A stretch of DNA of 64,000 nt from Marivita lacus (GTDB taxonomy: Bacteria > Pseudomonadota > Alphaproteobacteria > Rhodobacterales > Rhodobacteraceae). A model generated the notes under the pieces. It worked only from the letters and a program-made list of their open reading frames with translations. It had not been told where the DNA came from and made no database searches. Positions 1 through 64,000 of the stretch are shown here, in pieces; the first letter of the stretch is position 1, and each line of letters starts with the position of its first letter. Both the position numbers and the translations under genes were made by a program. The stretch covers positions 684,632 through 748,631 of the forward strand of contig NZ_BMFC01000001.1 of assembly GCF_014637725.1 (NCBI RefSeq), in the 5' to 3' direction.

Positions 1-1
1 G

Positions 2-100
2 TTGGGCATGTTGCTGCACCAGGCGGTGCCCGGTTTTGAACGCTGGTTCGGAAAGCGGCCCGTTGTCGACGAAAACGTGCGCGCGGCAGTTTTGCGGTGA
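2..100 (+). CDS. aroE: Shikimate dehydrogenase, C-terminal fragment
   Basis: The last 32 codons of a gene that begins before the window. The tail reads [16 protein letters not shown], which matches the C-terminal helix region of NADP-dependent shikimate dehydrogenase, the enzyme that reduces 3-dehydroshikimate in aromatic amino acid synthesis. The TGA stop overlaps the GTG start of coaE (GTGA), so the two are translationally coupled. The aroE-coaE-dnaQ order is familiar in Rhodobacteraceae. The identification rests on this short tail and the gene order. Confidence 0.8.
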
Positions 101-690
101 CCTTCAAGCTGGGCCTCACCGGATCCATCGGCATGGGCAAATCCACCACCGCCCGATTGTTCGCCGAGGCCGGCTGTGATGTGTGGGACGCGGATGTCGC
201 GGTGCACCGGCTTTATGCCAAGGATGGTGCTGCGGTGTCACCGATGCAGGCCTTGTTCCCCGATGCGATTTCCGGCGGCATCGTTGACCGGGCGGCCTTG
301 CGCGTGATCATCGGCAAGGAGCCTGACGCGTTGAAACGGATCGAAGCCATTGTGCACCCTTTGGTGCAGGCAGATCGAGCGCAGTTCGCGACGAGTTCCG
401 ATGCCGATGTTCTGGTGTTCGACATTCCGCTGCTGTTCGAAACCGGCGCGGATGCCGCGATGGATGCGGTGGTATGTGTCACTGTTTCACCGCAAGAGCA
501 GGAAAAACGCGTGCTGGAGAGGGGGACCATGACGGTCGATCAGTTCCGCGCGATCCGCGACAAGCAAATGCCGAATGACGAAAAATGTGCGCGGTCGGAT
601 TTCGTGATCGAGACCGATACGCTTGATCATGCGCGCCAGCAGGTCCAGGATATATTGGCACAGATCAGGAAACAGATGACCCATGCGTGA
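97..690 (+). CDS. coaE: Dephospho-CoA kinase
   Basis: Phosphorylates dephospho-CoA on the 3'-hydroxyl of ribose, the last step of coenzyme A synthesis. The 197-residue protein opens with a P-loop, [12 protein letters not shown] (residues 6-17), followed by the [10 protein letters not shown] segment and a DIPLLFE motif near residue 110, all typical of the family. Length is normal. The start is a GTG overlapping the aroE stop. Its end overlaps the start of dnaQ by 8 bp, so aroE, coaE and dnaQ look like one operon. Confidence 0.95.
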
Positions 691-1372
691 GATTGTTCTC
701 GATACGGAAACAACAGGTTTTGAGCCGGATCAAGGCGACCGGATCGTCGAGATCGGCGCGGTCGAGCTGTTCAATCACGTGCCGACGGGCAAGACGTATC
801 ACCAATACATCAACCCCGAGCGCGCCATGCCTCCAGAAGCGTTTGCGGTGCATGGTCTGGGCGATGACTTTCTCCGGGACAAGCCGGTCTTTGCGACGAT
901 TGCGCAGGCCTTTGTCGATTTCATCGGAGATTCAAAACTTGTGATCCACAACGCCGCGTTCGACATGAAGTTTCTCAACGCGGAACTGTCCTGGGTCAAA
1001 CGCGCGCCGATTCCGAATGATCGTGCGGTCGATACGCTTGCCATTGCGCGTCGGAAATTTCCGGGCTCGCCAGCCTCGCTTGACGCGCTGTGTCGTCGGT
1101 TCGGGATCGACAATGCGTCACGGACCTTGCACGGCGCGTTGCTCGATTCCGAGATCCTCGCCGAAGTGTACCTTGAGCTGATTGGCGGCAAACAGCCGGA
1201 CTTTGCATTGAACGTGTCGCAGGACAGGTCGGCACCCGGACAAGAAGCTGCGGCTTGGCGGCCTAAGCCGCGCCCTGCCCCGTTGCCGTCGCGCCTGTCA
1301 GACAGCGAAAAGGCGGCACATGCCGCCTTTGTCGACAAGCTTGGGGATACCGCCCTGTGGAAGCGGCTGTAA
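683..1372 (+). CDS. dnaQ: DNA polymerase III subunit epsilon (proofreading exonuclease)
   Basis: 3'-5' proofreading exonuclease of the replicative polymerase. The DEDDh nuclease fold is visible: Exo I DTETTG near the N-terminus (residues 7-12), Exo II around [10 protein letters not shown], and Exo III around [14 protein letters not shown] with the catalytic His and Asp. The C-terminal part (after about residue 175) is a proline/arginine-rich tail of the kind used to bind the alpha subunit. Length of 229 aa is normal. It overlaps coaE by 8 bp and converges on secB with only 1 bp between the stops. Confidence 0.95.
1309..1330. terminator. Hairpin within the 3' end of dnaQ, possible bidirectional terminator
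   Basis: AAAGGCGGCA and TGCCGCCTTT form a perfect 10-bp stem around a 2-base centre. It lies inside the dnaQ coding region, 44 bp beyond the secB stop when read on the minus strand, where it is followed by one more T. With no space between the convergent dnaQ and secB stops, this is the only visible candidate for a secB terminator. The U-run is short, so efficiency is uncertain. Confidence 0.45.
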
Positions 1373-1373
1373 C

Positions 1374-1880
1374 TCAGGCGTTCGCCGTTTCCGATGACTT
1401 CGCGCTCGCGCGACGGGCCAGTTCCGAACGGTAAAGCTGCAGGAAATCAATCGTTTCCAAGTTCAGCGGCGGGAAGCCACCGTCGCGGGTCACGTCGCTG
1501 ACGATCCGACGCACAAACGGGAAGAGCATCCGCGGGCATTCGATCAGAAGGAACGGGTGAAGCTGTTCGTCCGGCACGTTTTCCACGTGGAAGACACCGG
1601 CATATTCCAGTTCGAGCACGAACAGCGTGTCCCCGCTTTCCTTGGCCTTTGATGTGACCTGCAGCTTCAGGATCACTTCGTACTGGCCCTCGGCGGTGCG
1701 CTTTTTCGCATCCAGGTTGACCTGAAGCTGAACGTCGGGCTGCACTTCTCCCTGAACACCCTTCTGGGCGAGGATGTTTTCGAACGACATGTCGCGCACG
1801 AATTGCGCAAGAACGTTCATCTTGACGGGTGCAGCTTGCGGTGCGGCCCCGTTGCCAGTGGTTTCCGGCGTGTCAGCCAT
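1374..1880 (-). CDS. secB: Protein-export chaperone SecB
   Basis: Tetrameric cytosolic chaperone that keeps preproteins unfolded and delivers them to SecA. The 168-aa sequence has the SecB core (VLAQFVRDMSFEN near the N-terminus, a YEVILKLQV strand, and PRMLFPFVRRIVSDVTRDGGFPPL with the peptide-binding and SecA-interaction region). The N-terminal extension rich in Ala/Pro/Thr is common in alphaproteobacteria. Single gene, convergent with dnaQ, with fxsA downstream in the same direction 66 bp away. Confidence 0.96.
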   Translation of the reverse strand: MADTPETTGNGAAPQAAPVKMNVLAQFVRDMSFENILAQKGVQGEVQPDVQLQVNLDAKKRTAEGQYEVILKLQVTSKAKESGDTLFVLELEYAGVFHVENVPDEQLHPFLLIECPRMLFPFVRRIVSDVTRDGGFPPLNLETIDFLQLYRSELARRASAKSSETANA

Positions 1881-1946
1881 GTCTATCTCCCTCGGATCGA
1901 GCGGTTGCCAAAGTTGCCTGTTGCTTAACAGCCGATCTGCGCAGCC

Positions 1947-2441
1947 TCAATGCTTTGTCCACCCAGAACCCTGATGTGTGGGTTTTTTCGGATCGGAGAT
2001 CTCGTGATACTCGCCGTCAATCACGGTATCGCGCGGCCTAGGGCGCGCCTGATCGGCGTATGGGTCGGATTGCGGACCCATGTCAAAGCGCTGAACCTTG
2101 ATCCGCTTGCGCATGTAAGTGATGAGCGCCGACCGGATCGGTGGGGCGAGCAGGGCGAACCCGACCGCATCGGTGAAAAACCCCGGTGTGAGCAGCAAAG
2201 CGCCTGCAAGCAGGATCATCGCACCATGCGCAAGCGCCTGGGACGGGTCCTCGAGGCGCGAGAAGGAACCGCGCAGGTTGTTCATCGCCATCAGACCCTG
2301 TGAGCGCACCAAATACGTGCCGATGATCGCGGTTAGAACGACAACGCCGAGGGTCGGCCAAAGCCCGATCAGACCCCCGATCTGGATGAACAAACCGATC
2401 TCGATCAGCGGAACGAGCAAAAAAGCCACAAATAGCCACAT
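1947..2441 (-). CDS. fxsA: FxsA family membrane protein
   Basis: A 164-aa inner-membrane protein. It starts MWLFVAFLLVPLIEIGLFIQIGG and continues with GLWPTLGVVVLTAIIGTYLVRSQG and LLAGALLLTPGFFTDAVGF, the three hydrophobic segments and the conserved LTPGFxTD motif of the FxsA family (in E. coli linked to exclusion of phage T7 by the F plasmid). The ATG at 2441 was chosen because the family begins there and AGGAG lies just upstream; the frame is open further but has no family similarity. The tail is charged and cytoplasmic. Physiological role in this organism is unknown. Confidence 0.88.
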   Translation of the reverse strand: MWLFVAFLLVPLIEIGLFIQIGGLIGLWPTLGVVVLTAIIGTYLVRSQGLMAMNNLRGSFSRLEDPSQALAHGAMILLAGALLLTPGFFTDAVGFALLAPPIRSALITYMRKRIKVQRFDMGPQSDPYADQARPRPRDTVIDGEYHEISDPKKPTHQGSGWTKH

Positions 2442-2545
2442 AGCGGGGGACTCCTTTCGCCGGACGTGCGGTGGACTATGCAACGCCCAACACCTACATA
2501 AGAATTCAACAACGACGTTTCCACTTTGGTCTGGGCGAGGTCCTG

Positions 2546-3208
2546 ATGAATTCTCCGCTGATACAGCTTTTGGTGCTTGCCGGCATCGCCGTGTTTCTGA
2601 TCCTGCGCTTGAAAAGCGTTCTTGGCACACGGGAAGGTTTCGAAAAGCAGCCGGTCCCGCGGCAGCAGGAGCCTCATTCTTCGTCCCGCCGCGATTTTGA
2701 AGTGATCGAAGGGGGGCCAGACCATGACATCATCGACCATGTCGATGCAGGCAGCGATGCCGCTGATGCGCTTGCCCGCATGAAGCGGGCCGAACCATCC
2801 TTTGGCGTTGGCGATTTCCTTGGCGGCGCGCGCGGTGCCTACGAGATGATCCTGATGGGTTTTGAACGCGGGGACCTGGCAGAGATCAAGCCGTTCCTTG
2901 CGGATGATGTATACGAAACCTTTGCCGAGGTGGTCGAGGCGCGAAAAGAGCAGGGTCTGACCATCGACGCCGAATTCGTTGGAGTTCGAGAAATGACGCT
3001 GGTCGCTGCGACATTCGATGAAAAGACCGCAATGGCGGAAATCAGCGTCAAGTATATCGGTGAACTGACATCGACCGTGCGGGACAGTTCCGGTGAGGTC
3101 ATTGAAGGGTCGCCGACCCAGGTTAAGCGGCAAAAAGACGTTTGGACCTATGCCCGCCGTATGGGTGTGGATGATCCGAACTGGCAGCTTGTCGCCACGG
3201 GCGAATGA
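2546..3208 (+). CDS. Tim44/TimA family membrane-anchored protein
   Basis: A 220-aa protein with one N-terminal transmembrane helix (MNSPLIQLLVLAGIAVFLIL) followed by a charged linker and a Tim44-like C-terminal domain (ADDVYETFAEVVEARKEQG, then a beta-rich segment ending in DDPNWQLVATGE). Bacterial members of this family associate with the inner membrane; their role is poorly defined, with mitochondrial Tim44 a distant relative involved in import. The ATG at 2546 was chosen over the upstream start at 2471 because the family N-terminus begins with this helix. It is divergent from fxsA and overlaps mltA by ATGA, so a shared envelope role with MltA is possible but inferred. Confidence 0.85.
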   Translation: MNSPLIQLLVLAGIAVFLILRLKSVLGTREGFEKQPVPRQQEPHSSSRRDFEVIEGGPDHDIIDHVDAGSDAADALARMKRAEPSFGVGDFLGGARGAYEMILMGFERGDLAEIKPFLADDVYETFAEVVEARKEQGLTIDAEFVGVREMTLVAATFDEKTAMAEISVKYIGELTSTVRDSSGEVIEGSPTQVKRQKDVWTYARRMGVDDPNWQLVATGE

Positions 3209-4248
3209 TCCGACGGCTGGGCGCAGCCATAACTCTTGGTGTTCTGATGGCAGGACCTGTTGTGCCCAATGAGCCGATAACGAATTATGCGATCCTTGGT
3301 TTCGAGGATCTGAATGGTTGGGCCGACGATGATCATGCGTCGGCCCTGACCGTGTTCAAGAACACCTGTGCCGATCTTGACGAACCCGATTGGGCCTCGC
3401 TTTGCGCGTTGGCCTTCGACGCCACGGATGCACGGCAGTTTTTCGAGCTGTTCTTTCGACCCATGTTGGTCACTGACGACAAGGAGCCTTTGTTCACCGG
3501 GTATTTTGAACCGGAACTGTCCGGCTCACCCGTACGAACCGCCCGGTACAGGCATCCGATCTACAAGATGCCGCCCGAGGCGAACGACAGTCGCCCTTGG
3601 CTCAGTCGCCGTGACATCCTGACCGGTGGTGTGATGGAGGGGCGTGGGCTCGAGATTGCCTGGGTTGATGACCCTGTTGAGCTGTTTTTCCTGCAGGTGC
3701 AGGGATCGGGCCGCATTCGCTATCCCGATGGGCGTATGATCCGGGTCGGGTATGGCGGCGCGAACGGGCACAATTACCGATCCATCGGGCAAGAACTGGT
3801 GCGTCGTGGCGTCTACCAGCCGCACCAGGTGTCGGCCGATGTCATCAAGAACTGGGTGCGGCGCAACCCGGTCGAAGGCGAAGACCTGCTGTATCACAAC
3901 GACTCCTACGTGTTTTTCCGCGAAGTCAGTCAGGTTCCGGCGGACAGGGGTCCACTTGGTGCAATGAACCGGTCGATCACGCCCCTGCGGTCGATTGCGG
4001 TTGATCCGGCCTTTACGCCCTTGGGTGCTCCTGTCTGGATTGAAAAGGAGGGCGCGGATCCGTTGCGCCGTTTGATGATTGCGCAGGATACAGGGTCTGC
4101 GATCAAGGGCGCACAGCGGGCCGATGTGTTTTATGGAACGGGGGATGACGCGGGTCGTCAGGCCGGTCGGATCAAGGATCCGGGGCGTATGGTTGTGCTT
4201 ATGCCAATTCAGCGGGCCTATGCGTTCCTGCCCGAGGCGTACCAATGA
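3205..4248 (+). CDS. mltA: Membrane-bound lytic murein transglycosylase A
   Basis: Cleaves the glycan strand of peptidoglycan, leaving 1,6-anhydro ends. The 347-aa protein has an N-terminal signal sequence (MIRRLGAAITLGVLMAG), the MltA domain (FTGYFEPELSGS, FFLQVQGSGRI, RVGYGGANGH) and the C-terminal 3D domain with the catalytic Asp in AQDTGSAIKGAQRADVFYG. No cysteine suited to lipidation is visible after the signal, so it may be periplasmic rather than a lipoprotein. Coupled by ATGA overlaps to the Tim44-like gene before it and the Smr gene after it. Confidence 0.93.
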   Translation: MIRRLGAAITLGVLMAGPVVPNEPITNYAILGFEDLNGWADDDHASALTVFKNTCADLDEPDWASLCALAFDATDARQFFELFFRPMLVTDDKEPLFTGYFEPELSGSPVRTARYRHPIYKMPPEANDSRPWLSRRDILTGGVMEGRGLEIAWVDDPVELFFLQVQGSGRIRYPDGRMIRVGYGGANGHNYRSIGQELVRRGVYQPHQVSADVIKNWVRRNPVEGEDLLYHNDSYVFFREVSQVPADRGPLGAMNRSITPLRSIAVDPAFTPLGAPVWIEKEGADPLRRLMIAQDTGSAIKGAQRADVFYGTGDDAGRQAGRIKDPGRMVVLMPIQRAYAFLPEAYQ

Positions 4249-4829
4249 GCCGGCGCAAGCTTCGTCCCGAGGAGAAGGAGCTTTGGCAGAAGGTCGCGCA
4301 TTCCGCGACGCCCCTGCCCCAGGCCCTGCGCCGCGCTGCTGAGCCGGTCAAGCCGACTGTCCGGCGCAAGGCGGAACCAGAGACGATGGATCTGCCCGAG
4401 GCGTTCGGGATCGGGACAAAAGTGAACACCAATGGGCCATCGGTGTCCAAGCCGCAGACCGCGTCGCAGGCCAAGCCGGTCATGGATACCAAGACCTACG
4501 GCAAGATGCGCCGCGGCAAGCTGGTGCCCGAAGGGCGCATCGATCTGCATGGCATGACCCTCGATCAGGCGCATCCAGCGCTGACACGGTTCATCCTCAC
4601 ATCCTATTCGCGCGGATCCCGTCTTGTTCTGGTGATCACCGGCAAGGGGCAGCGCGACGATCCGCATGATCCGATGCCCCGCCAACGGGGTGTGTTGAAA
4701 CGTCAGGTGCCGATGTGGCTGCGCATGGCCCCGTTGAACACCGCTGTGTTGGATGTGTCAGAGGCGCATATCCGCCATGGCGGTGGCGGGGCGTATTACG
4801 TTTACTTGCGCAGAACCGCGCGCAGCTGA
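4245..4829 (+). CDS. Smr/MutS2-type domain protein
   Basis: A 194-aa protein with a low-complexity charged N-terminal half and a C-terminal Smr domain. Diagnostic segments are IDLHGMTLDQAHPAL (around residue 98), the LVLVITGKG strand near 128, and the GVLKRQVPMWL stretch before the final HGGGGAYYVYLRR. Smr domains are associated with nuclease or nucleic-acid binding activity; the cellular role of stand-alone forms is unsettled. Coupled to mltA by ATGA. Its last 28 bp overlap the end of the oppositely oriented bchO, which marks the left border of the photosynthesis cluster. Confidence 0.88.
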   Translation: MSRRKLRPEEKELWQKVAHSATPLPQALRRAAEPVKPTVRRKAEPETMDLPEAFGIGTKVNTNGPSVSKPQTASQAKPVMDTKTYGKMRRGKLVPEGRIDLHGMTLDQAHPALTRFILTSYSRGSRLVLVITGKGQRDDPHDPMPRQRGVLKRQVPMWLRMAPLNTAVLDVSEAHIRHGGGGAYYVYLRRTARS

Positions 4830-5656
4830 TCAGCGACAAGTCCGGGCGCCTCTTCATGCAGAAGATGGCCGTAGCCCGGATAGCTCAGAACCGTTGCATC
4901 GGGCATCCGTTTTGCGCTTTCCTTCACAGACGAAGGTGGCACAGCCTTGTCGTTTTCCCCGATCAGGAAGGTGCACGGGACTGTGATCCTGGGCAGATCC
5001 GCCACCAGCCCATCGAGTTTCCATTGCGCCATCATCAACAGGGTCCCATCCAGATGTGCGTCACTTCGGAACAGCTTGGCGTAAAGGTTCAGGCCTTCGG
5101 GAGAGATCTTTGACCCCGTGGTTTCCATCAGCGACACCACCTGCCCCGGTCCGGACATCCTGCGCTTTATCATCTTGGCCACGATGGGGCTGAGCGCAAC
5201 AACGCGGGCGGCGATCGGAAAAAGAACGCCCGCCATCCCCTTGAACGGCGACAGGGCCGGGTTGACCGCGACAAGTGGTGACGTGCCACCTGACGTTTGC
5301 AACAGGCGCAGACCCAAAGCGGCACCGGCGGAATGGGCGATGATCGCCTTGATATTCCAGCCTTCGTGGTCGATCAAAGCCTGCGCGTCCTGTGCCATCA
5401 GGGGCAATGACGATCTGTGGCGCGATCCGAGTTTGGTTTGGCCGTGACCCGGCAGGTCAATTGCGACGACATGATGATCCTTGGCCAGATCCGTCATCAC
5501 GTCGCGCCAGGAATGGGTCGATCCGCTGGCGCCGTGCAGCAAGAGAACGGTCTCGCCCTGCCCCATCTCCTGCACATGCCAGCGATGCGGGCGCACATCC
5601 ACAAAGCGCGAATGGTCGGCGTGGGGCCAAGCTGTCAGGGTTTCGACGGCGCCCAT
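4802..5656 (-). CDS. bchO: Alpha/beta hydrolase BchO (magnesium chelatase region)
   Basis: A 284-aa alpha/beta hydrolase encoded after bchI-bchD, the usual place of BchO, a putative accessory of magnesium chelatase whose reaction is unproven. Visible motifs are LLLHGASGSTHSW (oxyanion hole region), the nucleophile elbow AHSAG (GxSxG-like) near residue 122, and a late GYGHLLHEEAPG that holds the catalytic His. The ATG at 5656 was preferred to a TTG at 5671 because GGAG lies about 9 nt before it. Spacing to the bchD stop is 4 bp. Last gene of the crtA-bchI-bchD-bchO operon. Confidence 0.9.
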   Translation of the reverse strand: MGAVETLTAWPHADHSRFVDVRPHRWHVQEMGQGETVLLLHGASGSTHSWRDVMTDLAKDHHVVAIDLPGHGQTKLGSRHRSSLPLMAQDAQALIDHEGWNIKAIIAHSAGAALGLRLLQTSGGTSPLVAVNPALSPFKGMAGVLFPIAARVVALSPIVAKMIKRRMSGPGQVVSLMETTGSKISPEGLNLYAKLFRSDAHLDGTLLMMAQWKLDGLVADLPRITVPCTFLIGENDKAVPPSSVKESAKRMPDATVLSYPGYGHLLHEEAPGLVADQLRAVLRK

Positions 5657-5660
5657 GATG

Positions 5661-7349
5661 TCACTCTCCAAGCGCAGTTTCGATGGCGCGGCTCAGCCCT
5701 TTGGCATCCGCGCGGGGCAGCGGGATGTATTTCGCGTTCATCACATCGCAGAGCGTACGGAGATCGCGGTGTGGTCGTACGGATGTATCGATCATCGCGC
5801 TGGGAATATTCAGCGACCGGACATGTCGCGCCATTGCCGTGGCATCCTCGTTTGCGGCAGCGCGGCCTGTCTTGCCGGGAAGCGGCACGTTTGCGCGACC
5901 GTCGGTCAGAACCGCTATGGACGGCGAGAGCCCTTGGGCCCGCACGCGTTGGGCAAGGTCGGCCGCAGCTTTCAGACCAGCGGCAAGCGGTGTGCCGCCG
6001 CCACCGGGCAGGCCAGCCAGGCGGCGTTTGGTCTGCACGAGCGATCGCGTTGGTGGCAGAATGAGCTCAGCGCCCTCGCCCCGGAACGCAATCAGCGCCA
6101 CGTGATCGCGGCGGGCATAAGCGTCGGCCAGCATCAGCTCAACCGCGCCTTTCGCCTCGGACAGACGGGCGACAGCAGCAGAGCCGGAGGCATCAACGGC
6201 AAAGATGACCAGCCGGTCGGACACCTCCTGAAACACCTTCACGTGGATGTCGGACGGGCGGATCAGAACGCCAGTGCGGTCCGGGTTTTGCTTGCGGCGG
6301 ATGGTCTGCCACGGCACGGCGGCGCGCAGAGTGGCAACCAGATCAATCCGGTTGCCGCCGTCCAGCCGCCCCGGACGCGAGGGTAAGGGCCGCCCGCGTC
6401 GATTGCCGCGTTTTTTCTGTCCTGCACCGCTGCTGCCGGACGCAGTCTTTGTCCGCCCGGACCCTTCGAGCATGGCAAGTATATCGAAGGGCAGAACCGC
6501 CTTGACCGCGTCGATCAGCAATTCGTCGGGCAGATTCAGGTCTGACTCGTCCTGATCCGGGCTTTGCGTCTCGGGGGAGTCGTCGGGTTGGGTGTTGTCC
6601 TCTGGCTCTTCCGCCTCGTCCTCGACCGGCATTTGCGTGGCGCGGTGGGCATAGACCAGTTGAACGGCGATTTGAAGATCGTCTTCATTCACCGTTTTGC
6701 GGTTGTTCAGAGCCGCATTTGCGCGGGCTGCCGCCAAGGCGATCAATGGTGCGCGCAAGGAGTCGATGCCGAAGCGAACGGCAGTTACGGCAAGCGCCGC
6801 GGGAGCATCGTCGGGAATAGCGACCGAGGTCAATCTCGCCTGTGCGGCGGTGACGTCGGCTTCTTCCATCACCATGTGCACCAGATCGACATGGCGCATC
6901 CCGTCCAGATCGACGCGGAAGGCAAGCCGTTCAGTCAGGGTGGTCGGTGCGATCTCGTCATCCTCGGCGCCTTCGTCCAAAAGGATCAACGCATGACCGA
7001 TGCCGGAATCCAGCGCCTGCGCCAGACGGGCGGCCAGACCGGGTTCGCAGCGTTCGGCCATGGTAAAGACCAGCGAGGTCGGCGTTTCGAGAATGCCCTT
7101 GGCGCGAATGATTTCACCGCGAGTGAGGGTTTCGCCGATATCGACGCCACCAAAAAGTTGCAGGTCAGAGATCGAGGGCGCAATGCGGCGCGCCTTTGGA
7201 AAGATCGTCTTGATCGGAGCGCAGAACATGTCTCGGACGGGTCCGGCGCGGGCGCGCAGGTGCAGACCCCCCAACCCTGCCGGATCGACCGCCAGAAGCG
7301 TCAGGGCCAGTTGGCCTTGGACGTTTACGGCAGTTGGGTCTTCTTTCAT
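5661..7349 (-). CDS. bchD: Magnesium chelatase subunit D
   Basis: Subunit D of the ATP-dependent chelatase (BchI/BchD/BchH) that inserts Mg2+ into protoporphyrin IX. The 562-aa protein shows the expected three parts: an N-terminal AAA+-like domain with no intact Walker A motif, an acidic and Pro-rich linker (about residues 240-275, rich in E, D, P), and a C-terminal von Willebrand integrin-I domain with a MIDAS metal site VDASGS at about residue 385. Start ATG overlaps the bchI stop by 4 bp. The degenerate ATPase domain is normal for BchD. Confidence 0.96.
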   Translation of the reverse strand: MKEDPTAVNVQGQLALTLLAVDPAGLGGLHLRARAGPVRDMFCAPIKTIFPKARRIAPSISDLQLFGGVDIGETLTRGEIIRAKGILETPTSLVFTMAERCEPGLAARLAQALDSGIGHALILLDEGAEDDEIAPTTLTERLAFRVDLDGMRHVDLVHMVMEEADVTAAQARLTSVAIPDDAPAALAVTAVRFGIDSLRAPLIALAAARANAALNNRKTVNEDDLQIAVQLVYAHRATQMPVEDEAEEPEDNTQPDDSPETQSPDQDESDLNLPDELLIDAVKAVLPFDILAMLEGSGRTKTASGSSGAGQKKRGNRRGRPLPSRPGRLDGGNRIDLVATLRAAVPWQTIRRKQNPDRTGVLIRPSDIHVKVFQEVSDRLVIFAVDASGSAAVARLSEAKGAVELMLADAYARRDHVALIAFRGEGAELILPPTRSLVQTKRRLAGLPGGGGTPLAAGLKAAADLAQRVRAQGLSPSIAVLTDGRANVPLPGKTGRAAANEDATAMARHVRSLNIPSAMIDTSVRPHRDLRTLCDVMNAKYIPLPRADAKGLSRAIETALGE

Positions 7350-8350
7350 GCAAAGACTTCCTCGACCGTGCGGTCGACGCGGGTGGAGGACCCTGCATCA
7401 TCGAGCGGATCGCGGCGCAAACGGTGGCTGAGCGCCATGGAGGCCACGGCGCGCAGGTGGTCGCGGGTGACACTCGGGCTGCCCTTGTACGCGGCCAAGG
7501 CGCGGGCGGCGCGCAAAAGCGTCAGTTCGCCGCGCAACCCGTCCGACCCTATGGCAACGCACAGCCCGGCACAATCGCGCAGCGTGTCGTCCGGCGCATC
7601 GACGGTCTTGAGCGCCTCTCGCGCCGCCATAATGGCATTGCGGATCTTCGTGTCCTCGACCGACCATTTTTCAACGAAAGCATCCGGGTTGGTGTCGAAC
7701 GCGGCGCGGCGGCGGATCACTTCGACCCGTTCCTCGATATCCTTGGGTGACCGGACCTCGACAGACAGGCCAAAGCGGTCAAGCAGCTGCGGGCGCAATT
7801 CGCCTTCTTCGGGGTTACCGGAACCGACAAGCACGAAGCGCGCGTCGTGACGGATCGACAGGCCTTCGCGTTCGATGACGTTTTCACCGGATTGCGCCAC
7901 GTCGAGCAGCAGATCGACAAGGTGATCCTCTAGCAGGTTCACTTCGTCGATGTAGAGGTATCCGCGGTTCGCCTTGGCCAGCAGACCGGGTTCAAACGCT
8001 TTTTCCCCGCGACTGAGCGCGCGTTCGATATCCAGCGCGCCGACCAGCCGGTCTTCGGTTGTGCCAAGCGGCAGGTCGATCACCGGGGTCGGCACGTCGA
8101 TGATGTTGCCGGACACGGGGTCCGCCCATTCGGGCATGTCTTCGAGGGTCGCAGCGTTTGTCGCGCTTCCTTGGAGTTTCGAGATCTGTGGCAACAGGGC
8201 AGCAAGCGCACGAACGGCGGTGGATTTGCCCGTGCCACGATCACCGAAGACCAGAACGCCGCCGATCCCCGGATCGATTGCGGTGAGAACCATGGCGAGC
8301 TTCATCTGGTCCTGGCCGACGATGGCGGAAAAGGGAAACTGATGTCTCAT
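7346..8350 (-). CDS. bchI: Magnesium chelatase ATPase subunit I
   Basis: AAA+ motor of magnesium chelatase. The 334-aa protein carries Walker A GDRGTGKST (residues 38-46), Walker B YLYIDEVNLL, sensor 1 in VLVGSGNPEEGELRPQLLDRFG with the arginine finger, and sensor 2 in the C-terminal helical domain (GLRGELTLLRAARA). Length is standard. It overlaps crtA by ATGA upstream and bchD by ATGA downstream. Expression probably begins at the PpsR-controlled crtA promoter. Confidence 0.97.
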   Translation of the reverse strand: MRHQFPFSAIVGQDQMKLAMVLTAIDPGIGGVLVFGDRGTGKSTAVRALAALLPQISKLQGSATNAATLEDMPEWADPVSGNIIDVPTPVIDLPLGTTEDRLVGALDIERALSRGEKAFEPGLLAKANRGYLYIDEVNLLEDHLVDLLLDVAQSGENVIEREGLSIRHDARFVLVGSGNPEEGELRPQLLDRFGLSVEVRSPKDIEERVEVIRRRAAFDTNPDAFVEKWSVEDTKIRNAIMAAREALKTVDAPDDTLRDCAGLCVAIGSDGLRGELTLLRAARALAAYKGSPSVTRDHLRAVASMALSHRLRRDPLDDAGSSTRVDRTVEEVFA

Positions 8351-9054
8351 GCGGCGATATCCTTGAGAATGCGGGGAGATTGACCTTCCCAGCTGCCGGT
8401 CTCGTCGGCAACCCGGAACCGGGCATAGAGTTCTTCGCGGAACCAGTTGCCGTCACGCACGGCGCGGATGGCCTGCGCGTGGGGGCCATTGTTGCGGGCG
8501 AATGCGGCCATGGACCCGGAATCGGGCCAGATGGAAAAGGTGATCTGCTGGAAGAGCGGAACTTCTCCGATGCCGATCTTGAACAGGACGTTCTGATCCC
8601 GGCCGATGACACCGCTGATGTCAGGCACGTGTTTCCAGAATTGCGCCGCCACGACAGGCCGCACGGTGGCGCGGGTCAGGGCGGCGATCGGGCCTGTCTG
8701 TGCCGGGGTTTCCTCGACAAACGGAGACTGGCCAGACCACGCGCCCCGTGCGGAATACGGTGTCAGGAAAAGCGTCCAGTGTTCCGACGCCTTGGCGCTG
8801 TAGCGTTGGAAGATGGATTCCTGCGCAACCGCCTGCTTCGCGCGATCAAGGTCAGGCCAGACCGTCAGGATCGCGTAGACCGAGGTGTTTGGAATGGGCG
8901 TGAAGCCTTCGCCTGTGCCAGATCCGCAAAGCTTCCAGAATTGCAGCCCGTCGATTCGCGGAAGCGACAACCGTGCAGCGCCCATCATCGTCAGCGCCCA
9001 CAGCCGCGATAGCGGTGTGGCAAAGCGGTAAAAGCTCAGGCTCACAGTCTGCAT
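8347..9054 (-). CDS. crtA: Spheroidene monooxygenase
   Basis: Uses O2 to convert spheroidene to the ketocarotenoid spheroidenone, which gives aerobically grown cells their red colour. The 235-aa sequence begins MQTVSLSFYRF and continues through RLWALTMMGAARLSLPRIDGL, TPYSARGAWSGQSPF and GRDQNVLFKIGIGEVPL, all recognisable CrtA blocks. The ATG at 9054 fits the family better than the in-frame ATG at 9066, which lies 3 bp from a PpsR palindrome. First gene of crtA-bchI-bchD-bchO and divergent from crtI. Confidence 0.93.
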   Translation of the reverse strand: MQTVSLSFYRFATPLSRLWALTMMGAARLSLPRIDGLQFWKLCGSGTGEGFTPIPNTSVYAILTVWPDLDRAKQAVAQESIFQRYSAKASEHWTLFLTPYSARGAWSGQSPFVEETPAQTGPIAALTRATVRPVVAAQFWKHVPDISGVIGRDQNVLFKIGIGEVPLFQQITFSIWPDSGSMAAFARNNGPHAQAIRAVRDGNWFREELYARFRVADETGSWEGQSPRILKDIAA

Positions 9055-9068
9055 TTCGGTTCCCATAG

Positions 9069-9086
9069 TGTCAACTTAGTCTGACA
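9069..9086. promoter_or_regulatory. PpsR/CrtJ operator, crtA-proximal
   Basis: TGTCAACTTAGTCTGACA is an exact TGT-N12-ACA palindrome with the TGTC/GACA arms favoured by PpsR. It is placed to block the crtA promoter. The partner site lies 57 bp away beside crtI. Confidence 0.85.
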
Positions 9087-9143
9087 TAATTTCAGGATGC
9101 AGGGAAGATATTAAATAATTTGACGCAGGCGACGGCAATTTAT

Positions 9144-9161
9144 TGTAAAGTAAAGTTGACA
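9144..9161. promoter_or_regulatory. PpsR/CrtJ operator, crtI-proximal
   Basis: TGTAAAGTAAAGTTGACA, TGT-N12-ACA, ends 15 bp before the crtI start. Together with 9069-9086 it makes a widely spaced pair in the crtA-crtI divergent promoter, the arrangement described for this intergenic region in Rhodobacter species. Confidence 0.85.
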
Positions 9162-9176
9162 GTATATCATGAGCGA

Positions 9177-10727
9177 ATGATGACAAAACTTGATACGGCC
9201 CTCGCGGCACATTCCGACAAGCTGAGTTCGGCACATGCCGTGGTGATCGGTGCCGGGCTTGGGGGATTGGCTTCGGCCATGCGATTGGGTGCGCTGGGCT
9301 ACCGCGTGACCGTAATCGACAAACTGGATGTTCCGGGTGGGCGCGGGTCGTGCATCTGGAAAGACGGGCACCGGTTCGACCTTGGTCCGACCATCGTGAC
9401 AGTCCCGCAGATTTTCAAAGAGTTATGGGCGGCGTGCGGACGCGACTTTCACAAGGAAGTCGATCTCAGACCGCTTGATCCGTTCTATGAAATCCGCTGG
9501 CCGGATGGGTCGAAATTCACTGCGCGACAGGACACCGAGGCCATGCGCGAAGAGGTGCGCCGCCTGTCGCCCGGCGATGTGGCGGGCTACGACAAGTTCC
9601 TGCGAGACAGCGAGGAACGGTACTGGTTCGGGTTCGAGGATCTGGGCCGCCGGTCGATGCACAAGCTGAGCGACCTGATTCGCGTGTTGCCACGCTTTGC
9701 GATGCTGCGGGCCGACCGGTCGGTCTATGCGCATGCGTCCCGGCGCGTAAAAGATGAGCGGTTGCGGATGGCGTTGTCGTTCCATCCGCTGTTCATCGGT
9801 GGCGATCCGTTCAACGTGACGTCGATGTATATCCTCGTGTCGCATCTCGAAAAGGAATTCGGGGTGCATTACGCGATGGGTGGCGTTGCCGCGATTGCCG
9901 AGAACATGGCCAAGATCATCACCGATCAGGGCGGCACCTTGCGTATGGAAACCGAAGTTGACGAAATCCTCGTCAAGAACGGGCGCGCACGGGGCGTCAA
10001 GCTGGCGTCGGGCGACATGCTGACCGCGGACATCGTCGTGTCGAATGCCGATGCCGGGTATACCTATGACCGTCTGCTGCGCAACCAGCCGCGCAAAAGG
10101 TGGACGCCGAAAAAGCTCAAGTCGCGGCGCTGGTCGATGGGGCTTTATGTCTGGTATTTCGGCACCAAGGGCACGCGCGACATGTGGAAAGATGTGGGGC
10201 ACCACACGATCCTGAACGGTCCGCGCTACAAGGGTCTGGTGCGCGACATCTTCTCGCGCGGGAAAGTGTCTGACGATTTCTCACTCTATGTGCACCGTCC
10301 GACCGTCACCGACCCGAGCGCTGCCCCCGCGGGGGACGACACATTCTACGTTCTGAGCCCTGTCCCGCATCTGGGGCATTCGGATTCAGAGAAGTGGGCC
10401 GATATCGAGCGGCAATACCGCGTGCGTCTGACCAAGGCGTTGGAGGAGCAGTTGTTGCCCGGCTTCTCGAGCCGTGTGACCGCAAGCGAGGTGTTCACGC
10501 CCGAGACGTTCCAGGACAGGTACCTTTCGCCATACGGATCTGGGTTCTCGATCGAACCGCGGATCCTGCAAAGCGCGTGGTTCCGTCCGCATAACGTGAG
10601 CGAGGAGCTGAAGGGGCTGTTTCTGACCGGTGCAGGAACGCATCCCGGTGCGGGTTTGCCGGGCGTCATTTCATCGGCCGAGGTTCTGGCGCAGCTTGTG
10701 CCCGATCCCGCCTTGGTGCGCGGATGA
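9177..10727 (+). CDS. crtI: Phytoene desaturase
   Basis: FAD-dependent desaturase that converts phytoene to neurosporene (three steps, in Rhodobacter-type pathways) for spheroidene synthesis. The protein has a dinucleotide-binding fold VVIGAGLGGLASAMRLG near residue 22, the RFDLGPTIVTVP substrate-domain block, and the C-terminal signature LFLTGAGTHPGAGLPGVISSAEVL. From the ATG at 9177 it is 516 aa. An ATG 8 bp upstream opens a three-codon reading frame (MSE) whose TGA overlaps this start. Overlaps crtB by ATGA. Confidence 0.96.
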   Translation: MMTKLDTALAAHSDKLSSAHAVVIGAGLGGLASAMRLGALGYRVTVIDKLDVPGGRGSCIWKDGHRFDLGPTIVTVPQIFKELWAACGRDFHKEVDLRPLDPFYEIRWPDGSKFTARQDTEAMREEVRRLSPGDVAGYDKFLRDSEERYWFGFEDLGRRSMHKLSDLIRVLPRFAMLRADRSVYAHASRRVKDERLRMALSFHPLFIGGDPFNVTSMYILVSHLEKEFGVHYAMGGVAAIAENMAKIITDQGGTLRMETEVDEILVKNGRARGVKLASGDMLTADIVVSNADAGYTYDRLLRNQPRKRWTPKKLKSRRWSMGLYVWYFGTKGTRDMWKDVGHHTILNGPRYKGLVRDIFSRGKVSDDFSLYVHRPTVTDPSAAPAGDDTFYVLSPVPHLGHSDSEKWADIERQYRVRLTKALEEQLLPGFSSRVTASEVFTPETFQDRYLSPYGSGFSIEPRILQSAWFRPHNVSEELKGLFLTGAGTHPGAGLPGVISSAEVLAQLVPDPALVRG

Positions 10728-11764
10728 CCTGCCGCGAGAGCGATATGGACGCGTGCCGCGAAGCAATCCGGCATGGATCGCTGTCCTTTCACGCTGCATC
10801 ACGTCTGTTGCCAACATCCGTCAGAGACCCGTCGCTTGCGTTGTATGCGTTCTGCCGTCTGGCGGATGACGCGGTCGATCTGCAGCAGGAAAAGGCCGCT
10901 GCGGTTTTGAGGCTTCAGGACCGGCTGGAACGGATTTATCAGGGCCGTCCGGACAATTCGGCACCCGACCGGGCGTTTGCCCGTGTGGTTGAGGAATTCG
11001 AGATGCCCCGCGCGCTACCGGATGCCTTGCTGGAAGGTCTGGCATGGGATGCAATGGGGCGTCGGTACGACACCCTGTCGGAACTGTTCGATTATTCCGC
11101 GCGGGTGGCGTCTGCCGTTGGCGTGATGATGTGTGTCCTGATGCGGGTGCGTGATCCGAACGCTTTGGCGCGCGCCTGTGATCTGGGTGTGGCGATGCAG
11201 CTGACCAATATCTCGCGCGATATCGGCGAGGATGCATTGGAAGGCCGGGTTTATCTGCCGCTGGAATGGCTGGACGAAGCCGGACTGAGCGCGGATCGGT
11301 TCCTTGAAAATCCCAAGCCAACAAAGGCCATCCGTCAGATGACGCGTCGGCTCGTGATGCAGGCGAACCGTCTGTACATGCGGTCCGAAGCGGGCGTCGC
11401 CGCGCTGCCGGTCGCGTCGCGTCCGGGGATTTATGCGGCGCGGTTCATCTATGCCGGTATCGGCGGACAGGTTCAGCGGAGCGGGTACGATTCCATCTCG
11501 ACGCGGGCCCATACGTCCAAAGCGCAAAAGCTGGGCTGGCTGTCGGTTTCCGCGATGCGCGCGGCAATGACTGTCGTGATGCCGAAATCCGCTGTGCTTT
11601 ATGCCCGCAGCCTGCCGGAGACTCAATTTCTGGTGCAGGCAGCAGGGCATGAAAACAAGGGCAGATCGCGGTCAGATGCGGTGTTCGAGGCGCTGTCGCA
11701 AGTCGCGCAGCGTGACAGAGACCACCGTGATGCCTTGAATGGTGTGCATGGTCGGCTTACCTGA
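10724..11764 (+). CDS. crtB: Phytoene synthase
   Basis: Condenses two GGPP molecules to phytoene, the entry to carotenoid synthesis. The 346-aa protein has both Asp-rich metal motifs, CRLADDAVD near residue 45 and NISRDIGEDALEGRVYLP near residue 165, typical of squalene/phytoene synthases. It is coupled to crtI by ATGA and followed 5 bp later by tspO. Confidence 0.96.
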   Translation: MTCRESDMDACREAIRHGSLSFHAASRLLPTSVRDPSLALYAFCRLADDAVDLQQEKAAAVLRLQDRLERIYQGRPDNSAPDRAFARVVEEFEMPRALPDALLEGLAWDAMGRRYDTLSELFDYSARVASAVGVMMCVLMRVRDPNALARACDLGVAMQLTNISRDIGEDALEGRVYLPLEWLDEAGLSADRFLENPKPTKAIRQMTRRLVMQANRLYMRSEAGVAALPVASRPGIYAARFIYAGIGGQVQRSGYDSISTRAHTSKAQKLGWLSVSAMRAAMTVVMPKSAVLYARSLPETQFLVQAAGHENKGRSRSDAVFEALSQVAQRDRDHRDALNGVHGRLT

Positions 11765-11769
11765 CCTAC

Positions 11770-12252
11770 ATGTTCTGGCTTTTGTTCAGCATTTTTCTAC
11801 TGGCCTGCTTTGCCGCAGGCGCAACCGGCGGTTTGTTTCCGCCGGGGCCGTGGTATCGTGATCTGAACAAACCGTCGTGGACTCCACCCGACTGGCTGTT
11901 TCCGGTGGCTTGGACAATCCTTTATGTCTGCATGTCGGTCGCCGGTGCCCGCGCGGCGCTGAGCCCTGACAATGCACTGGCGATGGCGCTCTGGTCCTTG
12001 CAGATTGCATTGAACGGGTTGTGGACACCGGTGTTCTTTGGATTGAAGCGGATCAAACTGGGCATGTTCGTGCTGGCCGGTCTCTGGCTGTCGGTTGCCG
12101 CCACGATCTATGCGTTGTTCCAGGTCGATCTGATCGCCGGGCTGCTGTTCAGCCCCTATCTTGTGTGGGTCACCGTTGCCGGTGCGCTGAACCTGAGTGT
12201 CTGGCGACTGAATCCCGACGAAGCGAACAAGCGCGCGCAGGCTGCGACTTAA
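11770..12252 (+). CDS. tspO: Tryptophan-rich sensory protein TspO (CrtK)
   Basis: A 160-aa five-helix outer-membrane-type TspO/MBR protein that binds tetrapyrroles. In Rhodobacter sphaeroides it negatively affects photosynthesis gene expression, probably through porphyrin efflux or sensing. The family signature GPWYRDLNKPSWTPPDWLFPVAWTILY is intact, as are the Trp-rich ALWSLQIALNGLWTPVFFG and the final LNLSVWRLNP. Located after crtB as in other Rhodobacteraceae (old name crtK). Its stop overlaps the convergent crtC stop by 4 bp. Confidence 0.94.
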   Translation: MFWLLFSIFLLACFAAGATGGLFPPGPWYRDLNKPSWTPPDWLFPVAWTILYVCMSVAGARAALSPDNALAMALWSLQIALNGLWTPVFFGLKRIKLGMFVLAGLWLSVAATIYALFQVDLIAGLLFSPYLVWVTVAGALNLSVWRLNPDEANKRAQAAT

Positions 12253-13190
12253 TCGAACGACCAGTTGCGGCGTCGCGGGACGCGAACGGCAAGCATCGGC
12301 TTCAGGAAGGGTGATCGGAACCGGGTCAGGTCCAATGCCTCGTGGACGCCAATCGTTTTTTCCCCGTCAAGCTGTGTCTCGACCATCGAGCGGGAATAGA
12401 ACGGTGCGTCGAGCATGTTCATCACCTGGCGCGGACGAAAGCCTGAATCTCCCCGCGTTTCCCGACGCACCGCCCAGAGCGACCGTTTGAACTCAAGCTG
12501 TGGGGGCAGGTCAATTTCCGATGCGGTTCCGTCTGCGTCGAAATGAAACCCGGACCCCAGCTCGGATCCGTCAAGCCGGATCGCGTCGTAAAAACATGTA
12601 CTGCCGCCTGCTGCGGGATAGCGCCCCCAGGTCCAGTACGCGAAATCCTCTTCAAGCGAGCGGGTGCCAAAATTGGCGTCGAAATAGCCGTGACCCTTCC
12701 ATTGCCAGCCCGGAGCTTCGAGATCGACAGAAATGTCGGAAACCGGGCCAAAGGGTCGCCAGACATGCGCGCCGTCTTCCGTCAGGGGAAGTTCCACCTG
12801 CGTGATCGCGCTGGGCGTGACGGTGATCGTTCCCCGCACGCGGCTGATCAGCGGCGGGCCGGAGATTTCGTTGATGTCGATCACCAGCTTGCCGTTTTGC
12901 CATCGCATCGATGAGGGTCCAACGGTGAAGGTGTCTTGCGTCTGGCGCAGGGCAGGGGTGCCGCGGTCGGTCATGGTGAAGCGTCCGCCGGGACCATAAG
13001 TTGCCACGTTGATGCAGACATGGTTTTCCGGGTTCTTGCGGCCCGACCACCGATACCAGGGCGAAAAAACCGACCCTATGAAGCCGATGACCGAAACGGC
13101 ACGGGTTCCGTCGCTGCTGATCCCATCGACATACCACCAGGCGTAACCGTTTTCCGGGACTTCGAGATTGAAGTTCGGTCCGTCATGATC
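12249..13190 (-). CDS. crtC: Carotenoid 1,2-hydratase, start codon unclear
   Basis: Adds water to the 1,2 double bond of neurosporene and related acyclic carotenoids on the way to spheroidene. Conserved CrtC blocks run from NGYAWWYVDGISSDG through GFIGSVFSPWYRWSG, NHVCINVATYG, HVWRPFGP and WKGHGYFDANFGTRSLEEDFAYWTWGR to the C-terminal VPRRRNWSF. Similarity begins at about 13190. In this frame there is no ATG, GTG or TTG between there and an ATG at 13466, which would add 92 residues read out of frame through the conserved end of crtD and is unlikely. The end given is therefore the start of similarity, not a proven start codon. Convergent with tspO, downstream of crtD. Confidence 0.82.
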   Translation of the reverse strand, partial: DHDGPNFNLEVPENGYAWWYVDGISSDGTRAVSVIGFIGSVFSPWYRWSGRKNPENHVCINVATYGPGGRFTMTDRGTPALRQTQDTFTVGPSSMRWQNGKLVIDINEISGPPLISRVRGTITVTPSAITQVELPLTEDGAHVWRPFGPVSDISVDLEAPGWQWKGHGYFDANFGTRSLEEDFAYWTWGRYPAAGGSTCFYDAIRLDGSELGSGFHFDADGTASEIDLPPQLEFKRSLWAVRRETRGDSGFRPRQVMNMLDAPFYSRSMVETQLDGEKTIGVHEALDLTRFRSPFLKPMLAVRVPRRRNWSFD

Positions 13191-14650
13191 GCCGCGGCCG
13201 CGTGCCTGCCTGAGAGCGCCGCCATCGGGACGCCCGCCCCCGGATGTGTCCCGCCCCCGGCCAGGTAGAGACCCTTGATCGAAGTTCGCGCCGTCGGACG
13301 CTCCAAGGCGGCTGCCATTCCATGCGGGCTCTGCCCGTAGAGTGAACCGGCGCTGCCCGGGAAGAGCGTTTCGAAACTCTTGGCCGTTGTCAGCGAGTCC
13401 GGTCCCGGCTCCGGCGAGAAGCTCAGACCGAAGCGGCGAAGATGGGGAAAGGTCCGTGTGTGACATATCTCGTAATCCTCGGGCTGTGCCGCGCGCTGGG
13501 TCAAGGGCGGTGTGTTCATGATGATCTCGAAGCGCTCGGTCTGGGGGTTTGGAGCGTTTTGGCCCCGATCTTCGGCGCAGACATAAAGCGTCGGGCTGGA
13601 CGGGATGTAGCCGCGTTCGATCTCGGAGAATTCGTTTTTGCCGGGGTCGCTGAAAAAGACGTTGTGATGCACCAAGGGCAAATCGGACGGTTTGGACGCA
13701 AAGCTCCAGACATTGGCGGAATGGCTGCGCGGGCGTTTGGCGGTGATCGTCGCGGTCTGCGCGGTTGCTTGCCCCAGCAGGCCAAGTGCCAGCGCGCGCG
13801 GATCACCGTTGAAGACGATCTGATCGGCATAAAGCGTCTCGCCAGTTGTCAGTGTGACACCCGACACGCCACCAAAGGCCGTGTTGATCTTTTTCACCGT
13901 CGCATTGGTGCGGATCGTGCCGCCCTTTGTCTGGATCAGCGATGCGATGGCCTTGGCCAGTGCACTCATCCCGCCTTTGACACACCAGACGCCACGCGCT
14001 TCTGCATCCCAGACCAGGGCCAGAAGAGCTGGAGACCGGTCCGGCGATCCGCCGACATAGGTGGCGTATCGTCCGAAAAGTTGGCGTAACCGGGGGTCGG
14101 TGAACGAGGTTGCGAGAAGCCGTTTCAGCGTTTGGCCCACTCCCATGTCACGGATCAGTGACGGATTTTTCATCACATGTGTGGTCAAGGCGGTCAGCGA
14201 TGGTTCGGCTTGCCGCATCATCGGATCACTGAATCCTTCGAACAAGCGTGCGGCGCGCTGGGCAAAGGACAGAAATTCGCTCCTGGCCTTTGGACCGGCA
14301 AACGCCTTGATCGCTTCGGCGCTTCGGGTCCGGTCCGGGAACAGGTCCAGCGGTTCCGAGTCCGGCCACCAGTGACGGGCCAGGATATCCTGCGGAACAA
14401 GGTCGACATGATCGGTCAGTGCTTCGCCGACATCGTCGAACAACGCTTCGAACACGTCCAGCATCGTCAGCACGGTCGGCCCGGCATCGACGCCATTGAC
14501 CTGTCGCATCTTCCCACCCGGCACGGCGTGCCGTTCCAGAATGGTCACGTCGAACCCGCGATGCGCCAAGGGCAGGGCGGTCGCCAAACCGCCGATGCCG
14601 GCACCGATCACGATGACACGTCCAGAGCTGTGCCGTGGTTTTTTCATCAT
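13076..14650 (-). CDS. crtD: Hydroxyneurosporene (methoxyneurosporene) desaturase
   Basis: FAD enzyme that desaturates the C-3,4 bond of hydroxylated/methoxylated neurosporene. It has the FAD fold VIVIGAGIGGLATALPLAHRG near the N-terminus, GGKMRQVNGVDAGPTVLTML, and the carotenoid oxidoreductase C-terminal block LYLAGGGTHPGAGVPMAALSGRHAAAA. The ATG pair at 14650/14647 fits the family start; another ATG lies at 14668. The last roughly 30 residues extend past the usual end and overlap the conserved start of crtC in another frame. A PpsR operator lies 27 bp upstream. Confidence 0.93.
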   Translation of the reverse strand: MMKKPRHSSGRVIVIGAGIGGLATALPLAHRGFDVTILERHAVPGGKMRQVNGVDAGPTVLTMLDVFEALFDDVGEALTDHVDLVPQDILARHWWPDSEPLDLFPDRTRSAEAIKAFAGPKARSEFLSFAQRAARLFEGFSDPMMRQAEPSLTALTTHVMKNPSLIRDMGVGQTLKRLLATSFTDPRLRQLFGRYATYVGGSPDRSPALLALVWDAEARGVWCVKGGMSALAKAIASLIQTKGGTIRTNATVKKINTAFGGVSGVTLTTGETLYADQIVFNGDPRALALGLLGQATAQTATITAKRPRSHSANVWSFASKPSDLPLVHHNVFFSDPGKNEFSEIERGYIPSSPTLYVCAEDRGQNAPNPQTERFEIIMNTPPLTQRAAQPEDYEICHTRTFPHLRRFGLSFSPEPGPDSLTTAKSFETLFPGSAGSLYGQSPHGMAAALERPTARTSIKGLYLAGGGTHPGAGVPMAALSGRHAAAAIMTDRTSISKSRKTVTPGGMSMGSAATEPVPFRSSAS

Positions 14651-14676
14651 CGAATTGTTGACTCGCATTTGCCAAG

Positions 14677-14694
14677 TGTCCAGTATGATTTACA
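14677..14694. promoter_or_regulatory. PpsR/CrtJ operator, crtD side
   Basis: TGTCCAGTATGATTTACA matches TGT-N12-ACA with one arm degenerate (TTTACA rather than TGACA). It pairs with the next site at a 6-bp gap, in the divergent crtD/crtE promoter. Confidence 0.75.
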
Positions 14695-14700
14695 CTAGTG

Positions 14701-14718
14701 TGTCAGCTCAACATGACA
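14701..14718. promoter_or_regulatory. PpsR/CrtJ operator, crtE side
   Basis: TGTCAGCTCAACATGACA, with complete TGTC and GACA arms. It is 23 bp before the crtE ATG and 6 bp from its partner, close enough for cooperative binding of two PpsR units. Confidence 0.85.
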
Positions 14719-14741
14719 ACACATTGTTTTAGGAGTGTTCG

Positions 14742-15617
14742 ATGGGACTTCAGACCCGCATCAATTCTGCTGTAGAGGCGGCAATTCGCATCGGACAGGG
14801 TGGGATACCGCCTGCCAAACTCTCGGACGCGTTGCATTATGCCTGTACGCCGGGCGGCGCGCGAATCCGACCCACGATCCTGATGTCGGTCGCAATGGCC
14901 TGCGGGGATGATTCGCCCAAGATGGCCGATGCCGCCGCCGCCGCCCTCGAACTGATGCATTGCGCGAGTCTCGTTCATGACGACCTGCCCTGTTTCGATG
15001 ATGCTGCGATCCGGCGGGGCAAGCCGTCGGTGCATCGCGCCTATTCGGAACCTCTCGCCGTGCTGGCAGGCGATTCCCTGATCATCCTCGCCTTCGAAGT
15101 GCTGGCGATGGCCGCTGAACATTCCCCGGATCGTGCGGTTCGGCTGATCCGAATCCTGACCCGCCAGTCCGGCATGCCCTATGGCATCTGTGCCGGTCAG
15201 GGCTGGGAGAGCGAAGCCAAGATCGACCTGTCCGCCTATCACCAGTCCAAGACCGGAGCCTTGTTCATTGCCGCCACCCAGATGGGCGCGATTGCCGCCG
15301 GACAGGACGAAGAGCCGTGGTTCGAACTTGGCGCCCGTATCGGAGAGGCCTTTCAGGTTGCCGATGATCTGCGCGATGCGCTTTATGACAGTGAAACGCT
15401 GGGCAAGCCGGTCGGGCAGGATGATCTGCATGGGCGTCCCAATGCGGTTGCGGTTCTGGGTGTCGACGGCGCCCAATCGCGTCTGCGCGACATTCTGAGC
15501 GGTGCAATTTCGTCAATCCCGTCATGCCCGGGCGAGGCGCAATTGGCCGAAATGGTTCGGATGCAGGCCGAGCGGCTGACGCCTGTCCCGCTGACACGCA
15601 CGGCCCGAGCCGGGTAA
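14742..15617 (+). CDS. crtE: Geranylgeranyl diphosphate synthase
   Basis: Prenyltransferase producing GGPP for both carotenoids and the bacteriochlorophyll tail. The 291-aa protein has the first Asp-rich motif HDDLPCFDDA (around residue 83) and second motif VADDLRDAL (around residue 205), with the GGARIRP diphosphate-binding segment at the N-terminus. AGGAG precedes the ATG. It is followed 1 bp later by crtF and probably heads the crtEF-bchCXYZ-puf superoperon. Confidence 0.95.
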   Translation: MGLQTRINSAVEAAIRIGQGGIPPAKLSDALHYACTPGGARIRPTILMSVAMACGDDSPKMADAAAAALELMHCASLVHDDLPCFDDAAIRRGKPSVHRAYSEPLAVLAGDSLIILAFEVLAMAAEHSPDRAVRLIRILTRQSGMPYGICAGQGWESEAKIDLSAYHQSKTGALFIAATQMGAIAAGQDEEPWFELGARIGEAFQVADDLRDALYDSETLGKPVGQDDLHGRPNAVAVLGVDGAQSRLRDILSGAISSIPSCPGEAQLAEMVRMQAERLTPVPLTRTARAG

Positions 15618-15618
15618 A

Positions 15619-16776
15619 ATGACGCTCGCGTCGGATAGCCCGCCGATCGGACGCCGCCCCAAGTCTGGATTGCGGACGCGTTTGATGCGGGTGATTGCGC
15701 GACCGGGATTTCAGCGCTGGGCTTCGGCCTTTCCCCTGACACGCCGAACAGCAGCCAAGGATGGCGCTGAATTGTTCGACCTCGTTCAGGGCTTCGTCAA
15801 ATCACAGGTCTTGTTTGCGCTTGTCGAATTGCGTGTCCTGCACCGCCTGATGGACGGCCCGCAAACTTCTGAAGCGCTGGCCCGGATGTCCGGGCTGCCG
15901 GTCGATCGCATGGAGCGGTTGATGATGGCCGCCACCGCGATGAAGCTCACCCGTCGAGATCGTTCCGGACGTTACGGTCTGGCGCGACTGGGCGCCGCGA
16001 TGGTCGGTGTGCCGGGGCTCGGGGACATGATTCGGCACCATGCGGCGTTCTACCGGGATCTGAACGATCCGGTCGCCTTGCTGCGGGGGGAGGTCGATAC
16101 CGAACTGGCCGCTTTCTGGCCTTATGTCTTCGGTGCTGCAAACGCCACGGATGTCGAGGCGTCAAACCGCTATTCCGACCTGATGGCACGGTCGCAGGAG
16201 ATCGTTGCTGCCGATACTCTCGCGGTTGCCGAGCTGAAACACACCCACCAGCTTTTGGATGTCGGGGGCGGCTACGGCGTGTTTGCCGAAGCTGCCGCGC
16301 TGCGGCATCCCAAGCTGCACGCAACGGTGTTCGATCTGCCGGCGGTGGAAGAGAACGCCCAAGCCCTGTTGAAGCGATCGAAGGCCAAGGATCGGCTGCA
16401 GTTCGTGCCAGGGTCGTTCCGCGATGATCCGCTGCCGGATGGCGCAGATACCGTTTCACTGATCCGCGTTCTTTATGATCATGAGGATCAGACAGTCGAG
16501 TCGTTACTGTCTAAAATAGTTGACACATTGCCAGAGGACGGCCGGTTGCTTGTGTCCGAACCGATGTCCGGCGGTGCCCGGCCCGAGGTGTCCGGCGATG
16601 TGTATTTCAGCTTTTACTGTCTCGCCATGCAGACCGGAACGGTGCGCAGCGCCGCTCGGATAGGCGAATTGTGCAGGAATGCGGGCTTTGCATCGATCAC
16701 GACCTATCCGTCGCGCCGCCCCTTCGTGACCACGACCCTGATGGCAATGAAGAAAAAAAATAAGCCGACTTCATAA
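15619..16776 (+). CDS. crtF: Hydroxyneurosporene O-methyltransferase
   Basis: SAM-dependent methylation of the C-1 hydroxyl of hydroxyneurosporene/demethylspheroidene. The 385-aa protein has an N-terminal dimerisation/winged-helix part (FVKSQVLFALVELRVLHRLM) and a Rossmann SAM site LLDVGGGYGVFAEAA around residue 215. The C-terminal coding part contains an almost exact copy of the bchC PpsR operator at 16508. The tail ends in a Lys-rich KKKNKPTS. Follows crtE by 1 bp. Confidence 0.95.
   Translation: MTLASDSPPIGRRPKSGLRTRLMRVIARPGFQRWASAFPLTRRTAAKDGAELFDLVQGFVKSQVLFALVELRVLHRLMDGPQTSEALARMSGLPVDRMERLMMAATAMKLTRRDRSGRYGLARLGAAMVGVPGLGDMIRHHAAFYRDLNDPVALLRGEVDTELAAFWPYVFGAANATDVEASNRYSDLMARSQEIVAADTLAVAELKHTHQLLDVGGGYGVFAEAAALRHPKLHATVFDLPAVEENAQALLKRSKAKDRLQFVPGSFRDDPLPDGADTVSLIRVLYDHEDQTVESLLSKIVDTLPEDGRLLVSEPMSGGARPEVSGDVYFSFYCLAMQTGTVRSAARIGELCRNAGFASITTYPSRRPFVTTTLMAMKKKNKPTS
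16508..16525. promoter_or_regulatory. Intragenic PpsR/CrtJ operator inside crtF
   Basis: TGTCTAAAATAGTTGACA inside the crtF coding region differs from the bchC operator at 16792 by two bases. Both arms are perfect (TGTC, GACA) and the centre is A/T-rich, unlike the surrounding coding sequence. It lies 266 bp upstream of the bchC operator pair. Confidence 0.7.
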
Positions 16777-16791
16777 GTTTACATGTCAAAG

Positions 16792-16809
16792 TGTCTATTA
16801 TAGTTGACA
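16792..16809. promoter_or_regulatory. PpsR/CrtJ operator 1 of bchC
   Basis: TGTCTATTATAGTTGACA. Its right end is the TTGACA -35 box of the bchC promoter, so PpsR binding would directly occlude RNA polymerase. The gap to operator 2 is 8 bp, the spacing known for the bchC promoter in Rhodobacter. Confidence 0.9.
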
Positions 16810-16831
16810 GATACGTGTGTAAGAATAAACT
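16804..16831 (+). promoter_or_regulatory. Sigma-70 type promoter of bchC
   Basis: TTGACA (16804-16809) and TAAACT (16826-16831) with a 16-bp spacer. The -35 box is in PpsR operator 1 and the -10 box in operator 2. Drives bchCXYZ and, by read-through, puf genes. Box assignment is by eye. Confidence 0.65.
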
Positions 16832-16835
16832 GACA
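16818..16835. promoter_or_regulatory. PpsR/CrtJ operator 2 of bchC
   Basis: TGTAAGAATAAACTGACA, TGT-N12-ACA, 8 bp after operator 1 and covering the putative -10 box of the bchC promoter. Confidence 0.88.
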
Positions 16836-16908
16836 GTATAGACTATCACTGACGACACATCGGATTCGGTTCTGTGAATCCCTGGTCGCCGATTTGCAGG
16901 AGGTTGGG

Positions 16909-17850
16909 ATGCAAACAAATGCCGTTGTGCTGAATGCACCGAAAACCCTTGCATTGGAGACGGTTCAGCTTTGCGATCCGGGATCTGATGATCTGGTCGT
17001 GGACATCACGCATTCAGGTATTTCGACCGGCACGGAAAAGCTTTTCTGGTCGGGTGACATGCCTCCGTTTCCGGGAATGGGCTATCCGCTGATCCCCGGT
17101 TACGAAGCCTCTGGCGAGGTTGTCGAGGCTGGTTCGAACACCGGTTACAAGCCCGGCGATCATGTCTTTGTTCCTGGTGCCAACTGCTACAACGGTGTGT
17201 TCGGCCTGTTTGGCGGCGCCACCCGTCGTTTGGTCACGGCGCAGGATCGCGTGACACGGATTGACCCAGCCATGGGTGCCCAGGGCGCTCTGCTGGCTCT
17301 TGCCGCAACGGCACGCCACGCGATGGCGGGTCTCGACAAGGCTGTGCCGGATTTGATTGTCGGTCACGGTGTTCTGGGTCGCTTGCTTGCGCGCCTGACC
17401 CTTGCCGCTGGAGCGCCTGCGCCCACCGTCTGGGAAATCGATCCTGCCCGCACATCCGGCGCGGATGGATACGAGGTCATTCACCCCGATACCGACACCC
17501 GCCGCGATTACCGGTCGATCTACGATGCCAGCGGCAATGGCGGGCTTCTGAACGATCTGGTCGGACGTATCGCCAAAGGCGGCGAGATCGTTCTGGCGGG
17601 GTTCTACACACAGCCGCTGCAATTCTCGTTCCCGCCCGCCTTCATGAAAGAAGCGCGGTTCCGGGTTGCTGCCGAATGGGCGCGCGACGACCTCGCCGCG
17701 ACGCGCACGCTCGTTGAAAACGGCGCGCTGAGCCTTGACGGCCTTATCACACATCAAGCCGCGGCAACGGATGCGCCGGGTGCCTATCGCACCGCGTTCG
17801 AAGAACCGACCTGCCTCAAAATGATCCTCAATTGGGAGACGCCTTCGTGA
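16909..17850 (+). CDS. bchC: 3-hydroxyethyl bacteriochlorophyllide a dehydrogenase
   Basis: Oxidises the 3-hydroxyethyl side chain to the 3-acetyl group of bacteriochlorophyllide a. The 313-aa protein is a medium-chain dehydrogenase-like fold: [35 protein letters not shown] in the catalytic part (read as consecutive family blocks) and [17 protein letters not shown] as the cofactor site. The ATG at 16909 is preferred because GGAGG sits 6 nt upstream. First gene after the PpsR-controlled promoter, overlapping bchX by GTGA. Confidence 0.95.
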
Positions 17851-18848
17851 AAGATGAAGTTCCAAATCTTAAAGACTTCGACCAGCGCCTTCGCGACGAG
17901 GCTCATGAAGACCTCGCTGATGTGCTGCCCACAGAGGCGACGAAGAAAACTCAGATCATCGCGATCTATGGCAAAGGCGGTATCGGCAAATCCTTCACGC
18001 TGGCCAATCTCAGCCACATGATGGCCGAGCAGGGCAAACGCGTTCTGCTGATCGGCTGTGACCCGAAATCCGACACGACCAGCCTGCTGTTCGGCGGCAA
18101 GGCCTGCCCGACGATCATCGAAACCTCGACCAAGAAGAAACTGGCCGGGGAAGAGGTGAAGATCGGCGATGTCTGCTTCAAGCGCGGCGGTGTCTTTGCG
18201 ATGGAACTGGGCGGACCCGAAGTGGGTCGCGGCTGTGGCGGACGTGGCATCATCCACGGGTTCGAGCTGCTTGAAAAGCTGGGCTTCCACGACTGGGATT
18301 TCGATTACGTCCTGCTCGACTTCCTTGGCGATGTGGTCTGTGGCGGCTTCGGCCTGCCGATTGCACGCGACATGGCGCAGAAGGTGATCCTTGTCGCGTC
18401 GAACGACCTGCAATCGCTCTACGTTGCGAACAACGTCTGCTCGGCAGTGGAATACTTCCGCAAGCTGGGTGGCAATGTCGGCGTGGCCGGTCTGGTCATC
18501 AACAAGGACGATGGGTCGGGCGAGGCGCAGGCCTTTGCCGAAGCGGTCAAGATCCCGGTTCTTGCCTCGATCCCGCAGGACGACGACCTGCGCAAGAAAT
18601 CCGCGAATTACCAGATTGTCGGCACCGATGCGTCGCCGTGGGGCGCGCTCTTTGCCGAGCTGGGGATGAACGTGGGAGAAGCACCGCCCGTGCGTCCTGC
18701 CCCTCTGACCCAGGATGAACTGCTTGATCTGTTCGACGGGTCGGAAACTGGCGCGGGATACACGCTTGTTCCGGCGACGGACATCGACATGCGCGGCAAG
18801 AACGCTGCCCCGCAGGAATCTCTCGAAGTGATTTACGACGACGCGTGA
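17847..18848 (+). CDS. bchX: Chlorophyllide a reductase iron protein subunit X
   Basis: Nitrogenase-iron-protein-like ATPase that feeds electrons to BchYZ for reduction of ring B of chlorophyllide a. The 333-aa protein has P-loop [11 protein letters not shown] and the two [4Fe-4S] cysteine contexts VGRGCGGRG and [11 protein letters not shown] chose the GTG at 17847, whose overlap with the bchC stop forms GTGA and which has GGGAG upstream; an ATG at 17832 is possible. Confidence 0.96.
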
Positions 18849-18893
18849 CGGCTAGCCACCCGAACGCCCTTGGGAACGAAAGAAGAAGAGCAC

Positions 18894-20459
18894 GTGACAA
18901 ACGAAGCAACATACGACGAGACGGCAGAGGTCGAAGTCATCCGTGGGGAACCACGGGTCGACGCCCCCGATGCGCCAGTGCTGGCGGATGGGCTTGGGTG
19001 TCACTCCGGCTCTGAAATGGAAAAGGCGGCGCGTATGGCCGGCAATTCCGAAATGCTGGACCAGTTTGCCAAGGATTATCCGAAAGGCCCGCACGACCAG
19101 CCGCAAAGCATGTGTCCCGCCTTCGGGTCGCTGCGGGTCGGTCTGCGGATGAAACGGGTTGCCACGGTCCTGTCGGGATCCGCCTGCTGTGTCTACGGCC
19201 TGACGTTCGTGTCGCATTTCTACGGTGCGCGTCGGTCGGTCGGATATGTGCCGTTCAATTCCGAAACCCTGGTGACCGGTAAGCTTTTCGAAGACATCCG
19301 CGAAAGCGTCCATGAAATGGCCGATCCCGCGCGGTTCGATGCCATCGTGGTGACAAACCTGTGCGTGCCCACCGCATCCGGGGTGCCCCTGCGGTTGCTT
19401 CCAAAAGAGATCAACGGCGTTCGCATCGTCGGCATCGACGTGCCGGGCTTCGGGATCCCGACCCATGCCGAGGCGAAAGACGTTCTGGCCGGTGCGATGC
19501 TGAATTACGCCCGCGAAGAGATCAAGTCCGGCCCGGTCCAAGCCCCCGCAGGTGGCAAGTCGGATCGCCCGGCTGTTGCGCTCTTGGGCGAGATGTTCCC
19601 GGCAGATCCGATGATGATCGGTGCGATGCTGGCCCCGATGGGTCTTGCTGCCGGTCCGGTGGTTCCCTGCCGCGAATGGCGTGAACTATATGCCGCGCTG
19701 GATTGCGGTGTCGTTGCTGCGATCCATCCGTTCTACACCGCTGCCATCCGTGAATTCGAGGCTGCGGGCCGAAAGATCGTAGGCTCTGCGCCGGTGGGTC
19801 ACGACGGCACGGCAGCCTGGTTGGCAGGTATTGGTGATGCCTACAACATCCCGGCCGATCAGATCGCCGCTGCGCAAAACGCATTCCTCCCCGCGATCAA
19901 GGCGGCACTCGCTGCGACACCGATCAAGGGCACCATCACCCTGTCCGGTTACGAAGGCTCTGAACTGCTGGTCGCCCGCCTGCTGGTCGAAAGTGGCGCT
20001 GACCTGCGTTATGTCGGCACGGCCTGCCCGCGCACGAAATGGTCCGAACCGGATCGTGAATGGCTGGAAAGCAAGGGCATCAAGGTCACCTATCGCGCGT
20101 CGCTCGAAGACGATTGCGCCGCGATGGAAGCTGTCAAGCCCGACCTTGCCATCGGCACGACTCCGGTTGTCCAGAAGGCAAAAGAGATGGGTATTCCCGG
20201 TCTCTACTACACCAACCTGATTTCCGCCCGTCCGCTGATGGGTCCTGCAGGCGCCGGATCCTTGGCAGAGGTCATCAATGCTGCCATCGCGGGCAAGTCG
20301 CGGATGGATGACATGAAGGCCTTCTTTGAGGGTGTCGGCACCGGTGACACAGCCGGTGTCTGGGAAAAATCCCCGAACCTGCGCCCTGACTTCCGTGCCC
20401 AGCACCAGAAGAAGCTGGACAAGCAGGCGCGTGCCGCCAAAGCGCAGGAGATGATCTGA
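18894..20459 (+). CDS. bchY: Chlorophyllide a reductase subunit Y
   Basis: Catalytic NifD-like subunit of chlorophyllide a oxidoreductase. The 521-aa sequence carries cysteine contexts [23 protein letters not shown] and [10 protein letters not shown] used for the [4Fe-4S] cluster shared with BchZ. The GTG at 18894 is taken as start since similarity begins shortly after; a TTG at 18870 is the alternative. Its TGA overlaps the bchZ ATG (TGATG). Confidence 0.95.
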
Positions 20460-21925
20460 TGCTTATTCAGGATCATGATCGCGCGGGTGGCTACTGGGGT
20501 GCCGTTTACGCCTTTACCGCAGTGAAGGGTCTGCAGGTGGTTATCGATGGCCCGGTGGGCTGTGAAAACCTGCCTGTCACATCCGTCCTGCACTACACCG
20601 ACGCGCTTCCTCCGCACGAGCTCCCTATCGTGGTGACTGGCCTCGGTGAGGAGGAGCTGGGTCGAGAGGGGACCGAGGGGGCGATGAAACGCGCCTGGGG
20701 TGTGCTTGACCCAGCTCTACCTGCGGTTGTTGTGACCGGATCGATTGCCGAGATGATCGGCGGCGGCGTGACACCGATGGGCACGAACCTGCAGCGGTTC
20801 CTGCCGCGCACCATCGACGAAGACCAGTGGGAAAGCGCGGATCGCGCGATGACCTGGATCTTCACCGAATTCGGCATGACCAAGGGTCGGATGCCGCCGG
20901 AAAAGAAGCGCGAAGAAGACGCCAAGCCGCGCGTCAACATCCTTGGCCCGATGTACGGCACGTTCAACATGCCTTCCGATCTGGCCGAGATCCGGCGTCT
21001 GATCGAAGGGATTGGAGCCGAGGTCAACATGGTGATGCCGCTGGGCAGCCATGTGGCCGAGATGCGCAACCTTGTGAATGCGGATGTGAACGTTTGCATG
21101 TACCGCGAATTCGGTCGCGGTCTTTGCGAAGTGCTGGGCAAGCCTTTCCTGCAAGCCCCGATCGGCATGGACAGCACGACGAAATTCCTGCGCAAGCTGG
21201 GTGATATGCTGGGCCTCGACCCGGAACCGTTCATCGAACAGGAAAAGCATTCGACGCTGAAGCCGATCTGGGATCTGTGGCGCTCGGTCACGCAGGATTT
21301 CTTTGCAACGGCTTCCTTCGGGATCGTCGCCAATGAAACTTACGCCCGTGGCATCCGGCATTACCTCGAAGGCGATCTTGGCCTGCCTTGTGCCTTTGCC
21401 GTGGCGCGGGTTGCCGGGGAAAAGACCAACAACGAAGAAGTCCGGTCGATGATCCACACCAAAAAACCCTTGGTGCTGATGGGGTCCATCAACGAGAAGA
21501 TGTACCTCGCCGAGATGAAGGCCGGGCATGGCCCGCAGCCGACATTCATTCCCGCCAGCTTTCCCGGCGCTGCCATCCGGCGGCACACCGGTACACCGAT
21601 GATGGGCTATTCCGGCGCGACCTACCTGCTGCAGGAAGTGTGCAACGGTCTTTTCGATGCGCTGTTCCACATCCTGCCGCTGGGCACCGAGATGGACAAG
21701 GCGGAGTCGACCCTGACGCCGCTGCGCCGTGACTTCCCGTGGGATGCCGATGCGCAATCCGAACTTGACCGGATCGTGTCGCAGCACCCCGTGCTCACCC
21801 GAATTTCTGCTGCCAAGAACCTGCGCGACGCCGCAGAGGCAGCAGCCCTGAAACAAGGTGCTGAACGTGTCGTCTTCGAGACTGTTCAAGCCCTTTCCAA
21901 TTCCCAAGGAGGACCGACCACATGA
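20459..21925 (+). CDS. bchZ: Chlorophyllide a reductase subunit Z
   Basis: NifK-like partner of BchY. The 488-aa protein starts [19 protein letters not shown], with a cluster-ligand cysteine in [27 protein letters not shown]. The C-terminal half holds the [26 protein letters not shown] block of the family. Coupled to bchY by a 1-bp overlap and to pufQ by ATGA, so bchCXYZ reads straight into puf. Confidence 0.96.
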
Positions 21926-22149
21926 CGGATTTCACCTCTTCTGACACGCGCACTCACCGGCACGGTCACACGAAACGCGGAACCGAGTTCCTGGTTTATT
22001 TCAGCATCATCTTCATCGTCGCGATCCCCTTCGCCACCGTGATCTGGTTGCTCGAAGTGTTCCAGAAACAGACGCTCAACATGCGGGGCCCTCTGGCGCG
22101 CGCATGGTGTGAAGCGGATCGGATCACGCCCCTCATTTTCTCGGCCTGA
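21922..22149 (+). CDS. pufQ: PufQ, bacteriochlorophyll/assembly factor
   Basis: A 75-aa single-helix membrane protein ([22 protein letters not shown]) preceded by a His/Arg-rich cytoplasmic start. PufQ is required in Rhodobacter for normal bacteriochlorophyll synthesis and pigment-protein formation; how it acts is not settled. The position between bchZ and pufB and the size fit the family. It overlaps bchZ by ATGA. Confidence 0.9.
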
Positions 22150-22170
22150 TGGTCGGGAATCCAAGACTGG

Positions 22171-22229
22171 CCACCCGGCGGGGTGGACAGGACCTGCGGG
22201 GCCAATGCCCCAATGGACCCAGCCGCAGG
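22171..22229 (+). other. Hairpins in the pufB leader
   Basis: Between pufQ and pufB the mRNA can form CCACCC/GGGTGG (22171-22186, 4-nt loop) and a second structure with CCTGCGG/CCGCAGG arms (22193-22229), inside which GGGGC-CAAT-GCCCC offers an alternative 5-bp hairpin. Such 5' structures are typical protective elements of pufBA mRNA. Function here is inferred. Confidence 0.5.
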
Positions 22230-22266
22230 GTGTGCGGCGTCAGCATAACATTCCGGAGGAAAGTTC

Positions 22267-22416
22267 ATGGCTGATAATACCGACCTGTCATTCACAGGTC
22301 TTACTGACGAGCAGGCCCAGGAGCTGCATTCCGTCTACATGAGCGGCCTTTGGCTGTTCTCGGCGGTTGCAGTGGTTGCCCACCTGGCAACCTTCATCTG
22401 GCGCCCCTGGTTCTAA
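22267..22416 (+). CDS. pufB: Light-harvesting 1 beta polypeptide
   Basis: A 49-residue LH1 beta subunit, below the size of most gene finders. It starts [20 protein letters not shown], and the single helix [16 protein letters not shown] carries the bacteriochlorophyll ligand His39 and the conserved C-terminal WRPWF. GGAGGAA lies 7 nt before the ATG. It is followed 15 bp later by pufA. With PufA it forms the antenna ring round the reaction centre. Confidence 0.96.
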
Positions 22417-22431
22417 GGAAGGATCAACATA

Positions 22432-22590
22432 ATGGCAAAGTTCTACAAGATCTGGCTCATCTTTGATCCCCGTCGCGTGTTTGTCGCGCAGGGTGTCTTC
22501 CTCTTCCTGCTGGCTGCAATGATTCACCTCGTGGTGCTGTCCAACGGCATCAACTGGTTCGAAACCGCAGCAGCCGCTGGCGGCATGTAA
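22432..22590 (+). CDS. pufA: Light-harvesting 1 alpha polypeptide
   Basis: A 52-residue LH1 alpha subunit starting [20 protein letters not shown], with one transmembrane helix ([16 protein letters not shown]) and bacteriochlorophyll ligand His32. The KxWxxFDPRRV segment is diagnostic. AAGGA lies upstream of the ATG. It is followed by two hairpins that separate the antenna message from pufLMC. Confidence 0.96.
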
Positions 22591-22598
22591 ATGCCTGC

Positions 22599-22614
22599 GA
22601 GCTCGGAAGAGCTC
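22599..22614 (+). other. GNRA-capped hairpin after pufA
   Basis: GAGCTC-GGAA-GAGCTC: a perfect 6-bp stem closed by a GNRA tetraloop, 8 nt past the pufA stop. It lies just before the larger hairpin at 22623 and probably contributes to the 3' end of the stable pufBA mRNA. Confidence 0.6.
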
Positions 22615-22622
22615 AAAACATC

Positions 22623-22658
22623 GCTGCGGGCGGAACCCGGTTCCGGACCGCCCGCGGC
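22623..22658 (+). other. Large intercistronic hairpin pufA-pufL
   Basis: GCTGCGGGCGG pairs with CCGCCCGCGGC (11 bp including one G-U pair) around a 14-nt loop. There is no U-run after it. This matches the stem-loop that in Rhodobacter protects pufBA mRNA from 3' decay so that LH1 is made in excess over the reaction centre. Confidence 0.8.
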
Positions 22659-22726
22659 AAAACTGACATTAACATGACGGCTGCGTTCCTTCCCGGGACA
22701 TGCCGGCAAACGCGGAGATAAAGAAG

Positions 22727-23566
22727 ATGGCGCTGCTCAGCTTCGAAAAAAAGTATCGCGTCCGCGGAGGGACGCTGATCGGCGGCGATCTGTTCGACTT
22801 CTGGGTAGGGCCTTTCTATGTAGGTTTCTTCGGAGTCACGACCGCCTTTTTCGCTCTGCTCGGCACGATCCTCATTCTGTGGGGAGCGGCCGATCAAGGC
22901 ACATTCAATCCATGGCTTATCAACATCGCGCCACCTGACCTGAGCTACGGCTTGGGCATGGCGCCGCTGATGGAAGGCGGCTTGTGGCAGATCATCACGA
23001 TCTGCGCGACCGGCGCATTTCTCAGCTGGGCTTTGCGCGAAGTGGAAATCTGTCGAAAGCTGGGTATCGGGTACCACGTGCCCTTTGCCTTTGGCGTCGC
23101 GATTTTCGCTTATGTGACATTGGTCATCTTCCGCCCGCTTCTGATGGGCGCGTGGGGACACGGCTTCCCGTATGGCATCTTCAGTCACCTCGACTGGGTG
23201 TCGAACACCGGCTACGCCTACCTGCACTTCCATTACAACCCTGCGCACATGCTTGCGGTGACGTTCTTCTTCACCACGACGCTGGCGCTTGCGTTGCATG
23301 GCGGTCTGATCCTGTCGGCAGCCAACCCTGAAAAGGGTGAAGAAATGAAGACACCGGATCACGAAGACACGTTCTTCCGTGATTTCATCGGCTACTCGGT
23401 CGGCACACTTGGTATTCACCGGGTTGGTCTGCTGCTTGCGCTGAATGCCGGTTTCTGGTCCGCGATCTGTATCATCATCTCTGGCCCCGTCTGGACGAAG
23501 GGTTGGCCCGAGTGGTGGAACTGGTGGCTCGAACTGCCCATCTGGGGCGCCAATGTGGGGATGTAA
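22727..23566 (+). CDS. pufL: Photosynthetic reaction centre L subunit
   Basis: Five-helix integral membrane subunit that binds, with PufM, the special-pair and accessory bacteriochlorophylls, bacteriopheophytins, quinones and the non-haem iron. The 279-aa protein starts [20 protein letters not shown]; ligand regions include [13 protein letters not shown] and [13 protein letters not shown]. The ATG at 22727 was chosen over one at 22700 because of the conserved N-terminus. 2 bp separate it from pufM. Confidence 0.97.
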
Positions 23567-23568
23567 TC

Positions 23569-24552
23569 ATGGCTGAGTATCAGAACATTTTCACACAGGT
23601 CCAGGTCCAGGGGAAACCCGAATGGGGCATGGCAACCGAGAACGCCGACTACGAACGGTCACGCAATGCGCGGTTCTCGACGCTGATCGGCTGGATCGGC
23701 AACGCACAGCTTGGCCCGATATGGCTGGGCTGGACCGGGATGGTGTCGCTTGCGACGGGTATCCTCGCGTTCAACATCATCGGTCTGAACATGCTGGCCC
23801 AGGTCGGCTGGTCGATCCCGGAATTCATCCGTCAGCTGTTCTGGCTGGCGCTTGAACCGCCAAGCCCGGAATACGGGTTGCGCATGCCGCCGCTGAACGA
23901 TGGCGGATGGTACATCATCGCCAGTTTCTTTTTGCTGGTGTCGGTGATGAGCTGGTGGGCGCGAACCTATATTCTTGCCATGGAACACAAGATGGGCAAA
24001 CACGTCTTCTGGGCGTTCGGTGCCGCGATCTGGCTGTTCCTCGTGCTTGGCCTGTTCCGCCCGATCCTCATGGGATCATGGTCCGAAGCAGTGCCCTACG
24101 GGATCTTCCCGCACCTCGACTGGACCACGGCTTTCTCGATCCGGTACGGCAACCTCTACTACAACCCGTTCCACGCGCTTTCGATTGTGTTCCTTTACGG
24201 TTCGGTCCTGCTTTTCGCGATGCACGGTGCGACCATCATGGCCGTCACCCGCTACGGCGGCGACCGCGAACTCGAGCAGATCGTCGACCGCGGTACGGCC
24301 ACGGAACGCGCCGCACTCTTCTGGCGCTGGACCATGGGCTTCAATGCCACGATGGAAGGTATTCACCGCTGGGCATGGTGGTTTGCGGTTCTGACCACGA
24401 TCACCGGGGGTATCGGCATCCTTCTGACCGGCACTGTTGTGGATAACTGGTTCATCTGGGCACAGGAGCATCACTTCGCTCCGATGTATGACGGCTCTTA
24501 CGGCTACGAAGCATACGGTTCCTATGAAACCTTTATTGGACAGGAGAACTGA
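23569..24552 (+). CDS. pufM: Photosynthetic reaction centre M subunit
   Basis: Partner of PufL. The 327-aa protein starts [15 protein letters not shown], and has the pigment-binding [26 protein letters not shown] block and the iron-binding [15 protein letters not shown] region. The C-terminus [17 protein letters not shown] extends beyond the membrane, as in species that carry a cytochrome subunit. The start was set by the conserved N-terminus directly after the pufL stop. Confidence 0.97.
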
Positions 24553-24554
24553 TC

Positions 24555-25670
24555 ATGCTTCCGAATTGGTTCAATAAATGGAACCGGGACAATCCGACCA
24601 ACATCTACGGTCCGGCGATCCTGGTGGGAACTGCGGGGGTGGCCGTTACAGTTGCGGCATTCCTCGTGGTCGTCGGTCAGCCCTTCAAGACCGACAGTAT
24701 CCAGACCGGTCCACGCGGAACGGGGATGTCACGGACAGAGTTCGTTTCTGACCTTGCCAAACCCGATCCCTCAATCGAGGTGATGTACACCGAAGCTCCG
24801 TACATCCCTGAAGGTGGGGAACCTCTGGCGCGGGACATCTACCAGAACGTTCAGGTTCTGGGTGATCTGACCGAGGACAACTTCAATCGCGTCATGCTGG
24901 CCATGACCGATTGGGTTGCCCCGGATCAGGGATGTGCCTATTGCCATGGTGACGTGGCGATCGAGGAATACGGCGCTGACGACCTGTACACCAAGGTCGT
25001 CTCGCGCCGCATGATCCAGATGACCCAGAACATCAACGAGAATTGGGATGGGCACGTCAACGTCAACAAGGAAGTGGGTGTGACCTGTTACACCTGCCAC
25101 CGTGGCGAAAACGTACCATCGGATATCTGGTTCAAGATGGGATCGGTCAACGAGGCAACCGCAGGTTGGTCGGCGGTTCAGAACCGGGTGACGGTGCAAA
25201 GCCAGTACACGTCTCTCCCGTCTGATGCCCTGGAGACGTTCCTGCTGGATTACGGCCGCATCGGTGTTCACGATCTGGAAGCCCATGTCGCGGCTTACCC
25301 TTCGGAAGAAGGATACCCAACCTGGCAGGATACGGAACGCACGTTCAGCCTGATGAACTACGTGTCCAATTCGCTGGGTGTGAACTGCGTATTCTGTCAC
25401 AACAGCCGCGCGTTCTATGATCCCGAGCAGGTGACCCCGCAATGGGCGACCGAACAGCTGGGCATCGGCATGGTTCAGGAAATGAACAACGAGTACCTTG
25501 TGCCGCTCGAGGATGTGTATCCGCCGGAACGCCTTGGTCCGGTCTTTGCCGACGCGCCGAAAGCCGCCTGCAAGACCTGCCACAAGGGTTATCAACAACC
25601 GCTTCAAGGGCTCAATGTCATCGCTGACTGGCCCGAACTCGCGACGACAGGTGCGCCTGTCTACGAATGA
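24555..25670 (+). CDS. pufC: Tetraheme cytochrome subunit of the reaction centre
   Basis: Periplasmic cytochrome that re-reduces the oxidised special pair. Four CxxCH haem sites are visible: CAYCH (127-131), CYTCH (178-182), CVFCH (278-282) and CKTCH (339-343). An N-terminal hydrophobic segment (about residues 18-41) anchors it; no lipobox is obvious, so it is probably held by an uncleaved helix. It replaces pufX in this operon type. Length of 371 aa is normal. Followed by a series of hairpins. Confidence 0.96.
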   Translation: MLPNWFNKWNRDNPTNIYGPAILVGTAGVAVTVAAFLVVVGQPFKTDSIQTGPRGTGMSRTEFVSDLAKPDPSIEVMYTEAPYIPEGGEPLARDIYQNVQVLGDLTEDNFNRVMLAMTDWVAPDQGCAYCHGDVAIEEYGADDLYTKVVSRRMIQMTQNINENWDGHVNVNKEVGVTCYTCHRGENVPSDIWFKMGSVNEATAGWSAVQNRVTVQSQYTSLPSDALETFLLDYGRIGVHDLEAHVAAYPSEEGYPTWQDTERTFSLMNYVSNSLGVNCVFCHNSRAFYDPEQVTPQWATEQLGIGMVQEMNNEYLVPLEDVYPPERLGPVFADAPKAACKTCHKGYQQPLQGLNVIADWPELATTGAPVYE

Positions 25671-25677
25671 TGGGTTC

Positions 25678-25763
25678 GGGCGGTCCGCCGCCCTTACCAT
25701 CCGCCAGATCCGGTTTTGACAGGTTCCCAAAACGCAAAACCGGATACGGGGCTCAACACCCCG
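25678..25763 (+). other. Tandem hairpins downstream of pufC
   Basis: Three successive stem-loops: GGGCGG-TCCG-CCGCCC (25678-25693); a perfect 11-bp pair ATCCGGTTTTG/CAAAACCGGAT (25708-25745); and CGGGG/CCCCG (25747-25763). None has a good U-run. They precede the terminator-like hairpin at 25791 and probably stabilise the 3' end of the puf message. Confidence 0.65.
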
Positions 25764-25790
25764 GTTCCCTTCCTGTTGGCTACAGGAACT

Positions 25791-25829
25791 GGCGTCACGT
25801 TTCTAGGCACCCCTGGCAAACGTGACGCC
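25791..25829 (+). terminator. Terminator-like hairpin between pufC and dxs
   Basis: GGCGTCACGTTT and AAACGTGACGCC form a perfect 12-bp stem with a 15-nt loop, followed by TTTATTCCTT. A plausible Rho-independent end of the puf operon, 32 bp before the dxs ATG. The loop is longer than usual. Confidence 0.65.
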
Positions 25830-25861
25830 TTTATTCCTTCTGTCCCCGAGGAGACCGCCAA

Positions 25862-27787
25862 ATGACACAGTCCCTTACCCCCAATCTTGATCGGGTCGCC
25901 GGACCTGCGGATCTGCGCAGCATGGACGATGCCACGCTGACCAAGGTTGCGAACGAAGTCCGATACGAAGTGATTTCCGCCGTGTCCCAGACCGGTGGTC
26001 ACCTGGGATCGAGTTTGGGTGTTGTTGAATTGGCCGTGGCCATTCATGCCGTGTTCAACACGCCGATGGACAAGCTGATCTGGGATGTCGGGCATCAATG
26101 CTATCCGCACAAGATCCTGACAGGTCGCCGCGACCGCATGAAGACCCTGCGCCAGAAAGACGGATTGTCGGGGTTCACCAAGCGCAGCGAGTCGGAATAC
26201 GATCCCTTTGGTGCCGCGCATTCCTCGACCTCGATTTCCGCTGCTCTGGGCTTTGCCGTTGGCCGCGACATGGGCCGTCCGACCGGTGATGCGATTGCCG
26301 TGATAGGCGACGGGTCGATCAGCGCCGGCATGGCCTATGAGGCAATGAACAACGCAGGCCATGATGGCCGTCGGCTTTTCGTCATCCTGAACGACAACGA
26401 GATGAGCATTGCTCCGCCCGTGGGTGCGATGTCGTCTTACCTCAGCCGGATGTATGCCAACGATCCGCTGGCCAAGATGAAATCCCTTGCCGAAGGGTTC
26501 GAGGCGGCATTGCCCGCGCCAATGCGCGAAAGCGCAAAACGTGCGCGTCAGCTTGTGACCGGCAACCTGCAAGGCTCGGGCACATTGTTCGAGGAACTGG
26601 GTTTCGAATATATTGGCCCGATCAACGGTCATGACATGAGCCAGCTCTTGCCGGTTCTGCGTGCCGCCCGCGCCCGTGCCACAGGTCCGGTTCTGATCCA
26701 TTGCTGCACCGTCAAGGGCAAGGGCTATGCCCATGCCGAAAACAGCGCCGACAAGTATCATGGCGTGTCCAAATTTGACGTCGCCTCGGGCGCACAGGCG
26801 AAATCCAAGCCCAATGCGCCGAGTTATACCAAGGTGTTCGGCGATGCGCTGACCGATGAGGCGGCGCGCGATCCGAATATCGTGGGGGTCACAGCCGCCA
26901 TGCCCGGCGGGACCGGGATCGACATTCTGGCCAAGCGCTTTCCCTCGCGCGTGTTTGATGTGGGCATCGCGGAACAGCACGCGGTCACGTTCTCTGCGGC
27001 GATGGCGGCGTCTGGTCTCAAGCCATTCTGTGCGATCTATTCGACGTTCCTGCAGCGCGGCTATGATCAGGTCGTGCATGATGTGGCGTTGCAAAACCTG
27101 CCGGTGCGGTTCGCGATCGACCGCGCGGGGCTGGTGGGTGCCGATGGCGCGACCCATGCCGGTGCGTTTGATGTCGGTTACCTGGCGGCGCTGCCGAACA
27201 TGACCGTGATGGCGGCCGCCGACGAGGCCGAGTTGATCCACATGGTCGCCACTGCTGTGGCGCATGACAGCGGACCGATCGCATTCCGCTATCCCCGAGG
27301 TTCCGGCAACGGGGTCGAGATGCCGGAGCGTGGACAGGTGCTCGAGATCGGGAAAGGGCGCGTGTTGCAGGAAGGCACGGATGTGGCCTTCCTGAGTTTC
27401 GGAGCGCATCTGGCCGAGGTCGAAGCCGCGACGCGGCTGCTGGAAAAGGACGGGCTGAGCGTGACGATCGCCGATGCCCGCTTTGCCAAGCCGTTGGACA
27501 TCGATCTGATCCTCAGGCTGGCCAGAACGCATGACGCCCTGATCACCGTCGAACAGGGTGCCCGCGGTGGGTTTGGTGCGATGGTGCTGCACGAGCTGGC
27601 AGATCGCGGAGCCTTGGACCGCGGGTTGAAGATCCGCACGGTGACGCTGCCTGACCGGTTTATCGATCAGGCGTCGCCGGACGAGATGTACGCCGATGCC
27701 GGAATGACCCGCTTTGATCTTTACAAGATGGCGGTGTCGCTTGCGTCCAAAGATGGAAAGATCGTGCCGCTCAGCAAAGGTGCCTGA
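25862..27787 (+). CDS. dxs: 1-deoxy-D-xylulose-5-phosphate synthase
   Basis: Thiamine-diphosphate enzyme condensing pyruvate and glyceraldehyde-3-phosphate, first step of the MEP isoprenoid pathway. The 641-aa protein shows the TPP motif [18 protein letters not shown] (about residues 152-169), [15 protein letters not shown] near the N-terminus, and the transketolase C-terminal block [18 protein letters not shown]. Placement in the photosynthesis cluster suggests a pigment-dedicated supply. It sits behind the puf terminator and converges on the CAP-domain gene with 3 bp between stops. Confidence 0.96.
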
Positions 27788-27790
27788 GCG

Positions 27791-29188
27791 TCACACCCAA
27801 TCCAGTGCGTCATCCACGAGGCCGGTCACGCTGATCGTGAATTCCGACCCTTGGGCCGAGTCGGCAAGCGCTGCATGATCGTCTATCAGGCTTTTCGCCT
27901 CGGCCACGGATGCGAGTGAGCCGTCAAAGCTCTGCATTGCCGCATTGGCGACGGACACGTTGTTCAAACCGTTGACCACCGCGTAATAGGCACCGATTTC
28001 GGCCTTGGTCTCAAGGTATTGCGCATCGGCAGCGCTCCCCGTGGCCGCCTTTGCACCGTCGATCATCGCAAGGATGAATTCGGAGCGTTCCACGACACCT
28101 CTGTCCAGAATGTCAGTCCAATAGGCGAAACCTGTGGCGTCCGGGTCGCGCCCGAGAATGTTGGAGTAGACGGCGCTGACAAAGTCGCCAGTGCTGCTTG
28201 ACCTGCCATAAAGCGCCTGCGTTTCGGGTTGACCGTAGAATTCACGTGCGATCTCGGTCATCGACATTCCGTCGGCAAGCGCCGATCCCCAGAACAGCAG
28301 ACCAGTCGAATCCGGTGCCCGGTTGAAATAAGCCACATAAAGCTCGCAGAAGGCCAGCATGTCGGCATCTGTCAGCGTGCTGACATTGGTGAACCGGCTG
28401 AGCTCAAAGGCTGTACCGTTGAATTCCAGGATCTCGACACCGTTGAGGGTATCTGTTCCGTCACCGCCGCTGCGGTCTTCGATCACGATGGAACCGTTGC
28501 TGATCGTCAGGCCGTAGTTCGACATGTCGTTCATGTAGACGGCTGTGTCTGTGCCGCCGCCACCGGACAGGATGTCATTGCCACCCGATCCGGTGAACCG
28601 GTCATCCTGATCCGTCCCGACAAGGTTCTCGGCGGTTGCGGTTCCCACAAGCACACCGGGGCTATAGGGCTGTGGGTCGCTGATGTTCTGCACAGGCGTG
28701 GCTTGGGTGATGATGTCGGGCGTCGTCCGGCCGCCGGTCATCGCGAAATTCTGCGTCACCATCACCGAATAATAAGTGCCGGAATCATAGGTATAGGTGC
28801 CGGTCTGAATTCCGATGCCGACGACTTCTAGATCGGGCATGAGGATGTTTTCGCGGTGGCCCGGACTGTTCATCAACGCGATGTGCAGATCGTACACGTC
28901 GTCAAACAAACCTTCGGCCCCCCGTTCGCTCTGGGCGGCGATGTTTTCAGCGGTACGCCACGATCCCGAAAGGTCGAACCCCTCGGCGGTCATGCGTTGA
29001 GTCGGTGTAGACCCACCCAAGCCGGCATGGCTGAAGACATTGTTTTCGAGCATCCACAAGGAATGCTCATCAGCGGACGCGTTCAAGATCTTGTCGAGAA
29101 CAAGAGCGTTCAAGCCACGGCTTGTCCGTTCCTCGTTCACGAGATCCAACATGTACCGTTCCAGATCACTGGCGGTGGCAGCAGACAT
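27791..29188 (-). CDS. Secreted CAP-domain protein with RTX repeat and DUF4214
   Basis: A 465-aa protein with three parts. Residues about 1-155 form a CAP/SCP-like domain (YMLDLVNEERTSRGLNAL, ADEHSLWMLENNVFSHAG, ALMNSPGHRENIL with the conserved His and Glu residues). Around 196-215 is a glycine/aspartate RTX-type calcium-binding repeat (TGSGGNDILSGGGGTD). From about 275 to 400 are DUF4214 repeats (ELYVAYFNRAPDSTGLLFW and ILGRDPDATGFAYW). No N-terminal signal peptide is visible, as expected for a type I secreted RTX-like protein. Function unknown; it has no evident role in photosynthesis although it lies inside the cluster between dxs and idi. Confidence 0.82.
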   Translation of the reverse strand: MSAATASDLERYMLDLVNEERTSRGLNALVLDKILNASADEHSLWMLENNVFSHAGLGGSTPTQRMTAEGFDLSGSWRTAENIAAQSERGAEGLFDDVYDLHIALMNSPGHRENILMPDLEVVGIGIQTGTYTYDSGTYYSVMVTQNFAMTGGRTTPDIITQATPVQNISDPQPYSPGVLVGTATAENLVGTDQDDRFTGSGGNDILSGGGGTDTAVYMNDMSNYGLTISNGSIVIEDRSGGDGTDTLNGVEILEFNGTAFELSRFTNVSTLTDADMLAFCELYVAYFNRAPDSTGLLFWGSALADGMSMTEIAREFYGQPETQALYGRSSSTGDFVSAVYSNILGRDPDATGFAYWTDILDRGVVERSEFILAMIDGAKAATGSAADAQYLETKAEIGAYYAVVNGLNNVSVANAAMQSFDGSLASVAEAKSLIDDHAALADSAQGSEFTISVTGLVDDALDWV

Positions 29189-29276
29189 CTCAAACTCCCC
29201 AGTTCGAGCCCCGAATAAATGTCTAAGGACAGACTAGGGCAAGAAACAGGAGCTAATGTGTCTAAAATTTGCTATT

Positions 29277-29825
29277 TTATGCTGGGTTTGTGCAAGAAAT
29301 TGCAAGGTCGCCGAAGATTTGCGGCGCGTATGTGTCAAGGTAAATGCGCAGCCAGGGGGTAAAGCGGCTTGGCTCCTTAACCACTTCCTGCACCAAATCG
29401 CCATATCGCACCCACCGGGTCGCCATGACTTCGTCCGGATTGAGAGACATCTGCGGGGTCTTTTCCACTTCTGCCACGAAGATATCGACCACCTCGTGCT
29501 CGATCAGCCCGCCACCGACATCGGCCCGGTATTCCACACAGTCCCGGTAGTCGAGGGTCAGGCCGGTCAGACCCAGCTCTTCCTTCAACCGGCGATGCGC
29601 ACAGGTAAGGCTGCTTTCCTTCCAGTTCGGATGGGTGCAGCAGGTGTTCGCCCAGAGACCGGGCGTATGGTATTTGCCCATCGCACGTCTCTGGATCAGG
29701 ATCTCGTCGCCGCGCAGCACGAAGACCGAGATCGCCTTGTGTTTCAGTCCGCGTATATGCGCATCAAGTTTTTCGACGGGCTCAAGCGTGTCGCCACGCC
29801 ATGCAGGGATCAGTGTCTCGGTCAT
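29277..29825 (-). CDS. idi: Isopentenyl-diphosphate delta-isomerase (type 1)
   Basis: Nudix-fold enzyme interconverting IPP and DMAPP. The 182-aa protein carries the catalytic-cysteine motif WANTCCTHPNW and the Nudix-like region HRRLKEELGLTG. The ATG at 29825 overlaps the bchP stop by 4 bp (ATGA), so it is the last gene of the bchG operon. Upstream reading frame without similarity was excluded. Supplies DMAPP for crtE. Confidence 0.95.
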   Translation of the reverse strand: MTETLIPAWRGDTLEPVEKLDAHIRGLKHKAISVFVLRGDEILIQRRAMGKYHTPGLWANTCCTHPNWKESSLTCAHRRLKEELGLTGLTLDYRDCVEYRADVGGGLIEHEVVDIFVAEVEKTPQMSLNPDEVMATRWVRYGDLVQEVVKEPSRFTPWLRIYLDTYAPQIFGDLAISCTNPA

Positions 29826-31006
29826 ACATGGGTCTCCCGCACAAGCCCTAACAGGTGACGCGCGTTCTTGAAGCCGATCTTCAGATGCGCAAGGGGCCGT
29901 GCCTTCACGAGCTTCTTGTTCATATACGCCTCGAAGGTCAGCTTCTGAACATCGACATCGTGACACAGGGACACGAACCGTTCGCGGCGCGAGTCGCTTT
30001 TGTAATAGGCGTCCTGCATCTGGCCAAGAACGCGGAACACCGTCTTGTGCTCTTTCATGAACAGGCGGCGGGCCAGCGCCAGATCGGTGATCCGTCCCGA
30101 TTTCAGCGTCGCGGCGCAGGCTGTTGCCGCGACCCGTCCGCAGACCATCGCATAATAGATGCCTTCGCCACTGGAGGGCGCCACGACGCCAGCCGCATCA
30201 CCGGCCAGCACCACGTCACGCGCATTGTCCCAGAAGCGCAGCGGCTTGAGCGGAATCGGCGCGCCTTCCCTGCGCAGGGTTTCACAATCGGCCAGACCCG
30301 AGGCCTGGCGCAGGGCGGCGGTAGCCTCTTTCAGGTTCACGCTTTGAATATAGGTTCCCATGCCGACCGAGGTGGTGCCGCCATGCGGGAACACCCAGCC
30401 ATAGAAATCCGGGCTGATCGCGCCATCATAGATCACGTCGCAGCGCATCGGATCGTAGCGGTCGTTCTTTTCCGGTGCGGCGATGATCTCGTGATAGGCG
30501 AATACCAGCGGAACCTTGTCGCCGCCGGGAATTTCGTCACGGGCGACGCGGGAATTGGCACCGTCGGCTCCGATGATCAGCCGGGTTTCAAGCTTGCGCT
30601 CTTCGCCGGTTTCCTTGTCGCGGTAGACCACCCAGCGCTTCTTCGCCTTCTTGTCGCGGTCGATCCGTACGAATGTCCCCGTGTAGCGTACGGCACCGGC
30701 CGCTTCGGCACGGGCGCGCAGGAAGGGGTCGAAATCCTTGCGATCGACCATGCCGACGAAACCGTTCTCGATGGGAATGTCGACATGGCGACCCGTGGGC
30801 GAGATCATCCTCGCGGTGTTCACCTTGGCGACCAATTGCTCTTCGCCGATGTCGAAATCCTGCATCAGCCGTGGCGGGATGGCCCCACCACAGGGCTTGA
30901 TCCGTCCTTCACGGTCCAGAAGCGCAACGCTGTGCCCGGAACGGGCAAGGTCTTCGGCGGCGGTTGCACCCGACGGGCCGCCACCCACAACAACGACATC
31001 ATACAT
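29822..31006 (-). CDS. bchP: Geranylgeranyl diphosphate/bacteriochlorophyll reductase
   Basis: Reduces the geranylgeranyl tail (free or on bacteriochlorophyll) to phytyl. The 394-aa flavoprotein has the FAD fold MYDVVVVGGGPSGATAAEDL, KPCGGAIPPRLM, and the second FAD motif VVLAGDAAGVVAPSSGEGI. The ATG at 31006 is set by similarity; the frame remains open upstream across the PucC-family gene. It is 2 bp from the preceding stop and overlaps idi. Confidence 0.96.
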   Translation of the reverse strand: MYDVVVVGGGPSGATAAEDLARSGHSVALLDREGRIKPCGGAIPPRLMQDFDIGEEQLVAKVNTARMISPTGRHVDIPIENGFVGMVDRKDFDPFLRARAEAAGAVRYTGTFVRIDRDKKAKKRWVVYRDKETGEERKLETRLIIGADGANSRVARDEIPGGDKVPLVFAYHEIIAAPEKNDRYDPMRCDVIYDGAISPDFYGWVFPHGGTTSVGMGTYIQSVNLKEATAALRQASGLADCETLRREGAPIPLKPLRFWDNARDVVLAGDAAGVVAPSSGEGIYYAMVCGRVAATACAATLKSGRITDLALARRLFMKEHKTVFRVLGQMQDAYYKSDSRRERFVSLCHDVDVQKLTFEAYMNKKLVKARPLAHLKIGFKNARHLLGLVRETHV

Positions 31007-31008
31007 GG

Positions 31009-32289
31009 TCACTCTCCTGCGATCAGTTCGGCTTGTGCGGGGCGGCTCTCCATGATGCGCAGGGCCATAAAGGCGGCGCACAGGAACAACCCGGCTTCGA
31101 ATACAAAGACGGCCCCGAAGGCCGGTGCGTCGGTGGTCACCGTTCGCATGATGTCGGCAGCAGCGGCACCAGTCAGGCCACCGAACCCGGCGGCAATTGC
31201 CTGCGCCGCCCCCCAGAGACCCATGCGGGTGCCTTCGCGCTTCTCCCGACCTTCGCCGGCAAGCGCCATCATCGACCCGATGGCCGCAACTGCGAAGGTG
31301 CCGTTGAAGAACCCGAGGGCGAACACGGCGGGCAGCAAGGTCTGGGGCAGGGCATAGCCACCCAGAATGGCGATCACGCACAGGCTTGCTGCCGATCCAA
31401 GACAGCCGCCAATGACCCAGTTGCGCAGGCAGCCAAAACGCAGCGCGGTGGCGGCGATGCCGACGGTGAGCATGCCCAGAAAGACCCCACCATTCTGAAT
31501 GCCGGAGAGCGTTGTGCTTTCCCCCGGTGTGAAGCCGAAGACGAGGCCGGCATAGGGCTCCAGGATCAGTTCCTGCATGAAATAGGCGGTCATCGACAGG
31601 AACACGAAGATCGTGAACATCCGCGCCTTGGGTTCGGCCCAGATTTCGGCCAGCCCTTCTCGGAAGGGGATGGGATCGGGTTCGGATGCGACCTCGACAC
31701 CGCGTTCGATGTGCCACGTGGCAAGCACCGTGATCGCCAAGGCGGTCAGGACAACGCAAGACACCACTTCGATCAGGACAGCAGGTGAGTATGGATCAAG
31801 CAATTGCCCGACAACACCGGCGGTCATCGCGATGCCGAAGATCATCATGAGCCATGTGATCGTTGCGGCAGCCGCCCGACGGTGGGGTGCGGTTGCGGTT
31901 GCAAGCAGCGCGAGCACAGATGTCCCCGCCGCGCCAGCGCCAAGTCCGATCAGCGCATAGGCGGCAATCGACATGATCAGCCCAATCGCATAGCTCGTTG
32001 CCATCTCGACGACGCCCAAGGCAGCAAGAACGCCACCCGCAGCAAGGATCGCCATTCCGCGCAGAATCCACCGCGTGCGGTTGCCACCCTTGTCCGACAG
32101 GAACCCCCAGTTCGGGCGCGTGATTTGAATGCCGTAGTGCAGCGCGACCAGCAGGCCCGGCAGAACGGCGGGCAGCGCAAGTTCAACGACCATCAGGCGA
32201 TTGAGCGTCGATGTGATCAGGACGATGATCGCGCCAAGCGCCATCTGCACCAGTCCGAGGCGGACGATCGAGAACCAGCTCAGGCCCAT
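31009..32289 (-). CDS. PucC-family (MFS-like) protein between bchG and bchP
   Basis: A 426-aa membrane protein with about 12 helices. The N-terminus (LGLVQMALGAIIVLITSTLNRLMVVELALPAVLPG) closely parallels LhaA, and the IQITRPNWGFLSDKGGNRTRW loop resembles the PucC/LhaA family. The gene sits between bchG and bchP as orf428 does in Rhodobacter capsulatus; related proteins are proposed to handle bacteriochlorophyll delivery. Start ATG overlaps the bchG stop (TGATG). No puc antenna genes occur in the window, so a pigment-delivery rather than LH2 role is likely. Confidence 0.87.
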   Translation of the reverse strand: MGLSWFSIVRLGLVQMALGAIIVLITSTLNRLMVVELALPAVLPGLLVALHYGIQITRPNWGFLSDKGGNRTRWILRGMAILAAGGVLAALGVVEMATSYAIGLIMSIAAYALIGLGAGAAGTSVLALLATATAPHRRAAAATITWLMMIFGIAMTAGVVGQLLDPYSPAVLIEVVSCVVLTALAITVLATWHIERGVEVASEPDPIPFREGLAEIWAEPKARMFTIFVFLSMTAYFMQELILEPYAGLVFGFTPGESTTLSGIQNGGVFLGMLTVGIAATALRFGCLRNWVIGGCLGSAASLCVIAILGGYALPQTLLPAVFALGFFNGTFAVAAIGSMMALAGEGREKREGTRMGLWGAAQAIAAGFGGLTGAAAADIMRTVTTDAPAFGAVFVFEAGLFLCAAFMALRIMESRPAQAELIAGE

Positions 32290-33194
32290 CAGAACACCTC
32301 GACCGCGCGCAGTGCAAAGGCCGACACCATCATGCCGGACACATACATCAAAACGCCCGTCGCGTTGTACCATGGCGCTTTGGCCTTGGGGTCCTTGAGC
32401 ATGACGGACATTGCCCAAAGTTGACCCAGGAGCAGCGCCAGAACGATGGCGGCATGGGTGGATTGTTCCCAGGATGCCAGGGCAAGAATGACGAAGACCT
32501 GTGGCACGAGCATCACGACACAGGCAACCTTGGCGGCCTTCTCGGGACCGAGCGTCACCGGAAGGGAGTTCACGCCCATCTGGGCGTCTCCTTCGAGCGC
32601 CTTGAAATCATTCAAGGTCATGATCCCATGCGCGCCGATCCCGTAGAGAAGCGCGATCAGGATAATCGGGCCGGAGGGAAGCGTCTGGCTGAGAACAGCC
32701 GCGCCGGTGAACCATGGCAGCGATTCATAGGACAACCCGACCAATCCAGGTCCGAACCAACCGGATCGCTTCAATCTGATCGGTTCGACCGAATAGGCCC
32801 AAGCAGCGATGACGCCGACGACCGTGGCGATAAAGCCCCAGGTTCCCAACATGGCGCCGAGCGCAAGCGAAAAGACCGACATTGCAAGCGCGATCCAGAG
32901 TCCCCATCGTCCGGGAATGCGTCCAGAGGGGATCGGACGGTTGGGTTCGTTGATCGCATCCACATGCCGGTCGCACCAATCGTTTGCGGCCTGACTCATG
33001 CCGCAGACAACCGGACCGGCGAGGATCACGCCCACGATCAACAGCCCCAGATGTTCGCCAATCGCCACACCCGAGGCGACAGCGCCACAGGCATAGGCCC
33101 ACATCGGCGGGAACCATGTGACGGGTTTGATCAGCTCCAGCATGGCCGAAGGGGCAGGGTAGCGATCGCGGTGTAAACTTACGCTGACAGTCAT
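32289..33194 (-). CDS. bchG: Bacteriochlorophyll synthase (geranylgeranyl transferase)
   Basis: UbiA-type prenyltransferase that esterifies bacteriochlorophyllide a with geranylgeranyl diphosphate. The 301-aa protein has ELIKPVTWFPPMWAYACG at the start, the Asp-rich substrate site CDRHVDAINEPNRPIPSGR, and multiple transmembrane helices. The ATG at 33194 matches the expected family N-terminus, although a PpsR palindrome overlaps codons 2-8; an ATG at 33143 is the alternative. First gene of bchG-PucC-like-bchP-idi. Confidence 0.94.
   Translation of the reverse strand: MTVSVSLHRDRYPAPSAMLELIKPVTWFPPMWAYACGAVASGVAIGEHLGLLIVGVILAGPVVCGMSQAANDWCDRHVDAINEPNRPIPSGRIPGRWGLWIALAMSVFSLALGAMLGTWGFIATVVGVIAAWAYSVEPIRLKRSGWFGPGLVGLSYESLPWFTGAAVLSQTLPSGPIILIALLYGIGAHGIMTLNDFKALEGDAQMGVNSLPVTLGPEKAAKVACVVMLVPQVFVILALASWEQSTHAAIVLALLLGQLWAMSVMLKDPKAKAPWYNATGVLMYVSGMMVSAFALRAVEVF
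33172..33189. promoter_or_regulatory. PpsR/CrtJ operator inside the start of bchG
   Basis: TGTAAACTTACGCTGACA on the + strand, TGT-N12-ACA. It covers bchG codons 2 to 8 if the ATG at 33194 is used. Partner of the next site, 6 bp apart. Confidence 0.8.
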
Positions 33195-33195
33195 G

Positions 33196-33213
33196 TGTCA
33201 ACTAAATACGACA
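33196..33213. promoter_or_regulatory. PpsR/CrtJ operator upstream of bchG
   Basis: TGTCAACTAAATACGACA, TGT-N12-ACA, 1 bp before the bchG ATG read on the minus strand. Its minus-strand end is TTGACA, a possible -35 box. Confidence 0.82.
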
Positions 33214-33286
33214 ATTCGATTCACATCAAGCGAAACAGAGCTGTCAAATCAGGTTTTGAGTGGGACGTTCCGATGCTATCGGCGCG

Positions 33287-34708
33287 TTAATCGCCGTCTC
33301 CATCCTTGCTGAGCAGACCGTATTTGCGCAGCTTCACATAGAGGCTCTGACGAGACAGGCCCAGCATCTCGGCGGCGGCGACCCGATTGTTCCGGGTGAG
33401 GCTCACAGCCGTTTCGATACACATCTTTTCGACCACGTCGGTGGTTTCGGACACGATTTCCTTGAGCGTGGCAGAGCCAACCAGCTCCATCACGTTGCGG
33501 CTGGATTCCTCGCTGGTCTGCATCGGGGCCTTGCGCATGACATCGACGCGGCTGATGTCCCGAATGACAAAGCCCATCGTCGGTTCGCCGCGATCCTCAA
33601 AAAAGGTCACCGACATCTCGACCGGCGTTTTGGCACCGAATTCATTGAGAAGCTTGGTGGAATACATCCGCATCTGGCCGGTACGGCGCGCGTTTTCGAG
33701 AAGCACGCTCATGTCAATCTGGCCACGGCCAAGAAAATCGGCAAAGCTGCGACCCCGCACATCGCCCGCATGCGCAGCATCGACGAGGTCGAGAAAGGCA
33801 TCATTGCAGGCTTCTATCGTGCCATTTGCCGTCGTGAAGACAAAAGCGTCGGACCCCTTTTCAAAAACCGAGGCAAGATTGTTGCTGAGGTTGTCGAAGC
33901 GCGCCGTGGTTTCATCGGCGGTGGTCAGACGGCAGATCAGGATACGCTCGCCTCCAGCACGGAACACCTGCGGCGCGATCATGACGCGCTGACGCCCGCG
34001 CCGGGACTGAACCTCGATGCTGGCATTGCTTTCCGAGATCGACGCGTTGATCAGAGCTTCGGTGAATTCCTCGGGACGCTTGTCTCGGAATTCCTGCGCA
34101 AAGGTGCTTCCGATCAGGTCGTCGCGGCTGGATTGCAGAAGCGCTGCCGCCGGGTCGTTCAGGTCCTTGATCTTGCCATCGCTGACCGACACGAAAACGA
34201 TGTTGTCCCGAACGGTTCTGAGCAAAAGGCGATAGCGGGCGTCAAATTCGCGTCGGGCCTCGTAGCCCTGCTCCAGTGACATCTGGGCCTGAACAAGCTG
34301 TTGCTGCGTTTCGGCAATGGGCCGCAGATCGCGCCCCAGCATCAGGAAGGATCCGTCAGACCCGAAGGGGTGAAAGCTGTATCTGACCGGAAACTCCCAG
34401 ACCGCGTTGTCGGTATGGTTCAGCTCGACGGACCGGGAGGGTATTTCGCCCTTCGCCATCCGGTCCATGACCGCTTCGATCTTGGGACGGCTTTCGCGTG
34501 TCAGGAAATCCACGAGAGGACGGCCCTCCCAATGGTTCAGCTTGCCAAAGGATGTTTCGTTCGGATTGATCAGGACGGACAGTATCTTGCCGTTCCGCGA
34601 CACAACAAGCGCGATATCGGACGCAACGCGGATGATGCTCGACAGAACTTCGGCGTCGATAAGTGGAACGGAGCCGCTACTCCAGAAACTGGACCCACTT
34701 GTGTTCAT
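33287..34708 (-). CDS. ppsR: Transcriptional repressor PpsR/CrtJ
   Basis: Redox-responsive repressor of bch, crt and puc genes under high oxygen. The 473-aa protein has N-terminal and two further PAS-type domains (about 20-130, 160-265, 280-390), a coiled linker, and a Fis-type helix-turn-helix at the C-terminus (NRVAAAEMLGLSRQSLYVKL). Cysteines occur at 259, 301 and 430; 259 and 430 fit the redox pair of Rhodobacter PpsR, 430 lying just before the HTH. ATG at 34708 overlaps the ppaA stop (TAATG). An extra 14 codons upstream are open but dispensable. Twelve candidate operators lie in the window. Confidence 0.95.
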   Translation of the reverse strand: MNTSGSSFWSSGSVPLIDAEVLSSIIRVASDIALVVSRNGKILSVLINPNETSFGKLNHWEGRPLVDFLTRESRPKIEAVMDRMAKGEIPSRSVELNHTDNAVWEFPVRYSFHPFGSDGSFLMLGRDLRPIAETQQQLVQAQMSLEQGYEARREFDARYRLLLRTVRDNIVFVSVSDGKIKDLNDPAAALLQSSRDDLIGSTFAQEFRDKRPEEFTEALINASISESNASIEVQSRRGRQRVMIAPQVFRAGGERILICRLTTADETTARFDNLSNNLASVFEKGSDAFVFTTANGTIEACNDAFLDLVDAAHAGDVRGRSFADFLGRGQIDMSVLLENARRTGQMRMYSTKLLNEFGAKTPVEMSVTFFEDRGEPTMGFVIRDISRVDVMRKAPMQTSEESSRNVMELVGSATLKEIVSETTDVVEKMCIETAVSLTRNNRVAAAEMLGLSRQSLYVKLRKYGLLSKDGDGD

Positions 34709-35493
34709 TAGCGCGTCAAAGACCTGTTTCTGGACTTGTTCTTTTCGCACAGCTTCAGCGCAACCTTCACATCGTTTGTCACCAGATCGACATCCGTCTT
34801 CTCTTTGACTCCGTCCGCGAGGTTGAGAACAATTCCTCCCAGAACAAGGGGTGGGGGTGCCAGGACACCAGTTCGAATGCGTTTAACCAACTTTGCGATC
34901 GATGCAAGCGCGTCGGTACGTGACCCTGAGAACAGGACCAAGTCATAGCTTTCTTCGGACAGGGCCGTGATGATCGTGTCGTCGCGGGCCCCGAACAGAA
35001 TGCGAACCGAGGCACCGGCCCGCCGCATCTGGGCGGTGGCGACATGCGGCCCAAGCGTGTGGCTGTCATTGCCCTGAAGCAGCAACAAGATGTTGGCACC
35101 GTTCGCCATCTCGGAAGGCTTGGCGGCCCAGGGCGGCGCGAGCATGGTCAAAAGCCCCTGCAGACGCGCGGTGGCAATCGTCACCTTGGCGAAACCGATG
35201 ATATCCTCGCACCACATCCGACCCAGTTCCCGCGCGGCTTGCGGGATATAGATGTCGACGATCTGGTCTGCGCTGATCCTGCGGTCCTTGAGGTCTTCCA
35301 GGAGACTTTCGCCGTTGAAGGCCTCGGTCTGGAGGGAGACTTCCACGAGTTTCTGAACGACACTGCTTCGGATCGTCTGTGCGCCCTCTTCGCCCTTGTC
35401 GCTCAGAACGGACAGTACGGTCGATGCCAAGGCAGAGATGTCGAGCCGACCGTCCTCATGGGAGATGCGATCTTCGGTATGGTCGCTTACCAT
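34708..35493 (-). CDS. ppaA: PpaA/AerR-type B12-binding antirepressor
   Basis: Partner and antagonist of PpsR. The 261-aa protein has an N-terminal helical cap and a cobalamin-binding (SCHIC/B12-like) domain with the NDSHTLGPH motif (the DxHxxG cobalamin ligand signature) around residue 143, followed by a Rossmann-like strand pattern and LFSGSRTDAL. Homologues bind cobalamin and respond to light. The ATG at 35493 follows GAGGG; a GTG at 35526 is an alternative. Coupled to ppsR, and preceded by PpsR palindromes, implying autoregulation. Confidence 0.93.
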   Translation of the reverse strand: MVSDHTEDRISHEDGRLDISALASTVLSVLSDKGEEGAQTIRSSVVQKLVEVSLQTEAFNGESLLEDLKDRRISADQIVDIYIPQAARELGRMWCEDIIGFAKVTIATARLQGLLTMLAPPWAAKPSEMANGANILLLLQGNDSHTLGPHVATAQMRRAGASVRILFGARDDTIITALSEESYDLVLFSGSRTDALASIAKLVKRIRTGVLAPPPLVLGGIVLNLADGVKEKTDVDLVTNDVKVALKLCEKNKSRNRSLTR

Positions 35494-35527
35494 TGTCAAA
35501 CCCTCGTAGCCGATAGCCCATGACACA

Positions 35528-35545
35528 TGTCAGACATATCAGACA
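35528..35545. promoter_or_regulatory. PpsR/CrtJ operator near ppaA
   Basis: TGTCAGACATATCAGACA, TGT-N12-ACA, 34 bp upstream of the ppaA ATG. Its placement predicts repression of ppaA-ppsR. Confidence 0.82.
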
Positions 35546-35573
35546 GCAGTAGTCTCTGATTCTTGGCCCAGAA

Positions 35574-35591
35574 TGTCAAAGATAATTGACA
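35574..35591. promoter_or_regulatory. PpsR/CrtJ operator, ppaA-bchF intergenic
   Basis: TGTCAAAGATAATTGACA with perfect TGTCAA/TTGACA arms. It offers a -35-like TTGACA in both directions, so it could serve ppaA or an upstream bchF promoter. Confidence 0.87.
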
Positions 35592-35659
35592 CTAAAACCC
35601 GTTCGGCTTTGCTTTCAAGGCCATACCGACGAAAAAAATCCCTAAAAAACATGACTTAT

Positions 35660-35693
35660 CACGAATTTTGGAGAATCATCTCCGAGATTCGTG
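35660..35693. repeat. Interrupted palindrome between ppaA and bchF
   Basis: CACGAAT-TTT-GGAGA-ATCA-TCTCC-GAG-ATTCGTG: two perfectly paired arms (7 and 5 bp) separated by a 3/3 internal mismatch. It does not match the PpsR pattern. It may be an operator for another regulator or a leader hairpin if bchF is transcribed from the upstream TTGACA. Confidence 0.55.
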
Positions 35694-35718
35694 GCTGAGA
35701 AAAGTCGCAGTCCATGAG

Positions 35719-35736
35719 TGTAAGTTTTAGTTGACA
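35719..35736. promoter_or_regulatory. PpsR/CrtJ operator at the bchF promoter
   Basis: TGTAAGTTTTAGTTGACA, TGT-N12-ACA, ending in the -35 box TTGACA used for bchF. Confidence 0.87.
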
Positions 35737-35758
35737 CTTGGCCCCGGCAGTAGATACT
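35731..35758 (+). promoter_or_regulatory. Sigma-70 type promoter of bchF
   Basis: TTGACA (35731-35736) and GATACT (35753-35758), 16-bp spacer, about 30 bp before the bchF ATG. Expected to drive the long bchF-puh operon. By-eye assignment. Confidence 0.6.
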
Positions 35759-35788
35759 TTTTAGAGAACAAGAACGGAATCGTAGATT

Positions 35789-39123
<3,335 letters not shown>

Positions 39124-39134
<11 letters not shown>

Positions 39135-42100
39135 TTTCAACGAAACCCGGGCGTATAACATCGCCATCATTACGCTGGACAGTCATTCGGCTGGCCCCGT
39201 GGCGCGGGCATCGCTGAAACTGGCGCAGGATTTCCCCGGTCTGACCGTCACGGTCCACGCCGCCGCCGAATGGGCGGAAACGCCCGAAGCGCTGGCCGAG
39301 GCTAAGGCCGCGATTGCCAATGCCGACATGATCATGGCGAACCTTCTGTTCCTCGAAGAACATATCTCGCCGATCATCGACGATCTGCATGCCGCGCGTG
39401 ACCGTGTCGACGGGATCGTTGGCGTGATCGCGGATGCGCAGATCATCAAGCTAACCAAGCTGGGCAAGCTCGACATGAGCAAGCCTGCATCCGGCCTGAT
39501 GAAGATTCTCAAGTCGCTCAAGCCCAAGTCAAGCGATTCCGAGGTCGAGAAGGGCGAAAAGCGCATGCAGCAGCTGCGCCGCCTGCCCAAGATGCTCAAG
39601 CTGATCCCCGGCAAGGCGCAGGATCTGCGGTCCTGGTTCCTTGTCATGCAGTATTGGCTGGGCGGCTCTGACGACAACATCGAAGCAATGGTGCGCTACC
39701 TGCTGGGCAAGTACGCCAAGGGTCGTGAAGAATGGCTTGGCGCTGTGGCCGAAGCACCGATCGAATACCCGGATGTGGCTCTGTATCACCCCGATCTGCC
39801 TAATCGGATCACAACCGACATGGCCGATCTGCCGCGTCCTGCCGAGGTCAAGGCGACCATCGGGCTGTTGATGATGCGCTCCTACGTGCTGGCCAACGAT
39901 ACCGCGCATTACGACGCCGTGATCCGCGCCTTCGAGGCCAAGGGTCTGGCCGTTGTTCCGGCGTTCGCAGGTGGGCTTGATGGCCGTCCGGCCATCGCGT
40001 CGTTCTTCCGCAAGGATGGGCAGACGACGATTGATGCAATGGTGTCTCTGACCGGGTTCAGCCTGGTCGGCGGTCCGGCCTATAATGACAGCATTGCAGC
40101 CGTCAGTGTTCTGACAGAGCTCAACGTGCCTTACATCGCCGCGCATCCGCTGGAATTCCAGACGCTGGGTCAGTGGGCGAATGGCGATCAGGGTCTTGGC
40201 CCGATCGAGACCACCATGCTGATCGCTCTGCCTGAACTGGATGGCGCGACCTGCCCGACGGTGTTCGGCGGGCGTCATGGCCCTGACGGTTGCAACGGCT
40301 GCCATCACCTTTGCCCGTGCGACGCCCAGAGCAAGGCGATGGCACCCTGCCGTGAACGCATCGAGAGCCTTGCGGAAAAGACGCTGCGGCAGGCGACCCT
40401 GCGGCGCAAGCAGAACGCGGACAAGAATGTCGGCATCGTCCTTTTCGGGTTTCCGCCCAATGCCGGTGCTGTCGGGACCGCCGCCTATCTCAACGTGTTC
40501 GAGTCGCTCTTCAACACGCTGCACGCGATGAAGGCCGATGGCTATGATCTCGAGCCCCCTGAAACGGTGGCCGCCCTGCGCGCCATGGTTCTGGAAGGCA
40601 ATTCCAAGCAATACGGACAAGAAGCCAATGTCGCCGCCCATGTGAGCGCCGACGACATCGTCCGCAATACGCCGCCCCTGAAAGCCATCGAAGCGGTGTG
40701 GGGACCTGCGCCGGGCAAGATCCAGTCTGATGGGCGCGGTGTGTTCGTTCTGGGCGCGCAATTCGGCAAGGTCTTTGTCGGCGTGCAGCCCACCTTCGGC
40801 TACGAAGGCGATCCGATGCGCCTGCTGTTCGAAAAGGGCTTTGCGCCCACCCATGCCTTTGCAACCTTCTACCTGTGGATGCGCAACACGTTCAAAGCGG
40901 ATGTTGTCCTGCATTTCGGCATGCACGGCGCGTTGGAATTCATGCCGGGCAAGCAGGCGGGTCTTGGCGCGCGCGACTGGCCGGATCGCCTGATCGGTGA
41001 AATGCCCAACGTCTATCTCTATGCGTCCAACAACCCGTCCGAGGCCGCTTTGGCAAAACGTCGGTCTGGCGCCGTAACAGTGACACATCTGACACCGCCA
41101 CTGGCGCAATCGGGTCTTTACAAGGGTTTGCAGGAACTCAAGGACAGCCTGACTCGCTGGCGGTCAATCGGCCCGAGCGACCACGAACGGCTTGAATTGG
41201 AAACACTGATCGCCGAACAGGCCGAAGCGGTCGACATGCACGGCATTGCGCCCGGTGCGCTCTGGCTCAAGCTGCTGGAAACCGAAGACGCGCTGATCCC
41301 GGACGGGCTTCATATCGTGGGCAAGATCTTCAGCGACGATGCCCGCGCCGAATACCTGAGGCTGATCGAGACAGCGGATTCCGAGACGAAGGCCAAGGTC
41401 GATCATCTGCTGCAACAGGAAACCGAACTCTCGGGGCTGCTGCGGGCGCTGGGCGGTCGGTTCACACCGCCGGTGCCCGGTGGCGATCTGATCCGGTCCG
41501 CCGATGTGCTGCCCACGGGCCGCAACATCCATGCCTTCGATCCGTTCCGCATGCCCACCGAATTCGCCTGCCGTGATGGCGCGAAGCAGGCGGAACTGTT
41601 GCTGGCAACGCACAAGACCCTGCCGCGCACGGTTGCGCTCGTGCTTTGGGGGTCGGACAACATCAAATCCGATGGTGCGCCCTTGGCGCAGGCCCTGGCC
41701 CTGATCGGTGCGAAACCGCGCTTTGACAGCTTTGGCCGGTTGTCCGGTGCAGACCTGATCCCGCTGGAAGAACTGGGTCGTCCCCGCATTGACGTTGTGA
41801 TGACGCTGTCGGGCATTTTCCGCGATCTTCTGCCTTTGCAGACCCGCATGTTGGCCGAAGCGGCGAAGAAGGCGGCAGAGGCGGATGAACCACTTGAGAT
41901 GAACTTCATCCGCGCCCATGCTTGGGTCTATGCGCAGGAAAACGGTGTCGATCTGGAAACCGCCGCGCTGCGCGTCTTCTCGAATGCCGAAGGTGCCTAT
42001 GGGTCGAACGTCAACGCGCTGGTCGACAGCTCGGCGTTTGGTGACGAAGATGAGCTGGCCGACGCCTACGAGGCGCGCAAATCGTTCGCCTACGGGGTGA

Positions 42101-42693
42101 ACGGCAAGGCCGTGTCAAATCATGCGCTTTTGCAAGAGACGCTCAAGACCGTCGATGTGGCGTATCAGAACCTCGAATCCGTCGAGTTGGGTGTGACCAC
42201 GGTCGATCACTACTTCGACACGCTTGGCGGCATCTCCCGCGCAGTAAAGCGGGCGCGGGGCGGTCAGGAAGCGGCAATCTACATTTCCGACACCACCCGT
42301 GGCAATGGCAAGATCCGGACGCTTCAGGATCAGGTCGCGCTGGAAACCCGCGCGCGCAGCCTGAACCCGAAATGGTTCGAAGGCATGCTCAAGCACGGGG
42401 CCGAAGGTGTCCGCCAGATCGAGGCTCAGGTCACCAACACGATGGGGTGGTCCGCCACCACCGGCAAGGTCGAGCCTTGGGTCTATCAGCGCCTGAGCGA
42501 GACCTTTGTTCTGGACGCCGACATGCGCGCACGCCTCGCCGACCTGAACCCGACCGCATCCAGCCGCATGGCGAACCGCCTGCTCGAAGCGCACGACCGC
42601 AACTACTGGCATCCCGACGCCGAAACTCTGGCCGCGTTGCAAGACGCTGCCGACGCTCTGGAAGATCGCCTTGAGGGGATCGCCGCAGAATGA
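39124..42693 (+). CDS. bchH: Magnesium chelatase subunit H
   Basis: Large porphyrin-binding subunit that receives Mg2+ and interacts with BchI/BchD and BchM. The 1189-aa protein is CobN-like: an N-terminal domain ([18 protein letters not shown]), cysteine-rich [17 protein letters not shown] near residue 390, the [16 protein letters not shown] block near residue 600, and a C-terminal [16 protein letters not shown]-like region. The ATG at 39124 lies within the last codons of bchB; the frame stays open upstream without similarity. Length is standard. Confidence 0.96.
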
Positions 42694-42709
42694 GCGCCAA
42701 CACGCATAA

Positions 42710-43686
<977 letters not shown>

Positions 43687-43687
<1 letters not shown>

Positions 43688-44358
43688 TGAGCTACGACGC
43701 CACACGCGATCGGGTCGAGCATTATTTCGACCGTACGGCCACAAAGGTCTGGGAGCGTCTGACGTCTGACGCGCCGGTCAGCCGTATTCGCGAAACCGTT
43801 CGCAAGGGCCGGGACCAGATGCGCGTCAAGTTGCTGTCGTCCCTGCCGGCCGACCTGACAGGCCTGCGTGTTCTGGATGCGGGCTGTGGCGCCGGGCAGA
43901 TGACGCAGGAACTCGCGCTGCGGGGTGCCGACGTGGTTGCGGTCGATATCTCGCCGACGCTGGTCAAGATCGCACAGGACCGTCTGCCCGAGCATCTGAA
44001 GCACAAGGTCAGGTTTGCGAGCGGCGACATGCTGTCGGCGGATCACGGTGGGTTCGACCATGTGATCGCGATGGACAGCCTGATCTATTACACCGAGACC
44101 GATATTCGCGGCGCACTGGCCAAGCTCGGAGAGCGGACGCGCGGGTCGATTGCGTTCACCGTTGCACCGCGCACGCCGCTGCTCATGACGATGTGGTACG
44201 CGGGCAAGGCTTTTCCTCGGTCTGACAGGTCGCCTGTCATGATCCCGCACGAGCCGCGTCGGCTGGGAAAAACAGTCTCTGACATTGGCCAGATCAGCGA
44301 TCTGGGTCGTGTGAATTCCGGATTCTACATCAGCCAGGCTTTGGAGTTCCGGCCATGA
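43687..44358 (+). CDS. bchM: Magnesium-protoporphyrin IX methyltransferase
   Basis: SAM-dependent O-methylation of the C-13 propionate of Mg-protoporphyrin IX, the substrate for AcsF. The 223-aa protein has the SAM motif VLDAGCGAGQMTQELALRG near residue 62 and DHVIAMDSLIYY. The ATG at 43687 overlaps the bchL stop (TGATG). Its own stop overlaps lhaA (ATGA). Confidence 0.95.
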
Positions 44359-45794
44359 TCGTAAGCCGCTCTCAGGTGAAATCCTTGGGCATGAGGATGC
44401 TGCCGTTTTCGGACGCGGCCTCTGATGATCTGCCCTTGGGTCAGCTGTTGCGGCTTGCCTTGTTCCAGATTTCTGTCGGCATGGCGGGTGTCATGCTTCT
44501 GGGTACGCTGAACCGTGTCATGATCGTTGAGCTGTCGGTTGCGGCCACGCTTGTGGCGGTGATGGTCGCGCTTCCTGTCCTGATTGCTCCGTTCCGGGCG
44601 CTCTTGGGGTTCAAGTCTGACAATCACCGCTCGGCCATCGGCTGGAAGCGCATTCCCTACCTCTGGTTCGGCACGCTCTGGCAGTTCGGCGGGCTTGCCG
44701 TGATGCCGGCCTGCCTGTTGGTGCTTGGCGGCGATGTCACCCATGACGTGCCTTTTGCGGGTGAAGTCCTTGCAGCGCTGGCCTTCATCATGACCGGCTT
44801 TGGCATGCACATGACGCAGACCGCTGGTCTTGCCCTTGCTGCGGACCGGGCGACGGACGAAACGCGGCCGCGTGTCGTGGCGCTGCTCTACGTGATGTAC
44901 CTTGTGGGCATGGGTGTTTCTGCCATCGTGATCGGTTGGCTGCTGCGGGATTTCTCGGGTCTGTTGCTGATCAGCGTCGTTCAGGGATGTGCGGTCGTCA
45001 CGCTGGTGTTGAACGTGATCGCGCTTTGGAAACAAGAGCGCGTGCGCCCGATGTCGAAAGAGGACCGCGAGGCGCCGCAACCTTCGTTCAAGGATGCGTG
45101 GACGGATCTGACATCTGGCGGAACCGCAGGGCGCCTGCTGGCCGTGGTGTTCGTCGGGACAATGGCGTTCAACATGCAGGACGTTCTGCTGGAGCCGTAT
45201 GGCGGTGAAATCCTTGGGTTGAGTGTGTCCTCCACCACCTTGCTGACGGCGACATGGGCGCTGGGCGCGCTGATTGGGTTCGCATTGGCCGCGCGAGTGC
45301 TCGCCAAGGGGGGCAACACGTATCGGATGGCCTCCGTGGGTCTGCTGGCCGGCGTTGCAGCGTTCAGCATCGTGATCTTTGCCGCGCCGATGAATTCGGC
45401 CTTCCTCTTCTTTCTCGGTGCAGGGCTGATCGGGTTCGGCAGTGGATATTTCGCGATCTCGACGCTGACCGCTGCAATGACCCTGCCTGTCGAAGGTCTG
45501 GCCGGACGCGGGCTTGCGCTGGGTGCCTGGGGTGCTGCGCAGGCCACTGCAGCCGGGCTGTCCACTCTGATCGGCGGCGCCACTCGGGACGGGGTCAACA
45601 TGTTTGCCATGTCCGGAAGCTGGGGAGAGGCGCTTGCCACGCCGACGACCGGTTATTCCGTCGTTTACCATATCGAAATCGGGCTTCTGTTCGCGACGCT
45701 CATCATCCTTGGCCGTCTTGTGAGCCAGAACAGAAACACCTTCACCATCAACCAGAAACCGACAGGGCTGGGCCTTGCCGATTTCCCAACCTGA
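44355..45794 (+). CDS. lhaA: LH1 assembly protein LhaA (PucC family)
   Basis: A 479-aa, about 12-helix MFS-like protein needed for LH1 assembly and bacteriochlorophyll delivery in Rhodobacter. Conserved blocks are LGTLNRVMIVELSVAATLV, GFKSDNHRSAIGWKRIPYLWFGT and GFGMHMTQTAGLALAADRA. Placed before puhA, the typical location. Overlaps bchM by 4 bp. A second family member lies at 31009-32289. Confidence 0.94.
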   Translation: MIVSRSQVKSLGMRMLPFSDAASDDLPLGQLLRLALFQISVGMAGVMLLGTLNRVMIVELSVAATLVAVMVALPVLIAPFRALLGFKSDNHRSAIGWKRIPYLWFGTLWQFGGLAVMPACLLVLGGDVTHDVPFAGEVLAALAFIMTGFGMHMTQTAGLALAADRATDETRPRVVALLYVMYLVGMGVSAIVIGWLLRDFSGLLLISVVQGCAVVTLVLNVIALWKQERVRPMSKEDREAPQPSFKDAWTDLTSGGTAGRLLAVVFVGTMAFNMQDVLLEPYGGEILGLSVSSTTLLTATWALGALIGFALAARVLAKGGNTYRMASVGLLAGVAAFSIVIFAAPMNSAFLFFLGAGLIGFGSGYFAISTLTAAMTLPVEGLAGRGLALGAWGAAQATAAGLSTLIGGATRDGVNMFAMSGSWGEALATPTTGYSVVYHIEIGLLFATLIILGRLVSQNRNTFTINQKPTGLGLADFPT

Positions 45795-45820
45795 CCAAGG
45801 CCCATCAAGGAGTACTAAAG

Positions 45821-46600
45821 ATGACCGAAGACTATATCCTTGGAAACCTCGACCTCGCGAGCATCTCGCTCTGGTTGTTTTTCATTTTCTTTGTCGGACT
45901 CGTGATCTGGATTCAGCGCGAAAACCAGCGTGAAGGCTATCCGCTGCTGGACGAAGACGGCAGCCAGGCCGATGCGGGCAGCGTCTTTCCGAACCCTGCT
46001 GACAAGACATTCCTGCTGCCGCACGGCCGCGGTGAATACACCGTTCCGTCGGGCCAGACCCCCGAGCGCAGCGATATCGACGGCAAGCTGACCAAGGCGT
46101 TCGAAAGCGGCGGCTTCCCCTTCGATCCGGTGGGTGATCCGATGGCAGATGGCGTTGGACCGGGCAGCTGGGCACCGCGCCGCGATGAGCCGGAGCTTGA
46201 CGGTCATGGCCATCCGAAAATCATCCCGATGTCTGGCAGCGAGCATTTCCGCGTCTCCGCCGGGCGTGATCCGCGCGGTTTGCCGGTTGTTGCGGGCGAC
46301 GGAGCAATCGTTGGCAAGGTCACCGACATGTGGATCGACGAGCCTGAACAGCTTGTGCGGTACCTCGAGCTGGAACTCGATGCCGAATATGGCGGCGGAT
46401 CGCGGCTTGTGCCGATCACGTTCACCCGCATCTGGGGCAATCGGGTGAAGATCCGGTCGATCTTTGGAGAACACTTCGCCGGTGTGCCGCAAATCGCATC
46501 ACCGCAGCAAATCACAAAGCTCGAGGAAGACAAGGTCAGCGCCTACTATGGTGGCGGCACGCTCTATGCGAGTCAGGCCCGTCTGGACCCACAGCTCTGA
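45821..46600 (+). CDS. puhA: Photosynthetic reaction centre H subunit
   Basis: Single-span subunit capping the cytoplasmic face of the reaction centre and controlling proton transfer to QB. The 259-aa protein has one helix near residues 12-33 (ISLWLFFIFFVGLVIWIQREN) and the globular PRC-barrel domain VAAGDGAIVGKVTDMWIDEPE-like region, ending with YYGGGTLYASQARLDPQL. AAGGAG precedes the ATG. No PpsR palindrome lies just upstream, so expression is probably from bchF read-through or an internal promoter in lhaA. Confidence 0.96.
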   Translation: MTEDYILGNLDLASISLWLFFIFFVGLVIWIQRENQREGYPLLDEDGSQADAGSVFPNPADKTFLLPHGRGEYTVPSGQTPERSDIDGKLTKAFESGGFPFDPVGDPMADGVGPGSWAPRRDEPELDGHGHPKIIPMSGSEHFRVSAGRDPRGLPVVAGDGAIVGKVTDMWIDEPEQLVRYLELELDAEYGGGSRLVPITFTRIWGNRVKIRSIFGEHFAGVPQIASPQQITKLEEDKVSAYYGGGTLYASQARLDPQL

Positions 46601-46653
46601 TCGAAACCAAGTGCCAACAGCCGCAGCCACGGCTTTAGGAAAGGGAACCCACC

Positions 46654-47292
46654 ATGACGCACGACGACTTCCAGATAGAGCCGGTGAAAGGTCTGCCAGA
46701 GAAACCTCCCGAGGGAGAGGTGATCCTCTGGCAGGGCAAGCCGGATTGGTGGGCCCTTTCCAAGGAATCCCTGAACCTTCTTTGGGTCGCAGGATATTTC
46801 GTCTTCCTTGCGGGCTGGCGGTTCGTGGCTGTGGTCGATCTGATGCCTTTGGGGCAGGCGATATGGGCCTCCGTGCCCTTCCTGTTCCTCGGTGCCATCG
46901 TTTGCGCCTTGCTGATCGGCATTGCCTGGGCGCAGGCCTTCTATACCGTCTACACCGTCACAAATCGCCGCGTTGCCATGCGAATCGGCGCGGCGCTGAC
47001 CGTGACGCTCAACCTGCCTTACACGCAGATCGGCGCGGCCAATCTGGACCTGCGCAAGTCGGGCACCGGGACCATCGCGTTCGATCTGCTGGGGAACACG
47101 CAGATCAGCTACCTGGTCTGCTGGCCACATGTCCGCCCGTGGCGCGTTTCGCCGACACAACCGGCACTGCGCTGTATCCATGAGGCCGAAAAGATCGCCG
47201 CGATGATTTCCGAGGCGGCGCAGGCCCGTGTCTCGACCCCACGGGTTGAACGTACCACAGGCGCGGCACCCACTGCCGTTGCCGCAGAGTAA
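46654..47292 (+). CDS. puhB: PuhB, reaction centre assembly factor
   Basis: A 212-aa membrane protein with about three helices and a bacterial PH-like part (YTVTNRRVAMRIGAALTVTLNLPY). In Rhodobacter capsulatus PuhB is needed for reaction centre assembly. N-terminal GEVILWQGKPDWWALSKESL is a family block. It is followed 12 bp later by puhC. Confidence 0.92.
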   Translation: MTHDDFQIEPVKGLPEKPPEGEVILWQGKPDWWALSKESLNLLWVAGYFVFLAGWRFVAVVDLMPLGQAIWASVPFLFLGAIVCALLIGIAWAQAFYTVYTVTNRRVAMRIGAALTVTLNLPYTQIGAANLDLRKSGTGTIAFDLLGNTQISYLVCWPHVRPWRVSPTQPALRCIHEAEKIAAMISEAAQARVSTPRVERTTGAAPTAVAAE

Positions 47293-47304
47293 GGAGAGCT
47301 CAAG

Positions 47305-47772
47305 ATGCAAACTCCAACTGCCGACAAGGCTCGCATCCACGCGAACGAACACGAGCTTGTTCCACGCTTCCTGGTGCGAGCGATGTTTGCTTTGGTCATG
47401 ACTTGTCTGATCATGGTAAGTGTGTATCGCTGGATGGATGGGCCGGTGCGGTACACACCGCCCGACTCTCCCATCGTGATCGAGAAAACGCTGTTTCTCG
47501 AAGGAGCGATGAGCGGCGCCGCAACGGTGTTTGCCGAGGATGGCACGCTGATCGCGGAATATACGCCGGAAGAGGGTGGGTTCCTCTCTGGCATCTGGCG
47601 GGTCCTGCAACGGGAACGCACCAAGGCACGTGTCGACCTGAACGGTCCGGTGATCGTTCGGGCACGTGAAAACAACCGTATTGAGATCTTTGATCCCAGC
47701 ACGGGATGGGGGGCCGACCTCATGGGGTTCGGCGCCGACAACTCGGCCGCCTTCGCCAGGCTGCTGAAATAA
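47305..47772 (+). CDS. puhC: PuhC, photosynthetic complex assembly protein
   Basis: A 155-aa protein with one N-terminal transmembrane helix (FLVRAMFALVMTCLIMVSVYRW) and a periplasmic domain (IEKTLFLEGAMSGAATVF, EGGFLSGIWRVLQRER). Related proteins are required for normal reaction centre/LH1 organisation in Rhodobacter. GGAG precedes the ATG. Position in the puhABC run supports the name. Confidence 0.9.
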   Translation: MQTPTADKARIHANEHELVPRFLVRAMFALVMTCLIMVSVYRWMDGPVRYTPPDSPIVIEKTLFLEGAMSGAATVFAEDGTLIAEYTPEEGGFLSGIWRVLQRERTKARVDLNGPVIVRARENNRIEIFDPSTGWGADLMGFGADNSAAFARLLK

Positions 47773-47790
47773 CCGAGAGGGAATCGGACA

Positions 47791-48087
47791 ATGGGTCTTT
47801 TGACAAAGGAAATCGAACGGGCACCGTGCACAGTGGAAATCAGTCACTGTTTCGAAAGCCTGCACGCACATGTGCGTTTCAACAACGGCGCGGTGATTTA
47901 TCCCGGCGACGAGGTAAAGGTTCAGGGGCCGGAAATCATGGCGGCCTTCGGTGAGGTCGTGTCGGAGGATCGTGAAGCGATCATCGTCCGCGCCTCCAAG
48001 CTCGAACAGCTTTGGACGCGCCTTACGGGCGATTTCGAAGTGATGGAGCTTTGTGAATTCTCGTTCTCGGAAGAGGTGACGCTATGA
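47791..48087 (+). CDS. Small conserved photosynthesis-cluster protein
   Basis: A 98-aa soluble, acidic protein between puhC and acsF. It begins MGLLTKEIERAPCTVEISHC, and has a central beta-rich block (VRFNNGAVIYPGDEVKVQGPEIMAAFGEVVSEDREAIIVRAS in consecutive strands) and ends in acidic ELCEFSFSEEVTL. I recognise it as a recurrent neighbour of acsF in alphaproteobacterial clusters but not as a named family. The overlap with acsF (ATGA) suggests it acts with the cyclase; candidates are a cyclase accessory or stability factor. Function unproven. Confidence 0.83.
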   Translation: MGLLTKEIERAPCTVEISHCFESLHAHVRFNNGAVIYPGDEVKVQGPEIMAAFGEVVSEDREAIIVRASKLEQLWTRLTGDFEVMELCEFSFSEEVTL

Positions 48088-49235
48088 ACATGCAAGTGCC
48101 CCAAAATTCGCGCACCTCTGGTGCGACGCACACCGCCGACGCCACCACGGTCGAGGAAAGCCTTGCGATCCAGGAAGAGCAGGCGAAGTACGACGACAAG
48201 TTCGCGACTGAAACCGCGATGGCGAACACGCTGCTCACGCCGCGTTTCTACACCACGGATTTCGACGAGCTGGATGCGATCAATGTCGATGGAATCCGCG
48301 CCGAATGGGACGAGTTGATCGCCCAGATGGAAGCGGACCCGAACAAGGGCCACTTCAAGAAGAACGAAGACTGGGACCATGTCGATTGGGAGAACATGGA
48401 GCCGCAGCTCAAGAAGGAGTTCATTGATTTCCTGATCTCGAGCTGTACCGCCGAGTTCTCGGGCTGCGTGCTTTACAAGGAAATGAAGCGGCGCGGCAAC
48501 AACAAGGACATCACCCAGCTGTTTCAGTTGATGGCGCGCGACGAGGCCCGGCATGCCGGGTTCATCAACGACGCGCTGCGCGAAGCGGGCCTGCGGGTGA
48601 ACCTCGGTTTTCTGACGCAATCGAAGAAATACACTTATTTCCGGCCCAAGTTCATTTATTACGCCACCTACCTGTCGGAAAAGATCGGCTACGCCCGTTA
48701 CATCACGATCTTCCGTCACCTTCAGGAGCATCCCGAGCATCGGTTCCACCCGATCTTCAAGTGGTTCGAAGAATGGTGCAACGACGAGTTCAGCCATGGC
48801 GAAGCCTTCGCGCTTCTGATGAAGACCGACCCCAAGCTGACCTCCGGCAGGAACGTGCTGTGGATCAAGTTCTTCCTGACCGCCGTCTATGCCACGATGT
48901 ATGTCCGCGATCACCAGCGCCCCGCGTTCCACAAGGCCCTTGGCGTCGATCCGGATTGGTACGCGCATGAGGTCTTCACCAAGACATCCGAGCTGACCAA
49001 GCAGATCTTCCCGATCACGCTGGATATCGAACATCCTCGTTGGCAGCCGACGCTGGAACGTTTGCAGCGCGCCAATGTGCAGATTGCCTATGGCAAGAAG
49101 CAAGGTGGTCTGGGCGGCAAGATCAAGGAATGGCTCGGATCGGCGAAGGCGGCATCGTGCTTTGTGTCGCTCTATGCGATCCCTGCGAACAAGCACAAGG
49201 TTCCGAAAATCACACGACTCGTGCCCGCATATTAA
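48084..49235 (+). CDS. acsF: Aerobic Mg-protoporphyrin IX monomethyl ester cyclase
   Basis: O2-dependent di-iron cyclase that forms ring E of protochlorophyllide. The 383-aa protein has the Glu/ExxH metal-binding pairs of ferritin-like oxygenases: AEFSGCVLYKEMKRR, ARDEARHAGFINDAL and EEWCNDEFSHGEAFALL. The presence of acsF, with no anaerobic bchE in the window, fits aerobic bacteriochlorophyll synthesis. Starts within the end of the 98-aa gene. Confidence 0.96.
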   Translation: MNMQVPQNSRTSGATHTADATTVEESLAIQEEQAKYDDKFATETAMANTLLTPRFYTTDFDELDAINVDGIRAEWDELIAQMEADPNKGHFKKNEDWDHVDWENMEPQLKKEFIDFLISSCTAEFSGCVLYKEMKRRGNNKDITQLFQLMARDEARHAGFINDALREAGLRVNLGFLTQSKKYTYFRPKFIYYATYLSEKIGYARYITIFRHLQEHPEHRFHPIFKWFEEWCNDEFSHGEAFALLMKTDPKLTSGRNVLWIKFFLTAVYATMYVRDHQRPAFHKALGVDPDWYAHEVFTKTSELTKQIFPITLDIEHPRWQPTLERLQRANVQIAYGKKQGGLGGKIKEWLGSAKAASCFVSLYAIPANKHKVPKITRLVPAY

Positions 49236-49237
49236 AG

Positions 49238-49265
49238 CGGTTTCGCCGCCTGTCGGCGGCGACCG
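49238..49265 (+). other. Hairpin after acsF
   Basis: TCGCCGCC and GGCGGCGA pair across TGTC, extended outward by CGG/CCG with a two-base bulge. It starts 2 bp beyond the acsF stop and has no U-run. Could stabilise the acsF 3' end. Confidence 0.5.
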
Positions 49266-49312
49266 CGTGGGGGCCAGCCCCCCACACCCCCGGCATATTT
49301 GGAAAAAGAAGA
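49266..49312 (+). repeat. Dispersed Rhodobacteraceae intergenic element (GGGGGCCAGCCCCC type)
   Basis: The stretch from CGTGGGGGCCAGCCCCCCA through ACCCCCGGCATATTTGGAAA to AAGAAGAA resembles an intergenic repeat common in Rhodobacteraceae genomes, with GGGGGC/GCCCCC self-pairing and the tail GGCATATTTGGAAAAAGAAG. Here it forms most of the acsF-puhE gap, and its 3' end supplies the purine-rich sequence before the puhE GTG. Only one copy is seen in this window. Confidence 0.55.
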
Positions 49313-49325
49313 AGGAAAAGACCGC

Positions 49326-50147
49326 GTGTTGACTGATCCATGGATTGCAGCCCTCGTGGCACTTTTTGTCTGGTGGTTTTCCACCGGTGCAATCCTGATG
49401 GTGGTCAAATACTCGGACCGGCATGGCGCGCGATTTGGACAGGCACTGACCTGGATCGCGTTGCCGGTGTTCTTTCTCGGGGCTTACGGAATCTGGCGCA
49501 CGGCGCATCTGGACAGCACCGTTGCGGCGTATCAGGCATTTCTTGCTGCGCTTGCGCTTTGGGCCTGGATCGAGATGGCCTTTCTGACCGGCACGATCAC
49601 GGGGCCGAATGTGCATGAATGCAAGCCGGATATTCCCGAGTGGGAGCGGTTCATTCGTGCCTGGGGCACCATCGCCTATCACGAGATGCTTCTGGCGACG
49701 ACGCTGATCGGGCTTTGGCTGTTCACCCAGGATGCGGTCAACACCTTCGGGTTCTGGACGTTTGCAGTGCTGTTTTTTGCGCGGGTCTCGGCCAAGCTGA
49801 ACCTGTTCCTCGGTGTGCCCAAGATCAACACCGAATTCCTGCCGCTGCCGCTTGCGCATCTTCCCAGCCATTTTCGCTATGCCAAGATGAACTGGCTGTT
49901 CCCGATTTCTGTCAGCGCGCTGACCTTTGCCGTCGCCTGCTGGCTTGAACGGCTTTATTTCGCCGAGTCCCTTGGGGACACGATCGGCTTTGCCCTGTTG
50001 GCGGCCATGACCGCGCTCGCGCTGCTCGAGCACTGGTTCATGGTTCTGCCGCTGCCCGACGAGAAGCTCTGGCGCTGGATGATCCCGGCGTCCAAACCAA
50101 AACAACAAGACAAGACGATACGAACGGAGGACGCCCATGGACTTTGA
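49326..50147 (+). CDS. puhE: PuhE, photosynthetic complex assembly protein 2
   Basis: A 273-aa protein with about seven transmembrane helices, e.g. [20 protein letters not shown] and [18 protein letters not shown], and the conserved loop THAE-like [21 protein letters not shown]. PuhE modulates reaction centre/LH1 and pigment levels in R. capsulatus. GTG at 49326 is preferred, with GAAGGA upstream; a TTG at 49299 would add nine charged residues. Its end overlaps hemA by 11 bp. Confidence 0.9.
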
Positions 50148-51351
50148 CAGCCTGTTCAATGCCCAGCTCAATGCCCTTAAAAAAGAGGGGAATTACCGCA
50201 TATTCGCAGAACTGGAGCGCAAATGCGGCGCGTTTCCCAAGGCGAAGTCACATGATGACAACTGCCCGGACGAAGTGACCGTGTGGTGTTCGAATGACTA
50301 TCTCGGCATGGGTCAGCATCCCAAGGTTATCAAGTCCATGCAGGATGCAGTGGCCGAAAACGGCTGCGGTGCCGGTGGTACGCGCAACATCAGCGGGACG
50401 AACCATCAGCACAAGTTGCTGGAGACCGAACTTGCCGATCTGCATGGCAAGGAAGCAGCGCTGCTCTTCACTTCGGGCTACGTGTCGAACTGGGCTGCGT
50501 TGTCGACCCTCGGGTCGCGCCTGCCCGATGCGGTGATCCTGTCGGACGAGCTCAATCATGCGTCGATGATCGAAGGCATCCGCCACGCGCGCTGCAACAA
50601 GGTCATCTGGAAGCACAACGATCCCGAAGACCTGGATCGCAAGCTGGCGGCGTTGCCGTCGAACGCGACCAAGATCGTGGCCTTCGAATCTGTCTATTCG
50701 ATGGATGGCGACATCTGCCCGATGAAAGAGATCGTCGAAGTGGCCGAAAAGCACGGCGCGATGACCTATCTTGACGAAGTGCATGCGGTCGGCATGTACG
50801 GCCCGCGCGGAGGTGGCGTTTCCGAGCGTGAAGGTCTGGCCGACCGGATCACCCTGATCGAGGGAACGCTGGGCAAGGCATTCGGTGTCATGGGCGGCTA
50901 CATCACCGGGTCCGAGTCGATGTGTGATTTCATCCGGTCCTTTTCGTCCGGGTTCATTTTTACCACCGCATTGCCCCCGGCAGTCGCAGCGGCAGCACGG
51001 ACATCGATCCAGCACCTCAAGACAAGCGACACTGAACGGCGCAACCAGCAGATCCAGGTTGCCAAACTGCGTCTGCGTCTCGATGACATGGGTATCCCGC
51101 ATCTCGACAATCCGAGCCACATCATCCCGGTGATGATCAAGGATCCGGTCAAATGCCGCATGCTCGCGGACATCCTGATGCAGGAATATGGAATCTACGT
51201 GCAGCCGATCAACTATCCAACGGTGCCCAAGGGAACCGAGCGTCTGCGCTTCACGCCAGGCCCGCTACATTCGGACGCAGATATCGAACACCTTGTTCAG
51301 GCGCTCTCAACCCTTTGGAAACAGTGCGCGATCGCCCATCAGGTCGCTTGA
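50137..51351 (+). CDS. hemA: 5-aminolevulinate synthase
   Basis: PLP enzyme joining glycine and succinyl-CoA, first committed step of tetrapyrrole synthesis in alphaproteobacteria. The 404-aa protein has the PLP-Lys motif [14 protein letters not shown] near residue 248, the aspartate strand [16 protein letters not shown], and [16 protein letters not shown]. Linked to puhE by an 11-bp overlap preceded by GGAGG. Being in the cluster, it probably serves bacteriochlorophyll demand; another ALAS elsewhere is possible. Confidence 0.97.
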
Positions 51352-51457
51352 CTTCAACGGGCCTCCGGTTAGGTGTTACCGCACAACAGATGTTTGCTAT
51401 TGGTTAACATGGCAAGAGCGCGTTAGGTTGCGCCGAACACGAGAGAGGAGTTCAACA

Positions 51458-51907
51458 ATGAAGTTGATGATCGCTACTGCGGCCATGCTGCTGGCCGGAT
51501 CCGGTGCTGCTTTTGCACAGGATGCGTCTGCCGGCGAAAAAGAATTCAACAAGTGCAAGTCCTGCCACATGATCGTGGCGGAGGATGGCACGGAAATCGT
51601 AAAGGGCGGCCGCACAGGTCCGAACCTTTGGAACATCATCGGTCGCAAGGCCGGGACAGTCGAAGATTTCCGCTATGGTGACAGCCTGGTGGCAGCCGGT
51701 GAGGCTGGTCTCGTCTGGAACGAAGAGACCTTTGTCGCCTACGTGCAGGACCCCAAGGGCTTCCTTGCGGAATACCTTGACGACAGCGGTGCACGGTCGA
51801 AGATGTCGTACCGCCTGCGCAGTGGTATGGAAGATGTCTACGCTTATCTCGTGACGGTCAGCCCAGATGCCGATACGGTACACGAAGGCACAGGATCGGG
51901 CTCTTAA
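51458..51907 (+). CDS. cycA: Cytochrome c2
   Basis: Soluble periplasmic carrier between the bc1 complex and reaction centre/PufC. The 149-aa precursor has a signal peptide (MKLMIATAAMLLAGSGAAFA, cleavage before QDASAG), one haem site CKSCH at mature residues about 15-19, and the axial Met in SKMSYRL. GAGAGGAG precedes the ATG. The 106-bp gap after hemA may hold a separate promoter. Ends at a strong terminator. Confidence 0.94.
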   Translation: MKLMIATAAMLLAGSGAAFAQDASAGEKEFNKCKSCHMIVAEDGTEIVKGGRTGPNLWNIIGRKAGTVEDFRYGDSLVAAGEAGLVWNEETFVAYVQDPKGFLAEYLDDSGARSKMSYRLRSGMEDVYAYLVTVSPDADTVHEGTGSGS

Positions 51908-51933
51908 CAAGTCTGAAAAACAGCTGGAGATTG

Positions 51934-51965
51934 GGGCGCGCTGCCACAGCGCGCCCTTTTCTTTT
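51934..51965 (+). terminator. Rho-independent terminator after cycA
   Basis: GGGCGCGCTG-CCA-CAGCGCGCCC followed by TTTTCTTTT: a perfect 10-bp stem, 3-nt loop and U-rich tail. Marks the right border of the photosynthesis transcription unit. Confidence 0.92.
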
Positions 51966-52042
51966 GAGGCAGCGACGCAGCACAGTTGACCACTCCGGAC
52001 CACTCGCGCAAAACACGGCCCAAGAACAACAGGGGCAGTGCC

Positions 52043-53359
52043 ATGAAAATTGCGATGATCGGGACCGGGTATGTTGGTCTGGTGTCGGGCGTGTGTTTTT
52101 CCGATTTCGGTCACAACGTGGTGTGCGTCGACAAGGACCAGCGCAAGATCGACATGCTGGAGCGGGGCGAGGTGCCGATCTACGAGCCCGGTCTCGATGC
52201 GCTCATGGCCAAGAACGTGGAGGCGGGTCGTCTGGCCTTCACGCTTGATCTGGCGTCTGCCATCGAGGGGGCCGAAGCGGTGTTCATCGCCGTTGGCACA
52301 CCGACGCGCCGCGGCGATGGGCATGCCGACCTGACCTATGTGATGGCGGCCGCAGAGGAGATCGCAAGGGCGGCCAAGGACTACGTCGTCATTGTCACGA
52401 AATCGACGGTGCCGGTCGGCACGAACCGCAAGGTGCGCGAGGTGGTTGCCGCGGCCAATCCGGAGCTTGAGTTCGACGTGGCCTCCAACCCGGAGTTCCT
52501 GCGCGAAGGTGCGGCAATCGACGATTTCATGAAACCTGACCGGGTTGTGGTCGGGGTGGAAAGCGACCGCGCGTCAAAAGTGATGAGCGAGATTTACCGC
52601 CCGCTCTACCTGCGCGATTTTCCCATCGTGACAACGGACCTCGAATCCGCCGAGATGATCAAATACGCGGCCAATGCGTTCCTCGCGACCAAGATCACCT
52701 TCATCAACGAGATCGCAGCACTGTGCGAAAAGGTCGGTGCGGATGTCAAACAGGTGTCCAAAGGCATGGGGATGGACAACCGCATCGGCAACAAGTTCCT
52801 GCATGCGGGGCCGGGCTATGGCGGATCGTGTTTTCCCAAGGACACCAAGGCGCTGGCCCGGATCGGCCAGGAACACGCCAGCCCGATGTATATCACCGAA
52901 GCCGTGATCGCGGTGAACGAGGACATGAAGCGGCGCATGATCGAAAAGCTTCAGGACCTCTGTGACGGATCGTTCAACGGCAAGACGATCGCGGTGCTGG
53001 GCGTGACGTTCAAACCCAACACCGACGACATGCGCGATGCACCGTCACTGACCATCGTTCCTGCTCTTGTCGGGGGCGGCGCGAAGGTGCGCGTGTGTGA
53101 CCCGCAGGGCCAGCACGAGGGGGAAGTGTTGCTGCCGGGCGTACAATGGCAGGACGATCCGTATGACGCCGCCACGGGCGCTGACCTCATCGTGCTGCTG
53201 ACCGAGTGGAACGAGTTCCGTGCCCTCGACCTGGGCAAGATCGCCGAGAGCATGACGCGCCCTGCGATGGCCGACCTTCGCAACATCTACAATGCGACCG
53301 TCGCGCGAGATGCGGGTTTTGTCGCCTATGACAGCGTTGGGCGGATCGGGTTTTCCTGA
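52043..53359 (+). CDS. ugd: UDP-glucose 6-dehydrogenase
   Basis: Oxidises UDP-glucose to UDP-glucuronate for polysaccharide synthesis. The 438-aa protein has the NAD site GTGYVGLVSGVCFSDFG, the TVPVGTNRKVREV block, catalytic Cys in GPGYGGSCFPKD (around residue 260) and GVTFKPNTDDMRDAPS. The ATG at 52043 is the conserved start; 19 extra codons upstream are open. Outside the photosynthesis unit, right after its terminator. Confidence 0.96.
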   Translation: MKIAMIGTGYVGLVSGVCFSDFGHNVVCVDKDQRKIDMLERGEVPIYEPGLDALMAKNVEAGRLAFTLDLASAIEGAEAVFIAVGTPTRRGDGHADLTYVMAAAEEIARAAKDYVVIVTKSTVPVGTNRKVREVVAAANPELEFDVASNPEFLREGAAIDDFMKPDRVVVGVESDRASKVMSEIYRPLYLRDFPIVTTDLESAEMIKYAANAFLATKITFINEIAALCEKVGADVKQVSKGMGMDNRIGNKFLHAGPGYGGSCFPKDTKALARIGQEHASPMYITEAVIAVNEDMKRRMIEKLQDLCDGSFNGKTIAVLGVTFKPNTDDMRDAPSLTIVPALVGGGAKVRVCDPQGQHEGEVLLPGVQWQDDPYDAATGADLIVLLTEWNEFRALDLGKIAESMTRPAMADLRNIYNATVARDAGFVAYDSVGRIGFS

Positions 53360-53417
53360 GGGCAGAAGCCTCGATGTGATTCTTTCGGGATTGCCGAGCA
53401 ACGAAGTTATTGAGTCG

Positions 53418-53538
53418 GAAATGTGGCGGGATTAAAGCGCGGCTTTCGGACAAAGGCTGTGTGCTTCGACCAATTGTTCGCGGTTTCAGGGCGCAAGCAG
53501 CCGAATAAGGCGAAACGCTTTGCCATCCGCCACATTTC
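53418..53538. repeat. 121-bp imperfect palindrome downstream of ugd
   Basis: GAAATGTGGCGG (53418-53429) is perfectly inverted as CCGCCACATTTC (53527-53538). The pairing continues inward imperfectly (GATTAAAGCG against CGCTTTGCCAT, then smaller GGCTG/CAGCC pairs). No credible coding sequence runs through it. It could be a MITE-like remnant or structured RNA. It forms the first half of the 452-bp gene-free stretch 53360-53811. Confidence 0.55.
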
Positions 53539-53681
53539 TGCCAAGAACAGACCTGTCGGGCGGGGGCTCGAACCAAGGTGTGTCCATGCGTCAGGTCTCT
53601 GACACTGTCCACTCTCTCATTTTGCTCACGGACTGCGCGTTGCGCGGATATGTGGCGCATGGTGACTGCACCGAAACAGCT

Positions 53682-53793
53682 CAGGAGCTTCGGACCTGAA
53701 CATACTCCAAGGCACGCGCGGGGGCGCGGATGGCAGCTACAACCATTCGACGAGGTGAAGCGCCGTGTGCCCGGGAGATGTCCGAAGCTCCTG
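53682..53793. repeat. 112-bp palindrome with 14-bp perfect ends
   Basis: CAGGAGCTTCGGAC (53682-53695) and GTCCGAAGCTCCTG (53780-53793) are exact inverted repeats. A partly matching GGCACGCGC/GCGCCGTGTGCC pair lies inside. No reading frame within it resembles a protein. It ends 18 bp before the tlpA stop, so it could also act on tlpA transcripts. Possible short mobile element or RNA. Confidence 0.6.
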
Positions 53794-53811
53794 CTGACTG
53801 TTCGAGGGGTT

Positions 53812-54378
53812 TCAGCCAGCCGTGTCTTTGCCGAGAATGGTGCGCAGGATGTCCTTTGCATTGTCCGAAGCCCAGTCGGCATCGCCGCGCATCCGGGCAA
53901 CCTCTTGGCCTTCGGGGTTCAGGATCACGGTGATCGGCAAGCCCAGAACCCCCATTTCCCGCGCCAGTCCGGATTGCGGATCGCGGTAGAGCGGCAGGTT
54001 GTCCACGCCGATCTCGTCAAAGAACGCTTTCATCGCGGGAGGAGGATTGCGACCGGTGGCGATTGTCACCACGTCGAAATCCGCGCCGCCGAATTCGGTC
54101 TGCAATTCTGACAGCATCGGCATTTCCTTGCGACAGGGCGCGCACCAGGTGGCCCAGAAGTTCAGAAGCACCCACTTGCCCTTGTACTGTTCCAAGGACA
54201 TGGGTGCCTCGTCAAACGTAGTGAATTCCGCAGTTCCGGCGGGTTGCGCGTCACTGTGGAACGTCAGTTTCTTCATGTCGCCTTCACGCATGGCCTCGGC
54301 TTTGGCCAGATCGGCCAGCGCGGGATTTGCAAGCGACACGAGGCCCGTATAGAGGATGGCGGCAAGAATTTTCTTCAT
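53812..54378 (-). CDS. tlpA: TlpA-type thioredoxin-like protein
   Basis: Membrane-exported thiol-disulfide reductase, 188 aa. It has a signal/anchor ([22 protein letters not shown]), the active site WATWCAPC at about residues 75-82, and the cis-Pro motif [15 protein letters not shown]. TlpA-like proteins reduce periplasmic dithiols, e.g. for cytochrome assembly. Divergent from argH with only 23 bp between start codons, an arrangement common in Rhodobacteraceae. Confidence 0.92.
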
Positions 54379-54401
54379 TTTCCCTCCGAAGGGGTAAGAC
54401 C

Positions 54402-55793
54402 ATGTCCGACAAATCCTCGAACCAGATGTGGGGCGGCCGCTTTGCCGCTGGACCCGATGCGATCATGGAGGCAATCAACGCCTCGATCGGGTTCGACAAA
54501 CGTATGGCAGCACAGGACATCGCCGGCTCGAGAGCTCACGCCGCAATGCTTGCCGCGCAAGGCATCATAACATCTAGCGATGCCGAGGCGATGCGGGAAG
54601 GCTTGCTCACCGTATTGTCAGAGATTGAAACAGGCGTATTTCAGTTCTCGACCGCTTTGGAAGACATCCACATGAACGTGGAGGCGCGGTTGAAAGAAGT
54701 GATCGGCGCACCCGCAGGCCGTTTGCACACAGGCCGGTCGCGCAACGATCAGGTGGCGACGGATTTCCGGCTTTGGGTGCGGGATCAACTGGATGCCGCT
54801 TCTTCGGGCCTCACGGCCCTTATCAGCGCGCTTGTGGCACAGGCCGAGATGGGCGCGGATTGGGTGATGCCGGGATTTACCCATTTGCAGACCGCGCAGC
54901 CGGTGACATGGGGCCATCATATGTTGGCCTATGTCGAGATGTTCGCCCGCGACCTGAACCGCGTGCAGGACGCGCGGAAGCGGATGAACGAATCGCCCTT
55001 GGGCGCAGCAGCCTTGGCCGGCACGTCTTTTCCCATCGACCGGGACATGACGGCTCTGGCGCTGGGCTTTGACCGGCCGATGGCCAACAGCCTGGATGCG
55101 GTCAGCGACCGTGATTTCGCGCTGGAGTTCCTGAGTGTCGCCAGCATCAGCGCGATGCACCTCAGCCGCTTTGCGGAAGAGTTGGTGATCTGGTCGTCGG
55201 TGCAGTTCCGGTTCGTCACGCTGTCCGACCGCTTTTCGACCGGGTCGTCGATCATGCCGCAAAAAAAGAACCCTGACGCGGCCGAGCTGATCCGCGCCAA
55301 GGTCGGGCGGATTTTCGGGGCGAATGTCGCGCTGATGATGGTGATGAAGGGTCTGCCGTTGGCCTATTCCAAGGACATGCAGGAAGACAAGGAACAGGTC
55401 TTTGATGCCGCCGACAACTGGATGCTCGCGCTCGCCGCGATGGAGGGCATGGTCAAGGACATGACCGCCAATCGCACCAACCTCGAGGCGGCGGCCTCTG
55501 CCGGGTTCTCAACGGCGACCGATCTGGCGGACTGGCTTGTGCGGACGCTCGACCTACCTTTCCGGGACGCGCACCATGTCACCGGGTCACTGGTGGCGAT
55601 GGCGGAACAGAAGGGATGCGATTTGCCTGATCTGAGCCTTGAGGACATGCAGTCGGTGCACGAAGCGATCACCGCCGATGTGTTCGACGTGCTGGGCGTC
55701 CATAACTCGGTGGCCAGCCGCACCAGCTATGGCGGCACCGCCCCGGTTCGGGTTCGGGAACAGGTCGCGCGCTGGAAAGAGGTGCTTGAATGA
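54402..55793 (+). CDS. argH: Argininosuccinate lyase
   Basis: Splits argininosuccinate to arginine and fumarate. The 463-aa protein has [11 protein letters not shown] at the N-terminus, [14 protein letters not shown], and the signature [12 protein letters not shown] near residue 283. The ATG at 54402 was chosen; upstream frame overlaps tlpA antisense. Its stop overlaps the following lipoprotein gene by ATGA. Confidence 0.96.
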
Positions 55794-55963
55794 AAACCGT
55801 CACCCTGATTGCCGGTTTGGCCCTGCTAGCGGCCTGTGGCGCAGATGGCCCACCCATTACGCCGTCGCTCAACACGACACTGTCTGTCGGGTCGGACGGT
55901 CTGCACAGCTCGACAGGTGTTTCCTTGCGATCAGGGCCCGTTACACTGGGAGCACGCTTCTGA
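55790..55963 (+). CDS. Small lipoprotein downstream of argH
   Basis: A 57-residue protein too short for many gene callers. It starts [20 protein letters not shown], a clean lipoprotein signal with lipobox LAAC (Cys16), followed by a Pro/Ser/Thr-rich stretch and a C-terminal [14 protein letters not shown]. Its ATG overlaps the argH stop (ATGA) and its own TGA overlaps the next ATG (TGATG), which supports real translation. No function known to me. Confidence 0.83.
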
Positions 55964-56280
55964 TGTCGCCCATGCGCTGGATCTATCTTGCCCTCGCCAT
56001 ATGGGGCACCATTCACCCGATGTATTACTTCATGTCGTACCTTTCTGCCAATGACTGGAGTCTCGGGGCGCTGATTGATGCGTGGTACGTCAACGATTCA
56101 ACAACCGGCCTGACCTGGGATCTGACGATCGCCGCCATATCGCTGACCATCTGGATCATCGCAGAGGTCGCAGTGCGTCGGAACTGGGTGGCGTTGATCG
56201 CGATCCCGGCCACCTATTGCATCGGGGTCAGCTGCGGATTGCCGCTTTACCTGTTCCTGCGCTCGAAGCCGATCACCTGA
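55963..56280 (+). CDS. DUF2834 membrane protein
   Basis: A 105-aa protein with three hydrophobic segments (WIYLALAIWGTIHPMYYFMSY; DLTIAAISLTIWIIAEVAV; LIAIPATYCIGVSCGLPLYLFL). The order IHPMYYF, an acidic N-D-W loop and the RRNW turn match DUF2834. Function unknown. The ATG overlaps the lipoprotein stop by 1 bp. Part of argH-lipoprotein-DUF2834-lysA. Confidence 0.85.
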   Translation: MSPMRWIYLALAIWGTIHPMYYFMSYLSANDWSLGALIDAWYVNDSTTGLTWDLTIAAISLTIWIIAEVAVRRNWVALIAIPATYCIGVSCGLPLYLFLRSKPIT

Positions 56281-56397
56281 GCCGGGTTTTCGGGGCGTCG
56301 GCCAAGCGGACGCGGCTTATACTCGGAGTGAAAACGCAAGGGCTGGCGCAATACTCCATGCTGCGCTACTGCAGCGCGGTCTGTTCTGGAGGCGTGT

Positions 56398-57663
56398 GTG
56401 GACCATTTCCTGTATCGTGACGGCGAGCTTTATGCAGAAGACGTGCCTGTTGCGGATATCGCGGCGGCGGTCGGCACGCCGTTCTACCTCTATTCGACGG
56501 CAACTTTGACGCGCCATTACCAGCTCTTCGATGAGGCGTTGAACGGCATGGAGCACATGGTGTGCTACGCGATGAAAGCGGCATCCAACCAGGCGATTCT
56601 CAAGACGCTGGCAGATCTGGGCGCAGGCATGGATGTCGTGTCCGGCGGCGAATACGCCCGGGCCAAGGCGGCGGGCGTGCCCGGTGATCGGATCGTGTTT
56701 TCCGGCGTGGGCAAGACGCGCCCGGAGATAAAGGCAGCGCTGGAAGGTGGGATTCGCCAGTTCAACGTCGAAAGCGAACCCGAGTTGGCGGTTATTTCCG
56801 AAGTTGCAGCCAGTCTGGGCAAGATCGCGCCGATCACGATCCGGGTGAATCCCGATGTTGATGCCAAGACCCACGCCAAGATCGCCACCGGCAAATCCGA
56901 GAACAAGTTCGGGATCCCGATCTCGAAGGCGCGTGCGGTTTATGCCGAAGCGGCCAGTCTGCCCGGGATCGACGTGATCGGGATCGACGTGCATATCGGC
57001 TCTCAGCTGACCGAACTGGACCCTTATGAACTGGCATATCAGAAAGTTGCGGAACTGACCGAGCAGTTGCGCGCGGATGGACATAACATTCGGCGGCTTG
57101 ATCTGGGCGGGGGGCTTGGTATCCCGTACACCCGTACCAACCAGGCACCGCCCCTGCCGTCGGATTACGGCGCGCTGATCAAGCGGACTGTGGGCCATCT
57201 GGGCTGCGAGATCGAGATCGAACCGGGCCGCCTGATTGCCGGGAATGCGGGGATTCTGGTCAGCCGGGTGATCTACGTCAAGCAGGGGGAAGGACGGCAG
57301 TTCCTGATCCTTGACGGGGCGATGAACGACCTTATTCGTCCGGCCATGTATGACGCCCATCATGATATTGTGCCGATTCTCGAACCGGCACCCGGTGTTG
57401 AACATCAGCCCTACGATGTTGTTGGTCCTGTATGCGAATCCGGCGATACCTTTGCCAAGAATCGCATGATGCCGCCGCTGCGGGCAGGGGATCTCGTGGC
57501 CTTCAGATCTGCGGGTGCCTATGGTGCCGTGATGGCCAGTGAGTACAATACAAGGCCCCTTGTGCCCGAAGTTTTGGCAAAGGGTGATCAATTCGCTGTC
57601 ATCCGGGCGCGTCCCGACTTTGACGAAATCATAAACCGAGATACCATCCCCCCATGGCTGTGA
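56398..57663 (+). CDS. lysA: Diaminopimelate decarboxylase
   Basis: PLP enzyme converting meso-diaminopimelate to lysine. The 421-aa protein has the PLP Lys in CYAMKAASNQAIL near residue 60, the LDLGGGLGIPY phosphate-binding loop near residue 235, and the C-terminal GPVCESGDTFAKNR. It starts with GTG. Follows the DUF2834 gene by 117 bp with no strong signal between them. Confidence 0.96.
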   Translation: MDHFLYRDGELYAEDVPVADIAAAVGTPFYLYSTATLTRHYQLFDEALNGMEHMVCYAMKAASNQAILKTLADLGAGMDVVSGGEYARAKAAGVPGDRIVFSGVGKTRPEIKAALEGGIRQFNVESEPELAVISEVAASLGKIAPITIRVNPDVDAKTHAKIATGKSENKFGIPISKARAVYAEAASLPGIDVIGIDVHIGSQLTELDPYELAYQKVAELTEQLRADGHNIRRLDLGGGLGIPYTRTNQAPPLPSDYGALIKRTVGHLGCEIEIEPGRLIAGNAGILVSRVIYVKQGEGRQFLILDGAMNDLIRPAMYDAHHDIVPILEPAPGVEHQPYDVVGPVCESGDTFAKNRMMPPLRAGDLVAFRSAGAYGAVMASEYNTRPLVPEVLAKGDQFAVIRARPDFDEIINRDTIPPWL

Positions 57664-57699
57664 GGCATTCACCTGCGGTCATCAAACCGGGAGATCGGA

Positions 57700-60324
57700 A
57701 TGACCGCACGGGATGAACTGCCCACCGAGATCAATACGGCCTTGCGCAGGCCCCTGTTCCTGACCCGTTTGGGGATGGGATCAGAGGTCATCGTGCGCGC
57801 ATTCTGGCCATTCTGGTCGGTTCTGTTCGCCGGTCTGGCCTTCCTCATGCTGGGGTTGCAGGATCATCTGCCGGCCGAAGCGGTCTGGAGTTTTCTGGCT
57901 TTGGCCGCCGTGTCGACGGTTTGGGCGCTGGCGCGCGGTGTGCGCCGATTTTACGTGCCGACAGAGGCTTCGGCCTTGGCGCGGCTGGACGCAACGCTGC
58001 CCGGGAACCCGATCCTTGCCGCGATGGACAGTCAGGCGATCGGTGCGGGTGATCCGGCCTCGCTCGCCGTCTGGAACGCACACCAGGCCCGAATGGTTGC
58101 ACGTTTGAAAGACGCCAAGGCTGCGGAGCCTGATCTGCGTGTCTCACGGGCCGACCCGTTCGCACTGCGCTATGTCGCGGTGCTGGCCTTCCTGGTCGCG
58201 GCCATATTCGGCTCGCTTCTAAAGGTGCAAACCGTTTCGGCCATGGGCCCGACCGGATCAGACCTTGCGTCCGGTCCCACGTGGGAAGGCTGGCTGGAGC
58301 CGCCGCATTACACGGGTCGGCCGTCGATTTACCTGAACGACATTCGGGATGCGCGTCTGGAAACGCCCCAAGGCAGCCGGGTCACTCTGCGCTTTTATGG
58401 CGAGGTCGGTGTTCTAAGCGTGACAGAGACCGTCTCGAACCGGGCATCACCAACCGCCACACCGGAAGAACTTGTCGCGGTATCGACAAGCACAGCGCAA
58501 GAATTCACGGTCACCCGGTCTGGGCAACTCGAGATCGAAGGGCCGGGCGGCCGGGTTTGGGAAGTTGTTGCTACTCCCGACCGTGCACCCGAGGTGGCCC
58601 GCGATGGCGAGATCGAGGTCAGTTACGAGGGCGAAGCGCAGATCCCGTTTACAGCGCGAGATGATTACGGCGTTGCGGCTGGCACCGCGCGGATCGAACT
58701 TGCGCTGGACGACGTTGATCGGCGCTACGGCTTGCGGATCGAGCCTGAACCGCGAGCGGTCATCGAGCTGCCACTTCCTATGCCGATTGCGGGTGATCGG
58801 TCCGAATTCACCGAAACGTTGATCGACAATTTTTCCGAACATCCATGGGCCAATCTGCCGGTCTCCATCAGCCTGACCGTGACCGACGAAGCGGACCAGA
58901 TCGGTGAGGCGGCACCCGAAGTGATCGCCCTGCCGGGGCGTCGGTTCTTCGATCCGATGGCCAGCGCGATCATCGACCTGCGCCGGTCGTTGTTGTGGAA
59001 CCGCGAGAATGCCGACGATGTGGCGATGTTGATGCGCGCGATTTCGCATCGGCCGGACGATGTGTTCCGCTCCAGTACTGATTTCCTGCGCCTGCGCACC
59101 ATCATGCGCCGTGTCGAGGCCTTGTCCCGCGTGACAATGAGCGACGATCAGCAAGCCGAGATTGCGCAGGCCATGTGGGATTTGGCGATACGGCTCGAAG
59201 AAGGTGATCTTGAGGATGCGCTGGAGCGCCTGCAACGCGCGCAGGACCGTCTGTCCGAGGCGATGCGCAATGGGGCATCTGATCAGGAAATCGCCGAACT
59301 GATGCAGGAATTGCGCGATGCAACGGACGATTACCTGCGCCAATTGTCCCGTCAGGCGCAGCAAGACCAGCAGGACAACCCTGATCAGGAAATGACTCAG
59401 AACCAGAACATGATGGAGATGAGCCAGAACGACCTGCAGGAAATGATGGACCGCATCCAGGAGTTGATGGAGCAGGGCCGCATGGCCGAAGCTCAGGAAG
59501 CTCTCGAACAACTGCGCCAGATGATGGAGAACATGCAGGTCACCCAGGGTCAGGGCCAGCAGGGCCAGTCTCCGGGTGATCAGGCGATGGAAGGTCTTGC
59601 GGAAACCCTGCGCGAGCAGCAGGGGTTGTCAGATCAGGCGTTCCGCGATTTGCAGGAACAGTTCAATCCGGGCCAGCAGGGTCAACAAGGCCAGCAGGGC
59701 GAGCAAGGGCAACAGGGTCAGCAGCCCGGGCAAGAACCCGGCCAGCAGGGTCAGGGTCAACAGCAGGGTCAAGGCCAAGGTCAGGGGCAGCAACCGGGGC
59801 AAGGGCAGAATGGCGAAGGCCAAAGCCTTGAGGACAGTCTTGCCGAGCGGCAGCGCGCGCTGCGCGATGAACTGAACCGTCAATCGCAAAACCTGCCCGG
59901 AGCAGGGACCGAGTCGGGCGATGCGGCGCGTGAGGCGCTGGATCGGGCCGAAGGAGCCATGGAAGGTGCCGAAGAGTCGCTGCGCGAGAATGACCTTGCC
60001 GGTGCCATCGACAACCAGTCCGAGGCAATGGAAGCGCTGCGCGAGGGGATGCGCAATCTTGGCGAGGCTATGGCCCAACAGCAACAGCAGGGCCAAGGTC
60101 AGCAGGGAATGGCGGAAGGCGCCGATCCGGGCCAGCAGCGCGATCCGCTGGGTCGGAACACTGGGTCCAATGGTCAGATCGGGTCGAACGAGAACTTGCT
60201 GCAGGGTGAGGATGTGTATCGTCGGGCCCGCGAGCTTCTGGATGAGATTCGGCGCCGCTCCGGTGAGGGCGAACGCCCAGAGGAAGAGCTTGAGTACCTC
60301 GAACGGTTGCTTGACCGGTTCTGA
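57700..60324 (+). CDS. TIGR02302-type (DUF4175) membrane protein
   Basis: An 874-aa protein of a large alphaproteobacterial family of unknown function. It has two to three N-terminal transmembrane segments (about residues 30-65 and 150-175), a beta-rich periplasmic part, a helical middle (LEDALERLQRAQDRLSEAM), and a low-complexity region from about residue 560 to 710 rich in Gln and Gly (repeated GQQGQ units) before a helical tail. Sits after lysA, the usual position. Coding for the Q/G tract is made of short degenerate repeats prone to slippage. Confidence 0.85.
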   Translation: MTARDELPTEINTALRRPLFLTRLGMGSEVIVRAFWPFWSVLFAGLAFLMLGLQDHLPAEAVWSFLALAAVSTVWALARGVRRFYVPTEASALARLDATLPGNPILAAMDSQAIGAGDPASLAVWNAHQARMVARLKDAKAAEPDLRVSRADPFALRYVAVLAFLVAAIFGSLLKVQTVSAMGPTGSDLASGPTWEGWLEPPHYTGRPSIYLNDIRDARLETPQGSRVTLRFYGEVGVLSVTETVSNRASPTATPEELVAVSTSTAQEFTVTRSGQLEIEGPGGRVWEVVATPDRAPEVARDGEIEVSYEGEAQIPFTARDDYGVAAGTARIELALDDVDRRYGLRIEPEPRAVIELPLPMPIAGDRSEFTETLIDNFSEHPWANLPVSISLTVTDEADQIGEAAPEVIALPGRRFFDPMASAIIDLRRSLLWNRENADDVAMLMRAISHRPDDVFRSSTDFLRLRTIMRRVEALSRVTMSDDQQAEIAQAMWDLAIRLEEGDLEDALERLQRAQDRLSEAMRNGASDQEIAELMQELRDATDDYLRQLSRQAQQDQQDNPDQEMTQNQNMMEMSQNDLQEMMDRIQELMEQGRMAEAQEALEQLRQMMENMQVTQGQGQQGQSPGDQAMEGLAETLREQQGLSDQAFRDLQEQFNPGQQGQQGQQGEQGQQGQQPGQEPGQQGQGQQQGQGQGQGQQPGQGQNGEGQSLEDSLAERQRALRDELNRQSQNLPGAGTESGDAAREALDRAEGAMEGAEESLRENDLAGAIDNQSEAMEALREGMRNLGEAMAQQQQQGQGQQGMAEGADPGQQRDPLGRNTGSNGQIGSNENLLQGEDVYRRARELLDEIRRRSGEGERPEEELEYLERLLDRF

Positions 60325-60355
60325 TCGGGCGCCCTGGGCAAACATGCGGCCCGGA

Positions 60356-60778
60356 TCATGTATCCGGGTCAATCTTGCCACGGAGTGATTTCACCTCACC
60401 CCGCACCTTCTTTTCCTTGAGCCGTCGCTTCTTTGATCCCAGTGTCGGTTTCGTGGCGACCCGCCGTTTGGGTGGGGTCAGCGCAGCAACGATCATCTCT
60501 TTCAATCGATCTCGTGCAATATCACGGTTGCGCGCCTGAGACCGTGTCTCGTCGACCTGAAGGACAATCGCACCCTCCTTGGTCCATCTTCGCCCAGCGA
60601 TCCGGCGCAGGCGGGTTTTCACCGGACCCGGCAAGTTGGGAGAGCGATCCGCCTCAAAGCGCAGTTCCACCGCTGATGAGACCTTGTTCACGTTCTGCCC
60701 GCCGGGGCCGGACGCACGGATGAACTGTTCCGTCAGTTCCCAGTCTTCGATGGTGATGCGGTCTGAAATCTGAAGCAT
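60356..60778 (-). CDS. arfB: Peptidyl-tRNA hydrolase ArfB-like (release factor domain)
   Basis: Rescues stalled ribosomes by hydrolysing peptidyl-tRNA. The 140-aa protein carries the catalytic GGQ in IRASGPGGQNVNKVSSAVELRF near residue 23 and a basic C-terminal tail (TLGSKKRRLKEKKVRGEVKSL) that enters the mRNA channel. The ATG at 60778 matches the family; 16 upstream codons are open but unlikely. Downstream of a minus-strand terminator at 60809. Confidence 0.92.
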   Translation of the reverse strand: MLQISDRITIEDWELTEQFIRASGPGGQNVNKVSSAVELRFEADRSPNLPGPVKTRLRRIAGRRWTKEGAIVLQVDETRSQARNRDIARDRLKEMIVAALTPPKRRVATKPTLGSKKRRLKEKKVRGEVKSLRGKIDPDT

Positions 60779-60808
60779 GGCCAGTACCATAATGCGCGGG
60801 GGATCACA

Positions 60809-60837
60809 CAAAAAGGGCCGCCACATGGGCGACCCTT
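60809..60837 (-). terminator. Rho-independent terminator (minus strand)
   Basis: Read on the minus strand: AAGGGTCGCC-CATGT-GGCGGCCCTT with one G-T mismatch, followed by TTTTGTGTG. A strong terminator 31 bp before arfB that ends whatever is transcribed through 60840-61040. Confidence 0.85.
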
Positions 60838-60862
60838 CGAGACTTACGGAGGTGGGGTTCGG

Positions 60863-60892
60863 TTAGGTTCCACACCAATTCGATGGGTTCAT
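60863..60892 (-). other. Nine-codon ORF inside the small transcript
   Basis: ATG at 60892 encodes MNPSNWCGT and stops with TAA at 60863. The ATG sits in the loop of a TGGGT/ACCCA hairpin. No good Shine-Dalgarno. Recorded because of its position between the 18-codon ORF and the anti-SD at 60848; coding is doubtful. Confidence 0.25.
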
Positions 60893-60907
60893 CACCCAGG
60901 GGCTGCC

Positions 60908-60964
60908 CTAGATGCTTGCCTCTCGAACTGTTCCGACACCTCTCTCCAATACCTCTCTCGACAC
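60908..60964 (-). CDS. 18-codon ORF with an exceptionally long Shine-Dalgarno
   Basis: On the minus strand, GTG at 60964 opens MSREVLERGVGTVREASI, TAG at 60910-60908. Seven bases upstream of the GTG ends GGAGG, part of GAAAGGAGGTGATCCAG (60980-60964), complementary over 17 nt to the standard 3' end of 16S rRNA. Downstream on the same strand CACCTCC (60854-60848) can pair with the GGAGGTG. The unit ends at the terminator at 60809. Either a tiny peptide gene or a regulatory RNA/leader; I do not recognise the family. Confidence 0.5.
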   Translation of the reverse strand: MSREVLERGVGTVREASI

Positions 60965-61039
60965 TGGATCACCTCCTTTCAGCTGTTGATAAAACGCATC
61001 TTCAGCGTGACAGGCTTTGCGCGGGGTGCAACCCTTTTC

Positions 61040-61669
61040 TTACGAAAAGGCCGCTTTTTCACGAAAACGCAAAACGATGAGTCGAAATGGTATCAGTGCC
61101 AGCAAGGCCAACGCGATCTTGACCATCCAGTCGGCAACCGCCAGAGACACCCAAAGCGGGGCCACCGGGCCAACGCCCAGCATCGGGAGCATTTCGCCCG
61201 CCCATGAAACGTCGTTTGCCGGTTCGATAAAGCTCAGACTTGCCGAGAACGCGATGCTGAAAAACAGCGCAGTATCGACCGACGCGCCGATCAGCGTGGA
61301 TGCAAGCGGCGCGCGCCACCATGCGCCATCGCGCATCTTGTCAAAGATCGACACGTCCAGAAGTTGCGCCGTCAGAAACGCGATGCCCGAGCCGAGTGCG
61401 ATCCGCAAGGTGACGAGCGGGCCGAATTCGCCCTGGATCTGTGTGCCGATCAGCGAACAGATCACGCCGACGATGAATCCGGCAAAGACCACCCGGCGCG
61501 CGGCGCTGGGGCCGTAGAGGCGGTTCATCACATCGGTGACGAGAAAGGCAAGAGGATAGGTGAAGGCTCCCCATGTCAGCCAGTTTCCGAACAGGAACTG
61601 GACAAGGATGTTGGAGGCCAACACGATGAGGGCCATGGCAATGATGCCAGGAATATGTGTGCGGGTCAT
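61040..61669 (-). CDS. yhhQ: VUT/YhhQ-family queuosine precursor transporter
   Basis: A 209-aa inner-membrane protein with six hydrophobic helices, e.g. GIIAMALIVLASNILVQFLFG and TYPLAFLVTDVMNRLYG (the conserved TDVxNRxYG motif). YhhQ takes up queuosine precursors (preQ0/preQ1) in E. coli. The ATG at 61669 is the conserved start; 30 codons upstream are open. The stop codon lies in a CCTTTTC/GAAAAGG hairpin. No preQ1 riboswitch is evident in the leader. Confidence 0.87.
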   Translation of the reverse strand: MTRTHIPGIIAMALIVLASNILVQFLFGNWLTWGAFTYPLAFLVTDVMNRLYGPSAARRVVFAGFIVGVICSLIGTQIQGEFGPLVTLRIALGSGIAFLTAQLLDVSIFDKMRDGAWWRAPLASTLIGASVDTALFFSIAFSASLSFIEPANDVSWAGEMLPMLGVGPVAPLWVSLAVADWMVKIALALLALIPFRLIVLRFREKAAFS

Positions 61670-61704
61670 TGTGACTCCCGTTTTGCCAAGGTTGCGGGGA
61701 CTTG

Positions 61705-61723
61705 ATTCCCGAAATTCGGGAAT
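61705..61723. promoter_or_regulatory. 19-bp palindrome upstream of yhhQ
   Basis: ATTCCCGAAATTCGGGAAT, perfect 9-bp arms about a single central base, 36 bp before the yhhQ ATG. Size and symmetry suggest a dimeric repressor operator. It does not fit the PpsR pattern. Regulator unknown. Confidence 0.5.
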
Positions 61724-61760
61724 GGCGGGACGCATATAGCGCCGCTCCGGGACAGACAAG

Positions 61761-62606
61761 CTATTTGCAGACTGCGTATTCGACGATCTCGGTTTTCTGC
61801 AGGAACAGGAAATTGTCGTCCGACACCATGGTCAGCCGCAATGACCCGTCAGACGCGGCCCATACCGCCAGCCCTTCGAGGTTGTCGTGTTGGCGCGGTT
61901 CTGTCGTCAAAAGGGTTTCGCCCGGAACCCCGTCGCCCGGTGATATGTCGAATCGCCGTACCCGAGAGGAAAACCCGAACCCTGTAAAGCCGCGTTCAAG
62001 GACATAGAGCCTGCCATCTGGACCGATATCCGCGCCCACCGGAAGCAGCCCGTCATCGCGGGAAATCGACATGGGTTGATCCCAGCCTTTGTCGCTTCGG
62101 AAGCGAAACACAGGAAACGGCGATTGAAGGTCTTGGGAATATTCAGGCAGCGCGTAGACCGTGCCATCCGGAGCAATCGCCAAGGCTTCGAGTCCGCGAT
62201 TGTTGGGCAGTGACTGGATATCGGGATGCGTCGGCAAAGCGGACCATGTGCCGTCGAGGTCACGGCGCAGGACGCGGTTGTCGCTTTCCAACGACACATA
62301 AAGACGACCCTCCGCATCACGGGCCAAGCCTTCGGTGTCACGGATCGAGGGATGTGCGAACAGGCTGTCGGGAAAATCCAACGGGGTCATCTCGGCGCTG
62401 CGGACGCCGATGATCCGGTCCCCATGCCGAAAGATCGTCCCCTCGATCAGGTGTCCGCGATCGCTGAGCATGACAAATCCAGCGCCATCCGGGGCAAGTG
62501 TGATCCCGGAATACCCGCCAAAGCCGTCACGCTCTTTTGTCCAGTGATAGGACGACAGGAACCGGGCCGCGTGGCTGTTGTTTCCCAAACCGCGATCAGT
62601 GCTCAA
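61761..62606 (-). CDS. Esterase-like activity of phytase family protein
   Basis: A 281-aa beta-propeller-like protein: FGGYSGITLAPDGAGFVMLSDRG, RDTEGLARDAEGRLYVSLE, NRGLEALAIAPDGTVYALPE and NLEGLAVWAASDGSLRLTMVSDDN are the repeated blocks of this family, which is normally exported. The only in-frame start near the similarity is TTG at 62606, giving no signal peptide and no good SD. The N-terminus may be truncated or the protein cytosolic. It is 6 bp after mepA. Confidence 0.75.
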   Translation of the reverse strand: MSTDRGLGNNSHAARFLSSYHWTKERDGFGGYSGITLAPDGAGFVMLSDRGHLIEGTIFRHGDRIIGVRSAEMTPLDFPDSLFAHPSIRDTEGLARDAEGRLYVSLESDNRVLRRDLDGTWSALPTHPDIQSLPNNRGLEALAIAPDGTVYALPEYSQDLQSPFPVFRFRSDKGWDQPMSISRDDGLLPVGADIGPDGRLYVLERGFTGFGFSSRVRRFDISPGDGVPGETLLTTEPRQHDNLEGLAVWAASDGSLRLTMVSDDNFLFLQKTEIVEYAVCK

Positions 62607-62612
62607 GACATG

Positions 62613-63536
62613 TCAGTTTGAGGCCAGCACGGCAGCACATTGTCCGGGCAAATCCGCAAGCGTCAATTCGCGCTTCGGAACCGGTCTGGGTGCGTTCGGA
62701 TCGGGCGGCGGTGGATTGAGGATGTTGTTGACCCATTGCTGCGCGTCGTCACACCCATCGCCGCGCGGCGGCGCATCTTGATCGACGCAACCTGTCATGC
62801 CGCGGGGGCAGGCCAGTCGCACGTGGAAATGGTAGTGGTGCCCGTACCAGGGGCGGATTTTGTTCAGGTAGCTTCGGTCTCCGGTTTCGGCATTGCACAT
62901 GGCAACCTTGGCTCCGGGGAACACGAAGATGCGCGAGACCCTAGGATCGCTGGCGGCTGCCTTGATGATGTTGTGATGTGACTTGGTCCATTGGTCATTG
63001 ATGAAGGCACCATTGGACCGGCGCATCGAGATGGACGAAATGTTTTCGCGATCCGTGCGGCTCAGGTTCAGATTGGCCGCCGGAAGCATCCAGATATCGG
63101 CATCCAGTCCGATCTGGTGGCTTGCGTGCCCTGTCAGCATCGGTCCGCCGCGCGGTTGGCTGATGTCGCCGACATAGATGCCGTTCCAGCCCGGTTCCTG
63201 CGCGGCGATGCGCGACAGATCCTGAAGAAAATCGACCGTAATCGGAAGACCCCAGTTGCGGTTCCGCGACAGGCGCATCGCCTGCCAGGTCGGTCCGGTT
63301 TCGGACAATTGCACCTGCCCAGCAGCACAGCCCTTGGCATAGCTGCCATAAGCTGCGGGTGTCTGGCTTGACCCGTTTTCCATGCCGCCGAACAGCTGTT
63401 TGGCCTGCCGGGTGCTGAGAACGCTGCTGACACGCGGACTGCTTACCGATGTCGCGTCTGCGCTGGGTGAACCACTGTCGTTGCCACAGGCTGTCAGCAG
63501 AAAGGCCAGTCCGAGAATGATTGAAAATCGTTTCAT
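62613..63536 (-). CDS. mepA: Penicillin-insensitive murein endopeptidase (lipoprotein)
   Basis: Zn-dependent LAS-type peptidase that cuts D-Ala-meso-DAP cross-links. The 307-aa precursor starts MKRFSIILGLAFLLTACGND with lipobox LTAC. Zinc and catalytic motifs include GHASHQIGLDADIW and the C-terminal WYGHHYHFHVRLACP. ATG at 63536 overlaps the MFS gene stop. The lipoprotein form is as seen in many Rhodobacteraceae. Confidence 0.92.
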   Translation of the reverse strand: MKRFSIILGLAFLLTACGNDSGSPSADATSVSSPRVSSVLSTRQAKQLFGGMENGSSQTPAAYGSYAKGCAAGQVQLSETGPTWQAMRLSRNRNWGLPITVDFLQDLSRIAAQEPGWNGIYVGDISQPRGGPMLTGHASHQIGLDADIWMLPAANLNLSRTDRENISSISMRRSNGAFINDQWTKSHHNIIKAAASDPRVSRIFVFPGAKVAMCNAETGDRSYLNKIRPWYGHHYHFHVRLACPRGMTGCVDQDAPPRGDGCDDAQQWVNNILNPPPPDPNAPRPVPKRELTLADLPGQCAAVLASN

Positions 63537-64000
63537 GACGCTGCTCGTCTCCCGTTCGGGTTGACCCAGACTAACAACACAAGGCCGATCAGGAAAAGAC
63601 CTATCACGGGACTCACGCCCAATTGTTGCGAGCCGGTGGCGTAAGTGGTGACCCCGATGAGCAAAGGTGCCAGGAAACTGGTCGCTTTTCCAGATAGTGC
63701 GTATAATCCGAACGCTTCGGTCATGCGTGCGGGATTGGCCTGCCTGACCATCATCGTGCGGCTGGCCGACTGGATCACGCCCCCGGCCGCACCGATCACC
63801 GCACCGATGATGTAGAACGCGATATCGGGCAGGGTCGATCCCTCTGGCAGTGGAACTCCGAACATTGCGTCCCGGGAAATCAGAACGATGGCGACGGCCA
63901 TGGCTGTCAGCGCAAGAATGCAGGACACGATCACCGGTTTGGGCCCGAACCGGGAATCCGCCATGCCGCCCAGCCATGCAGCGATGGCCCCGGTGATGAT
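63533..64000 (-). CDS. MFS transporter (UMF1-like), C-terminal part
   Basis: The 3' portion of a membrane transporter that runs off the window end. The 155 visible codons include GMADSRFGPKPVIVSCILAL, IAFYIIGAVIGAAGGVIQSASRTMMVRQ and ALSGKATSFLAPLLIGV, consistent with the C-terminal helices of the UMF1-type MFS family. Overlaps mepA by ATGA. Substrate unknown. Confidence 0.75.
   Translation of the reverse strand: MITGAIAAWLGGMADSRFGPKPVIVSCILALTAMAVAIVLISRDAMFGVPLPEGSTLPDIAFYIIGAVIGAAGGVIQSASRTMMVRQANPARMTEAFGLYALSGKATSFLAPLLIGVTTYATGSQQLGVSPVIGLFLIGLVLLVWVNPNGRRAAS

Follow-up and report, generated by a model that had tools for sequence, protein, structure and literature searches.

The window, a stretch of 64,000 nt from Marivita lacus, carries near its end a compact unit on the minus strand, lying between a yhhQ-type gene and an arfB-type gene of the same strand (Vut_1 and RF-1 domain matches; Table 1). 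Its 5′ block contains GAAAGGAGGTGATCCAG (minus strand, 60980-60964), 17 nt that are complementary to the 3′ tail of 16S rRNA and whose last G doubles as the first base of a GTG start codon (60964-60962). An 18-codon open reading frame (ORF) follows, the anti-Shine-Dalgarno (anti-SD) stretch CACCTCC is located 122 nt after GGAGG, and the unit ends in an intrinsic terminator. These elements had been named in the original prediction, which proposed a new small RNA or peptide locus in which CACCTCC can mask the Shine-Dalgarno (SD) sequence GGAGGTG; the 16S match, the ORF placed after the SD (60964-60908), the anti-SD (60854-60848) and the terminator (60838-60812) were confirmed as it had described them.

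When the 16S tail was scored against 68,780 segments of 24 nt on both strands, the duplex at 60980-60964 was the strongest of the window (−35.0 kcal/mol), and the next distinct site reached −26.9 kcal/mol. The 15-mer core of the complement occurs once in the window with up to two mismatches allowed, the expectation from shuffled sequences being 0.21. A 16S gene was not found in the genome itself by a search that was positive in just 9 of 14 control genomes; therefore, the tail was read from a relative of the same family, the one of eight genomes tried that gave a match, in which four copies all end in CCTGCGGCTGGATCACCTCCTTTC. The predicted fold of 60987-60806 beats 200 of 200 shuffles (z −4.2), and two covariance models, one built here and the other that of Rfam family RF01867, cover 60988 to 60812 or 60814.

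Table 1. Features of the unit and its surroundings (window positions; helix percentages are paired cells in the family alignment)
Feature	Position	Strand	Basis or remark
Whole RNA unit	60812..60993	-	Putative 5′ end about 13 nt upstream of GAAAGG; 3′ end within the terminator's T run
17-nt complement of the 16S rRNA 3′ tail	60964..60980	-	Sequence match, duplex energy
SD GGAGGTG	60970..60976	-	Invariant in 96 aligned loci
18-codon ORF, GTG start, TAG stop, MSREVLERGVGTVREASI	60908..60964	-	Reading frame, codon conservation
Hairpin of SD spacer and start codon (TCCAGTGT) with codons 5-7 (GTATTGGA)	60945..60968	-	Helix 2, 96.6% paired
Small stop-codon hairpin (AGGGCAGCCCCT)	60898..60909	-	Helix 5, 91.3% paired; changes on both sides in 3 of 3 pairs
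CCGA, 3′ arm of a long-range helix with TCGG 60936-60933 (codons 10-11)	60859..60862	-	Helix 3, 96.9% paired
Anti-SD CACCTCC, partner of 60970-60976	60848..60854	-	Helix 1, 670 of 672 cells paired
Intrinsic terminator	60812..60838	-	Fold; two-sided changes in 11 of 13 pairs
Possible -35, TTGCAC	61026..61031	-	Assigned by position in relatives; the automatic best pair at the window locus is a different one
Possible -10, CACGCT, weak	61004..61009	-	Assigned by position in relatives; 23 nt before GAAAGG
arfB-type gene (RF-1 domain)	60356..60778	-	Domain match; neighbour outside the unit
yhhQ-type gene (Vut_1)	61040..61669	-	Domain match; neighbour outside the unit

In 102 of 132 rows, mostly from one family, the best -35/-10 pair lies with its end 19-22 nt upstream of GAAAGG (mean score 7.03, compared with 6.42 for shuffled sequences); judged by this spacing in relatives, transcription would begin about 13 nt upstream of the SD block. 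A consensus scan of 60700-61120 on both strands, which is not decisive, returned no promoter-like site. At the end of yhhQ lies an inverted repeat, CCTTTTCTTACGAAAAGG (61033-61050), that is terminator-like on the plus strand.

Homology to RF01867 and distribution of the unit

At gathering scores, an Rfam search of the window gave no match, rRNA families included. A relaxed search aligned the unit with RF01867 over positions 1-159 of the 159-position model (34.9 bits, E 5.4e-6), below the gathering score of that family (75 bits). The two share the 5′ block CAACA..GAAAGGAGGTGATCCAGTGTC, the position of the start codon, the terminator and a similar length, and differ in their ORFs. Judged by sequence, the window locus is a diverged relative of RF01867 and stands beside a known, uncharacterised RNA family, so that the claim of a wholly new locus does not hold. 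RF01867 is CC2171, a small RNA of Caulobacter credited in citations to Landt et al. (2008); a list for Mesorhizobium huakuii equates MH_s33 with RF01867 and gives its transcript range in RNA-seq; an Rfam 15 table mentions CC2171/RF01867; and two earlier predicted Caulobacter non-coding RNAs are translated, the passage not stating which two (Schrader, 2014). No function was found in the literature searched on CC2171/RF01867.

Among 61 relatives, 40 have an RF01867 match at E ≤ 1e-3, and one exceeds the gathering cut-off. A phylum sample of 299 genomes contains 73 with a match, 12 of them over the cut-off; all 73 belong to the class of the window, in a sample whose out-of-class share is not stated. 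Four listed genomes of the window's own family in that sample gave no RF01867 match. The gathering score of 75 bits misses most of the copies found here. The phylum sample yielded 19 new loci, 18 with the block and a start codon and one (L340) without a strict match. A family model built here from 20 sequences matches 226 of 246 Rhodobacteraceae genera at E ≤ 1e-3, some of them marginally, and the remaining 20 not at all. Of 385 genomes from the class, 33 contain an exact 19-mer followed by a start codon, and none contains the reversed control. The exact-pattern matches, at least 120 stretches, keep the 16S-tail complement in many families; among the 80 listed, on which the survey of ORFs across families is based, are Bradyrhizobium, Bosea, Methylobacterium, Ancylobacter, Microvirga, Brevundimonas, Azospirillum, Falsiroseomonas and many Rhodobacteraceae. 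Conservation reaches well beyond the first description of the locus. One genome (G048) holds two different copies (L037 and L325, MSHCHALNAAS... and MSHGSAKGSVQ...), and paralogues therefore exist in that family.

The yhhQ gene is located upstream in 95 of 101 family rows. In 84 rows arfB follows the unit on the same strand, and in 82 of these 84 it lies 174-347 nt from the SD; in the other 17 rows, no arfB match was present downstream within the fetched flank. The predicted placement between yhhQ and arfB is thus correct for the window, but the arfB neighbourhood is not constant, and in other families it differs. The 23 loci examined from those families show no common neighbour, some lacking a called neighbour and some having called frames that are probably not genes, with the exception of two families that share an aldolase-like neighbour (L026, L035). 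Because neighbours differ between families, the unit likely works either in trans or by being translated itself. One locus (L024) has, beyond its principal arfB match, two additional partial matches to the arfB C-terminus at 2212-2520 (unit orientation).

Conserved pairing and reading frame

From the 226 matched Rhodobacteraceae genomes, 90 new loci were taken (the top 30 and 60 at about 124-143 bits, weaker matches being left out), and 101 of 103 loci were parsed (all but L111 and L133); three genomes occur in duplicate (L017/L099, L020/L104, L021/L096). One model, with the SD:anti-SD helix built into it, served both to find and to align the family loci, and the counts ignore relatedness. Among 96 aligned loci, the SD GGAGGTG shows no variation, and the helix is paired in 670 of 672 cells; of the 61 cells that depart from the commonest pair, 59 are G-U wobbles. 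The anti-SD reads CACCTCC in 36, CATCTCC in 30 and CGCCTCC in 25 of the 101 rows, and the pattern is absent in 10, nine of which are in the 96-locus alignment and one (L030) outside it. Because the alignment was fitted to the structure, the wobble pattern is stronger evidence than the pairing percentage. The suggested search for compensatory changes thus found changes of the wobble type on the anti-SD side alone; a two-sided change could not be observed because the SD is invariant. The refuting observation named beforehand, close relatives that lack the SD/anti-SD pair, was not made in the loci examined. The whole structure has a covariation score, kinship ignored, of 0.288, compared with 0.193 for shuffles and at most 0.088 for slid versions, and it beats 500 of 500 shuffles.

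Folding energies, which describe naked RNA without S1, Hfq or cotranscriptional folding, were computed for 34 of the 101 family rows. The predicted probability that the SD is unpaired is 0.05, compared with 0.33 when the remainder is shuffled, and 33 of the 34 rows have the lower value in the native RNA. The mean cost of opening the ribosome site is 9.6 kcal/mol; a duplex with the full 16S tail pays for it in 34 of 34 RNAs, and the 6-nt core in 12 of 34. The pairing through which CACCTCC had been proposed to mask GGAGGTG is predicted and conserved.

The ORF comprises 18 codons in 98 of 101 family rows. Since the ORF parser admitted ATG, GTG and TTG starts alone, the evidence on the start codon comes from the 96-locus alignment (GTG 93, TTG 2, ATG 1) and from 40 fetched variant sites, consisting of all 31 in which GATCC is followed by neither AA nor AG and 9 of the 19 in which it is followed by AA; AG sites, in which 16S genes and units are mixed, were left out. 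At the fixed distance, these 40 sites have ATG in 23, GTG in 12, ACC in 4 and GCA in 1, giving ATG or GTG in 35; CTG was allowed by the search pattern and did not occur, and T as the first base was excluded by it. We take the four ACC sites to resemble 16S genes, and the automatic 16S test did not flag them. Codon 19, whatever the ORF length, is TAG in 41, TGA in 38, TAA in 19 and a sense codon in 3 of the 101 rows; TGG is absent, where independent variation at the two purine positions would give 15.5 of 95, relatedness being uncorrected. Such preservation of start and stop codons is as expected of a translated small ORF. The ratio of nonsynonymous to synonymous change in Rhodobacteraceae is 0.67 in frame, compared with 1.05 and 1.14 in the other frames, and among 95 distinct ORFs, codons 10-12 retain V in 89, G in 90 and T in 94, the last of these with its third position as well (ACA in 93 of 95).

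In other families, the same 5′ block is followed by ORFs of 14-59 codons that encode differing peptides. The larger sets have ratios of 1.21 (25 codons, 65 pairs; 0.85 and 0.68 in the other frames) and 2.07 (14 codons, 36 pairs), and two very small sets, of 7 and 2 pairs, have 0.56 and 0.68. Selection on the amino acids thus appears to be absent from the larger sets outside Rhodobacteraceae and modest within that family, and constraint on the start and stop codons seems stricter than that on the peptide. Searches of three ORFs of 56-59 residues and one of 24 residues against NCBIfam and Pfam, and of one of 26 residues against NCBIfam alone, gave nothing above the cut-off; the 18-mer is below the usable length for these searches. 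Bradyrhizobium-type copies (L195, L201, L205, L206, L218, L227, L229, L242, L080) have a 14-codon ORF, VSxxKRCHLAGIAR, containing CACCTC and CTGGGATC, two stretches by which the ORF itself could cover the SD. In Azospirillum (L214, L238, L247) and in L056, L300, L337, L338 and L067, the 16S-complement block precedes an ORF of 55-59 codons with a signal-peptide-like start and a Ser/Thr-rich tail; the three of these that were searched gave no Pfam or NCBIfam match above the cut-off.

Outside Rhodobacteraceae, codons 2-9 pair with the stretch directly before the terminator, at an average of −18.2 kcal/mol for a locus's own partners compared with −11.9 kcal/mol for swapped ones. None of 20,000 permutations reached the own-pair total in 29 of the 32 outside loci (L079, which has no terminator, and two near-duplicates were dropped), and the own pair exceeds the mean of the swaps in 25 of the 29, failing in L027, L059, L077 and L080. 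For the corresponding helix at codons 2-6 in Rhodobacteraceae, which offer little variation, 431 of 5,000 permutations reached the own total (91 rows), which is not significant. Masking of the SD was considered as a feature of the whole class and was not found outside Rhodobacteraceae, where the SD is unpaired with a probability of 0.37 compared with 0.29 for shuffled sequences and is lower in 8 of 29 loci; gating by masking is therefore specific to the lineage. Relatives outside the family show just the helix between ORF start and the stretch before the terminator, whereas the window unit is predicted to mask its SD with the anti-SD. Taken together, the closing helix outside the family and the masking within it alone make the closed body look common to the families and the covering of the SD look like an addition of Rhodobacteraceae.

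Proposed ribosome docking and competing readings

The homology, the conserved pairing and the kept start and stop codons are properties of the sequences themselves and support a genuine small-RNA and small-ORF locus with a translation-linked layout, as the original prediction had proposed. From these properties we infer that the unit is transcribed, opened by the 30S subunit and translated. The reading we prefer, to which we give an even chance, is a self-contained, mRNA-like small RNA of about 180 nt, homologous to RF01867 and gated by the 30S subunit. In the closed state of the Rhodobacteraceae, the distal anti-SD would shut the SD and the local hairpin would shut the start codon; an ordinary 6-nt SD core would often be too weak to open this fold, and the full 16S-tail complement would be strong enough, so that docking of a free 30S subunit would open the RNA, after which the tiny ORF would be initiated and terminated. 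We infer from the opening costs that the extended complementarity gives the 30S subunit access to a masked site against which an ordinary SD would often fail. Counting against this reading, so long an SD duplex may hinder the ribosome's departure from initiation. The RNA would be translated briefly and the peptide would be of minor importance: selection seems to keep the docking site, start, stop and fold, with the peptide mattering little outside Rhodobacteraceae, and therefore the likeliest output is the RNA as such or in its ribosome-bound form, as in a dual-function or ribosome-sensing RNA. Candidate downstream roles would be action as an RNA, reporting on free 30S subunits or a small peptide function in Rhodobacteraceae. 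A more tentative extension is that the unit would serve as a sensor of free 30S subunits across Alphaproteobacteria, in which 30S supply sets the balance between an open, translated and a closed state and the ORF merely loads and releases ribosomes; opening in Rhodobacteraceae would also free CACCTCC, a mimic of the 16S tail that could act on other messages.

The in-frame ratio of 0.67 in Rhodobacteraceae leaves room for a functional 18-residue peptide, VSRxxLExGVGTxxxxxx, that represses its own translation and for which the RNA fold is just the control; the constant ORF length and the kept V, G and T would fit such a gene. Several of the conserved codons also sit in RNA helices, however (6-7 in helix 2, 10-11 in helix 3), and keep their third positions as well, and the peptides of other families look unrelated, with ratios above one except in the two tiny sets, so that we regard a peptide gene as rather unlikely. 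A comparably doubtful reading is that the RNA is non-coding and acts in trans on the 16S tail by binding it, as a ribosome decoy or a modulator of initiation, the ORF being incidental. Outside Rhodobacteraceae, the SD is unmasked and the covarying body closed, and the 16S-tail complement is kept across many families, all of which would suit a trans binder; against it, a start codon at fixed spacing and the avoidance of TGG at the stop suggest that initiation and termination matter.

The position of arfB, on the same strand and mostly 174-347 nt from the SD, raises the further explanation of a translation-sensing cis leader or attenuator, since a ribosome-sensing leader before a ribosome-rescue gene would make sense. 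Yet a conserved terminator separates the unit from arfB, 17 of the 101 rows have no arfB match in the fetched flank, and the 23 loci of other families have other neighbours, so that the position before a regulated gene is not constant; we consider this improbable. The identity of the 17 nt with a 16S end on the opposite strand could also indicate a fragment or copy of a 16S gene end, or a chance match. The similarity ends at the 17-mer (by eye), the rRNA families have no match in the window, and many genera share the context of start codon, body and terminator; with the unique 15-mer, the outstanding duplex energy and the conservation of the whole unit, this origin was ruled out and its probability is negligible.

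The small RNA occurs in most sampled Rhodobacteraceae genera, has relatives in many other Alphaproteobacteria and has been little noticed in the literature searched. What makes it interesting is how widely the family is spread, its match to the ribosomal tail and a masking confined to one lineage. The combination of an unusually long 16S complement, constant start and stop codons and a peptide free to change points to a role for ribosome docking itself, and the over-strong SD offers a directly testable case for how such a sequence behaves and can be masked.

Several known systems share parts of this architecture. In type I toxin mRNAs (hok, AapA3), the SD is hidden by long-distance 5′-3′ pairing and local hairpins (PMC6733600), and the window unit likewise has a strong SD, a short ORF, a local hairpin and a distal anti-SD near the 3′ end, with masking of the SD in the full-length RNA predicted and the pairing conserved. 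Unlike the small hydrophobic toxins, its 18-residue peptide VSREVLERGVGTVREASI is charged (by eye); it has no known antisense RNA and is present in nearly all sampled genera. In S. aureus, cryo-EM revealed two extra base pairs in extended SD initiation (PMC13009471); the window unit resembles this case in 16S pairing beyond the SD core toward the start codon, and differs in that up to 17 complementary nt, in a predicted pairing, belong to one small RNA. The alphaproteobacterial RNAs Pos19 (219 nt with a 150-nt sORF, under RpoE; PMC5036791) and rnTrpL/peTrpL (a leaderless attenuator; PMC10117765) also hold a short sORF within a small RNA, and both are set apart from the unit by their published descriptions rather than by sequence comparison; the length and sORF published for Pos19 differ from those of the unit and speak against identity (PMC5036791). 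SmelA075/RS0680a carries several loop copies of CCUCCUCCC that are thought to bind ribosome-binding sites (PMC3927594); an anti-SD stretch is common to it and the window unit, which, unlike these several loops, has a single copy predicted to pair with its own SD.
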